From NCBI RefSeq assembly GCF_038396675.1, contig NC_088920.1, positions 65,548,501 through 65,612,500 on the forward strand: DNA of 64,000 nt. The letters are read 5' to 3'. Both the position numbers and the translations under genes were made by a program. The DNA comes from Hydra vulgaris. Its lineage: Eukaryota; Cnidaria; Hydrozoa; Anthoathecata; Hydridae. Below are positions 1 to 64,000 of the stretch, piece after piece (the first letter of the stretch is position 1; each line of letters opens with the position of its first letter). The notes under the pieces are model-generated. The model was given only the letters and a program-made list of their open reading frames with translations, had not been told where the DNA came from and did no database searches.

Positions 1-605
1 ATTGTAATATCAGAAAGTTCATTTATTTGTCGTTCTTTACTTTCTTTAGCATAATTAGGAGTTGGATTTGCCCAAAACACATCCCAGTCATATGTTTAAA
101 GTCTTAAGGGTACAATGGTAACAGAAAAAAGCGAATTGTCTGATGAACTTTCAAGTCATCGAACTCATCGAACTTTTGATTGCATTGGGAAAATTACTGG
201 CTTCATCAAATCCCCAATTTACTACAAAAATCAACTCAATTGAGTCTTTTTCTTTATTAGTAATTTTAGATATAATTTGCGTCTCTTGTCATTCTATTAT
301 TCATTGAACAGTATGTATTAGAAGATTTTGTAATGGCACATTTGCCTCCTTATCAGAGATGTGCGTATTATTTGGTCTACATTTTTTTTTTAGATATCAG
401 AATATCGCTGTAAAGCGGATAAATATCTGCACCTCTCTCTTTACTTTCCAATCTTATTACCATGTACTGAGATTTAGTAAAACCATAATTTAATAGAAAA
501 GCAATTCCCTCTTCTGGAGACATTTTTTTATTTCTTTGTCGATGTTTTTATTGATTTCATATGCCGATTGTTGATTTTGTAGAATTCATATAATAATCTT
601 TTCTA

Positions 606-835
606 AGTTCTTATTAACTATTTGCTTGGGTGCGTATCTTGCTGTTTCGAGTATGTACTTTGTATCATATTTACCTTTTTCAAAGTTCTTATTAACTATT
701 TGCTTGGCTGCGTATTTTGCTGTTTCGAGTATGTACTTAGTATCATATTTACCTTTTTCAAAGTTCTTATTAACTATTTGCTTGGCTTCGTATTTTGCTG
801 TTTCGAGTATGTATCATATTTACCTTTTTCAGACT
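606..835. repeat. 78-bp direct repeat, about three copies
   Basis: Units start near 606, 684 and 762, and each carries TTATTAACTATTTGCTTGG. The spacing is 78 bp, a multiple of three, and minus-strand translation gives a 26-residue repeat. The last unit loses a few bases near 810. Confidence 0.85.
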
Positions 836-888
836 TAGAAATTGCTAGTCTTTTAGCTCGTTATCTTTTGTCTTTAAAGGCAATTTAT

Positions 889-972
889 GACGTCCTTTCT
901 TTAATTTTATGCCGTCCTTTCTTTAATTTTATGACGTCCTTTCTTTAATTTTATGACGTCCTTTCTTTAATT
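889..972. repeat. 22-bp tandem repeat, four copies
   Basis: Four near-identical copies of a unit containing GACGTCCTTTCTTTAATTT. The second copy has GCC in place of GAC. The period is not a multiple of three, so it breaks the minus-strand reading frame. Confidence 0.85.
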
Positions 973-1274
973 CTGGCGTTTTTAATACGTTTGAGAATTT
1001 ACAGATAACTTCTTTAAATTCAAAATTAAATACATGTTCTAACCAGGAAATTGACTTTCTATGAAATTTATACTTGGAGTATTGAACATCCTTCATTTTT
1101 TGTTTGTACGTCGTTTGTAATGTTGATAATTTTTTTTCTAATTCTTTTTCTGGATCACCTTCAATTTTCATAACATTCTTCTTCTCCAACAATTTTAAAC
1201 ATTCCGACATTTTAATAACATCAATAGTCACAAAAGAAATAAAATCTTTAGGTTTTATTTCTTTTGTGACTTTA

Positions 1275-1369
1275 ATGCTTTATAAGCAGGAGACCAGGTT
1301 TGAAATCTTTTCAAACCTGGGTCTCCTGCTTATAAAGCAAGCGCTCTAGCCACTACGCCACGGCCACAC
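1275..1369 (-). repeat. tRNA-derived SINE head with folded-back copy
   Basis: Read on the minus strand, this has a tRNA-like A box (TGGCGTAGTGG) and a B-box-like GGTTTGAA. The anticodon-arm to B-box half is then repeated in inverted orientation, so 1275-1339 forms a near-perfect hairpin of about 30-bp arms. It is not a functional tRNA gene: no acceptor stem can be formed. Confidence 0.6.
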
Positions 1370-1379
1370 AAAGTTACCA

Positions 1380-4315
1380 CAAGTATATCTTTTTTTGACA
1401 ATATTATGCAATTTGATTCAAAATGAAAGTCAGGTTTTATGTAAAAAAAAAAAAAATTAAAAAAAAAAAATCAGTTTAAGTAGAAACATTTTTAAATTAA
1501 AAATAGTTGTTCTTGGGCGGGTCCGGGCGGCATCAAAACCTATATTGGATTAAAAGAAGAAGGGTCAAATATTTATCCATACGTATTCAGATTTTTACAG
1601 AGACAAACAGAATTTAATAAAAGTCACATTTAAACATACTATATTTCATAGTCTAAAAAGTTATCTTTCTCTGCATTTTTACGGCATGAAATGTCCTTTT
1701 ATAAAATATTTAACAATAAACTCTCAAAGCCTATTTAATATTCTTCCGATTGATATATAATATATGGAAGCTCACAGGGGCGGTTTAAGAAATAAAATAA
1801 AAGTTCGAAGTTATTGCTTCTTCACTAAATAATTGTTCTTGTGACAACTTTGAGCATCTGGGGGGAAGTTCTAAGTGGTCTATAAATAAATTTTTTTTTC
1901 AGAACATAAAAATATGACTAATTTGCAACAATCTTGCATAATCAGAACTTTTTGTATCGGATTTTCGCAAATCTTGAATTAATGCCACTTTTTGATTATT
2001 TCAAACCACTGTGCAAAGTAAACACTTTTTTAAGGTACATTTCAAAAATAGGGCTTCCAGCGCACACAGGGAAACAAAGCAATTTCTGCTGAAGAGAGGG
2101 GAAGAAATTTAATTGTTTACATTAAATAGCCGTATTTAGGCACCACTTTTAATTAGAAATTTTAGGCTGTTTCACTTCTCCCACGTCCCGTTTCTCCCCA
2201 CTCTCCCTTACTATTTTATATACATATATTATATGTGGAAAAATAATTTAGTTCCTAACGTTTTCAAAATCATTAAGTCTATCTTAAGAAAGTATGATTT
2301 TAAACGAAACTTTTCGTCAAACCAAGTATAATTAGTTTCGTTTTGATAACTGTGCACAACATTTTTCAAATAAAGTTATTCTGCAAAATTTTGATCTGCC
2401 GATAAAAATGTGTTACTTTTTCGTTTTCCAAGGTCAAAGATAGGTAAGTACTTAACTTGACAAACTAAGCATTAAAATTTAAGTACTTAATTAATATAAT
2501 TTAGTCATTGATATTATTATAATAATTTTTTTAACAATTTTGTTTTGCTAGCATTTGCTATTTTTAGCATTTTCTTAGCATTTGTTTGTTTTAACTTTAA
2601 ATTTGCTTTTTTCGTTTTTTTATTTGTTTTTTAAATGTTACTCTACCAAGGCATACCACAGTCCTCTGTAAACAAATTAATTGTTTTTACGCGAGTCGAC
2701 AGTGCTAATATACGAACTCTAATATACAAACCAAAAAACTACAGTATAAATATGTTTTACTTTGTAGTTTTTTGAATATATTATAATATATACAAAAAAC
2801 TACAGTATTTAAGAAATATATTTATAAGAAATAAATAAATATAAGAATGAACTTTTTTTTTTCAAGTTGTAATAATGGCAAGAAACTTATATGAATCTGT
2901 TCAAACCTTAAACATCAAAGTGTTAAAAATAGTTTATATTTTGATTATTTAAAGTTTTACTTTGTTTATTGTTTTTTATTGTTCCTTAAAAAATGAATTA
3001 AATATTTCGGATATTTTTCTCAAAAATATTAGTCAGAATACGTTGTACACTGCCTCTGTTAGTGTAGCAGCTTGTTTTCTAAGTTGCACAATTTTTGTTT
3101 ATAAATTTATTAGGCATGTAAAATCTTAATAAGTTTGTTAGCCTACTATAGTTATGTTCCATTGCTATAGCATAACATACTTTATTATATACATTTTTTC
3201 GCATATGGGGTAACTTTGAATAAGGTTCAAAGTTACATAATAGTCAAAAAACGGAAACAACTTAAAAAATTCCTTTGTCATACATATATTATATATAATA
3301 TTTTTATGAATAAAATTTAAAATATCATTTGTATTAAAAGTCACACATACATACACATTGTTTATGTATGTGAACACACGCAGGTATATAAACATTTATA
3401 TACGTGTGTGTGAATCATAAACCCATACACATATATAAACATATATGTGTATACATATATCTCAAAAACGTTCAAAGTAACCCCGGTTAACGGTACTTAC
3501 TTATTTACACATTTCTAAACGCACGGTTTATAAAACATATAACTGTTACAATTGTTTATAATTCAGATTTATAACGATTCAGATCAAGGTCAGGAATGTA
3601 GTGAAAAAAAAAGAAGTAAAAAACAAGCTTCGTTAATCAAATAACTAGTTAAAAATTTCATGAAAAAAATTCTTATTTATTTAATTTCAAATTTGAGCTT
3701 TTACTACAGTTTTGTTCAAGATAAGAACCGAGGAAGAAGCATTTAAAAACACAAAATTAAAAAAGTCATTGCTTTTTTAATTTAAACTTCTTCAAGTCAA
3801 AAAAGTAAATTTAAACTATCAATTATCTAAGGATTTGCGCAATATCTTTTAGTAATATTTTTACATTATAAAGCCATTATGAAAAAGAATTTCGAATGTC
3901 TCAAGGTTATAAAAAGTTTTGTTAACTGTTATGTAAATCTTTTTTTTTTTTTTTTTTTTTTATGGGATGTTATTTATTTAAAAAAAAATTCAATTTAATA
4001 ATTACACATCCACTCGCGCGTATGTGTACACACGTATACACCTACATATATTTTTAAAAAACAATTTTCTTTTGTATCAAAAAAGTTTGTTTTAGCTTAA
4101 GGAAATTATATTAAAATATGTTGCATTTTAATATTAAATTAAGTTGCATTTTGGAGCTTTATATAATAGATCCCATACTCCTAAAAATAGTTTAACGAAT
4201 GTTAAAAATTCCAACCACGTGAATGTGTCAAAAAGTTTTTTAGATCGGACTTGTACAGAAATCTTTTTAAGTTACAAAAGCGAGCATCTAACTTAAAAGG
4301 AAATTTTTTTTTAAT
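1380..4315. other. AT-rich non-coding stretch
   Basis: No coding region can be supported. It contains poly(A) runs near 1440-1470, a (CA/TA)-rich microsatellite zone at about 3340-3450, and a poly(T) run at about 3940-3960. ORFs here are AT-rich noise. Confidence 0.6.
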
Positions 4316-6333
<2,018 letters not shown>

Positions 6334-6922
6334 TGTAACAGCTTTTCGTTATATTTTATATAAACAATTTTCTTTAAGTTTTTGTTAAAACTTGTACGTT
6401 TATTTACGACTTATTTGTATGGCCTATTGTTTGGCAGATTATTTATGTGTTTTTAGTATTCGTTTGGATGATTATTGCAAAGTATATTTTATAAATTGCA
6501 GTGATTTTATAAAAACCAGTGATTTTAAAAAAGTTTTTTTGAAGAAGTTTTTAATCATTTTTAACCATGCAACCATATTTGTACAGCTATTATTTTTTTA
6601 ATATTTTGAATCTCTGGAGATTTACTTTACTTAATTAGAAAAGAAAAGCATGTATATATTTTAAGTGTAAACTGTTTTTTTTTTGTTTTTTTTACTGTTT
6701 ATAAACTACATAATTTGATATTTGGCTGATTCGAAAGCCAAATTCTAATGCGTTGATGAGACTTCGTTTGCACTAACGTTAATAGCTTAAAAGCTAAAAG
6801 TCATATCGTTGCTTGATAAACTGCGCGATAATTATCAAAAACTCACCCACTGTCAAATTCGCGATCAACCTTGCCTGAAAAGATCAAAATAGTCCTTTTA
6901 CGGAAGCATTATATAGACCTTA
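6334..6922. other. 3' flank of RRM gene, no further gene seen
   Basis: AT-rich sequence after the TAG at 6331-6333. No clear AATAAA signal lies directly after the stop. The stretch ends at the left boundary of the next transposon. Confidence 0.5.
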
Positions 6923-9900
6923 GGGGCTGTTTAAATAATACGTGACAGTCTTAGGGGGGAAAGGGGTATTGGAAAGTGTCACCAAATATCACATGGGGGA
7001 GGGGGGGTGGTTTGCTACAGTGTGACGTAATAAATAACTTTTTAAATTAAATTTTTTATCACTGCGTAATTTTTTAAAATTGCAAACTTCGAGATAATTA
7101 TACACAATACAAAAATTTTCAAGAAAAATGCTATGCAACAACTTCACAAGTAGCTAGCGTTTATTGTTTAGCGGAGCGTAACAAATGAAAATAAAAAATT
7201 CAAATTAGTTTCTTCCTAAGTTACTAGTAAGTAATTGCAGACATAAACAGAAATTTTGATTCTACAAACATAAAAAAACCAGATTGTGGGCGATTATTCT
7301 AAAGCATTTTATGTTACTGTTAAAAACCCAATTTTATTTTTTAACGAATATTTGTAAAAATATACTAAAAATTTTAGTATAAATAGTTGTTTAAAATTTG
7401 ATCTTTAAACATAAATATAACTCTTGATTGTCATCTGATCTATAAATATTTTAGTTTTACAGCACTTTAATTTTTAATGTTATTGTTATTATTACTTTTA
7501 ATGTTTTGTGTCACTCTATTATAATGAATTTGTCGAGCTACTTTAGTTACCTTATCATTTTTATTATATATTAAGTTATTTAGTTACTATGATATAACAT
7601 TTTAGTAATAGTAGTACTATCATTAATGGTATTATTAAAACTATCTTTACTATATACTTATTTATCGTAATGATTGTAAGGAAAATTAATTTTTTGTTGT
7701 TGATGTTGTTATAGATTAAAAATGTCTAGTAAAAAAGAAAAACTTTACAAATCTATTTATGAATGATATTTAAAAGCATTTGCAAACAAACCGAAGCAAA
7801 AGTCGCAAGAAGAAACAAATAAAATCTGGTCTAAGATTAAAACAAAGAGCAAAACATTATCCGAATTAAATGTAGAAGTTGAAAAAAATTAAAAGAGCTA
7901 AAACAAATCGAACTCCGATATAAAGTTGGTATTTTATCTTACTGGACAAAATTACCGAACCAAGTACCAAATACACCAAAAAAGCATGTGGTTGAATCTA
8001 AAATCAGTTTTGATGGCGTGACTGATGCGACCCCATCAATTTCAACTCGGGAAGAGTGTGAAAAAAAACCTTCAATTTCTCAAAAGTTTTAACAAAACAA
8101 GCCCCGAAACAAGATCAGTTGAAAGATAAAATTTTTATTTTACAAAAAGATATTGCATATCTCACTGAAAAAAAAATATTGCAACTTGTTTTCACAAGAA
8201 GACTACCAAATACTAGGCCAAAAGCAAAAACCTTTGGTAGAAAAAAACCGAGATCTTGTACTTCGTCAAAAAGCCACTGAACGCCAGACAGCAACCAGAC
8301 TAAAAAAAAAAAAAGCTATAGAAGCATTAGTTCCAGATATTAGAAAAAAGGTGTGTGGAATTAAAAATTCAGTATCAAAAGGTCTACCGCTAGCCTGTGA
8401 TCAGATCAGTTTAATAAAAGCAATAGTAGATATTGTCATGAAAGGGTCTGCTTCTGATGATAGGAGAAGAACTGAAATGGTTCGAAATGTAAAAACATTA
8501 AATGACTTGGTTGAAGAATTGAAAAATCATGGTTACAATCTCTCGAGATCAGGAGTTTACTTAAGATTACTTCCAAGCAGATCATTGAGCACAGAAGGAA
8601 AAAGACATGTTAAAACTGCACCTGTCCGGTTAATAAGAGCACAAAATTCTGAGCATAAATATCATGCAGACACAAAATTTGCCAAATCATCCCTTGAAGA
8701 ACTTGCGGCAGTTTTGGGTCCTAAAGAAGCGACGTTTCACTCCCATGATGATAAAGCAAGGGTGCCAATTGGATTGACAGTTGCAAGCAAATATACAGGT
8801 ACAAGGTAACTTTAGCTTATCATAATTTTGTAATTGCTCCTTAACACAAACTTATTCCTTCAGTAATTGCAGCCATAGAAATTAAAAAGGAATGCATGGA
8901 AAAACAAGCAGTCACATACTCTGGCGCAACATACATAGCAATCAGATGTACAAAACATGATTCATCAATAGCACTTAGTCACTTAGAAGACATGAACAGA
9001 ATAGACCATCTTCCTGCATTTAAAAGCAGCTTATTTACTGAAGATGGAGTTAGCAAACCAGTCATGATTATAACTGTTGATGGTGGGCCAGATGAAAATC
9101 CAAGATATGAAAAAACAATTCATTGTGCCAAGGCTTATTTCAAAGAGCATGACCTTGACGGAATGTTTGTGGCCACTAATGCTCCTGGCAGAAGTGCCTT
9201 TAACAGGGTAGAGAGAAGAATGGCTCCGCTAAGCCATGACCGAGCAGGAATTATGTTTCCATTTGATCATTTTGAAAGCCATCTTAGTTTAATAGGAGAA
9301 ACAACAGACAAAGTTATGGAGAAGGCAAACTTTGCCAAAGCAGATGAATTTCTTGCACAAATTTGGTCTAGCACAGTCATTGATGGATTTGAAACTAAAG
9401 CCGAGTACATAAAACCAAACAGTGAAAAATGTGTACAGTTAAAACATTTCGGAGCAGAGTGGCATGCTAAATATGTCAGAGAAAGTCAATACTTCCTTCA
9501 AGTTGTAAAATGTAGTGATCAAAAATGCTGTGGTCATCGTTGCAGCTCACTGTTTCATCTTATTCCAACTAGTTTTCTTCTACCACCAATTTTTTTGTTC
9601 CAAGAAGAAGATGGTCTTGAATGCAATAATACAAAGAACAACTTTGTATCTCTCTTTTTAAACTTATCACTTTACAAAATAATTTTGCAAAGAGATAATC
9701 CCAATGGATTGCCATACGACTACTCATGTCCATGCATTCAAAATTCCTTACCAAAAAGAATTTGTACCAATTGCAGTTTATATTTTGCAACTGTCAAGTC
9801 AATGAAACAACACAAAACAGTTTGCTCAAGTATTGGATATTCGAATAAGATTCAAAAAATTAGACCTCAAAACCTAGTTGCTCAACGTCTATCTGAACTC

Positions 9901-10518
9901 ATGTGTGTCTTTTTAAGTTCGAACAAATAAACAATTGAGTGGTATGATCAAGACGATGTTGATACCTCTGACCTCAACTGGCCTTCAAAAATTATATAAA
10001 AACATGGAACTCCAATACTTGAAGGACAAGAACAAAGTCCGATTTGGGAACAAATTTAGTTTTTAGACAAATATAAATCAATTGTATTTTTTTATAAAAA
10101 TAAACTATTACAATTGAATCGATGTATACAAAAACGTTTTAAGTCATAAAAACTATTTTTAAGTCAGACAACTTTAACTATGTATAACACATATATATAT
10201 ATCACAAATTTTGATATATATTTCAACAAATCTAATATTTAAAGATGTCAAAAAGCACCCAGATTTTTTTTTGAATTCATTAAAGTAATAATTTTGGATT
10301 TAATAAGTTTTTTTCTCGTTCTCCGAAAAAATAGTTTTTATGGCTTAGAACGTTTTTGTATACATCGATTCAATTAAAATGTACACTTATAAACATTTTT
10401 TTTTGTCTTTGTCACGTCACACAGGGATGGGGGGGGGGGGGTTCTTCAAAATGTCACATGGGGAGGGGGGTGTTAGAAAAACGACAAAAAAAGTATCACG
10501 TATTATTTGAACAGCCCC
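6923..10518 (+). mobile_element. DNA transposon with both ends, TTA target duplication
   Basis: The left end starts GGGGCTGTTTAAATAATACG and the right end, reverse-complemented, starts GGGGCTGTTCAAATAATACG: terminal inverted repeats with one mismatch over 20 bp. TTA flanks both ends (6920-6922 and 10519-10521), a 3-bp target duplication. Just inside both ends are G-rich runs and a shared ATGTGAC/TCACATGGGG motif. The inside holds a broken transposase. A 3-bp TWA duplication fits PIF/Harbinger or Zator; the transposase does not look like a typical Harbinger nuclease to me, so Zator is the better guess. Superfamily is unproven. Confidence 0.8.
7722..9930 (+). pseudogene. DDE-type transposase, frameshifted
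   Basis: An ATG at 7722 is stopped after 14 codons (MSSKKEKLYKSIYE), and a lysine-rich N-terminal region continues with stops and frame changes. The main pieces are 8153-8809 and 8896-9930. Piece one carries KYHADTKFAKSS and FHSHDDKARVPIG. Piece two carries ITVDGGPDENPRY and NAPGRSAFNRVERRMAPLS, with FPFDHFESH after them; the Asp residues of HDDKARV and TVDGG are likely catalytic carboxylates. The C-terminus has a C-x2-C...H-x4-C zinc knuckle (RICTNC...HKTVC). A frameshift lies near the poly(A) at 8165-8175. A short intron may join the two pieces around 8800-8865. It belongs to the surrounding element, which probably cannot make its own transposase. Confidence 0.65.
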
Positions 10519-10603
10519 TTATGAGTACATTTAGATTATTTTTTAAAATTTTTAATTTTTGACAGAGCCAGATTTTTGCGTTTTAACGGGTGGACTTTGG
10601 ATT

Positions 10604-10779
10604 TGATGTTGTTGTTGTTCTTATTTAGAAGCCCAGAATTCCTTACGGTCTTATTACAGAGCGCCACGGAAGAGCATTTAACTAGGAAGCTCATGCTTCC
10701 ATCCTTACCAATGTCGCTAAATGGGTTAGAGCCGGTGTCGAACCTCTTTGTTCAGAGCCAGAACTGTAACCACGGCTGC
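10604..10779 (-). repeat. tRNA-derived SINE (family A)
   Basis: The reverse complement starts GCAGCCGTGG, has B box GGTTCGACACC, then a family body (GCGACATTGGTA, TTAAATGCTCTTCCG, ATAAGACCGTAAGGA), and ends in a repeated AAC tail. The same order recurs at 43472, 50831, 52830 and 56335. Confidence 0.85.
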
Positions 10780-11400
10780 AATAAATTAATAATGATTCCA
10801 ATAATAAAAAATAAAATATTCGAAATGGTTAACTTCCAAGCATGGTATTACCTCAAAACTTTTATATCTTTATGATGAAATCAAATGAAGAACAGCTACG
10901 CGAAATCAGACAAATCCATTCTTAAAAGTTTTAATATACCTTGATATTTTAAATTCCTTGTTTTCTGTTGGCAACATAATAATGTCACTAACATAGAATA
11001 CATCGACAAGGGTTACGGTTTACAGAACATAGAAAATTTTCTTAAAATAGTTTTATTAGAGGTTTTTTATGAAGGGATAAAATTTGGATTAGTCTGCATA
11101 AGCATCAGAATAGGGAAATATCTGGTTTTGCATCATTTCAGCATATTTGATAACGATGCTGGTATTACAAAATGAACTATTATAATGGCTATTAATATAT
11201 TATATACCAATAATAAACAACATTGTTTATTATTGGTATCACCATGTCTTTTATTTTAATTCACTGCATTGTACTTTTGACTAATAACTGCTTATTGCAC
11301 AAAGCCTACTCCACTAAATTAATCTTTTGCCAAAATATCCTGAAAAATAATCCTAAAAAAGACTGCAGTTGCAGTCATTTTTAAGATTATTTGTACCAAT
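10780..11400. other. AT-rich spacer with small inverted repeat
   Basis: No gene is supported. A short inverted repeat (ACCAATAATAAACAA / TTGTTTATTATTGGT) lies near 11206-11238. Confidence 0.5.
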
Positions 11401-12720
11401 AATAGACTTACTGTCTGTCAGCAAGGACAACAACACGGGTTTCGAAGTGGTGGAGGGGGCACAATCATCGATTTGTAAAAAAAGTCCTTCATATCTAGAT
11501 TTTTCTTGAACAAAAATGGTCTTTTAGAAAAAAGTGCCCCCTCTCTGGTCAGTGTCTTGCAGAAAGCTAACTCTGGAACACTTTACCTGCTTTCACCAAA
11601 CGTCACTTTAAGGAGGTTTTCAATGTCCACAAGTTTCACAGTAGATAAAGGTCGGGAACCTGTCACTAATTTTGGCTTCATCTTTGAATGAAATGCCTTT
11701 GCTTTCAATAGTGACTAATAATTGTTTGTACTTCCAATATAATCATTATCTCCACTTACAGTAACAATGGTCTTTTTTTTTACTCATAGGAATGAACGAG
11801 TATTCTCTTTAGTTCTTGCAATCCAACATGCGGTTTGTATGTCGCTGCTGCAGCCGCTTTGAAATCATCCGATACCCAGTCCTTACCGTAAACAAACACT
11901 TCATCGGCATGCATTTTTAATATCTCATGATTCTTTTTGGTTGTAGTAATATTTGACTTGTTTGGTGTGTCTTGTAATATTCTTCTAAATAGGTGGTGAC
12001 ACGGTAAAAAGGAATGACCTCGTACTGGAAATATTAAGAAAACATCTTTAATGATCTAACTTCCGTTACACGTGACGCTTGCCAAAAATGGCAAAAGACC
12101 TTACTAAGAAAGCGGTACATTGCATTTGCAATCTCGTTTGAACCACGTGCTGCTTCACTGTTAATCCATGTATAACAGTAACTTTTTCCTGATGACATAT
12201 TACAGATTACAAAATTGTATAAGCCTAGGTGTCTAGCATAGAAAGCTTTCTGAACAGGCTCCTTAGGCAGAACTTATACCTACTGCAGATTGTATATAAT
12301 CTTTTATTTGTCTTCATCAGAGTTCTTTAGTAAGCGGTAAAGTTCAGCACGCTTATGCAAATGAAATTTCCGTTGAAGTTTTAGTTCAGCTACATCCTAG
12401 AGTTTTGACTCGTTCATAATGAAATTTTTCGTAAATGGTACATGCATCTACTTGTGGACCACTAAAACCAATGTTAAACAGAAACAAAAACATCTGATAC
12501 AAGACTTTGTGTTCTTCAGTACAGTTATTATACATCTTCCACAAGTTTTTACAACTTTTTAATTCAGACGGCAGATATATGCATACACTTTTGCCTTTAC
12601 CGTAATGACTTTCTTTGCCTCTCTATCGGCTAATAATTGTTTTTCCTTTTTTGCAACAGATTTGTGAGATATTCTGTGACCACCTCAACCCTCCGTTGGC
12701 AGGTCACTACTAACATGTGA
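11400..12720 (-). pseudogene. Transposase-like coding relic
   Basis: Minus-strand translation gives conserved patches in one order, with stops and frame changes between them: MFLFLFNIGFSGPQVD, HLHKRAELYRLLKN, FYARHLGLYNFVICNMSSG, then GHSFLPCH and ADEVFVYGKDWVSDDFKA. I recall this series (LFNVGFxxP...LHxxRA...LxLYNF...S-S-G...GHSxLPCD) from transposase-like proteins that are repetitive in invertebrate genomes. I cannot name the superfamily. Coding pieces span roughly 12660 down to 11800. The copy is clearly dead. No terminal inverted repeats were found. Confidence 0.5.
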
Positions 12721-13370
12721 ATTTTTTTTTAATTTTCTGTTTTGTTGTAAATATTATGTGGTTTGTTTTGATAAAGTTGGTTGGTTGTTGGCTTTGTCTA
12801 ATTTTGCACCAAATGCTAAATTGGAATAGTCTGCTTTTGCAAAATATTAGTAACTTGTCTATGTAATCGCAGTAAGATAGAACCCGCTTTTCTTGAAAAT
12901 TATTTATAAGCCAATGAAAATAATTGTCTATTATACACAGTACACATAATCTCATTTTTGGTAAACATTGGATTTGCATGGGAGCACGTCAAATGAGGAT
13001 GGTTTACAAAAAATTACTAATTGATATATTTGGTAAAAAAACACAACGTTATTTTATAGTAGAACAAAGTTCTTTTTGTATATTCTAAAACTTAACAGCA
13101 AAACTCTTTACAGCCCCCTCATTTTAGGGGTAGGGGGGGGGGTTCAATTTATTACATGGTTATTACTCTAAAATACGAAAAAAAAATTTGATGGAACTTA
13201 ACATTTTTCTTTATGAATATTGATTTACTTAAGAGTAACGTAGTTTTTTTTTCTAAATTTATTATCTTAAACATTAAAAACATAGGATTCAACCTTATTA
13301 TTAATGTTTAAAATTCAAATTTAACTTGGTCAAAACTAAAACATTTTAAAACATCTCATCTAAAGTACTA
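12720..13370. other. Non-coding spacer with G-rich patch
   Basis: A short run at about 13110-13142 (CAGCCCCCTCATTTTAGGGG then poly-G) resembles the end of the 6.9-10.5 kb transposon and may be a remnant of a relative. No gene is supported. Confidence 0.35.
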
Positions 13371-14767
13371 AAGGGTCAAGATAAGTTTTCTACAGAGGCC
13401 ATTAGAGTTGGAAGTTACTGGAAGAGAAAAGATTAAGTTTATAGAGCAAGATAATGATTGACAGACGACTTAAAAGGTTGCAAACTCTATGAATCAGGAA
13501 GGCAAGATGAAGAAAGCGAATTTCAAAGAACTGATTTTCAAGGAAAAAAAACTAGAAGAATAAGAATTTTTGGAGCACTTTAGAACAGTCACAGTAAAAG
13601 TTCGAGACTTAATTGAATGAAAAGTTACATGAGAATAAATTTTAGTAGATAGCAGAAGAGACGCTAGCTTCTTAAAGCAGTGTCCATTATAGAATTTGTA
13701 GAAAAGAGAAAGAGAAGCAACATTACAACGATAAAATAATAGTTGAAGTTGGCTGCTAAAGCAGCTCCAACTATGTTTACATTACGTTTTTGCACCTTGT
13801 CTAAAGGAAAAAGGGTATCGTTGAAACATCCGCTCCAGATATGGAAACAGTATTCCATACAAGGACAAATTTGAGATTTATAGAGATAAAGAATAGAATC
13901 TGGAGTAATAAAGTGGCGAGCACGATAAAGAGCAGCCTTAGCAGATTCTAATTTTGCAATTGCCCTAAGCTGTAGCAGAAGTGAGATCCTTTTCAAGCTG
14001 AAATGCCCCTTTCAAGCAATCAGAGAATGGTGGCTTCCTATCAAAACAAGAATAAATAGTAGTATCATCAGCGAACTATGCCACCTTGGATATGAGAATA
14101 TCTGAAAAATTGTTAATGTAAAATAAAAAAAAGTATAGGGCTAAGGATAGAACCTTGATTAACCCCTGAAGTTACGGGATACGAAGAAGAGTGCTGTCCA
14201 TCGAGGACAACTTTTATACTACAATTAGTAAGAAAGGATCTTAAATCAAAAATCTTAAAAATGTTACCTCATACACCATAAGAACATAGCTTATGGAGAA
14301 GACTGGTATGCAAACTTTATCAAAAGTTTTAGAAATGTCAATAACGATAGCCTTAATTTCTCCATATCTATCTAATGCATGATAAAGCCTATCGGTTATT
14401 ACTGTTAGCAAATTAGCAGTAGTACGAGCCCATATTAATGATCAGAAAAGTAAGTTATTAGATTCAAGATGAGAGATTAAGTGCTTGTTAATTAAAGATT
14501 CAAAAACTATGATAGGGAGAAGACTAATGGGAGGGTAGTTAAATAAGTCATATTGCTCTCCAGAGTTTTAGAAAATAGGGATTTCAGATGCCGTTGTCCA
14601 GCAGGCTGGAAAACAAGACTTTGATAAGCACTTGTTAAATAGTTTTGAAAGTATAGACAACAGCTCCGGAAAACACTTCTGCAACACTATAACTGGTATG
14701 TTGTCTGGACCACAAGCTCTAGAAGAGTCTAAGCAGGAAATCACTTTAGATACAGAAGCTGGAGTGA
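13370..14767 (-). mobile_element. Jockey/CR1-like LINE, 3' part (split by insertion)
   Basis: Minus-strand pieces match non-LTR retrotransposon reverse transcriptase. The part 14767-14568 reads VISCLDSSRACGPDN...LSKLFNKCLSKSCFPACW; 13996-13664 reads ALYRARHFITPDSILYLYKS and CMEYCFHIW; the tail runs to about 13370. Stops and frameshifts are frequent. The upstream part of the same copy resumes at 21475, on the other side of the 6.7-kb insertion. Sister copies lie at 26250, 37030 and 40180 on the plus strand. Confidence 0.8.
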
Positions 14768-15544
14768 TACACTCTAAGAAAAAATCCGTTATATACAACG
14801 AACTGCATCTGTCGCTATTGCACCAACGGGTTTTCCGTTATGTTAACGGATTAAAATTTTAACGGATTGAAGTTCGTCGATATAAATCCGTTGAAATTAT
14901 GGATTTATTCCGTTCGTGCAACAAACAGTTCGTTAAAATAAAGGAATTATTTTGCTGGGCGGCTTTTGCTGTTTTGGTAAAATAAAGAATTTACTACGAA
15001 TTGAATAGTTTATTATTCCCTTCATTATAATTAGAAAGGAATTAAGCCAGATAAAATTGAGATTTCATTACAAAATAGTCCTTATTTTTAGTATATAGAT
15101 TATTTTATTATGATATTCAACATCTGATACAAGCAGTACTACTTATACTAACTAACTTGATCGGGAGAGATGTTTTAGCAAGCTTTAAAAACGTTTTAAC
15201 TTTTTAATTGAAAACTAATTAAATATTTATAATAATATAATTCAATATAGAAACTTTCTATTAAAACAAAAATTAAAAAATTTAAAATTATAAAAAGTTT
15301 CTTAATATATATTTTAATAATACAGTTATTATTTTAAAATACAATAAAGAAAATATTGAATATAAATGATATACCATAACACAAATTGGTAAATTTTTAC
15401 TAATAACCCTGAAAGAAACATTTGTTGCTAACTTTTTATTTCTAAATTGCAAATAAAAATTATGTAATTTTATTAGTTCTACATTTCAATGTATTAAACT
15501 AAATTTTATTTAATAATAATAAACACGTTAAAAGTTAATAAAAA

Positions 15545-16905
15545 TTAATATTAGAATTTAAACTTGATACCTCATGCCTGAATACCACATGTCTAGTAGT
15601 AAGTAGCAAGTTCTATACAAATATAAACAAGCAATATATAAACTTATTTGTAACTAACATAAAAAAATTGCAATAAAAAAAAATAGTTTTTCAACTAATT
15701 TAAACTTACTGTGTGATAGAGCATGACACGTATCTAAAATAGCAAATTATAAAAGCATATACAAACTTAAATATACAAATTATAACAATCCATATATGAT
15801 CTTTGCTGTAACTAGCCTAAATAAACACCCATAGAAAAAAATGCAAGTAAACATTTTACAACTGATCAAACTTATAGTGTGATATTGCATGTCACGTGCC
15901 TAAAATTAAAAAAGCATATAAACAAATTATATCTAAACTTAGCTGCAACTAGTTTAAACAAATATACCCATTAAAATAATTGCAAGTAATTATTTAAATT
16001 TGATACCTCGTGCCTGAATGAACCATGTCTAAAGTAGCAAGTTTAATACAAATATAAACAAGCAATATATAAACTTAGTTGCAACTGACATAAAAAAATT
16101 GCAAGTAAAAAAAAATAAAAATAGATTTACAACTAATTTAAACTTACCGTGTGATACAGCATGACCTGTGACTAAAATAGCAAATTATAAAAGCATATAC
16201 AAATTTAAATATATAAATTATAACAACCCATAAATGAGCCCATGAGATGCATGGTGGTATAAGTCACTTTTTTCAATATTTTGAGTTATTTCCATTAATT
16301 GCTAGCATTTTGTTTATTCTATTACATGGCAAAGTGGTATATCTCTAATGATATTGATAATGATGCTGGAACTGTTTTTTGTTATGCTCCTCACTAAACA
16401 GTTGTTTTTGTTCACAGCTATAGTGAAATTAGTCAGACTTTTCAAAACTAGATATGAGTGACTTATACCACTATGCATCTCAGGGGCTCATATAAACTTT
16501 GCTGTAACTAGCCTAAATAAATACTCATAAAAAAAATGCAAGTAAACATTTTACAACTGACGAAACTTACAGTGTGATATTGCATGTCGCATGCTTAAAA
16601 TAGTCAATCATAAAAGCATATAAACAAATTATATGTAAACTTAGCTGCAACTAGTTTAAATAATTATACCTCATGCCTGAATGAACCATGTATAAAGTAG
16701 CAAGTTCTATACAAAAATAAACAAACAATGTATGAACTTAGTTGCAACTAATATAAAAAAATTGCAAGTAAAAAAAAAAAAAATAGTTTTACAACTAATT
16801 TAAACTTACAGTGTGATATAGCATAACACATGTCTAAAATAGCAAATCATAAAAGCATATACAAACTTAAATATAAAATTAAAACAATCCCTTTATAAAC
16901 TTTGC
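15545..16905. repeat. Degenerate tandem repeats inside the 6.7-kb element
   Basis: Units repeat phrases such as TGATACCTCATGCCTGAAT, AACTTACTGTGTGATA, AGCATATACAAACTTAA and GCTGTAACTAGCCTAAATAA in a fixed order with a higher-order period of several hundred bases. The array resumes after the nested pogo-like element, at about 20535-20700. Confidence 0.75.
16234..16491. mobile_element. 258-bp MITE inside the tandem array
   Basis: The ends are ATGAGCCC[A]TGAGATGCAT... and an inverted copy, about 35 bp with two mismatches, ending in TATAAGTCAC. ATAA flanks both sides (16230-16233 and 16492-16495). It interrupts one unit of the surrounding repeat array, which helps fix the boundaries. No ORF. Confidence 0.8.
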
Positions 16906-16907
16906 TA

Positions 16908-19900
16908 TACAGGTAGACGGGCCCCAAAAACCACATGATTTTTTCTTTTGCTGTATCTTTTGTACAAAACAAACAATTTAACTTTATTTTGCTTTTTTAT
17001 ATGCTTTTATATGGTAAAAGTTCTTCCCAGGAGTTTAGAAGTATTTTGGTATTTTTTGTTTGCTTTTTTTTTTCAGTAAAGTTTCGCTATATTTTAGTAC
17101 GGGACCTCAAAAACCGCATGGCTTAAATTGTTTATAACTTTTATGAAATTAGTTGCAACTTTCCAATTTTTTGGAATAGCTTGTTATATTAAAATCCCCT
17201 TCATATGGTAGTTTGATTGCAAACTTATATTTTAGGGAAGTACCTAAAGCGCTACAAAAACCACATGCTTGGAACCCCAAAAACCACATTAATTATATTA
17301 TTTTTAACAAAAATATAAGTGATATTACAAAAATTCATGATTTAAAGTAGATTTGTAGTAGTTGGAGCTATCTTTTTGATGATAATGAATTTATATAGAG
17401 ATTTTATTTTACGCTCCTGCTTAGAGGATAGTTTTAGTTCAGTTTGCAGTATGTGAATTTGCGATATTAGTTTATTTGTAAGCAAATAAATAAACATGAG
17501 TAACAGCAACAAAAAATTCAAAACTCGCTTGCAAATGAGTCACTAAATCCAAGTTCTAATGCTGAAGCACTAATTAAAAGAAAAGCTATATTAGAAAAAA
17601 ACAAACAACTTGAAGCTGCTGTTCAATGGTGTAAAGAAAACAATGTAAGAGGACATGCTGCTATTAAAACAAGACAATATCCACTTATTAAAGATCGTGA
17701 AACAATAAACCGTAGACTTGATGGGAAAATAGTCAATGGTCTTGAAAGACAGTACTGTGCAATTCTCTTGGAGGAAGAAGAGATGTCAATTGTTTCATAC
17801 ATTAAGAATAAAAATCGAGCAATGCAAGGCATAAACAAAGCAGAACTAACAAAACTTGTCCTTGAAGTTCTGAAAGTTAGACAATACACAAATAAAAGAT
17901 TGAAAGGTGGCAGAAAATTCATAGCATTATCTGCAAATGCAAAAAATGCTTTGACACAAAACAAGTATTTATGTTTCTTATATATATTTTTAAAAGGTAG
18001 TAATAGTCAACATGTTAAGATATAAAGAGATTGCTTGTAGTCCAGGAGTTGAAGCTTTGTAAGAGAAGCTTTTTTAGTTAATTTTTTATTTTTGTTTTAA
18101 ACACAGGTTAGGTAAATCGTTTTGGATGCGCTTTAAAGCTAAGAATCCAAGCTTAACACTCAAGCGACAAGGAAATGTGTCAATAAATAGAGCTCTCAAT
18201 TGCACGAGGGAAATGGCATGTCTCCACCTTGGTATGAGTAAACTTTGACTTTTTTATTTATTTCATAATATACTATAGCTTCATTTAAAATTTAACTCAT
18301 AGCTACACCTTTTTATTAGTTTATGTATTGCTACTGTACATTCATGAAAAATAGTTCTACCAAAACTGAGTTACTAATTAATTTTCATGGTTGCCTTTAG
18401 ACGCTCTTGCAGAAGAATTGATTGAGACTGGCATTATGACTGAAGCAGTACAAAAGGGGACAGGAGTTTGGTCTGGAAATATTGATACATGCAGAATATT
18501 TAATCACGACGAAACACCACAGTTCATCAATTTTGGTGTTGATGGTACTCCTGCTGGTCTTGTTTTTGCTGCAAAAGGGAAAACATGTTGTAAAATGATC
18601 GGAGAGAACCGTGAATGCGTCACCATACATCCTCTAGTATCATTTTCAGGTAGTTATTGCCTTATCACTTTTTTGATAAATATTTATAATATGGATTGAA
18701 TAGATGATATGTATTATCTTTCTTTGTAATTGTAGGAGACCTTTGTGTCTGTCAAGTACTTTTTGGTACCGTTGGAATAACTAATCAAATGGCTCCAAAG
18801 GAAGCTGTGGTAAGTACTCCGCATCTTCTGATAACAATTTGCAACCATGGTGTATCTGATCACAACTCGTTATTAGATATGTACAAAGAGTTTGATGAAT
18901 ATCTTACTGAAAAAAAAGTGGCACGACCAGTAGTTTTGCTTTCTGATGGGCATTGTTCACGCTTTAATTTTGATGTCTTAAAGTTTTTACAATCGAAAAA
19001 CATACGTATGTTCTTAACTCCACCAGATACCACTGGTCTGACACAGCTTTTAGACCAACTCAACAAAAACCTTCATCATGAGTATCGTGGTATGAAAGAA
19101 AATATTTTTACTGATTTCAATTCACTAAATAAAGAAGCTTTTATGATGATTTTAGGACGTATTTGGAACAACTGGGCCCCAAGACAATCTATAATCAAAG
19201 CTGCAAGACGTGTAGGAGTAACTTCCACATCATTAAGCGTCAATGACATGCAACAGGACAAGTTTGCACGAGCTGCTTTGTGTATTGATTTTTTAAAAAG
19301 TGTTACATCCAGTACAACAACTCCTGGAAGTTATACTATTAAATCTCCTGATAAAAGAAAAAATTCAGCTCAGTATTGGAAAGAAAAGTTTGAGCGTTCT
19401 CAAGAGCTTATTCAAGAGATTCAACTTGAAGAAATTTCTGGCTTACTGACAGTACAGAAAGTTAAGCCGAAAGTTTCCAAACTTACTACAAGGGTTACGC
19501 AGGTTCACGGATCAATGAAAGGAAAAAATGTGTTGGACTTAGTGAAGGTAATTCAAGATAATAAAAATCAAGAAATAAAAGATAAGGAAGAAAAAAGATG
19601 GAACGAAGAAAAACAAAAAGAAGCATTTTTACGGTGTAAAAATGAATGCAGCTGTGGAGAAGGTGTGTGCCATGCCATAAAGCTACAGCAATGCTCTTCT
19701 TGCCACAATGTACAAAAATCTGTCTGTGGAAAGTTATCTTGTAAAGTGGATGGAAAAAAACCAATATTGTTTTTAGCTGCTGCAGTAACCAACAACTCAC
19801 TCAAACGTAAGGTTATTGAGCATGAAAGTGATGAAGATACTAGAAGTTAGAAGGATACACCAAGAAAGTGACCTTACAGTGATAAGGAGATAATTCCATT

Positions 19901-20534
19901 ATTCTTAGTCAATTAGTTGATCAACTTATTAAAGAGTAAATAGTTTCAAAGATGTATAAAAACACTTTTAAATTGTCTTAAAGACTAAAGAACAACATTT
20001 CAATTTTTTTTATACAAATAACTAGTAAAAAAGTAATTTTACTTGATTGTTAATAGAAAAATAAATGTTAATAGAAAAAGCAAAACTCCATTTTAATATT
20101 GAGTTTTTGATCCATGTATATATATTTTTTAGTAAAGGACCCCAAGGACCACACAGAAACTCTACTTTGGTTAAGATAAAATATTTTAGCAACTGTCTTT
20201 TTCATTTATTTTCTTGTGTTTTTTTTGTAGAAGTATGACATAAATCTTTACAAAAAACACTACTTTGCAAACTTAAATGAAAATTTCAAGTATTTATGGA
20301 CTATAATGTCAAAATGTTATAAAATTGAAAAAAAATTTTTTTTATTGTTTTTAGTATAATTTTCAAAAATTTATGCTAATTTGGTTATTTTTAACAGTTT
20401 CTTTTAAAAAAACTATCTTGTCAAATAAAAAAATCTATTTTGCTGCTTAATAAGGCTTTATCTATGAGTTACAGGTACTAATGTGAGCGTGTGGCTTTTG
20501 GGGTCCATGAGTTTTTGGGGCCCGTCTACCTGTA
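16908..20534 (+). mobile_element. Pogo-like transposon, 3.6 kb, complete ends
   Basis: The left end at 16910 is CAGGTAGACGGGCCCCAAAA and the right end is its perfect inverse, ending CTG at 20532. TA is duplicated on both sides (16908-16909 and 20533-20534). CCCCAAAAACCACATG-type motifs recur inside the ends (17272-17290 and 20490-20515). It is inserted in the tandem array of the 6.7-kb element. The intact terminal repeats and nearly open transposase suggest a young insertion. Confidence 0.9.
17496..19850 (+). CDS. Pogo-like DD35D transposase, four exons
   Basis: Exons are about 17496-17964, 18107-18231, 18401-18649 and 18736-19850, with GT-AG introns and consistent phases (2, 1, 1), about 640 residues. 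The N-terminal part has HTH-like segments; exon 2 carries FWMRFKAKNPSL, the CENP-B/pogo DNA-binding signature. The catalytic domain has D in FNHDETPQ, D in LLSDGHCSR and D in TQLLDQLNK; 35 residues separate the last two. A Lys/Glu-rich helix follows, then an unusual Cys-rich tail (CSCGEGVC, CSSCHNV, CGKLSC). It should cut and paste the surrounding element at TA sites in the nucleus. One defect is visible: the only upstream ATG (17496) is out of frame with the rest by one base in an A6 run at 17511-17516. This may be a sequence error, or another start may be used. Confidence 0.82.
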
Positions 20535-21474
20535 ACTAGCCTAAATAAACACCCATAAAAAAAATGCAAGTAAACATTTTACAACTGATGAAACTTACAG
20601 TGTAATTTTGCATACCACATGTCAAAATTTGCAAATTATAAAATCATATAAACTAGCTCTATGTAAACATAGCTGCAACTAACCTAAATAATGATACCCA
20701 TCATTGATGGGTCTTTTGATGGCATCAAAAGAAATGTTAACATTTTTAATTTTATAACTGATTTAAATTTATACCGTAAATTACTACATGTCACGTTTAA
20801 AATAGAGAATTACACAAGGATATATACAAGTCATGTAGTCTTAATTATAGAAATAATTGTTCAACTAACCCTTTAGTTTATCATATAAAAAAATTAAAAA
20901 TATATTCAATGCTTAATATAGAAAATTTAAAATAAGTTTAACAACCTTCGAAATTACAAATAACAGAGTGTAATTTAAACTGCGTTTATCCATTTGCTTT
21001 CTCTACTAAAATTTAGTAAAAAAAGAAAATGGATAAACACAACTAAAATTGTGCTTTTTTAAAATAGCTTCACATTTAGTCGAAATGTGAAGCTATTTAA
21101 AAAATGGCAAATTAAACTTACTGCAACAAACCTTTATCTACAATTTAAATATGGTTTAAGAAGATCGCCTTTTAAAAATTTATCATTTATAAATAAAGAA
21201 TTTGACAAATATAAATCAAACAAACAAGACTTAAAAAAATAATCTACAGAGAATGCACTTCATAATTTCTTATTGAAACCCTTTTCAACAAAAACTTCAG
21301 TTGTTTTTCAACGGATTTGAATATTTAATCCGTTGAATTAACGAAATTTCGAAGAATCCGTTAATAGTTTATTTTACTCCGTTAATTTTGTGATTTTTGG
21401 TTACGAATTACTTCGTTAATTTAACGGAAAAAAGTAATCCGTTACTTTTTCTAACGGATTGTTTTTAGAGTGTA

Positions 21475-21580
21475 GTAATGTCAAGCAATGGACCTGCTTG
21501 TCGGCTATATCATGTGGAACGCGACTAGTAAAATCAAGAGATGATATTGATGAAAAGTTTATCAATATCATCTCTTGAGG
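21475..21580 (-). mobile_element. Upstream part of the split LINE, with fold-back
   Basis: This matches (reverse complement) the stretch 40830-40915 of the plus-strand sister LINE directly upstream of the interrupted point, so it is the other half of the 13370-14767 copy. At 21537-21580 a 20-bp arm (TCAAGAGATGATATTGAT) is present twice in inverted orientation, a local fold-back of LINE sequence. Confidence 0.75.
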
Positions 21581-21859
21581 TGACAAAGGTAACAAAATCT
21601 GAACCATGCAAGATCTACATACCTTATAAAATAAATATATACCTAAAATATATAACCATAAAATACATATTAAATCACATATTAAATACTGTACATATTT
21701 CAGAAGTGAAACTCACATTAAAGCATAACAAATTAATATGTAAGTATTACAACTACATATATTTTTTAAAAGATCAAGAATATTTTTTGTTTAAAAGTTT
21801 TTTTTTTATATAGATTTTTTGAAAAAGGAATAGATCAATTCAGATGAAAAACAAAATTA

Positions 21860-22990
21860 GGCCGTACTATTTCATTCTAGAGAAAAGGTTTACAATGAGA
21901 TATACAAAATAAAGCTTGTTTATTTTTGCATATAGGTTTTTTAGAATGTTATTGTTACGTAGGTTATATTTGTTTTGGGGTTTAATTTTGTAAAGGTTTA
22001 CAAAAACATTGGGGGACATGAGTTCTTTACATATGTACATAAAACACAAAACATTAAATACATTTAGTTGATAAACATTTAAGGCGTTTATTTGTTTAAA
22101 TAGCGGTTTAGAGTTTGAAAAACGATTTTCAAAATTTATTAAGCGAGCTGCATGTTCCTGATGCTGATAAAGAGATTTTAGCTTATTTTATGTGTACTTC
22201 ATCAATACTTCATGTAATATTTGCATGATTTTATGACAATTAATAAATGAGTAGTATGACTGTGTTAATTAGTTTTTGTTTAAAGTACCTCTAGATTTGT
22301 ATAAAATTCCAATAGTTTTTGCAACTTTATTAGAAATCCTAATGTGTAACCTCCAAGATAGATTTTCTTCAATAAAAACTCCCGAGATTTTCATCATTTT
22401 TTTCCTTTTTGGGATGACATTGTCGGGCGTGCTTACAGACAGTATCTGTTTTTTTATAGCTTAAATAGAAAAGTATCCATTTTGTTTTTTTAATATTTAA
22501 AGATAGCCTAGCCTATTTTTTTAAACCAAAATAAATTTTTTCAAGTTCGCTATTCATATTATTATAAAGTATGTCTATATTTTCATGTCACAGAAACAAG
22601 TTTAGTCTACAAAAATTATTGCCTTTAAATTGGATGTTTGTTAAGATCATTTATATGTATAATGAAAAGAAATAATCCAAGTATGGATCCTTGTGGGAAA
22701 CCATATATTATTCTCATTAATGTTTAAGATAATGATTTTTTGTTGAAAATAACTTACTTTCGATTAGAGATTTTTTTTTGAACTTGGACTTTTACCTGCT
22801 TTCTATAGCATAGGTTTTTGAAAAAACCGGAAGAACAGAAATAGTTATGTAGTTTTTTATATTATTCGGATCTTCTGTTTTAAAGATAAGAATTACTTTT
22901 GCTATTTTAAGAGAATCTGGGAAAGAACCTTGTTTAATGGATGCTTTAAAGGTTTCGTAAAGAAAACTTTTCATGACGTCATAAGAACTT
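21860..22990 (-). mobile_element. CR1/L2-like LINE fragment (second lineage)
   Basis: Minus-strand reading gives reverse transcriptase text: 22974-22792 reads SFPDSLKIAKVILIFKTEDP, NIKNYITISVLPVFSK; further on, ISGVFIEENLSWRLHI and TIGILYKSRGTLNK, then HAAHLINFENRFSNSKPLF and a C-terminal tail 22049-21867. Stops and frameshifts are present. It differs from the jockey-like family at 13.4 kb and resembles the copy at 53.5-55.0 kb. Confidence 0.75.
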
Positions 22991-23334
22991 AATTTCCGTT
23001 GTAAGTTTCATAAAGTTAATATTTTATTGTAAACAAATTTTATATGAAGTTAACCGTCTTAATAATAATTTTATATGAAATTAACAGTCTTAATAATAAT
23101 GCTGTTACAATCAATGATGTCAAAGTGACTGAGTACATTTAAAAGGGCTGAGTAATAGAAATTCTAGGTGTGCATCTCACATGACCAGTATGTTACATGA
23201 CCGGTATGTGCACTTTTATTATGAACAACTAAAATAGTAAAACTTAATAAAAGTTTGAGTTTTGGCTTAATATTTCCCACAAAAAGATCACTGTGCGTTG
23301 ATAACAAATTTATTTCAAATATTTATATATATTC

Positions 23335-23340
23335 TTTATT
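23335..23340 (-). promoter_or_regulatory. Possible poly(A) signal of MsrA gene
   Basis: AATAAA on the minus strand, four bases beyond the last SECIS-like hairpin. A second AATAAA lies at 23309-23314. Position fits a 3' UTR end, but the signal is common by chance in AT-rich DNA. Confidence 0.4.
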
Positions 23341-23343
23341 AAA

Positions 23344-23402
23344 CAAGCTGTTACATCAACATTTATACAAAATGATTTCGGAACAAATGTGTCATAAGCT
23401 CG
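23344..23402 (-). promoter_or_regulatory. SECIS-like element 3 (distal, intact core)
   Basis: On the transcript strand: stem I (CGAGCT with AGCTTG), core ATGA at 23395-23392, helix II ACATTTGT pairing with ATAAATGT (8 bp with one G-U), unpaired AA in the apical region, and core TGAT at 23358-23355. The ATGA-to-AA spacing is 13 nt and AA to TGAT is 18 nt, in the range expected of eukaryotic SECIS elements. It lies 3' of the TGA-containing MsrA reading frame. Confidence 0.7.
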
Positions 23403-23453
23403 TATATAACAAAAGAAACAAATGAACTATAAGTTAAATAAAAATTATATTAT

Positions 23454-23514
23454 GCAAGCTGCTACATCAACATTCATGCGATATGATTTCAGAACAAATG
23501 TGTCATAAGCTCGC
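23454..23514 (-). promoter_or_regulatory. SECIS-like element 2 (intact core)
   Basis: Stem I GCGAGCT with AGCTTGC (7 bp, one G-U), core ATGA at 23506-23503, helix II ACATTTGT with ATGAATGT (8 bp, two wobbles), apical AA, and core TGAT at 23469-23466. It has the best stem I of the three. It lies 110 bp from element 3 as part of a tandem triplication. Confidence 0.75.
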
Positions 23515-23565
23515 ATATTGATAAATGAAATAAATTAACTATAAAAACAAAAAAATATATATTAT

Positions 23566-23626
23566 GCAAGCTGCTACATCAACATTCATGTAGCATGATT
23601 TTAGAACAAACGCATTATAAGGCTCC
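23566..23626 (-). promoter_or_regulatory. SECIS-like element 1 (proximal, degenerate core)
   Basis: Same fold as elements 2 and 3 and the closest to the stop codon. The 5' core reads ATAA instead of ATGA, which removes a G needed for the sheared G-A pairs. Helix II is still formed, through G-U pairs at the changed positions. Probably weak or inactive. Confidence 0.6.
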
Positions 23627-23684
23627 TATATTAAAAATGGTTAAAAGTTTATCTAGAAATATAAATAACATAAACAAATACTAA

Positions 23685-26600
23685 TTATTTTTTACAGACT
23701 CCACCCTCACACCCTCCATTCATAGTAGTCTTTTCTACAACTTTTATAATCATTTTAATTAGATCTTCGTTAAGTCCCCACTTGTGGCATTCTTCAGTTA
23801 ACTTACTCACACTGCCATATCCATTCAAATAACCTGTTAAACGAGCAGCAACGCTTGAATGAATTACTTGAGAATCGGTCAGATTCAAGCTTTGAAAAAT
23901 CTTTGTATGACGCCTTAGTAAGTACTTTTGGTGGTAACTGTTGTAAAAAAAAAAGTGATAATAATAATAATTTATCTTTTTTACAATTTAAAATAAATTT
24001 TTACAATTAAAAAAAAAAATCATCTTTCATTAAGCAAAGCTAAAAATTTAAAAGACCAAACACTGTTCTTAGGGTGAAAAAAAAGACCAAACACCGTTCT
24101 TAGAGTGAAAAAAAGACCTAAGATCGTTTTTAGAGTGAAAAAAAAAACACCTTTACTGAAAAGCTGTTTCTGAAAAATAAGTTTTTCTCCTTCCCTTGTC
24201 GCAAGATAGTAACTCTTTAGCAACAGGTTCTGTATAAGTTGTCACAAAACCACTAACCACTTGCCCCTCCCTAGAGTGCGAAATAATTTATGGATGACCC
24301 CTTATAGTATGGAATAACATTTTTAAAAATAAATTTCAAGTTTCTCATCTGCAGTTTTTGAGAAAATAGTATTGGATCTGTTAAAAAAAATGATTCACAT
24401 GGCTATCGTTTTGTTGCAAAATGTCAATAAAAAGCAGAACATTTTTTTTGTTTTTTGTAAATGTAAAAAGCTTTTTGATCATCAAAACAGATAAAAAACA
24501 TTTCTGTAATAAAGGCTAGCAAACTCACATGTCTAAATCATTTTTCAAATTGTAAAGTTGAATAATTTCTAATATTAAATATTAAATTATCTAAAAATTA
24601 ATTTATTCACAAAATCTTTTATAAGTGATACAAAATCAGATTTTATAGAACAGCCTCTGGAAACAGGTATCCTGGGATAACTTGCTGACCTTTTAATTAC
24701 TTGCTGTTCCATATTTATGTTACCGAACTTTTTTTCTTAAAAAATAATATCATCTTGAGTCTCAAAAGAGCTAGAACTTCATAACGGTTTCAGAAATAAT
24801 GGTTTTAAACAAAAGCCAGTTACCTAAATTTTTTATACATTAAAAAAACAATAACAAAGTAATAGCAAGTTTTTAACACTGCTATTTTATTGCACTTTTT
24901 TTTTGCACTTTAGCACTCAAGCAAGTATCTGCTGTTATTTTGCACTTTAGCACTCAAGCAAGTATCTGCTGTTATTTTGCACTCAAGCAAGTATCTGCTG
25001 TTATTTTGCACTCAAGCAAGTATCTGCTGTTATTTTGCACTCAAGCAAGTAACTGCTGTTATTTTGCACTCAAGCAAGTATCTGCTGTTATTTTGCACTC
25101 AAGCAAGTATCTGCTGTTATTTTGCACTCAAGCAAGTATCTGCTGTTATTTTGCACTCAAGCAAGTATCTGCTGTTATTTTGCACTCAAGCAAGTATCTG
25201 CTGTTATTTTGTACTCAAGCAAGTATCTGCTGTTATTTTGCACTCAAGCAAGTATCTGCTGTTATTTTGCACTCAAGCAAGTATCTGCTGTTATTTTGCA
25301 CTCAAGCAAGTATCTGCTGTTATTTTGCACTCAAGCAAGTATCTGCTGTTATTTTGCACTCAAGCAAGTATCTGCTGTTATTTTGCACTCAAGCAAGTAT
25401 CTGCTGTTATTTTGCACTCAAGCAAGTATCTGCTGTTAATTTGCACTCAAGCAAGTATCTGCTGTTATTTTGCACTTTAGCACTCAAGCAAGTATCTGCT
25501 GTTATTTTGCACTCAAGCAAGTATCTGCTGTTATTTTGCACTCAAGCAAGTATCTGCTGTTATTTTGCACTCAAGCAAGTATCTGCTGTTATTTTGCACT
25601 CAAGCAAGTATCTGCTGTTATTTTGCACTCAAGCAAGTATCTGCTGTTATTTTGCACTCAAGCAAGTATCTGCTGTTATTTTGCACTCAAGCAAGTATCT
25701 GCTGTTATTTTGCACTCAAGCAAGTATCTGCTGTTATTTTGCACTCAAGCAAGTATCTGCTGTTATTTTGCACTCAAGCAAGTATCTGCTGTTATTTTGT
25801 ACTCAAGCAAGTATCTGCTGTTATTTTGCACTCAAGCAAGTATCTGCTGTTATTTTGCACTCAAGCAAGTATCTGCTGTTATTTTGCACTCAAGCAAGTA
25901 TCTGCTGTTATTTTGCACTCAAGCAAGAATCTGCTGTTATTTTGCACTCAAGCAAGTATCTGCTGTTATTTTGCACTCAAGCAAGTATCTGCTGTTATTT
26001 TGCACTCAAGCAAGTATCTGCTGTTATTTTGCACTCAAGCAAGTATCTGCTTTTATTTTGCACTCAAGCAAGTATCTGCTGTTATTTTGCACTCAAGCAA
26101 GTATCTGCTGTTATTTTGCACTTTAGCACTAAAACAAGTATCTGCTGTTATTTTGCACTTTAGCACTCAAGTAAGTATCTGGTTCTTGTATGAATTCTAA
26201 ATAACTTCTGTTCTTTAATGAAAGTATAAAAGCACTTAAAAAACTTTAATGCTACTGACATTTGTCAGAAATATTTCAGACATTTTGATTTTATATACAT
26301 TATCTCAGTTAGACACAGAATTTTGTTTAGCACCACTTCTTTTTATCTTTGTTCTATGTCGCTCTCATTCATCTCAAAACTGCACTTTTTTTGATGTTAT
26401 ATCTGATCAAATTGAAATAGCCCTTTCTCTTTATCCTTCAGCCAATATCGTTGTTGCTAGTGACTTTAATGCTCATCACACCAAAAGGCTTGGGTCTAAT
26501 GTCAGTGCATGCATTAAGGCCCACAACTTTTTACTTTCTCAATCTCTAACTTAAATAGTCAACTTTCCAACTCACTTTCCAGACAATTCGAATCATTTAC

Positions 26601-29600
26601 CTTCTCTACCAAATTTATGTCTTGTTTCTAATCCAAGCCAGTGCTCTATTTTTTCACATTTACCTTTAAGTGCTTCTGATCATGGTTTGATCTCTCTAAA
26701 ACTGTTATCTCATACTTCTTCATCATCAGAATCCCCTTATCATCGTACCTCTTACAACTACCTTAAAGCTGACTGGGACTCTTTACGTGATTTTCTTCGT
26801 GATGGCCCTTAGGTAAAAATCTACCGCCTTCCTGCTGACAAATGTGCTTCTTGCATAACTTCTTGGATTCAGGCATGGAATATTTTATTCTCTCTCGACA
26901 ATTCCAAGTCAAGCCTCACTCTTTCCTTGGCTTTACTCTCATTGTGCTGCTGCAATTTCCAATCAAAATCATTGTTTTCATATCAATAAGCAAAATAATT
27001 CTCCAGAAAACAAACGTCTATTTACTTTTGCTTAAAACAATAAGAAAAAAGTTTTGTCTAATGCCAAAGCCTGGTATTCTCAGGTCACAAAATCTTGTAT
27101 TTTATCACACAAAAAAAGGCTCTCGTGACTTCTAGAGAATCTTTAATAGTATCTATAATAAGAGCAAATCTGTTATTCTACCTCTCTTGAATGGTTCAGT
27201 CACCTCACCTAAAGACAAGACTGAATTGAATCAGGAGCTGTCGTCTATACTTACAAAACTATTTAACAAGTCCTTATCAGATTCTTGTTTACAATAATGC
27301 CGGAAAGCACCTATTATGCCCTATTTTCAAAAATTCTGTAGAGCAAATTTCAAAAATTCTGGAGAGCAACTCGACTAACTACCACCCCATTAGTCTTGTT
27401 CGCTGATGATACTACCATTTAGTCTTGTCTTGATAAGCCAACACTCTCTGATTGCTTGGAGGGGGCATTTGAGCTTGAAAAGAATCTCACTTTTGCTACA
27501 GCTTGGGGCTGTCAGTGACTAGTGAACTTTAATTCACACAAAACTCAATTTTTTTTGGCTAATCGTTATTGCAATAATCTAGATCTTCCTATGATTATGA
27601 ACAGTAATGTACTCAATGAGTCATCTAGCCTTCATCTTCTACGATTAACTCTTACTTCTGATCTTTCTTGGAAACCATATACCAAATCCATTGCAAAATT
27701 AACATCTGCTTAGGTTGCATCTCTTTATCATGCTTGTCACTTTCTTACTCAGGATTCTATTCTTTATCTTAATAAATTTAAAATCCGTCCTTGTATGGAA
27801 TAATGTTGCTATATTTGGGGCGGATCTTCCAATGATGCTCTTTCTCTTTTAGACAAGGTGCAAAAACGCATAGTAAACATAGTTGCACCTGCTCTTGCAG
27901 CCAACCTCCAACCATTATCTAATCGTTGTAATGTTGTTTATCTTTCTCTTTTCTAAAATACTATAATGGGCACTGCTTTAAGAAGCTAGCGTCTTTTGTG
28001 CTATCTACTAAAATTCATTCTCATGTTACTTTTCATTCAATTAAGTCTCATACTTTTACTGTGAATGTTCTAAAGTGCTCCAAAAATTTTCATTTGTCTT
28101 GTTTTTTCTCTCGAACATCAAAGGCAGCATGGCAGTTTTGGCATACTGAACTGGGTACAAATACAATACAGGACTTGTTACCAAAGAGTTACTACAAATT
28201 AAACAATTTAAATTAATAAACTATATCAGCAATTAGATACCAATTAAAAATGCTATTTTATTATATTTATGCAAATATAAAAAACAAAAATGCGGAATTT
28301 GTTAATCAAACCATTGTACAACATAGGAATATAAATGACAAGGCCTTTATGTCTAGCAATTACTATAATCGCAGTAGCTCATAATTTGATGTGTGAAGCA
28401 CTTAATCCTCTGAGGTTTAGGCCATTTCTTGCCTAAAAAACCAGAATTAAAGAAAATTAAACTTAATTAGTACTATAAAAAACCACACTTTGACTATATC
28501 AAATATTCTTTTTGATAGATGTTAAACTAGACTTATGATAAGCATCAACGTGTAAAGTGGTTTTGTTTCTAGGGTGCCTAAATAGAAACATTGGAATTGA
28601 TATTGCTGGGTCAGAAGTCAGTAAAACTATCAATTAAAATTAAAATTCTCTGTTTATTTAAATTTAAAATACTGATACATCAATATACTTATATGTGGTC
28701 TTGGCAATGCCCACTGAAAGCAGTAACAAGGACACCTCTCATGCACAGCATAGCAATTGTCAATACTTTGATATTTTACATATGTTGATAGAATCATTCT
28801 GTGAGCTACCATAAAGACTTCAACGTTGAAATTTTATTTTTAATGAGAAACTCTCCGTTATTGCAAAGTTATTGCAGCATTAGATATTAATTCAAACCAT
28901 AGTAGACATTTTCTATATTTTATTTTAGATTCTATGTTTTGGTGTGATGTTTAAGTATTTTGCTTGTTTTAATAAAACAAAATAAAGAAAAAGCTTATTA
29001 GTTTATTTTGCAGTAAATCAAGACAAAAAGAAACTTCAATTGGCAAATTTTAAGGTTTATATTATGAAAATTGTTTTTTGAAAGTCTTGCATTGTTTGAA
29101 AAGAGAGTAATAAATCAATAATAACTTTGTGATATTTGATGCAGGCAATCTGCAGTGCTTGAACTAGACTGAGCAATGAAAGCCCAGAGAGATAAAAAAT
29201 ATTTTTATTAAAAAAAATTATACAAAGGAGGATAAGTAATACAAACAAAGAAAAATAACCAGATGTTTAGAATAAACACAGAGTTTTTTAAGGATTGAAA
29301 GCTTATACACAAATCACAGTCAACAGTAATTTTATCATTAAAGTATACCTAAATTTATCAAAGTTTTATTGTTAAAGTAAAAAACAAACCTAAAACAGAT
29401 TGCATAAGCAACATATACAACCAAAAATCTTCATTAGATATAATGATTACTTTAAAACAAATATAGTTTTGGTTAATTGGTTAAATACGGATGAATCGTA
29501 ATTACAGAAATATTAAAAAAACAATGTAACTTATTAATTATTTGGAATTAATTAGTTTAAAAAAAATCGATTAAAAAAAAAATTTGTACAACCAAATAAA

Positions 29601-32600
29601 AATGAAAATTTTTATTTGGTTGTACAAAAATTGGAAATTTTGTTAATTTTATAATGATTTCAAATTTTTTTGAAAAAAAAAATTTGAAATCATTATAAAA
29701 TTAACAAAAAAGAGACTAAAATAATTTCGATTTCTTCGAAGTTCAAATTATAAAACTATTTACTATTTTGTGCAAAATTCAATTCTAATTAATAATTTGC
29801 AACAACAACAAAAATTATCCAGTTTTTGTAAAAGTAATAAAGAAATTTTAAAAATTAAAAGAATAAAGAAATTTTAAAATTTCTTTTTCAAATTTAAATT
29901 CGTAACTTTTTGAAATTTTGAAAGTTAAAACAACCTTTAAAGATTTTAAAGATAAGAAGCAGTTTTAACATATACAGTTTTTTGCATATTTGTTTAAGTT
30001 AAAAGTTAATTTAAAATTATCATTTTTTTTTAACTTTAATAGTCAAAAGCTACATCAAAAGACAATGAAAAAAAGTTAACACTAATGAGCTCACCATGAG
30101 AATCTACTCATTACTTGCATTTAAAGTGTTTTAATAACTAAAATACTTATATGCATGTTTATCTTAAATTAAAATATTTTAATTTTTTATTAAAAACAAC
30201 CCTAGCCTTCAAACCCAACTTAACATACAACTTTTAGAATATGGAAAAACTACCATATTCATTTATTAAAAAAACTGTAATTCACTTAAACTACGCTAGT
30301 CATACCATTTAGAATACAATTTTTAGAATAAAAATTAAAAAATAGCAATTTAAAAAAGTTTTAGTAAGCTTTATAATTTCGTTTTATAATAACATAATAA
30401 ATAATAATTGAGTGAAACTATTTCACAATAGCATACAAAAATTTATTAAAATGATCTACATTGTAATTAGTAATGTATATATAAAAAAAATTTAATGAAA
30501 TAGAAGTAAAATATTTTTTGAAAATTAAAACACTTACTTTTCAGCATCATAAAATCTTTCAGCTGGAAGAATCTTTGTTTGGATTTTTTTGGGGGTATTT
30601 TTTTGCATAAGTATTAAAGAAGACTGAGCAAGAGATTGTTGTTCTTCATCATGATAAAAGATAGCTGACATATATTGTGTTTTATTTACAGCGGTTGAAT
30701 CGTGATACTTCCAAAACATATCTAAGAGTGCACTATAGTTTGTTTCAGATGGATTATATTGAATTTCCATTGTCTCTGTATGATCACCACTAAATTATAA
30801 ACAATAACAAAAATTTTAAATGAAAAATTTTTAAAAGTTATTTTGCTTTATTGGTAATTGACTTAAAATTTTAATAAGGACATCAATAAAGATACTGAGA
30901 ATATAATACATATATGCAAATAAAGATAAGCAATAAAGATTATATGAGTATCAATAGTAATCATCATCATCATCTCATAATCCCTATTCTCCAATATACA
31001 GGATCTTACTTAACTGAAGCTTTTTAATGCCATCTGCAATGCATTCGCCTCAAGTTGGTTTACCTCTACTTCTTTTTCACCTAAAACTTCTAACTATCTA
31101 AATACTGATACCCAATCATCAAGGACTTTAAACTCTACAACAAGGTCTTTACATGCTCAAACAACATCCTTGACGCACTCTTTTAGATACATTCCATATT
31201 CCCAATTCCAAGATCATTGCTTCTTTTGCTATCATTCAGGGTCACACCACACAACTATCTAATCATCATTTTCTTATTATTTAAACTTTATAACATTTAA
31301 TTTAAAGTTGAAATTCTAAGTTTTAACTTATCATAGTTAAAAAAACTTGAAATTAAATATAATTTCTAGATAAAAAATTTAATTTTGTATTATATTTTAT
31401 GCAAAATATATTTGCAACTTTTTTACTTAATCTTTCTTAAAATTTTTTTACATAAAAATAAATTTTTATGAAATATTTTCAAACAAATTGTTTAAGAGTA
31501 TTCTCTTCACAAATGGAATTAAACTTTATGTCAAAAGAATTTGATTCAAAGTAAATTATTTTGATATAAGTTTTATTTATAAACATAAATTGTGTCGACG
31601 AATATATGCTCGGTAACTGATGGAATTTATTTATATGTTTTCATAATATTTATTAAAATATTTTATTGATTACTTATTTAAAAAAAAAATTGCGAGAACA
31701 AAGAGATTATAAGGTTTTATTATAAGTTTGTTTTAAAAAACAAATAATAAAGAAAAATAAACTTTTTTAAATTCCTAATTTTGATTTAAAATTTTTTTTA
31801 TAATTACATAGTTAAAAAGATTTTTAAAAAAAGAGTTTAAAAACATGGTTTAAAATTAAATTTAATCACAATGGGGTACTTTAAAAAGCATTAATAACGC
31901 AACTTAAATTTTAACGATGTAAATATGAAAGCTTTGTTGAGTTAAATTTACATTCATTATGCTTTTTCATAACACAATAGTATTTTGTAACAAGGTTTGA
32001 AGAGATATCAGAACTTTAAATACAATTTTTAAAGATGATCATGAAAAATTTTATTAAAAGTGGCCTTCTGTTGATTTGGGGCTGATTGCATTTTTTATAG
32101 ATGTAATGTGGCCTTTTATTTGTGACATCAAATTTAATCTCAAATTTTGGCTTGAGAAGTCAGTGTTCAATGTTCATCTTTAGTTGTCAGCTTTACTCCT
32201 GTTACTCTTTCTTTTTACAAAAAGTTTTGAGTGGCAAAAAAAGTCATGAGACTTTTTTTCGTGAGACAAAAGAAAAGTCATGAGACAAGAGACAAGTCAT
32301 GAGACATGAGACAAGCCACAACTTTAAAGAAGTTTACCTATTTGAGTGCAACCAAGAAAACTACATAAGCCAAGCTGTCTTAAATGTTCTTGATTATTTT
32401 TGTTGTAGTATATATTTTGTCTAGTTTCTTTTTGTCAATTGTAAGATGGCTCCATTGTGTTTCATGGAGCAAAATAGTTACAAGCCATAACTGAAATATT
32501 TTTTTTATTAAAATAATTTCTTTTTAATTCTTGCTCAATCTTTAATCAAATTTAAATTAGTTGAATGTTTAAACATTAAATTTTAAAAGAAATTTAAATT

Positions 32601-35070
32601 ACTAAGACTTCTTTTTTTAGAAAAAAAATACCATGTGTTTAATATTTTTTATTACAATGGTTTTAATTGACAAAGTTTAAATAATTTATTTTAATAAAAC
32701 AAAAGGTTCAACGTTGTTATTGATTGAAATGCCCATTCACATCATTCACATCATTCAAAATGGCACTAATACATTTAAAAAATTATAAACTTGCATTTTG
32801 AATTGAAAGAAAATTTTCAAACTTATTTTGAATTGAGAAAAAATGCAACTTCAATGATTACATTTTATTTAATACACTCACATTTTGAATTAAAAAGAAA
32901 ACATGCTTCAAAATGCAACAATGACTTAGTAAAAAACATAGTCACACTTCGAAACATTTTAAATCACATGCATGTCTAAGTTAATTTAAGTCAGTTTTTT
33001 TAATTATGTTTAATAAAATCATATAATGCGTTGTAGTACATTCAGTTTTTAAAGTAGTGTATAATTTATGTATACTTTTAAACATGTACCTAAAATGCTT
33101 TTTTAAAGGTTTCTTTTAAAAAATCACAAGGAACAAAATCTTCATAGTTTAAAATATACTTTAATTAATAAAAACTGTTTTGTAAGTAACCAACTGTCTG
33201 ATTGTCCTGCAAGGCTACATGGAGGCATTTTTTTCCCAAAATTTAAATTGCTATTTCAAAAAATGCTTTACAACACACTAGTATTATTTTCTTCATATTT
33301 ATCCCTTTTGTTTGTATTCAATCTTTTTGATACTGATATTGTAGTATTATTTATTCTTCTATCTCAGCAATCATGCATTAATTATCTGTATAGAATAGAA
33401 CCCATGATAAAACAACACTGAACTCTTCAGAGAGAGCTTCCAAAACAAAAATAAAAGTGAAGTTCTTAGAATTGAACCTTAATGAAAGTGAGGTTCTTAG
33501 AACTGAACCTTAATAAAAGTGAAGTTCTTAGAACTGAACCTTAATAAAAGTGAAGTTCTTAGAACTGAACCTTAACATTATTACTATTGCTCTAAATATT
33601 TTGACATTTTTACACACAGCCATAACAGCTGTTATAAACCCTCTATCAACATCTTAATAATATAAGATCAACTGCACTACCTCTCTGGGGTAGGTACACA
33701 AATGCAATCGTTTGAAATAACATTAGTCTAAAAGAGTTCACACTGGCAGTTTTTATTAAAAAGGAAGGTTTAATAAGCTCAAAGTAACTTTAAATGTTTA
33801 ACTTTTTGTATATTTAGCTTTTGTTTAACTTGTTTAAATTTTTTATATAATATAATTAAACTTTTATAAACAGATTAATTAAAAATAACAAAATTTTAAT
33901 TTAAAAAGATTTTTGTAATCTATTACCCCCTGATCTTTACAATAAACCAAAACGGACTTAAAATAGTCTTGTTTTGCAGCGGTAATTTAATTTGTAAAAT
34001 TTTGTCATATTTTATATAGTTTTACAATTATCTTACATCCATTTGTTGCTTCTCATAAACTTAAATTTTTAATCTTTTTATTTGTTATATTATGAAAAAT
34101 AATAACATATTCTATAAGCATTTTAAAAACAGTTTGGTTTAATTAAGGAGATCAAACGCAGTGATTAATTAAAAACTTTAAATGTCTTTTTCTAGAACAG
34201 CAAAAATGGACTTAAGATATTCTTGACAGTTCAAAAAAGTGTTTTTAAATAATAATAAAAAGATAATATAATAATAAAACTAGAACTCTCAATATATTTG
34301 ATATAACTCTCAAGTATATAAAAGAAAACCATTGATTTAAAACTAAATATTTGTAAAAAATCAAGATTTATTTCATATATAATACGCGTCAACGAAATTA
34401 ATTAAAAGAATTTTTAAGGAATTTTGTGGAACTTTATGATCCCTTACTGATAACTCCCACAATGTACAAGATTTTGATGCTCGGCACAAACATCTTGTAC
34501 ATTGTGGCTCGGCACAAACATCTTGTACAACAAAACTTTTGATATTCTGTCAAAAAAAGGAACTTTTTCTGTTATTATTAATTTTTCTTTTTCGAGAAAA
34601 TATTAACCTACAAAAATTCTAAAAAGTTTCAGTTAGGCTGTAGCTGAAATTTTGATTATAACTTTTTTATTCACAAAATATTTTGTGAACATTGTAATGA
34701 TTTTCAACTCAACATTTTTTAAGTAAAAATTTAAAATTTGTAAGCAAAAAAATTTAAAAGAATTCTATTAAACCACATTCTGAAATTTAAAAAAAATTTG
34801 ATGTTTTTTTTGCAACATAACTGACATATTAGGAAAAATTTATTGGAATATTTAACTTCATTAACAATATATGCTGAATTTCAGGTAGATTTAATAATAT
34901 TATTTTTTGTTTTTATGAAAAGTTAAAATTATGAAAACACTTACAGGTTATGGTAAGTTGGAAACGGATGTTTTCCACCAGTATATCCAACTTTGGTTGT
35001 TATAACACCGGGGGCACAACCAAACTGTGCCTCCGGAAACCAAAATCATGCCATAGCAAAAGTTGCTTTT
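23685..35070 (-). CDS. MSRA: Peptide methionine sulfoxide reductase A, probable selenoprotein
   Basis: Three exons on the minus strand: 35070-34945, 30789-30538 and 23937-23685 (stop TAA 23687-23685). GT-AG introns and phases agree at both junctions, restoring PTYHN-LGDHTET and FYDAE-NYHQKYLLR. MsrA reduces methionine-S-sulfoxide in proteins. The catalytic motif, normally GCFW, reads A-TGA-FW within ATFAMA(TGA)FWFPEAQFG; the rest of the 210 or so visible codons are open. Other family marks: VGYTGG, FWKYHDSTAVNKTQYMSAIF, and a C-terminal extension with SSVAARLTGYLNGYGS and a terminal CEGGVC that could hold the resolving cysteines. TGA exactly at the catalytic position, plus SECIS-like hairpins downstream, points to selenocysteine. 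The alternative is a nonsense mutation at that codon. The first exon (start Met, ending in two codon bases) was not found upstream to 64 kb. Intron 2 (6.6 kb) holds a satellite and a LINE. Confidence 0.88.
23941..24896. other. MsrA intron 2, distal part
   Basis: AT-rich intron sequence. At 24050-24150 there are three copies of a unit of about 35 bp (AGACCAAACACCGTTCTTAG type) with poly(A) runs. No gene is supported. Confidence 0.55.
24897..26185. repeat. 29-bp satellite array, over 40 copies
   Basis: Unit GCACTCAAGCAAGTATCTGC followed by TGTTATTTT, 29 bp, almost invariant across about 1.25 kb. Edge and a few internal units carry an extra 9 bp (GCACTTTAG). It lies in MsrA intron 2. Since 29 is not a multiple of three and the unit has no plus-strand stops, all three plus frames stay open, giving long ORFs of up to 407 codons that are not evidence of a protein. 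Confidence 0.97.
26250..28215 (+). mobile_element. Jockey/CR1-like LINE in MsrA intron 2, internally deleted
   Basis: Opposite in strand to MsrA. Endonuclease text at 26440-26560 (NIVVASDFNAHHTKRL), reverse transcriptase remains at 27150-27460 with FADDTT at about 27400, then the C-terminal part (MIMNSNVLNESSSLHLL, YHACHFLTQDS) and a tail to about 28215. Compared with the 40-42.5 kb sister, about 470 bp of the palm domain is missing at 27395, where TTAGTCTT joins directly to the GCTGATGATACTACC segment. Many stops. Confidence 0.78.
28216..30537. other. MsrA intron 2, proximal part
   Basis: AT-rich and non-coding. Two adjacent hairpins at 29584-29627 and 29638-29708 are the only clear structure. 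Confidence 0.5.
29584..29708. repeat. Two adjacent fold-back hairpins
   Basis: First: TTGTACAACCAAATAAAAA with its inverse, 6-base loop. Second: arms of about 30 bp (TTTTGTTAATTTTATAATGA...) around an A-rich loop. Both are near-perfect, suggesting recent fold-back insertions or small palindromic elements. Confidence 0.8.
30790..34944. other. MsrA intron 1
   Basis: About 4.2 kb of AT-rich sequence. A CATCATCATCATC stretch and a moderately complex segment at 30958-31250 stand out as possible old repeat. A GTCATGAGACA-rich patch lies at 32245-32310. No ORF with support. Confidence 0.5.
33447..33572. repeat. 31-bp tandem repeat, four copies
   Basis: Unit AAAAGTGAAGTTCTTAGAAC plus TGAACCTTAAT; four copies with few changes, inside MsrA intron 1. 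Confidence 0.9.
35046..35048 (-). other. MSRA: In-frame TGA at the MsrA catalytic position (probable Sec)
   Basis: The minus-strand codon lies between ATFAMA and FWFPEAQFG. In typical MsrA the Cys of GCFW sits here and attacks the sulfoxide. Sec at this site is known in some MsrA proteins, such as that of Chlamydomonas. Confidence 0.82.
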
Positions 35071-35978
35071 CTAAAATAAGAACTTTGTTTAAAAAAATTT
35101 TTTTTTTAAATAAAAGTATAGTAAAAATTTAAAATAAATCAAAAATAATATCAAACTAAAAATTTATATAAGTAATGTTGAATTTTTTTTATCTTTGCAC
35201 AACAATTTGCATATGTAACTGGTAAATTTACGCCATTTTAATTGTTATAATTTAATATTTTAATTTGATTCATACCAAACAATTATTATAATAAAATATG
35301 AAAGGCTGATTTTTTTTTTAAATATTTTTTTAAATATATATTTTACTTGTTTACTAACTAAAAAAAAATGTATATTGAAGACATACATTGCTATAACAAT
35401 AATGAAGGTGTGCCATTTTTATAATTTTTCAACTTGGAGCTGTATAAACAAATGCAACACAATTTGAACAACTTTTAAGAATATAAATGAAAGCTTTTTA
35501 TAAGAATATTAGTTTGTGTACAGACCTTTTACTTATTTGATTATACCAAAATTAGCCATTTTTGATTATATGATACAAAATTTATAAATAAACAATCACA
35601 AAATAAAATCTTGGTGTATGCCATTTTCTACTTCAAAACTATTTGATTTTATTTCTCTCCATGCAAAAGATATTAGTTGATTACTATACCAAGTTGCAAG
35701 CAAACAAGGAATTTTTTTAATACACCTATATTTCAAATTTTGCAGAATATTAACCAGTAATTAACACAGTTAAATTCTTTATTGAAATCTAAACAAAAAT
35801 GCAAATGCACGACTTTCAATAGAATATAGTAGTATACATATACTTGCAATGTTATTTTTATCTTTATCATTGTCATTCCAACCTAAAATATTTAAAGTTT
35901 TAATGTTTAAAAACAATAAGAGGTACATTTTCAGATATAATTGTATTCTACTTATCAGGCTGACAAATATAATGTAGT
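35071..35978. other. AT-rich sequence 5' of MsrA exon
   Basis: It starts with the acceptor CTTATTTTAG on the minus strand (35080-35071). No upstream MsrA exon could be identified here. Confidence 0.5.
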
Positions 35979-36145
35979 GTGCAGGTAGTTGTGTAGTGGT
36001 AGAGCACTAGCCTCATAAATGAGAAGTGACAAGTTCAATCCAAGTTCAAATTGTTTCTTTGCACAGTGGCCTTGTTCAACAAGGTTCGTGTTTTGGAATT
36101 GAGAGCAACAACTAACTTTTGTTTATGTTTCTTATTACACAGGGA
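35979..36145 (+). repeat. tRNA-derived SINE (family B)
   Basis: A-box region TTGTGTAGTGGTAGAGCA and B-box-like AAGTTCAATCC, then a body with CCTTGTTCAACAAGGTTCGTG and a TTGAGAGCAACAACTAAC end. A partial copy of the body is at 45080-45140. No acceptor stem is seen, so not a tRNA gene. Confidence 0.7.
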
Positions 36146-36555
36146 CTGAAAAATTTCAGAATTTTTTTTTTTAGTCACTGTTTATTTATCTCCATTTAAC
36201 AAATAATGCTACAGAGAAACTCATGCAATAAAATCGCCATTCCAACTAGCTCATTTAGTCCAAAGAAATTTAAGGAAAACTGTAACATGGAATGGGTATC
36301 ATAGCATCACTATACGCAATGAAGATAGGCATCTCACCACCTTCATTACACATTTTGGACCTTATAGATACATTCCAGCTCCACAAGGTTTTGTATCGGT
36401 ATTTTTGTATTGTATATCTTGTACTTGTATCTGTATATCTATTTGTATCTTTACAGCAGAAATGGCTACAACAGAGGTTTTGACGAAATTGTAACAGTCT
36501 TTAATGGCAAACAATAATGGTTAGTTGAGACCCTCCACTACTGCTGTATAGACAG
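36146..36555. other. Non-coding spacer
   Basis: No feature can be supported; perhaps untranslated sequence of the adjacent gypsy fragment. Confidence 0.35.
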
Positions 36556-36830
36556 ATGGAAAATAACTCTTGCCGAGTCCAGAATCTTGTCACCTACAAA
36601 AAAAACGATACACACCAGTTGAGGTTGAAATGCTAGGTATGGCATGGACACTGGAGCAGACAAAATATTTCACACAGGGATGTGATATCCTTTTGGTAGT
36701 AACAGGCCATAAACGGCTTGTCAAACTATTAGGAGCTAGAACCCTAGATGAAATTGCTAACACACTATTTTTCTGACTAAAACAGAGAAACTTGCATTAG
36801 AAATTTTAAAATCAACCAAGAAAAACTGCA
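36556..36830 (+). pseudogene. Ty3/gypsy RNase H fragment
   Basis: The ORF 36570-36776 reads KRYTPVEVEMLGMAWTLEQT, then KYFTQGCDILLVVTGHKRLV and LLGARTLDEI. This is the RNase H region after gypsy reverse transcriptase; the usual TDHKPL motif has become TGHKRL. It lies upstream of the protease/RT fragment at 38.0-39.4 kb, the wrong order for one element, so two copies or a rearrangement are implied. Confidence 0.75.
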
Positions 36831-37029
36831 CTCAGCCCACCAAAAAGTATCAGAAATGACAGCCAGAGTTTAAGCTTCTGTTTTCTAGCTGGGTATCACT
36901 TACAGCATACAAAGTAAGCGCAATATAACTGATGCAGATAACTTTGTAGCTGTAATCAAAACGCACTTTCTAATGCACAACTACCATCCATTCAACCACA
37001 CTCCCTGTGACGCCATATGAATGGATATT

Positions 37030-37630
37030 TGATATTTTACTATTTTAAAACTCACTGAGTCCTCATCTTTACATCTTCTTGGATTCTTATTAACTAATGA
37101 CCTTTCATGGAAACTATATATACAATCAATTGCTAAATTAGCATCTGCTAATTTGGTCCTATATGGAATACTGTTGTCATATCGGGCTGGTTCTTCTAAT
37201 GATGCTCTTTCTCTTCCTGACAAGGTCCAAAAACACATTGTAAATGTAGCTAGACTCGCTCTATCTGCTAAGCTTGAGCCTCTTTCCCATCGCCGTAAAG
37301 CTGCAACTCTTACTCTTTTCTACAAATACTACCATGATCACTGCTTAAAGGAGCTATCATCACTAGTTCTATCAACTAAAACTCATTCTCACTTGACTTG
37401 TCATTCAGCAAATTCTTATTCTTTTACTGTATCTGCATGCTCTAAAAACTTTAATTTGTCTAGTTTTTTCCCCAGCACTTCAACCCTTTGGAACACTCTC
37501 CAATCGTCATGTTTTCCTGACTCATACAACCTTTAACTTTTCAAGTCTTCTGTCAATCAATTTCTTGCTCTATAAATCTATTCTTTTTTTCTAGTAACTC
37601 CTAACTTAATAATGGTTGCTTGCAGATTTA
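37030..37630 (+). pseudogene. Jockey/CR1-like LINE 3' fragment
   Basis: The C-terminal reverse transcriptase tail: NDLSWKLYIQSIAKLASA, DKVQKHIVNVARLALSAKLE, LSHRRKAATLTLFYKYYHDH, then TLWNTLQSSCFPDSYNL and the 3' end. It is truncated at the 5' side. The ORF 37153-37536 is the open part. Confidence 0.8.
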
Positions 37631-38000
37631 TTGGGAAAGAATCAGAATTAAAAAAACAAAACAAAAAAGCTTTATTTACAAGCATTTATTGTTGTGTAAA
37701 AACATTAGAAAGTTTACATAACATAACAAACAAAAAAATAACTTTGCTATATTTTCAACTATTAAATTTATGGATTTATCAAAAAGATTATATAAACAAT
37801 TGTTTTCATTGTTGTTTATAAAATGAATTGTATAAATTGTTTTAAAAACATTTACATTCATTGTAAAAAATACACTTTCTAACTAAATATCTCTCGATAA
37901 TTCAAGTGACATTTTTTATAGTAAACAATCAGTAATAGTGTTTGGTCGCATGCCTTTTCTGTCCACCACTGGGCTACACAGGTAACCAGGCAAAGAAATG
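37630..38000. other. Spacer between LINE and gypsy fragments
   Basis: AT-rich, no supported feature. Confidence 0.4.
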
Positions 38001-39450
38001 TCGTTATTGCAACTTAAAGTGTCACATGTGGAAGAATAGGAAGGAGAATTAAAAGTGGAACAAGTTGAAATTAGTGAAGGATCAGCTAAGGGAAACACTA
38101 CTGATGCGAATGAAAATGAAAGTAATTTTTTAGCCTTGTATTAAAAAGGTGAGGAACCTGAGAGGGTAAATGGACCAGCTATGATAAATGTAAAAATCAA
38201 TGGTAAAGAGGTTTGCATGGAAGTTGATATAGGGGCTGCTGTTTCCATAGTGGGTGTTTCAGCTTATAGAAGAGTAAAAAGAATAAAGGAAGGTTACGAA
38301 GGTCTGAAGTGGTTAAACAGAAAGACTTATGCATTAAAGCTTGTTAGACTTGAAGTAATAGAGCTTGTTGAAGTAGATTATAAAAGACATATGTGCGACA
38401 TATATGTCACAGTTTTCTCATCACTGTAGTTAAAGGAAATATACCTACATTAATGGAAAAAAATTAGATTCAGAGACTAAACCTGGAATGGGTGAAATTG
38501 TGTAAAAGAATGAGAAAAGTCAAATTTTGCAATAGGTTTAATTTAAGGGTAAAGGCTTTAGTGGCAAAATTTCCAGTGGAGTTTAATGATTATTTAGGGT
38601 ACTTAAAGATTTCAAATGTAACATACCTATATACGAAGTTTTTAAACCAAGACCACTACCATATGCTTTGATAATTAGGATTGAACAAGAGCTTAGAAGA
38701 CCAAGGGATTTAGAGAAAGGTTCAGTAATCAAAATGGCCAGCACTTATAGTGCATGTTCTAAAGAATTCAAAAGAACCTATGGATCCATTACATATATGT
38801 GGGGATTATAAAATTATAATATATCAAGCTGCCTCCTGGATACCTATCAAATACCAAACACCACTGATCAGCTAGTCACTATCGCAGCAGGACAGAAATA
38901 CATCAAGTTTGACTTGTCCGAAGCATATCAATAACTTGAGTTAGATGAAAATTCACAAGTTTTTAACAATAAATATGTGTCAAAATTTATAAAAGCCAAC
39001 TCATCTTCAGTTTGGTGTTCATAGTGTAACTAGCATTTTTTATAGAGAAATGGACAGAAGGTTGAGCAGGTTACCATTTGTGAAAGCAAAAGTAGATGAT
39101 ATGATCATTTCTGGAAAAGCAGAAATAAAGCGCTTAAATCACTAAGAATCTGTATTAAGAATCTTGAAAGAATCAGGGTTAATTCTTAAAGCACCTATAT
39201 GCTCTTTCACACGACCTTAAGTGATATTCTGTGGTTTTATAATCAGCCAAGAAGGCTGCAGACCAACAACACAAACCATGGAAGCAGTCATGGATGTTCC
39301 GGGACCCACCAATATCAAAGAGTTAAGGGCATTTTTAGGAAAGGCAAACTATTACAATGCTATTGATTGTATCAAAAGGAAAAATTTAAAGGCTAGAGAT
39401 AGTATCTTGATAAAAATACTCATCTTGGGCTGACATTAAATTCATCCGGC
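38000..39450 (+). pseudogene. Ty3/gypsy protease and reverse transcriptase, decayed
   Basis: The open stretch 38181-38429 is an aspartic protease: INGKEVCMEVDIGAAVSIVG, where the catalytic DTGA has become DIGA. Reverse transcriptase pieces follow with stops: IPNTTDQLVTIAAGQKYIKF, DLSEAYQ, then 39221-39380 GFIISQEGCRPTTQTME and NIKELRAFLGKANYY. No LTRs were recognised. Not functional. Confidence 0.8.
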
Positions 39451-40180
39451 TATTGTCTTGTCGAAGGCCTCTTAGGTAAAGACTTAAGGGGTACACAAAT
39501 TCTATTTGCTGACCAGCTTGGCACTTCTTCTTTATCTATTAGGCTAGAAAGATGTTTTTATAATAAATTGTTTAGAGTTTAAGATGTTGAATGCTGGATC
39601 TTTTTGACTCATTTCATGGATTTTGCTTGTATCTTTTGATGATTAGGCAACTCATTCTATTATATCCTAATGAAGATACAGCTTTAAAACTCAGTTTTAT
39701 GATTCTGAGGCGACCTGGTAGTCAAGTTTCCCAAACTCTGTAGTAGCTCTCAGAGAGGCTAATTCCATCAACAGCTGTAAAATATCAGAGTACTAACAGT
39801 GCCATGTTGTTCATGGATTGTGTCCCTGTTCATACTTTTGGTATGCATTGTTGGCTAAATATGCATTGTTGGCTAAATTTAGAGCCCTTTGTTACAGCTT
39901 AAGGTTTACTATTAGTAATGAGGAAATTGGTTAGACTATTAGATAGTGTATTGAGTATAATCTGTGCTCTGAGTCAAGTTCTTTAACCAATTTAAAAAAT
40001 GACTTAAGTATCAAAAACTTTAAAACACAATAAACTATTGTCATCACTAAGTTCTCTTAATATATCATACATAAAATTTTTTGTGGTCTTTAAAGTAACT
40101 TTTCTTCTGTTGAGTCTTATCTCTTGCAAAGTTTACTAGACCTACTTTCTCTTTGTAAGACTAATTTGAGCCCAGTTGCT
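39450..40180. other. Spacer, possibly 5' part of next LINE
   Basis: It contains a fragmentary reading pattern that I could not assign. It may be LINE 5' sequence or unrelated. Confidence 0.3.
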
Positions 40181-42540
40181 TCATTTCATTTCTCAGTTGC
40201 TTCATCTTAGAGTTGATGGTTGTCTTTTTTTAATTCATAAATACTCCAATAGTCACATGCTTAGTCTGGCCATTTACATTCGAAAGAATTCACCCATTAG
40301 TCGGAAAAATAGGCTTGGATCCACAAACTATTCTTTTATGTGCTTTCATTTAGCACCACTTCACTATTACCTTTTTCTTTGTCCTATATCTCTCTCCTTT
40401 ATCTTAAAACTGCACTCTTTTTGATGTTATTTCTGATCAAAATGACCAAAAATGCTTTTTATGTAACTTCTTGGATTCAAGCTGGCATAGAACCCTTTAC
40501 TCCTTTTCAACAATTTTCAAGTCAAGCCTCATTCTTCACCGTGGTTTTCCGCTCATTGTGCTGCTGCAATATCCAATTTTAACCATTACTTTCATATCTA
40601 TTGCCAAAATAATTCTCCAGAAAACAGACATGTTTACTATTGCTAGAAACCATTGTAAAAAGGTTTTGTCTAACGCCAAAGCCCGCTATTCTCAGGTCAC
40701 AAAATCTCGTATTTCATATAAAAAATTAGGCTCAACAGACTTCTGGAGAATCTTTAACAGTGTCTATAATAACGACAACTCTGTTATTCCACCTCTCTTG
40801 TATGGTTCAGATTTCACCCCCTTCTCAAAACTTGTCATCAATATCATCTCTTGATTCCACTAGTTGCATTCCACCTGATATAGCCGACAAACAGGTTGAT
40901 TCAATGCTTGACACTCATATCACTCCAGCTTCTGTATCTAAAGTGGTTTCCTGTTTAGACTCTTCTGCAGCTTGTGGTCTGGACAACATACCTATTAGAG
41001 TCTTGCAGAAGTGTTCTCTGGAGCTGTCATCTATACTTTCAAAACTATTTAACAAGTGCTTATAAAAGTTTTGCTTTCCAGCCTACTGGAAAACGGCATC
41101 TGCTATTCCTATTTTCAAAAGTTCTAGAGAGCCATCTGACATCTGTCCCATTAGTCTTCTTCTTATCATAAGCAAGGTTTTTAAGTCTTTAATTAACAAA
41201 CACTTAATCTCTCATCTTGAATCTAATAACTTACTTTCTGATCACCAATATAGATTTCTTCTTGTTCTACTGCTAATTTGTTAACGGTAATAACCAATAA
41301 GTTTTATTGTGCATTAGATATATGTGGAGAGGTTAAAGCTACTGCTACCAACATTTCTAAAGCCTTTGATAAAGTTGGGAATGCTGGTCTTCTCCATTAG
41401 CTCTTTCCTAACACTGTATCAGATAACATATTTAAGATTATTTTGTGATTAAACTGTAAGAATCCTCTCTTAGCAATTGTTGTATAAAAGTTGTCCTTGA
41501 TGGACAGTACTTATCTTTATTTCCTATAACTTAAGGAGTTTTTTAAGGTTGTATTCTTGGCCCTATACTTTTTTTAATTTAAATTAATGATCTGCTAGAT
41601 ATTCTCACATCTAAGGTAGCATTGTTTGCTGATGATACTACCATTTATTTTTGTCTTGATAAGAAGCCAAGACTTTCTGATTGCTTGGAGGGGCATTTGA
41701 GCTTGAAAAGGTTCTTACTTCTGCTACAGCATGGCACTCTCAGTGGGTGGTGATTTCAGATAAAACTCAATTTTTTTAGCTAATCATTATCACAACAATC
41801 TAGATCTTCTATATTTATGAACAGTAATGTACTCGAAGAGTCATCTAACCTTCGCCTTCTAGGATTAACTCTTACTTCTTATCTTTCTTGGAAACAATAT
41901 ATCAAATCAATTACAAAATTAGCAACTGCTATGATTGCATCTCTTTATCATGCTCGCCACTTTCTTACTATGGATTCTATTTTTTATCTTTATAAATCTC
42001 AAATCTGCCCTTGTATGGAATACTGTTGCCATATCTGGAGCAAATCTTCGAATGATGCCCTTTCTCTTTTAGACAAGTTGCAAAAATGCATTGTAAACAA
42101 AGTTAAACCTGCTCTTTCACCATTTAACCTTTAACCATTTTAAACAAAGTTATACCTGCTCTTTCACCATTTAACCTTTAACCATTTTCACAATGTCCTT
42201 ATGAAGCTCCTCTTTTTCTTTTCTAGAAACACTATAATGGCTGCTCTAAAAAGCTAGTGTCTCTTGTGCATCTACTAAAACTCATTCTCATGTTAATCAT
42301 CATACAATTAAGTCTCATCTTTTTACTGTGACTGTTCTAAAGTGTTTCAAAAATTCTTATACTTCTAGTTTTTTTCCTTGAACATCAGTTCTTTGAAATT
42401 CACTCCCTTCTAATTTTCTTGATTTGTATATATAATTTGCAATCTTTTAAGTCGTCTGCTTATCGTTATTTTGCTTTATAAACTTTATCTTTCTTCTTAC
42501 AGTAAATTCTAACTCTAATAGTGGTTGTTTGCAGCCTCAT
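40180..42540 (+). mobile_element. Jockey/CR1-like LINE, longest copy
   Basis: The copy runs from the endonuclease tail through the reverse transcriptase to the 3' end. Landmarks: 40621-40855 NHCKKVLSNAKARYSQVTKS and STDFWRIFNSVYNN; 40900-41110 VVSCLDSSAACGLDNIP, LSKLFNKCL; 41160-41440 (SLINKHLI, the F-G turn); FADDTT at 41625; C-terminal tail 41817-42134 (MIASLYHARHFLTMDS, CMEYCCHIWSKSS); 3' end near 42540. Multiple stops and frameshifts. Useful as the reference for the other three copies in the window. Confidence 0.82.
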
Positions 42541-43470
42541 TGGAAGTGAAGATATAAAAGAAAAAAAAACAAAATAACAAAAAACAAACAAACAGAAGAT
42601 GACATAAATGGTCCTTTGCCAAACAATCAAATGCCTGAAACAACTGAAATGAAAACATGTATAATGAGTAGTCCCATATGAAAACATGTATAATGAGTGC
42701 GACCCAATTAACAAGGAAAACGATCCCAACAGAGTATGTAAACAGTCAGAAAGTAAAGACTTTAGTCCCGAGAGATCATGTGAACAACTCAGACCATTCT
42801 CTAAGCCCATTACTACAAAAAACTGAAGGTCAAGTTGAACCTGTCATAAACCAGCATACTTAGTACAGTTTGAATATTTTATGGGTGGAGGATTGTTGTA
42901 ACTGCTTAATCCAGTTCCCAGCAAAGTATGTGCATACATTGTTTTGTGAGTTTGCCATGCAGCCCTTGAGTGACAATCACAAGAAGTATTTGTTGTTATT
43001 TTTATGGACTTATTTTTGGTTATTACAACTGATTGTAGTTATTATATTTAATGGTTATTATAATTGTGTTTTTTTTTACATTGTAGTATTCCTTATTAAC
43101 TGTGGTTATAATAGACTATAACTAGAAAAAATAAACATCATGTCAACGTTCCCTTAGAATAATGAAATATGGCTAAAATTATAATCAAAAAGAAGGCTGA
43201 AAACTTTGATAAAACTATAAACTTGTTAAAAGAAAAAATACTGTATTCCTACAGTAGAAATATTGTTTTACTTCTTACACTAGCACCCAAAAGTTTGCAA
43301 ATATTAATATAATAAAATAACTCATAGAATACCAGGCAAAAATGCCTAGAAAAAATACATAAAAATAATAATCTTTAGCAATTTCTCTATTGTAAAAAGA
43401 TAATGATTACATAAAGATGCAAAAGAAATCGATTTAAACACATCGTGGCTCAAGTAATTTTTGTTTGATA
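42540..43470. other. Spacer, possible gypsy-like tail
   Basis: The stretch 42600-42863 includes a direct repeat of ATGAAAACATGTATAATGAGT at 42646 and 42680 and an open reading piece of unknown nature. Nothing firm. Confidence 0.3.
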
Positions 43471-43471
43471 T

Positions 43472-43650
43472 GCAGCCATGGTGAAGTGGTTAGAATTCTA
43501 GCTCAGTACCAAAAGGTCTGACGAAAGAAAACCCAAAAAGTGATTGGTTAAAAAAGATGCATCAACTTCCTAGTTAAATGCTCTTCCGCTGTGCTCTGTG
43601 GTAAGACCGTAAGGACTTTCTGGGAGCACCTTAATAACCAAAATAATATG
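43472..43650 (+). repeat. tRNA-derived SINE (family A)
   Basis: It begins GCAGCCATGGTGAAGTGG (A box) and continues with TTAAATGCTCTTCCGC, TGGTAAGACCGTAAGGACTT and GGGAGCACC. The B box is damaged. Confidence 0.8.
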
Positions 43651-45075
43651 TAATATAAAAGAACTATATGAATAATACGAAGAAAATTTAAATAACCTAT
43701 TCAAAATTTGCTTTGTTCAGACAAGATGATGCATTTTTCCAGGTGCAAGTGGATGCATTTTTCCAAATGATGCATTTTTCCAGGTGCAAACGGTACACAT
43801 TCTGTTAATGCTTGTACCAATCAAAAAGATAGCATATTGCAAGTGAATGCCATAAACATTAGTGAAAAAAATATGGATTTACTTTCAAAAACTATTTGGG
43901 TAGGAACCAGGGATGTGGTGGCCCATGCGGGATTCTTACATAGGCCTTGCACTTTTAATGTAAAAATGGGCCTTTTAACAAATTTTACTTATTTCTACAT
44001 TCTAAAGAAAATCCACAAATATTTTTAAATTTACTATATTTATGTTTGTGAAGCATAAACAATTTTGCAGTCTTTTTTGATATTTAAATAAAAAAACTCA
44101 TAGAAAAAATAAAATTGATTATGTTTTAGTAAAAGTTTTTCAAGTTTTACACTGTATTGTTTTGTATCATATCATAAATACATCAGAAAAACAATCATCA
44201 GCAATGGTTGTTTTTCTGATATTCATTTATTTTAGCATCATAAAGTTTTATAGAAAAACGTATAAGCTTTGAAAGTTTTAACCTATATTTAAATGATATA
44301 TAACATATGTTAATTATAAATGACTTTGTAGTTATAAAATATTTAAAAAAGTAATTGTTAATACAATCACTTCTAAGACATAATATATAAAACAAATGAA
44401 ATAAGTACTAAAAGGTAAACGATAACTATTATAACCTATTTTAAAAACATTAAACGTTTTAGGTGAAAAATAATACCAGGTAAATTATAAAGGTAAATAG
44501 TAAAATTAGAAATATAATAATATGATGATAAAAGTATAAGTAAATATTTAAAATTCATCATGATTTTTATAACAGATTCTTATAATAATCTAAATGTTAA
44601 AAGGTACCTTAACTGAATTAAACTTGTATCTTCTGCTGACATAGTTAAAGAAGAAGAATTAAAAACAGAAAATGATTTTACTATACTTCTCCCTAAAGAT
44701 AAAAGCATCGAAACCTTAATCATTAGATATAAGCAATTTCGACACAAGATGGTTAGTTAACTTATATAACGTAACGGAACTTCTTAAATATTATATAACG
44801 TATCTTTGGTTTTTTTAATTAATAAATACCAGTTCCAATCTTTAAACTAATCTTAAACTTAATCCTAAATCTTGTTAGTATGGGAATTCTAAGCACGATT
44901 TAAAAGGCAACAGTTAAATAATTACATCAAAAAACACAACCGGATCTCACTCAATGTAACCGGATCTCATCAAGTACCTGTTACCATTAGTACTGAAAGC
45001 AGTAGGGGCGTAATAGTAAAGTATAAGTTCCGACTGAAACCCTTCCCAAAATAATACCAACTAGTTTCTCCACTC
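43650..45075. other. AT-rich spacer with small repeats
   Basis: It contains a direct repeat of GATGCATTTTTCCAGGTGCA at 43728-43800 and a hairpin at 44182-44220 (13-bp arms, ATCAGAAAAACAA). No gene. Confidence 0.5.
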
Positions 45076-45079
45076 ATCA

Positions 45080-45140
45080 GCTGCCTTGTTCATCAAGGTT
45101 CGTGATTTGGAGTTATGATTTTGAGCTATAATGTACAGGT
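45080..45140 (+). repeat. SINE family B fragment
   Basis: CTTGTTCATCAAGGTTCGTG followed by TTGGAGTTATGA matches the body of the 35979-36145 SINE. Confidence 0.6.
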
Positions 45141-45166
45141 TGTAACAAACATTTAACAATTAAAAA

Positions 45167-45235
45167 AAACCGAAGATATTTTATAAGTTATTTATTTAAG
45201 TTTTAAATAAATAATTTATAAAATATCTTCGGTTT
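45167..45235. repeat. Fold-back hairpin, 32-bp arms
   Basis: AAACCGAAGATATTTTATAA... and its inverse with one mismatch around a 5-base loop. Confidence 0.85.
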
Positions 45236-45702
45236 ACAAAATATCTTCACTGTTAGTTGACTAATGGAATTGATCATCAACCATTTGTTAGAATAAAACA
45301 CTAACCATTTGTCGAAATACCATTTTGCACTTTGTTTTTTTTTTTACATAACTTCACAAAAAAAAATGTTGATGTGTCGATGCTGATGGTCAAATATTAA
45401 TTACTTTGTTGTGAAGCAAGGTTACTTTGTTGTGAAGTTTACTTTGGCGCCAAATTTAAAAAGTGTCTTTTTTTTTCCCCAATTAAATAGATGAATAGTT
45501 TATATCGTTAAAAAGTTCTATCGAAGATCATCTTTTTTTTGAATTTATAAATATTTTTTTGTTATCAACATGATGTTTTTTTTTTTTTTTTTTAAACTAG
45601 GGTTTTACAATAAATTGTGTAGGCATAAACTGCCTGCCAACCTAGTTATATAATACTTGACAATTACAGAGTTTGTATAACTAATAGAAAATAAAATGTG
45701 GA

Positions 45703-46017
45703 TTAGTCGTAAAGAAGCCATTCATTTTTTAGATGATTGTCTTGAAGTAGCTTAAACGTTTTTAGAGATAATGCTGATACAATGTCATTAGGAAGAGAAT
45801 TCCATTTATTTATAATTCTTAGAGAAAAAAAGTTTATACGTAAATTTAATCGCGAAGATTGTTTTTTTAGTTTATATATATGACCACGAGTAATAAATTG
45901 GCTATCTATTTCAAAAAGACTTCTGTCACTATTGTTATTTTTGCACCATTTATAGACGTTGATTAGGTCTGCACGAAATAGCCTGTATTTTACAGTTGTC
46001 ATATTTAACGCCAACAA
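45703..46017 (-). pseudogene. LINE reverse transcriptase C-terminal fragment
   Basis: About 104 open codons: VKYRLFRADLINVYKWCKNN, FITRGHIYKLKKQSSRLNLR, NFFSLRIINKWNSLPNDIV. This is the standard end of CR1/L2-type LINE polyproteins (R-x-DLI-V-K, TRGH-KL, FFS-R-IN-WNSLP). It is cut at its 5' side; the rest of the element is absent. Confidence 0.82.
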
Positions 46018-46683
46018 TCTTTAGGCAGTGGGATGTTGACAACATCCCACTGCCCTATCTTCTCTCTTTCTCTCAATCCATAATCCTAGTATCATACTGC
46101 TTACATTAATTGATTAAACTAGGATATATATATACATATATATTATTTTGTGTTTAAAAACGATATAAATATTTCTAAAATAAAATTTGATTTTTATTAT
46201 AGTTTTCTGAGATGAGAAGTGGGGGGAGGGCAACTGCCGACTACTTGCTCAAAAAAAAGTCCTCAAATTAAAATCTGCCAACTGAAACGTGTTGAATACC
46301 GAATAGCTAACTATACTCCTTAAATGCCGGTTATTAGTTAAAAAAAGCCTCCTCTGAAGGAGGAGTGGGTTGAACACCAATAAATGTGGTTCCTAAAGAT
46401 TATCTTCAATTTTTGGTACAATCTGTTCAATTTTGGAAGTAACAGCAAACAGTTAAAAAAAAAATCTTGATAAAAACAAACAAACAGATTCGATTTATCT
46501 TCAATTTTCTGCTGTATGATTAACAAAGTTTCATCGCCATAAATAGGAATGGTTTCTAAACTTTCAAATGATATTGTACTTCAGCCCCTAATTCAATAGG
46601 AGCAAGTTGTTTAGTAGAAACCGTAATTTCTTGACAATTAGATATTTTCACATATGTATAGTGAGGGTTTGCTTCACCTATGG
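46018..46683. other. Spacer
   Basis: AT-rich, no supported gene; a short inverted GGCAGTGGGATGTT / AACATCCCACTGCC pair sits at 46025-46054. Confidence 0.5.
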
Positions 46684-46875
46684 CGCTGGATCTCCTCTAT
46701 AGAACCTCCATATTTACTTTGGAGCACAATTTCATTATTAATACAGCTCCTAAGTTAATCAACCATAAACAATTCCTTCATGACTTTCCTTCAACTTTGG
46801 ACCTGTATCGATGAAAACTGAGGTCCATTGTAAATATAAAGATTCTGTAGAGGAGATCCAGCTCTTTGAAGAGCC
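46684..46875. mobile_element. MITE-like element with about 20-bp TIRs
   Basis: The left end GCGCTGGATCTCCTCTATAG is mirrored by CTGTAGAGGAGATCCAGCTC at the right. About 190 bp, no ORF. The target duplication is unclear. Confidence 0.55.
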
Positions 46876-46949
46876 TAATGACAATCAGAACTGAAAATCA
46901 GAAATGAAGAAAGTTGAAAAAACGTTCGTGTGGACTACAATTAGTAGAG

Positions 46950-48060
46950 GTACACAATAAAGATCTTGTAGCGTAAAGTCCATCCGGTAAAACAGTTTTT
47001 TAGAATGATTTTGACAATTTGCCCAGCTAGGTTATAAGGAGTTATGCTGCTAGTTGCAATTCTTTTTATGAAGAACCACTGTTTTGACTTTTATAAGGAG
47101 TTATGCTGCTAGTTGCAATTCTTTTTATGAAGAACCACTGTTTTGACTTTTATAAGGAGTTATGCTGCTAGTTGCAATTCTTTTTATGAAGAACCACTGT
47201 TTTAATTCAAAAGTAATTAAAGAAGAGCCGAAAATTTTTTTTAACATGTTTAAATGATTATTCCGAATCGTAGTCACAAACTATTTAAAAACTGCTTCCT
47301 ATTTGCTTTACATGCGGTTGATTTCACTGGCGTTAAATAAATAACTCTTAGAGGCAATCCACGATTTAACATTGTCCATCAAGTCATTTAAACTGCTGTA
47401 AACTTTGTTCATTTGTCAGTTTTTCAACTAACAATTGAAGCTGTATTTTTGGGAGCTTGGGTTGGTAAATATGGCGGATGTGGGAGCAGTTTACATTCCT
47501 TATTGACAATTGATTCAACAACGTTATTCTAGTGGAACAATGAGATTCTGTTTTCGTAATTGTTTTACTAAGATAAACGTCGCTGATAATGTTGAGCTAC
47601 CACTTGCCCTATTTGCTTAGAATCCTTCATGAACTTTTGTCCAGAATGGCTTCATCATTGTCATCCTACCTATAACATATAATGTTTGAGATGATTCCCT
47701 TGTCGATGATTCTGCTTCTTTTTAATCATACACTGTATAGTATTCTTACAGTGAACATATTTTGATATTTCTTTTGGAGAATTACCGGACAACTCGTAAA
47801 CCTACTTTCTTTTGATGTTTATGAACTACCCGTGACAAAATTTTTCAGGAACGGAGCTTGCTCAATTTTTTGCAGCAAATCAATCTCTGATTTATTGCTG
47901 GTGGAGAGCTCGTGGGGTTCCATCCAGCCAATTTCCACATCTTTTTGTGCTTTTTTAGACGACGGACGAATGTCAACAACTAGTTGATATTGAAATTTTT
48001 GGCTAGCATTTGTGTTGTTAGGCTTTCGTTTTCATCTACAATTGCTAAAAAGGTCATACT
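46950..48060 (-). pseudogene. Mariner-like transposase relic
   Basis: Reading the minus strand from about 48050: VDENESLTTQMLAKNFNIN, a helix-turn-helix stretch, then GWMEPHELSTSNKSE, PFLKNFVTG, and much later CKLLPHPPYLPTQAP and LMDNVKSWIASKSY. These match, in order, the mariner landmarks (TT-x-LA, WVPHEL, VTGDE, LPHPPYSPDLAP, VxxWL). Frameshifts and stops are many. The middle, with the first catalytic Asp, is badly eroded. Tandem repeats lie inside or beside both ends. Confidence 0.6.
47033..47206. repeat. 59-bp tandem repeat, three copies
   Basis: Three copies of a unit starting TTATAAGGAGTTATGCTGCT and ending ACCACTGTTTTGACTT, inside the mariner relic region. Confidence 0.92.
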
Positions 48061-48077
48061 ATCAAACTCCAATTATC

Positions 48078-48245
48078 ATCCTCTTCCTTCTTCATCTGCA
48101 AGGTTTGTGTCATCCTCTTCCTTCTTCATCTGCAAGGTTTGTGTCATCCTCTTCCTTCTTCATCTGCAAGGTTTGTGTCATCCTCTTCATTCTTCATCTG
48201 CAAGGTTTGTGTCATCCTCTTCCTTCGCCATCAGCAAGGTTTGTG
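48078..48245. repeat. 34-bp tandem repeat, about five copies
   Basis: Unit CATCCTCTTCCTTCTTCATC plus TGCAAGGTTTGTGT; the last copy is diverged (CGCCATCAGC). It adjoins the N-terminal end of the mariner relic. Confidence 0.92.
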
Positions 48246-48249
48246 ACGC

Positions 48250-48649
48250 CCGTTCAAAACTTCTTGAATCATTATTTAATTTATAATTGACCTCTGCTGA
48301 TTGTCAAAAATTAATTTTTTTGCCAAAAAGATTGCTGAGATCGCGAAATAACTCTGTCCCCACCTTAAAATTCTTGTAGTTATAGAGCGTAATGTGGCAC
48401 ATATAAAAGTGATTTTCAATACGCCTTTAATTAATTAAAAGAGAAAAGATAATTTTTATGAAAAAATGATTAATTAAACGCGAATCTTTTTAAGAATAAA
48501 AGACATGAAAAAATGCTTAAATCAAATTAGTAAAGTTAAGTCGAACTAATAAAGACCTTATAATAAAAAATACAATAAAAATGCCGCAATAATTGTGCAT
48601 CAACCTATTAATAAAATGATTTAACTTTAACTTTTTGAGTTATTTAAGG
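48250..48649. other. Spacer
   Basis: AT-rich, nothing supported. Confidence 0.5.
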
Positions 48650-48730
48650 AACTCCAAGAAGTCCTAACGGTTTTATCACAAAGCATTGTGGAATAGAACT
48701 TAACCAGAAAGCTTACGTCTCCTTGACAAA
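48650..48730 (-). repeat. SINE family A 3' fragment
   Basis: The reverse complement carries the family body (ACGTAAGCTTTCTGGTTAAG, ATAAAACCGTTAGGACTTC). The tRNA head is missing. Confidence 0.6.
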
Positions 48731-48794
48731 ATATTACTCTATTTTGTTTGATAGAGCATCCGATGTAACCAACATTGATCAGATGTTTTAAATT

Positions 48795-48957
48795 ATAAGA
48801 TATGTAATAAGTTATAAGATATGAGATAATTTATAGGATATGAGATAAATTATAAGATATGAGATAAATTATAAGATATGAGATAAATTATAAGATATGA
48901 GATAAATTATAAGATACGAGATAAATTATAAGATATGAGATAAATTATAAGATATGA
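48795..48957. repeat. 19-bp tandem repeat, about eight copies
   Basis: Unit ATAAGATATGAGATAAATT, with the first copies diverged. Confidence 0.92.
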
Positions 48958-49167
48958 GCATATTGAAAAAGAAGTAGCAGTGTTTGAGTCTTTTTTTGAT
49001 TTCATTGAGTTAAGTAGAAAAAATGCGCCAGAGACCTCTCAAAATGCCAACAAGCTTGCAGCAGGTAAACTAAAAATAGTAAATAGTATGTCCAAAGTTA
49101 TAACAATTTAGCTTCAATGGCTGGGCATATACAGGTTATATGTCCAGCCTTTTTTACCAGATTTTTT

Positions 49168-49461
49168 TTACTTACATTGAATAATCATTGTAGTGTAGAA
49201 CAAGAAAAAAAATGCTATGAGAACAATAAAACTATATAAATTGATGATTCTATCATTAGTAATAACATTTTCATGAATTCTTTCTTTTATGACTTTCTCT
49301 GGTAATTTTACAACTTCAATCTCTGACCATCTAGCACAATTTGTTTGTATTCCTAATAAACCGCCCATTAAAAAAGAGTAAAAATATTTATGAGAAGCTT
49401 TAAAAAAACTGATTGCAATGCTTTTATCGTTGAAGCTTCTGATAGTGACTAATAACCTCAC
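49168..49461 (-). CDS. Unrecognised ORF with hydrophobic C-terminus (possible last exon)
   Basis: 97 codons from ATG 49461. The N-terminal part reads IAISFFKASHKYFYSFLMGG and LLGIQTNCARWSEIEVVKLP, the middle is charged (EKVIKERIHENV), and the end is a strong membrane segment (LYSFIVLIAFFFLFYTTMII) followed by a short tail QCK. The sequence is more complex than typical AT-rich noise, so it may be a real short membrane protein or the last exon of a longer gene. An acceptor-like TTTCATGTGAG lies just upstream. I do not recognise the family. A stem-loop (GGCTGGGCATATA / TATATGTCCAGCC) follows at 49119-49151. Confidence 0.3.
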   Translation of the reverse strand: MRLLVTIRSFNDKSIAISFFKASHKYFYSFLMGGLLGIQTNCARWSEIEVVKLPEKVIKERIHENVITNDRIINLYSFIVLIAFFFLFYTTMIIQCK

Positions 49462-50830
49462 ATGAAATAAAATGAAAACGTAAATGTATCTATAAATTTT
49501 TTTTCCAATATAGGCCGAAATGCTCTTAATAATCTACTTAAAATTTGAGGCTAGAAACTATATTTTGAAACCATTACGTATCATATTTTAGCTTTTCTTT
49601 ACTTTTGGAGCACTCTGTTAAAACTAATGATGAACAGAATTTTCTGCAAATAAAATTTTTTTTTTAGTTTTTTTTTCCACAGATAAAAGGTGGGCTACTG
49701 TTTGGCTTTTATATGGACTAATATTTGGTACCAGCTAAAAGTAATATTAAATTTTGGGATAAAATTGTTGCAAAAACTAATTTTGCACTTAATAGTGCAT
49801 TAATAATCATTTTTATAGTTTGCGCCAACTTAACCCGTGGTGGGGTAAGTTGGCGCAATTTTTTTTTTTTTTTTTGAAGGTCCGGAAAGGCCCCAGGAAT
49901 TTTTTTTTGTAAATGAATGCAAATTTTATAAGATACCCTAATCCTTACTCTTTAAGACTACACTTTAATATTTTTAAAAAAATGTACTGTTAGGGCTACA
50001 GAGCTCATAGAGTAAAAACCGAGCCAACTAGCCCCGGTCTCCCCTACTTCTATTTTTATACCTTACTCCAACATTTTAGTGACTATTTATTTTTTTATTT
50101 TAAAAATTTTTTTCATGAAAAGTAAAGCATGTTTAAGGGTTGTACCTAAAAGCCAAATGCAGATGGTACCCATAATTACTTATGCATAGAAAAATTTCAA
50201 TTGAGTTGCTGATATTTTTGGATTCTTCAAAAAATACCGAGGCATTAATTTTCCTCTATAAAAATTAGGACTCCGTAAACACTCCCTAAATACTCCCTAA
50301 CAATCAACAGTATTACTAAAGGTGCACTAGTGTGCTATGAAAATATTCAAGGTCAAAGGAAAGAACTTGAGCAACTGCATAGCAAAGAGTAATAAAAACC
50401 AGTAAATTAAATCTTGAAAAATCTTTTGCATTAAATCTTGATTCAAAATTTCTACAAAAAGGTAATTTTAAAATTTTACTTGCAATAAAAATGAACACTG
50501 ATAATAATGAACAGTCATTCTAGTTTGCAAATATAGATAAACACACAATCTTTGAATAAATTTCAGGTTAAAGCGTGGTCTGTCAAATTGTGTAGAAATT
50601 ATTATAAACTACTATTGTCAAAAAATGTCTCAAATAAATGCCAGATTTTCGCATAACCCTGAAAACATAGCAAATATTACGAATTGAAATTATGTAAATG
50701 TGTAGTATTTGCTATGTTTAGTTATTAACCAACCTCATAATATAATTTAAATATTGCTTCCTAAGATTAAGTATACTTACGTGGTATTATTGATAGATTT
50801 TTTTTATAATGTTTTTTTTAAACTTATTTA
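49462..50830. other. Spacer with inverted repeat remnant
   Basis: At 49818-49858 TTGCGCCAACTTA and its inverse TAAGTTGGCGCAA flank a GGTGGGG loop. About 170 bp further, GAGCCAACTAGCCCCGGTCT resembles the inverse again, possibly the other end of a small element. No gene is supported. Confidence 0.45.
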
Positions 50831-51000
50831 GGTGCCCTGAGTACTCTTTACGGTCTTTTCACAGAGCATTGCGGATGAGCATTAAATAGAAAGTTCACGC
50901 CTCCTTCCTAACCGATGTCGCAAAACTTGCACAGATGTGGGGTTTGAACCAAGTATCCTTTGTTTCTGAGGCAAGTGCGCTACCACTGCACCGCGGCTTC
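50831..51000 (-). repeat. tRNA-derived SINE (family A)
   Basis: The reverse complement starts GAAGCCGCGGTGCAGTGGTA (A box), has B box GGTTCAAACC, then GCGACATCGGTTAGGAAGGA and the GACCGTAAAGAGTACTCAGG body. Confidence 0.82.
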
Positions 51001-51440
51001 TCTAATTGCGTTGATTTCTTTTTCTAACTGTGTAATAATGTAAGTAGTTTATATATAGATTTTTGAATCATTACAAAAGAAAGTTTTTTGTGTATGTACA
51101 TATACAGTTTTCGTTTTGTACATTCAATAACAAACCTAATGTAACCAAGTAATCAAGGTTATTGTAGTATAAACAAAATAAAATGGATGTTATGCACATG
51201 GATATGTAACACATGCATGTATGGTTTTATACATTTTTATTGAATATATTATAATTCTAATGGACTATAAGAATTAATTGAGCCATACTCGGTTATTTTT
51301 TTCAGACATAAAATTTATTTTTGTAAAAGTGTAATTTGTTCTCTTTTTGAATTAAATGGTAATCAACTAGTTGATAAAAAACCAATCGCAAAATATTTCA
51401 ATTTTCATATTTCCAAATCGTTCTCTCCGATTACATATAA
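51001..51440. other. Spacer
   Basis: AT-rich, nothing supported. Confidence 0.5.
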
Positions 51441-51966
51441 CCTAAGCTAACCAGTGTTTAGTATTAGAACTAACGCAATCTGTTCTCCAGACGTCAGATT
51501 CCTATTCTCAAGCAAAAATTTAGAAGAGATTTATTATCATTCCTTGATACTTCAAAGGGTACGGGTGTTAATGGTATACACGCTTATGCTTTAAAAAATT
51601 GCTCAGCTAGTTTTAGTAGGCCACTTTCATTAATATTTAAATGCTCCATATTTTCTGGTTAAGTTCCGTCATGTTGGAACATAGCAAATGTCTCACCCAT
51701 TCACAAGAAAGGTTGTCGTACTGATCCGGAAAATTATCGGTCCATTTTGCTAACTTTTTTCGTTTGTAAGGTTATGGAAAATTTACTTTGCAACTTTATG
51801 GCAGACCATTTGTACATCCAAAATTTATTATCCTGCCATCAACATTGATTTATTCAAAATTGTTCTTGTACTACTAATCCTTTAGAAGTATTAGACATTA
51901 TTACCGAAGCTTTTAATAATAGCTGCTCTGCACTACTAATTCTTTTAGACTTTACTAAAGGATGAG
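51440..51966 (+). pseudogene. LINE reverse transcriptase fragment (third lineage)
   Basis: Reads LDTSKGTGVNGIHAYALKNC, then SCWNIANVSPIHKKGCRTDP, ENYRSILLTFFVCKVMENL, and NPLEVLDIITEAFNNSCSAL. These are the fingers/palm motifs of non-LTR reverse transcriptase (SKGxGxDGI, W-x-A-x-V-x-PIxKKG, NYRPISLL). A few stops. It ends before the FADD region. Confidence 0.75.
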
Positions 51967-52829
51967 AGACAATTTGGTTCAGTATTTTAAAATCTACAAT
52001 AATTTCAATGAAGTCAAGTTCCTAAATCCAAATATAACACCCACTTGTTTTTTTAATTGTCAGATGAATACAAATAACCGTTAGATGAATACAAAGAAAC
52101 AAGCAGATAAATACGAAGAAACGTCTAGTTATATACATAAGAGATCACTTGGTTCATTTGAAAAAATGTTGCCATGTAATTTTGAAAAACTTTTATTGAG
52201 GTACATAAAAGAAATGGATGCAGTATTTTAAAGTTTGTCGGTAGGTGATATTCGAAAACTAATTTTACGTACTTTTAGAATACAAATAGTATACTTTTAC
52301 GTACTAAAAGAAAACACATACTATATATTTGATATATAATGAGTAAATGGTTTATTAAATGTAGCAATTATAGTAGATTAATAAACTTGGCTTTAAAGTA
52401 GCCAGGTAAATTTTGAACGTTCAATTCTTTTATTTAGTACACAAAATGTTGCATAATTTAGGGAAGCCACGCGAGCCTAAACTGAATGTCTAAGCTAGTA
52501 GATGCAATATGTATACATTTAAATTATGTTTATTACCCATGATTTTTTCTTTTTAGATTAAATTACCATTTCTAGTTTTGTAGATATTCAACTAAAAAAT
52601 ACTGACTGCAAAAATTTTATAAAAGTATATCCTAAACAATATATAGCTACAAACAAAACTGGCACACTAAATGCAATGCTAGATTTTATGGTGCTACAGT
52701 CCAAAGTGTTAACAAACAGTTTATTCCATGAGATGATAGTAAACGACGCCAAATCACTATATTACTTTTGTTCACAGTGATATTTTGGATACCGGTGTAA
52801 CACAGAAGAGCTTGTTATTCCATTTCACG
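51967..52829. other. Spacer
   Basis: No gene is supported. A short open piece at 52600-52740 has no recognisable content. Confidence 0.45.
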
Positions 52830-53000
52830 TTCGCAAGATGGTGCCAAAACGTCTAAAGTTTGATGCCAGATAACCGACGTTGGTAAGAAAAAGGGGGTAT
52901 ACTTTCTATTTTAATACTATTTCGCTGTGCTCTGTGATAAGACCATTAGGAGTTTTTATTGCACCTTAATAACAACAACAACAAAAAAATAATAAATAAA
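52830..53000 (+). repeat. tRNA-derived SINE (family A), 5' degraded
   Basis: B-box-like AGTTTGATGCC, ACCGACGTTGGTAAG, CGCTGTGCTCTGTGATAAGA, then CACCTTAATAAC and an AAC/AAT tail. Confidence 0.75.
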
Positions 53001-53545
53001 AAGAGAGGAGTCAATTTTACGCTTCGCTTGAGTTTCTGCTTGAGTTTGCACTTAGACTAGCAAATGGCCTAGAAAATGCACTTAGATTTCTTTGTATTGT
53101 TATTCATTTGAAAAACACTGGTGAAATTTATGTAATTTACGTGATTGGTGACAGTGTGCTGATATGATAAAAGTTATAGTATATATTTCAAAATAGATCT
53201 TAAAAATCTATTTTATTTTAAAATCATTTTTAAAAATAGTTTGTCTTATTTTGACCCGCATAGTAAACCCACATACTTAACTAACCAAGACACTGTTAAC
53301 GCTATTTATATAAATTTGGTTTCCCAATCAACAAATCGTTCCAAAGCTGTTAAATATTGTTTCTGTATAATATCGATATTGATACGTTTATTTTTTAATG
53401 TGAGACAAATTTATTACTAAAATACGTCAAAATAAGATTGCAAAAGGTCATTATATTTCTGATCATTATGTCATTATTATTATTGAATTTAATCATTATT
53501 AAATTAATAAGTTATATAACAGTATCACTTTTACATATTTTTAGT
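53000..53545. other. Spacer
   Basis: AT-rich, nothing supported. Confidence 0.5.
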
Positions 53546-53885
53546 TTATCTATAAAACATGGGTTTTTCCTGAAACCTTAAAAATTGCAAAGGGTACATT
53601 AATTTTTAAAACAGGTGATCCTTCTGATGTTTCAAATTATAGACCAATCTCAGTTCTCACTTGTTTTGCCATAATTTAGGAGCGTGTTACGTATAATAGA
53701 CTTTATTCTTTTTTTAAAAGAATGAAGTCTATTATACGTTAAATAATATTCTTTACAATAAGCAATTTTGGTTTAAATCTGGTCATTCAACCGATTATGC
53801 AATAATTCATCTAGTCCATGAAATATTTAAAGCCTTTGATGAAAAAATATTTACATTATTACATTATGCGTTTTCGTTGATCTAA
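53545..53885 (+). pseudogene. CR1/L2-like LINE fragment, upstream half
   Basis: Reads FPETLKIAKGTLIFKTGDPS, DVSNYRPISVLTCFA, with stops after. A hairpin at 53690-53745 (GTATAATAGACTT arms) interrupts it. Its downstream half resumes at 54385. Same lineage as the minus-strand copy at 21.9-23.0 kb. Confidence 0.75.
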
Positions 53886-53926
53886 ACAGTGGTATCATGT
53901 AGAAAATAAAAGTGCCGAAACGGTCA

Positions 53927-53928
<2 letters not shown>

Positions 53929-54021
<93 letters not shown>
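53929..54021. repeat. (TA)n microsatellite, left of palindrome
   Basis: Pure alternating TA for about 90 bp. Confidence 0.95.
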
Positions 54022-54025
<4 letters not shown>

Positions 54026-54087
54026 AACAACTTTAAAAAGTATTCCACACAATAGAGTGCTCAATGTTCTTAAAAGAACAGAGCAAT

Positions 54088-54382
<295 letters not shown>

Positions 54383-54384
54383 TT

Positions 54385-55040
54385 ATATTGTCTTCATGAA
54401 AAGGAGCTCATTCATTCAAAACTTCCTAATCTCTATGTTAATAACTTTTGTATCATTAGAGAGAGTTCATTTTTGTTTTTAGGTGCTGTTTTAGATGAAA
54501 ATGTGACATGAAGGGAGCACATAAATATAATCTAAAATAAAATTTCAAAAAATATTGGCCTACTATACAAAGCTAAGCAGTTTTTAGACCAAACCTGTTT
54601 GAAATATATTTATTTTTGTTTTATTAATTGCTATGTAAATTATGCAAACGTTGCCTGGCGTAGCACTAACGTAGCACTAAAATAAATAAACTGCTTAGCT
54701 AACAAAAGCATGCTTTAAGAATATTTGGAAATGTAAACACACTAAGTTGCTATTTATTAAGTTTGATATTTTCAACGTATTTCAACTTAGCCTTTACCAT
54801 ATTCTTATTCTTATATTTAAAGTTAGTAAAAAACGGCACTCATCATAGTTAACTCAACTTTTGGACAAATAAATCATATATACCCAACGCGTTTCTCAGT
54901 AAACAATTCCATTCAACCTAAAATCTACTATTCTGCTGCTAAGTTTTCAATTGCAATTAGTCCTAAAACTATGGAACATGCTTTTGAATAATGAGCTAAA
55001 ACCCATTTCTTCTTTTAAATAATTTTAAAATAGCTTTTAA
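54385..55040 (+). pseudogene. CR1/L2-like LINE fragment, downstream half
   Basis: Reads [49 protein letters not shown], and later YPTRFSVNNSIQPKIYYSAA, the C-terminal part of the reverse transcriptase ORF. Stops are frequent. Together with 53545-53885 it forms one copy broken by TA tracts and the palindrome, with the FADD region lost. Confidence 0.75.
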
Positions 55041-55511
55041 ATTCTTTTAAATAATTTTAAAATCTATGAAAAGATTGTGGTGACACCAGTCATCCGTATC
55101 TTCTTTGAGCCCCTGTCTGTTTTATATATATTCTTTGTGTAACGTAAAAGTTTCATTGTAATTTTATTATTTTATTTTTACATAAACAGCGAAGAAAAAA
55201 AAAAAAAAGAAAAAAAAAAAAAGAAAAAACTTTTGATAAATAACAATGAGTTATTTACTATTAATACTAATACTTTTTCTAAAGCTTTTAGTTAATACGT
55301 TATCTCGTTTATTTTATTCAATTTATTTGTTTATTTAACTTTTATCCAATCGAAAAAAAATTAAACAAGTTTAAAAACAAATTAAAACAAATCTTTAATT
55401 AAATTTTTTTGAAAATTAAAAAATATGTATTATTAAAATTCTTTTATTTTTGTATTAGTATATACTTTTGAATATATTACACTGTTATATAGCGTAATAT
55501 ATGTCTTGTAA
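55040..55511. other. Spacer with A-rich run
   Basis: Poly(A)-rich run at 55195-55230, possibly the LINE tail. Otherwise nothing supported. Confidence 0.5.
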
Positions 55512-55586
55512 GGAATCTTCCATAAAGTACGTACGCTCGGAGGGGGGTTGACGAAAAAAAAGCGTACGTACTTTATGGACGACTCC
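55512..55586. mobile_element. Tiny fold-back element
   Basis: TCCATAAAGTACGTACGCT at 55519-55537 and its perfect inverse at 55561-55579, extending outward to 26 bp with two mismatches. The spacer is only 23 bp (CGGAGGGGGG...). It looks like two terminal inverted repeats of a transposon with almost no interior. Confidence 0.75.
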
Positions 55587-55931
55587 TAATTTAACCAAGT
55601 TACGTTGTTTTTGTACTTTTATTATTGAAATTTTTTTTTAAAGGGGCTTGGTGATAAGACCAAATTTGTCTTTTTCTTGCCCCAGCCATGTATTTATATA
55701 TTTGTATTACCTAAATTTTTTCCTTTTGTTGGCAAAATTCATAACTAATAATAAAAAAAATAAAATAAATTAACAGGAAACTTTCCAACGTAAAAAATTT
55801 TTAAAAAGTTTATGAGTTAAACTTTAAACGATCGTAACTTTTTTTAAGTTTATTTTTCTTTAACCATAAACATTGTTTGCACTGTATAGTCCTCAAGGCA
55901 AAACAATAAAATAAAATAAAAACGTTGACAT

Positions 55932-57193
55932 TTAACTTGGCATGCTCAACTTATCAAATTGATAGACAGCAAAACCATCGCCGCATCTCTTAGCATTAGT
56001 AATCAACTTGGCAATCTCATTGATAGACTCAACTTGTTCATTCAAGAACTCTGATTCTAAGAAGTTGCACAAATGGGGATCATTGTATTTTCTAGCGATG
56101 GTATGGACATTTAACAGAGAATCTTTGTAAAGCTGATATTGGCGTATCCGCTTAAAGTTTAAGGGGGGCTTGAATATCATTGTAAACCACCCGACCACCA
56201 CGTTCATTTTGGCATTCCATTAGCTAAAAATTAAACAATTACAATATTGTTCACGTTCTTCATCTGATTGATGCTTAAAAAAACTTGAAGTATCCGTCTA
56301 ATGCAACATCATCTTGATCAACATCATCATTTGAGCAGCCGTGGCGCAGTGGTTAGAGTTCTGGCTCAGAACCCAGAGGTCCGAGGTTCGATGCCAGCTC
56401 TAACCAAATAAGCGACATTGGTACGGAAGGAGGTGTGAACTTCTTGTTAAATGCTCTCCCGCGGTGCTCTGTGATAAGACCGTAAGGACCTCTGGGAGCA
56501 CCTAAAATAACTACAAAAAAATAATAATAATAATAATAATAAGCCTGTAAAAATTTAATTTTTAAATATTTTTATCATTAATATTTATATCATCAAAACA
56601 ACTAAAGAGTTTTCTTTACATTAATAATAAATTACGAAATGTACATTTTAGTCATTTTATCAGTCACTTTTTTGTTTTGCCCTGCTGCCCCCCCCCTTCC
56701 CCGGTTGCTACGGGCCTGCATTTAGTGATTCAAAATCAAAAGAACCATTTATATTTTTCTAACTTTTGAAACGCATAATAAAAAAACTTCATAATTTTTG
56801 TAGTTTAACTTCATGCATACTTATGAAGGCTTGAATTTAATACAAATTTTTACAAAAATACATTTTGTTCAATCTCACATGTTGTGCACAACAGCATTGG
56901 TCAACACAATAAGTCAATCAAAGAAAAAAGGTAGCAAAAAAATTTTAAAGCATATCAATGGTACCATAAAAGCCATTCGTCTATAAAGAGTATAATCTAT
57001 TTATTAAGTGTTATATTTTTTATATTTATTAAAAAATAAAAGCTTTTCGCTTACAACAAATTGTATAACGTTCTAATTAAAAAAAAAATGTTTAAACTTA
57101 CCATAGAAAGATAGTGGTAACTTGCACAAACTCCATGTTTATTTGGTTGCTAATAGCACCTTCGCTTTCTTGATGTAAGCATTGAGAAGCCAT
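55932..57193 (-). pseudogene. Ferritin, disrupted
   Basis: Exon 1 at 57193-57102 starts MASQCLHQESEGAISNQINM, then slips by one base in a TTT run: the other frame gives CASYHYLSM, the expected ferritin helix A, ending at a GTAAGT donor. Exon 2 parts: DQDDVALDGYFKFF, a frameshift, KHQSDEEREQ, an inserted stretch, LMECQNERGGRVVYNDIQAP, then a stop and a deletion in helix C. The C-terminus 56124-55932 is intact (KDSLLNVHTIARKYNDPHL, NFLESEFLNEQVESI, VYQFDKLSM). Ferritin stores iron in a 24-subunit shell. Here the ferroxidase His of EEREH is Gln and the helix C Glu region is lost. A SINE sits at the upstream edge of exon 2. The splice donor and IRE-like motif show it is not a retrocopy. A homopolymer error could explain one frameshift but not all. 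Confidence 0.85.
56335..56542 (+). repeat. tRNA-derived SINE (family A), best-preserved copy
   Basis: GCAGCCGTGGCGCAGTGGTT (A box), GAGGTTCGATGCC (B box), the whole family body, and an (AAT)n tail. It lies immediately upstream (on the gene strand) of the ferritin exon 2 remnant, where the splice acceptor should be. Confidence 0.92.
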
Positions 57194-57254
57194 GCTTTTT
57201 ATGTTTGGATTAAAATGTATTAAAGTTTAAGATGTAAAGTTTTATAACACCGCG

Positions 57255-57282
57255 CTGATTCTAACACTGGAGAAGCACAACT
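57255..57282 (-). promoter_or_regulatory. IRE-like motif upstream of ferritin ATG
   Basis: On the gene strand: C, five bases (TTCTC), loop CAGTGT, then TAGAA. This matches C-N5-CAGTGN of iron-responsive elements; four of five upper-stem pairs form, while the lower stem is poor. It is about 70 bp before the ATG, as expected for a ferritin 5' UTR. Confidence 0.5.
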
Positions 57283-57299
57283 AAGTTTTATTAACAAAT

Positions 57300-58997
57300 T
57301 TCAAAAAAATGCAAAAATTTATAGACAAAATCACGCGGTAAAACAATTTTGATTGGGTAAAATGATTTTACTGTACTATTGTTGGTTTAAAATGATGTCA
57401 AAGCAATTTGATTAGACAAATTTATAGTTTTATCATCCTTATGGTATATTATACAGTATAGCACGTATGTTTAATAAAACATATAGCAAAGTCTATATAT
57501 GTAAAGTATATGAAAGAAAGCATATGTATATAAAGCATAAATAATAAAGTATGCTTTATTTACAGGTAATTTGTAAGTTCCCTACAATAAATATTAAAAA
57601 TTTTTGTATAACGATGAAAACGTTTTATCGTGGTCTTGTCAACTACAATAACAGAAAATTGCGCTCTGTGCAAAGTTAACATGGCGCCCCTCAAACACAA
57701 AAAATGTTATGGTGGCTCACCACTAATTCTTAATTAAAAAAGTTTCTTGAATATGATACGAGTAAATAGAAAAAAAATGTTATTTTGCAACAATATATTC
57801 TAAAAATCATATAATAGAACGTATGATATAGGGACACTTAAGAAACAAATGCTAGCTAACTAACTAGCTGCGGATAAACTAATCGTAGTTAACACTGCTT
57901 TTTACAAATTTCATAAAGTTAATTGAATAAGAAAACGAAAAAACAAAAAAAAAAAAATTCTAAGAATAAGTTACTGCAAGCTAAGTAACGAAACTCTAGA
58001 CAAAGTTTTTACTTTTTGCAAGTGTGTGGGGCAAAACGGGACAGATAAAATTTAGCAGTTATTTGTTAATTGTGAAGCTTTAAAAGTTATTAAAAATGAA
58101 GACATTTTACCGTTTAAACATGTTAAGAATTTAAACTCTCCAAGAAGTAATATACCCATACAAACTACACGCTCATGCACCGATGCACCACATGATGCAC
58201 CACAAAAAAACTTAACAACTAAAATAAAAAAAAACTTTTTATGTTTTATTATTAAATACTCTTAAAGAAACAAACTTAATTGTTCTAAAAATTAAGTAGG
58301 GCAAAACCAATATACATTATTAAAAAATAATTCTACTAAATTAAACAAAAAACATTGTGGATCACACAAACCACACAAATCCTGAACTATTTGGCAACAT
58401 TTTTGAATAGCTGGCTTATTAGCAATATGCCAATGTAAAGCAAATTTAAATATGCCAGCAAAAATTTAATATTAACAAATTTAAAAATTAAATATGCCAG
58501 CTAAAATAATGTAAAGAAATATGCATCAGCACCTTTTCTAGTACGAAGATTTTTTTAATCACAGTTAAAACTGTCTTTTATTCCATTTTGGATGATTGAT
58601 CTTATATAAAAAATTTTAAAAATAACAATTTCTTTGAATTTATTACTAATATTGCTTTTCTAAATAAGGAAAATATTTAAACAACACCACAAAATGGTAG
58701 TAATATAGTCAATTTTATAAACAACTTGCTGTCCCAATACGCCCTACAAAAGTCATTTTACTGAAATTAATACTATTCAAAAAGTTTAATTCTAGATATT
58801 TTTTAAAATCCGAATTCTAAAAAAAAGGAAAAAAAACACTCTCTAAAAATTATAAGCTTATTATTATAAAAATTATAGTTATAAAAATATAAACCCTGAC
58901 CCTAACCCTAACCCTGAATAGTTCAAAAACTTTTGCCGCTGTATCACTAAAGAAAATACGCAAATTATGTTTTTCGCGAATTTGCTGATGCATTTTA
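57300..58997. other. AT-rich intergenic, with telomere-like repeat
   Basis: No gene is supported. Around 58893-58917 there are four CCCTRA-type units (CCCTGACCCTAACCCTAACC), an interstitial telomere-like repeat. Confidence 0.5.
58893..58917. repeat. Short interstitial telomere-like repeat
   Basis: Four consecutive CCCTAA/CCCTGA units. Too short to mark a chromosome end. Confidence 0.7.
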
Positions 58998-59049
58998 GTT
59001 TTTTATAGTGTTGTGACCAAAACTAAAAATCGTAACTAACTGAACTAAA

Positions 59050-59440
59050 AAAACCGTAACTAAAACTAGCCGACTAACTTTTTAGTTAACTAAAATTAGT
59101 CGACTAACTTTTTAGTTAACTAAAATTAATCGACTAACTTTTTAGTTAACTAAAATTAATCGACTAACTTTTTAGTTAACTAAAATTACCCGACTAACTT
59201 TTTAGTTAACTAAAATTACCCGACTAACTTTTTAGTTAACTAAAATTACCCGACTAACTTTAGTTAACTGAAATTACCCGAATAACTTTTTAGTTAACTG
59301 AAATTACCCGACTAACTTTTTAGTTAACTAAAATTACCCGATTAACATTTTAGTCTTACTAAAATTAGTCGACTAATGTTTTAGTTAACTAAAAATAGTC
59401 GACTAACTTTTTAGCTAATTTAAATTAGTCGCCTAAATTT
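59050..59440. repeat. 30-bp unit array, left side of hAT-like element
   Basis: About 13 units of CGACTAACTTTTTAGTTAAC plus TAAAATTACC. Each unit has the palindrome TTAGTTAACTAA at its core. Confidence 0.95.
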
Positions 59441-60984
59441 TAAGTCTATATATTACTAGCATGGGTGTCGGTAGCCTTTACGCCACCTGGGACAGAAAAA
59501 CCAGGTCGGCGCCTCTATTTCTCAAAATTTTCCTATATTTTCAGAGAAAGGACATGTATTCATTTTCAGTCAGAAAATGTAGACCTTTTAGACTAGCCGG
59601 TCAGCATATTTTTAAAAGTTAGGACTTTCATTTTCTTTCCAGTTAGCAATAATTTTAATGGCGCTCCTGACGTGATAACAACTTGCGCCGGCCGTGTAAG
59701 CTACAGAGGTGGTTACAACTATTTTACGAAATATCTTAAAAAATGCAATTTATTAAAAAATAAATTATTTAAGTTGGCCTAAAAATTATATAAACTCCCT
59801 AATTATGAGTATTACACAAAAATAACTTTTATAAATCTTGTGATGGGTTAGTTGTGAAGAGGTTAGATCTCCAAGAATTTAATCATTTGCCTTTACGAAT
59901 TGCTGTAAGTTACAGTTTACAGCTGTAATTAGCTACAGCGCATGAATTTAAAGGTTTGCTTTTCAGAGTTTTTTAGGTTTTTCAAGAGAAATAATTTTTA
60001 ATTTATAATTAAACTATATGTAATAATAAAAATAGTTATGTGAAACAAATTTATAACAAATAGATGGTGCAATAATTTTAAAAAAATTATGTTTTGTGCC
60101 AGAACTATATTAGGATTTCCTTTATGTAACACCTGCAATCATTTTTTGATGTAAAAACGTTTAAATTAGTTAGCTCTTCTTTCTTAAAGCGCTAATATAT
60201 TTATTTACGACAATTAGATTGTAAAATTTAGGCAATTAAATTTTTTTATTAAATTTATATTGTTTAATTAAATATCTGTTAAACTATTTACTTTTATTTC
60301 TATTTCTTTTTTTTGTTTACTTTTATCTTTATTTATATTTTGCCATATTGCAGTGTGTTGTGGTTATAATACTTGGGGAAGAAGACACAACAATAAATAT
60401 TCATAGATTGTGTACTGTAATTGTTGTGGTGGTTACGTTAAGATTTCAATAGATTGAGGGAGAATTAATAGAAATTTTTTTATTGATTACTCATTTATTA
60501 TTTTAAAATGAACAGAAAAAGTTGTAAGTAAAAACTAGTAAAAAGTAGTAGAATGCCAAATTTTGGGGTGGTTATAAATTGTTAGGAGGGTTCAGTGTTT
60601 GGGGAAAAAAAGCGTAGATTAGGTGGAAAGTAATTAATTGAAATCGATGAGATTTTTGGTTAAAGTTGGAGATTCACCCCACCCTTGCAATAAGCCAGGA
60701 GAGAGAACTCATGATGTACTATTATTATTGCACACTACCTATAGAACTCGGCACATAAAAAAATATATAAATTAGACTGTAAATAAACGTACCAAATTTA
60801 ATTTAATTGTCTAAATGGTGTCTTTTCTACATTCCGCGCCGATTGGGTGTTTTTAAACAGTATCAACAACCACATGGGTATTTATATCCGGGGTGGGGAA
60901 AAATACAAATATTCAAATTTAGTTTAAAACGATTTATTTTAATAACAATTTTATTTGACTAGAATTTTATTTGAACTAAAAAAT

Positions 60985-61320
60985 TGTCGGGTAATTTTAG
61001 TTAACTAAAATGTTAGTCGGGTAATTTTAGTTAACTAAAATGTTAGTCGGGTAATTTTAGTTAACTAAAAAGTTAGTCGACTAATTTTAGTTAACTAAAA
61101 CATTAGTCGGGTAATTTTAGTTAACTAAAATATTAGTCGACTAATTTTAGTTAACTAAAAAGTTAGTCGGCTAATTTTGATTAACTAAAAAGTTAGTCAG
61201 GTAATTTTAGTTAACTAAAAAGTTAGTCGGCTAATTTTGATTAACTAAAAAGTTAGTCGGCTAATTTTGATTAACTAAAAAGTTAGTCGGCTAATTTTAG
61301 TTAACTAAAAAGTTAGACTA
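60985..61320. repeat. 30-bp unit array, right side (inverted)
   Basis: About 11 units of GGGTAATTTTAGTTAACTAA plus AATGTTAGTC, the inverse of the left array. Confidence 0.95.
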
Positions 61321-61353
61321 AAACTAACCTTAACTCCCACCCCTAGTTTTTTA

Positions 61354-62380
61354 AATGCATTTTGGTATTTCTAAAATTAATTTTTTTCTGAAGCACATTA
61401 ATTTAAAATGTTTTATGAAAAATTTTTTTGAAAAAAAAACAAATTTTGCCTGAGATATAAGGCTTCAGACAAAAACTGTTTCGCTAAGTCCTACTGTCCT
61501 GATTTTTACCACTGTACCCAGAGGCGGATCCAGTATTTTTTGGTCTTTGAGATCATGGCCTCCGATTTTTGCGGGAAAATTTTTTTTTTTCCAGAAATGT
61601 TTTTCTTTGGCAGATATAATAAGGAAGGTATTAGTTAACTCCTGTAACTAAAACAATTAAAATGACCTGATTACTTTAAACCAAAACTGAATACTTTTTA
61701 ACAAAATGATAGTTTACTTGTCTTTTATGACTTTTAATCATGACTAAAACCCTGACCGAACCCTTATCCTCAGTCGATGTATTTAAATTTAATTCTTGGT
61801 ATTCCTATTGCCTGTCAATGTATTTATGTCAAATAATACACACACCATTATCGTATAAATTTATCTCTATATTTAAATCAACAAAATATTTGTGGTTGTT
61901 AAAATGTTTTGGCCTGCAAAAAAATTGGAGGTTGATATTTGAAAATGAAAACGACAAATTTAATTTAATGTGGTTTAATTTAATTTAATGAGAAAATTAA
62001 TTTAATGAGGTTAGGCGTCTAACTATTAAGTTTTCGCCCCTTTTGGTTTATGTTTAAATTAATTTCTTAAATCACTATAACACTATTATTCCAGCTATAA
62101 TGCGTACGATTAATTATAGTTAATTATAAATAGAAGTTAATTAACTATTACAATTATTTAACCGCTTATTTAATAGAAAAAATTAAAAAAAAGTCTGGAC
62201 ATTTTCTAATACTTAATTGACTATAACAACCTCTTAATGCTATTAAATTTTAGAATTCCGAACGGGTATATATAAGTTGTTTGTTTAAAATTAAAAAGTA
62301 CCAAAATGAAAAGATTAACAGTTTAAAATAAGTTTTAATTTTTTTCAAAATAAAACTAAAATTGAGTGAAACAACTTTAA
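61354..62380. other. Spacer
   Basis: AT-rich; no supported gene. The open stretch 61740-61988 looks like chance. Confidence 0.5.
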
Positions 62381-64000
62381 GAGAATATAGATGCGGATGT
62401 TGTTTCAAAAGATTGGATAAAGTAAAAAGTAAGCGTGGAATATAAAGAGTTTTTTTAGAAACGAAGTTGAGGTTCCTTAATGAAATCAAGAAATAATCAA
62501 CAAAAACAAAAATACTATTGAGCTTGGAACACATTGCTGTGCTGCCTGTATTGAAAGAGCACGGAGAAAGGAGAATGAGGAAATAAATTCACCGTTAAGT
62601 AGATTTATAGAGACTCAGTCGTTTGATTTTCAAACAACGAATCTTGAGTCGTCTGAAACACTTGAAACAAATCAAATATCAGCTTGCCACCGATTATTGA
62701 ACAAAATGAACAAATATAAATAAAGTCTTCAAAAAGTTTTCTAGTTGAGTTTAAAAAAGAATTAGTAGAGCTAAAAAAAAGCGAAGGAATGAGCGAAAAA
62801 AATACATCAATTTTGGTGGATATACCTCGAACAACTGCTTCTCATCGCTTTTGTTTCGTATGTCACATTAATAACTCTTCAAAAAATTTTAAATTCTCTT
62901 CAGGGAAAAGCATTATTGACGCTTATGTCCAAAAAAAAATTCTTATACCTGCTGGATCAAGATGCTGCGGAGAGCATTTGAATGAAGTTGGATTATTAAA
63001 CAATGAAGCTTTAAATCAGCTGATTGTTGTTAAAAAGAATGTGAAACTAAATGCATCAGAAGTTAAATCTTTACTAAAGATGTTTCGATATTACGCTCAG
63101 CATAGCAGTTTATTTTCAAAGTTTTCTGATATTTCAAAACTACCTGATTCTATTTTCCAGCGAACTACTGGATTCAATAGACAACAGTTTGAAGAACTAA
63201 GTGGAGATTTGATTTTACTCAGAAACACCAGTAGTAGATCTAAATCTCAAGTTCTAGCCATTTTTCTGTATTGGCTAAAAACTGGCCTTGATCATATTAG
63301 CTGTCGACGGAACTTACTGTTATTGTCAAAAGAGCAGCAACAACTATTTTCAACGAAAAACATTCAGCGTACAGAAAAAACACATTGTTAAACCTTTTTT
63401 ATTTTCTATATCAAATGGAAAAATTGTCGATGCATTTGAACTTCACGAGGCAAACAAAAAATGATGCTTGAATTATGAATGATGTGCTTCTAGGCGACCA
63501 AAATCTTAGAAAATTGCTTCATCCTGGTGACATTATATGACTTGATAGAGATTTTTGAGACAGTCTTGATAAGTTAAAAAATACTTATACTTTGGAGCCA
63601 AAAATGCCTGCATGTGTAGAAATTGTTCAAAAACAATTGACAACATTACAAGCTAATCAATCTAGAATGATTACCAAGTGTCCTTGGGTTATCGAAGTTA
63701 CAAATTCATTTCTAAAAACATCTTTTAGAGCCTTGGATAAAGTGCGCAATAAATGTTTGCCTCACACACTCACCGACTACAGAATTGCAGCATCCCTTAT
63801 TAATAGATTTTTCAAGCGTCTTTACTCAGACACGGATGGCAAAGAAAAAATTATTAATAGCATGAAAGTAAAACTTCATTTAGAAAATAGTTTGGAAAAG
63901 CTGTTCAAAACTGAAAAACTAAACAAAAAGAGTTTGTTTGTAAACATTGAAGCAACACTTGTACTTTGTTTTCCTAAATTGCCTGAAGAAATAATAAAAA
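62380..64000 (+). pseudogene. DDE_4-type (Harbinger-like nuclease) transposase, cut by window end
   Basis: The N-terminal part from 62390 has Cys pairs (RCGCCFKRL, then GTHCCAACIERARRKENEE) with frame breaks. The open stretch 62789-63391 continues with RFCFVCHINN, GSRCCGEHLNE (zinc-binding residues) and a helical region KLPDSIFQRTTGFNRQQFEE. After 63391 the frame changes; the nuclease domain reads LGDQNLRKLLHPGDI, LDRDF, then QLTTLQANQSRMITKCPWVI and LPHTLTDYRIAASLINRFFK, like DDE_Tnp_4 proteins (DRGFRD; TxEAN-SR-VTK-RWVVE). At least three in-frame TGA codons interrupt it (63471, 63538 and 63556 area); the one in DRDF-TGA-DSL is at a usual Arg (CGA) site. Not functional. Confidence 0.7.

Follow-up and report, generated by a model that had tools for sequence, protein, structure and literature searches.

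A probable selenoprotein MsrA gene of Hydra vulgaris with tandem SECIS-like units in its 3'UTR

Introduction

An exon of an MsrA gene of Hydra vulgaris carries an in-frame TGA where the catalytic Cys would be expected, and the question raised by this locus is whether this codon ends translation or would be read as selenocysteine (Sec). The stretch analysed, hereafter the window, comprises 64,000 nt (contig NC_088920.1, positions 65,548,501 to 65,612,500). A first-pass annotation, made from the letters alone, had proposed a probable selenoprotein, an interpretation that is supported by the results given below. Sec insertion in eukaryotes uses SBP2, eEFSec and tRNA-Sec, and bacterial Sec insertion differs from it.

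Gene structure and reading frame

The MsrA exons and the elements that follow them are on the minus strand (Table 1). Exon A was found exactly where the first-pass annotation had placed it. It reads (A)KATFAMA-TGA-FWFPEAQFGCAPGVITTKVGYTGGKHPFPTYHNL, and its frame is open on either side of the TGA. The two further exons that had been claimed were also recovered and are joined in phase, since exons A and B end at GTAAGT, exons B and C start after AG, and the split codons CT/T and AA/T rebuild the conserved HNLGDHTE and FYDAENYHQK. The joined exons comprise 209 MsrA codons, in which, as had been stated, the TGA at 35048-35046 is the sole stop ahead of the terminal TAA (23688-23686). No second internal stop, frameshift or lost splice site was present in them.

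Over the 29 kb upstream on the minus strand, a search with two donor rules did not reveal the exon with the start codon. One rule gave nine candidates and the other 45, 26 of which were viewed, and none was convincing. By eye, the viewed candidates were unlike the N-termini of Clytia-like relatives (MPSEE.VPKE..).

Table 1. Features of the MsrA gene and its 3'UTR (positions in the window)
Feature	Position	Strand	Remarks
MsrA exon A	34945..35070	-	126 nt, with catalytic-site TGA; sequence read directly; TTTTAG before, GTAAGT after
In-frame TGA	35046..35048	-	eighth codon of the joined exons, at the catalytic Cys/Sec position
MsrA exon B	30538..30789	-	252 nt; GDHTETM...FYDAE; phase matches A (CT/T) and C (AA/T)
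MsrA exon C	23686..23937	-	252 nt including stop; (N)YHQKYLLRR...NGGCEGGVCKK-TAA; holds helical domain PF20939
Tandem repeat	23337..23639	-	period 111-112 nt, 2.5-2.7 copies; contains three SECIS-like units
SECIS-like unit 1	23563..23630	-	core ATAA for ATGA, three helix I pairs broken; probably degenerate
SECIS candidate unit 2	23451..23517	-	helix I 10 bp, ATGA (T of TGA 23505), helix II 8 bp, apical AAA, TGAT
SECIS candidate unit 3	23340..23406	-	helix I 7 bp, ATGA (T of TGA 23394), helix II 8 bp, apical AAA, TGAT
AATAAA	23335..23340	-	may serve as poly(A) signal; adjoins unit 3

Protein family and catalytic site

The domain search was done with the joined protein, in which Cys was placed at the TGA. 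It matched PF01625 (PMSR) with an E-value of 2.1e-40 and 138.9 bits (cut-off 23.7), residues 1-138 covering positions 1-150 of the 153 of the profile, which is almost its full length. In addition, the C-terminal part matched PF20939, Pfam's helical domain of selenoprotein MsrA (E 2.7e-06, 27.5 bits, cut-off 23.7). The best relatives of solved structure were 4lwj (E 6.3e-48), 4u66 and their kin, and we take 4lwj to be the selenoenzyme MsrA of Clostridium oremlandii (CoMsrA). The TGA codon aligned with the Cys of CFW in the solved chains (4lwj), and the catalytic C/U-FW motif is present as A-TGA-FW, with UGA replacing Cys. The active-site placement given by the first-pass annotation was thus confirmed, but not the residues of the GCFW motif that it named, because Hydra has A-U-FWF and not GUFW.

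The C-terminus of the Hydra protein is NGGCEGGVCKK and another Cys follows FG. Near the C-terminus, five of seven hydrozoan-clade relatives have two Cys, one has a single Cys and one, a Clytia fusion, has none. Among the listed matches described in the next section, Cys was found in the last 15 residues of 18/42 Trp-type proteins (two or more in 7) and 21/25 Cys-type proteins, and after FG in 27/42 and 5/25, respectively. From these C-terminal and post-FG counts, we would guess that an internal resolving Cys is possible in Hydra MsrA.

The catalytic codon in relatives

Among 5.8 billion proteins searched, 308 matched, and 120 of these were listed. At the aligned catalytic site of these 120 homologues, 42 have Trp and 25 have Cys, 46 start downstream and 7 are gapped or misaligned. 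Five of the 46 begin only 1-2 residues past the site, and many of the 46 are on short metagenome contigs, so that part of them may be fragments. The Trp would most likely be a TGA translated as Trp by gene callers, since Trp cannot replace the catalytic residue and these enzymes are otherwise conserved. The residue after FW also separated both groups of listed matches, being Phe in 41/42 Trp-type and 0/25 Cys-type proteins, and Hydra has Phe as well. Ala precedes the site in 4/42 of the listed Trp-type relatives. A reading of A-stop-FWF as decay, in which both flanking Gly are replaced, was considered and dropped in view of this Ala and of the Phe of the Trp-type proteins.

The models of Nematostella, Lytechinus, Amphimedon and Trichoplax begin with FWFPEAQF and that of Acanthaster with WFPEAQFG, in all cases straight after the site. 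As the first-pass annotation had anticipated, the gene is truncated in the existing H. vulgaris model (P0001, 161 aa; 95% identity over 77% of the query), which begins only past the catalytic site, at the Met encountered first after the TGA when the Hydra exons are read. The Clytia model P0083 begins where P0001 does, and its near-identical Trp-type relative P0002 has Met at this point, after HTET. P0083 is listed with an extra PF00001 domain.

The comparison with cnidarian relatives that had been suggested thus gave truncated models in Clytia and Nematostella and Trp-type rows in the clade of Hydra and Clytia. In a tree computed with the catalytic column masked, and whose bootstrap was not fully settled, this MsrA grouped with the H. 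vulgaris model (100/100) inside a clade of eight rows (99/97) with Hydra, Clytia and five Trp-type rows, which holds only Trp-type and truncated rows. The end branch was 0.014 and the stem shared with the H. vulgaris model 0.53.

Finally, 42 columns, the catalytic one excluded, were near-invariant (at least 93%) among the 67 Trp- or Cys-type relatives. The Hydra protein agrees with 41 of them and departs only at position 54, with N for D, which is a strong argument against a decaying copy. Of the 209 codons, it is the catalytic one that carries the stop, and Trp stands there in 42 of the 120 homologues listed; both facts indicate more than chance.

SECIS-like units in the 3'UTR

The first-pass annotation had looked to downstream hairpins for the SECIS. 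A tandem array with SECIS-like architecture was indeed identified in the 3'UTR, downstream of the TAA and outside the coordinates of exon A, but it was not scored as SECIS by Rfam: there was no SECIS match at gathering scores in the whole window, nor with E up to 10 in regions 18000-30600 and 23250-23720. The microRNA-like and other Rfam matches in these two regions were below gathering scores.

All three units can fold into helix I, an internal loop, the core, helix II of 8 bp and an apical loop of 16 nt that contains AAA. The core ATGA...AA...GA, both helices and the 3'UTR location that characterize eukaryotic SECIS are present in units 2 and 3, whereas unit 1 lacks this core (ATAA) and also carries a one-base insertion. 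The core pattern ATGA_AA_GA is given in a passage of PMC2679728. Helix I of unit 3 can be extended by two further pairs past a mismatch. As the AATAAA adjoins unit 3, all three units would be included in a transcript that ends at this point.

A descriptor was defined with RTGA, AA or CC 10-13 nt later, a 3' GA, at least 6 pairs in helix I and at least 7 in helix II. Over the 64 kb, on both strands, it matched twice, these being units 2 and 3 on the coding strand, a count that is not blind because the descriptor was written after the hairpins had been seen. In 20 dinucleotide shuffles the mean number of matches per 128 kb ranged from 0.4 with the loosest setting to 0.05 with the strictest; with the loosest, 7/20 shuffles gave at least one match and 1/20 gave two.

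Comparison between the units showed identities of 58/67 in the SECIS part and 23/45 in the flanks for units 2 and 3 (Fisher p 7e-5), 52/68 and 22/44 for units 1 and 3 (p 0.005), and 56/68 and 30/45 for units 1 and 2 (p 0.07). When the units were placed in register, 94.4% of the cells were paired, versus at most 57.4% when they were slid. At one position of helix I, the G-C pair of unit 2 corresponds to A-U in unit 3. However, covariation among the three units was no better than with shuffled letters (346/500 shuffles were as high), and with three sequences only the in-register fit is informative of these two tests. The folding energy was little or no better than that of shuffled sequences (z of +0.15, -0.80 and -1.39 for units 1-3). 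Compared with the minimum-free-energy structure, the plain SECIS fold is less stable by about 3, 8 and 14 kcal/mol in units 2, 3 and 1, respectively, values in which the non-canonical core pairs are not credited. BLASTN of unit 2 within the window yielded no further copy, only short matches at chance level.

In a Capitella SBP2L test reported in a passage of PMC3328465, changing AUGA of the GPX4 SECIS to AUCC left no detectable Sec insertion. This result indicates that unit 1, with its ATAA, is probably inactive.

Other features in the window

The intron between exons B and C contains a minisatellite (24946-26122) with a unit of 29 nt (TTTTGCACTCAAGCAAGTATCTGCTGTTA), 40.3 copies and 97% matches, along which long ORFs run. 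Fragments resembling a non-LTR retrotransposon are found at 26240-28000 and 37033-37536, both on the plus strand; the stretches near 27830 and 37190 are alike by eye, and 26240-26551 gave a weak endonuclease-reverse transcriptase match (PF14529) below the cut-off. An open frame of 380 codons at 18708-19850 (+) has a weak match to the DDE_1 transposase (E 0.00063, below the Pfam cut-off). The plus-strand open frames 5111-5932, 8123-8809, 8845-9930 and 17504-18025, of 173-361 codons, had no Pfam match at E 0.01. No tRNA was detected in the window by ARAGORN, run with the bacterial code.

Discussion

The exons and their phases, the single TGA at the catalytic site, the conserved protein and the tandem SECIS-type architecture were all observed in the DNA itself. 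On this basis it is very probable that Sec is inserted at the active-site UGA of Hydra MsrA, directed by hairpins of the 3'UTR. The gene would be transcribed and three or more coding exons spliced into its mRNA. On reaching the active-site UGA, the ribosome would insert Sec instead of stopping, directed by SECIS unit 2, unit 3 or both, unit 1 being probably without function. The Sec selenolate of the enzyme would then reduce methionine-S-sulfoxide in proteins, and we infer that the resulting selenenic acid would be reduced either by glutaredoxin or thioredoxin or through a Cys, for which the C-terminal pair CEGGVC is a possible candidate. According to a passage of PMC2679728 a GPx of H. vulgaris contains Sec, so that this lineage probably decodes it.

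Less firm is what the array itself represents. We suggest, tentatively and with close to an even chance of being right, that in this gene with a single Sec codon the SECIS was tandemly amplified, at least two working copies being kept while the spacers drifted and one copy died. If true, SECIS copy number would be a natural dial for the efficiency of Sec insertion, caught in birth and decay. It is also quite possible, although somewhat short of an even chance, that Sec is inserted while the repeat amounts to an ordinary minisatellite, in which case only one of its units, or some element elsewhere, would act as the SECIS. Passages of PMC2874816 describe two candidate SECIS with one Sec codon in human Sep15 and Ciona SelW1, and call the upstream SECIS of Sep15 non-functional; the visibly broken unit 1 would fit the same reading. 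However, the core bases were kept in both units 2 and 3 while the spacers drifted.

A pseudogene or decaying MsrA copy, whose catalytic codon was hit by a nonsense mutation by chance, is very improbable. The missing first coding exon, the weak transposon-like matches and large minisatellite in and near the gene, and the broken core of unit 1 could be taken in its favour, but a decaying copy would have to reconcile them with 209 codons free of any other stop, frameshift or lost splice site, with the near-invariant columns kept (41/42), with an end branch of 0.014 against 0.53 for the stem shared with H. vulgaris, with a TGA located where relatives carry the Trp signature, and with two SECIS units kept between diverged spacers. 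That the real protein starts downstream of the UGA, as the 161-aa model does from the first Met past this codon, the upstream exon not being translated through the UGA, is likewise highly unlikely, because such a product would be deprived of 48 residues at the start of the joined exons, the catalytic one among them, and the codons just 3' of the UGA are conserved as protein across animals.

A Sec-containing MsrA is, in kind, ordinary for an aquatic animal. In 2012 it was reported in Nematostella (two genes), Amphimedon, Trichoplax, Capitella and Branchiostoma, one of the two Capitella genes being incomplete and without SECIS, as given in passages of PMC3473315, in whose main text Hydra has no occurrence. 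The Hydra enzyme has the same family and Sec form as those of these marine invertebrates, and differs in that its SECIS is a three-unit tandem array. In 2014, passages of PMC4244043 reported Sec-MsrA in the centipede Strigamia, Daphnia and the tick Ixodes, and the authors infer that the ancestral MsrA had Sec, which insects and vertebrates later replaced by Cys; these belong to another phylum and no SECIS array is described in those passages. The Sec MsrA of the green alga Chlamydomonas, which the first-pass annotation had named, is also mentioned in a passage of PMC4244043. Because of the 2012 and 2014 reports the finding is less new than the first-pass annotation implied: the kind is already known in cnidarians and other animals, and the Hydra-type member is new. 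No report of a Hydra Sec-MsrA was found among the open-licence papers searched, and an earlier mention is possible.

With CoMsrA the Hydra protein shares the two-domain layout, including the helical domain, which is needed for CoMsrA activity according to the abstract of PMC4333827. Passages of PMC4479559, where 4LWM is named as CoMsrA, give the Sec form a 20-fold higher activity than the Cys form and describe the enzyme as Cys-less, reduced by Grx and not by Trx. Unlike Cys-less CoMsrA, Hydra MsrA carries Cys residues, one following FG and a pair at the C-terminal end.

More than one SECIS candidate per gene is, as in Hydra MsrA, also described in passages on SelP, Ciona SelW1, Nematostella Gpx_a and amphioxus DI_b (two SECIS in each of these last two; PMC3473315), and Ciona SelW1 and amphioxus DI_b have, like Hydra MsrA, a single Sec codon. 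In contrast to the two-SECIS animal genes, Hydra MsrA has its units arranged head to tail as copies of about 111 nt, and it has a third unit, which is broken. No tandem SECIS was found in the literature among the matches listed, and the 'three SECIS elements' mentioned in the matching passages are elements of different genes. The tandem, partly decayed array is an unusual detail of this gene. As a natural experiment, it could show whether UGA decoding at a lone Sec codon is raised by additional SECIS copies; the question of SECIS copies has been studied in mice in SelP, which has many UGA codons (passages of PMC5133445).

All these results point to a redox-repair enzyme of Hydra that is probably a selenoenzyme, while the public Hydra MsrA model is without its active site, as are the listed models of several other animals. 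Since Hydra serves as a model of regeneration and low ageing, a selenium-dependent step of protein repair in this animal would be a testable link to both.
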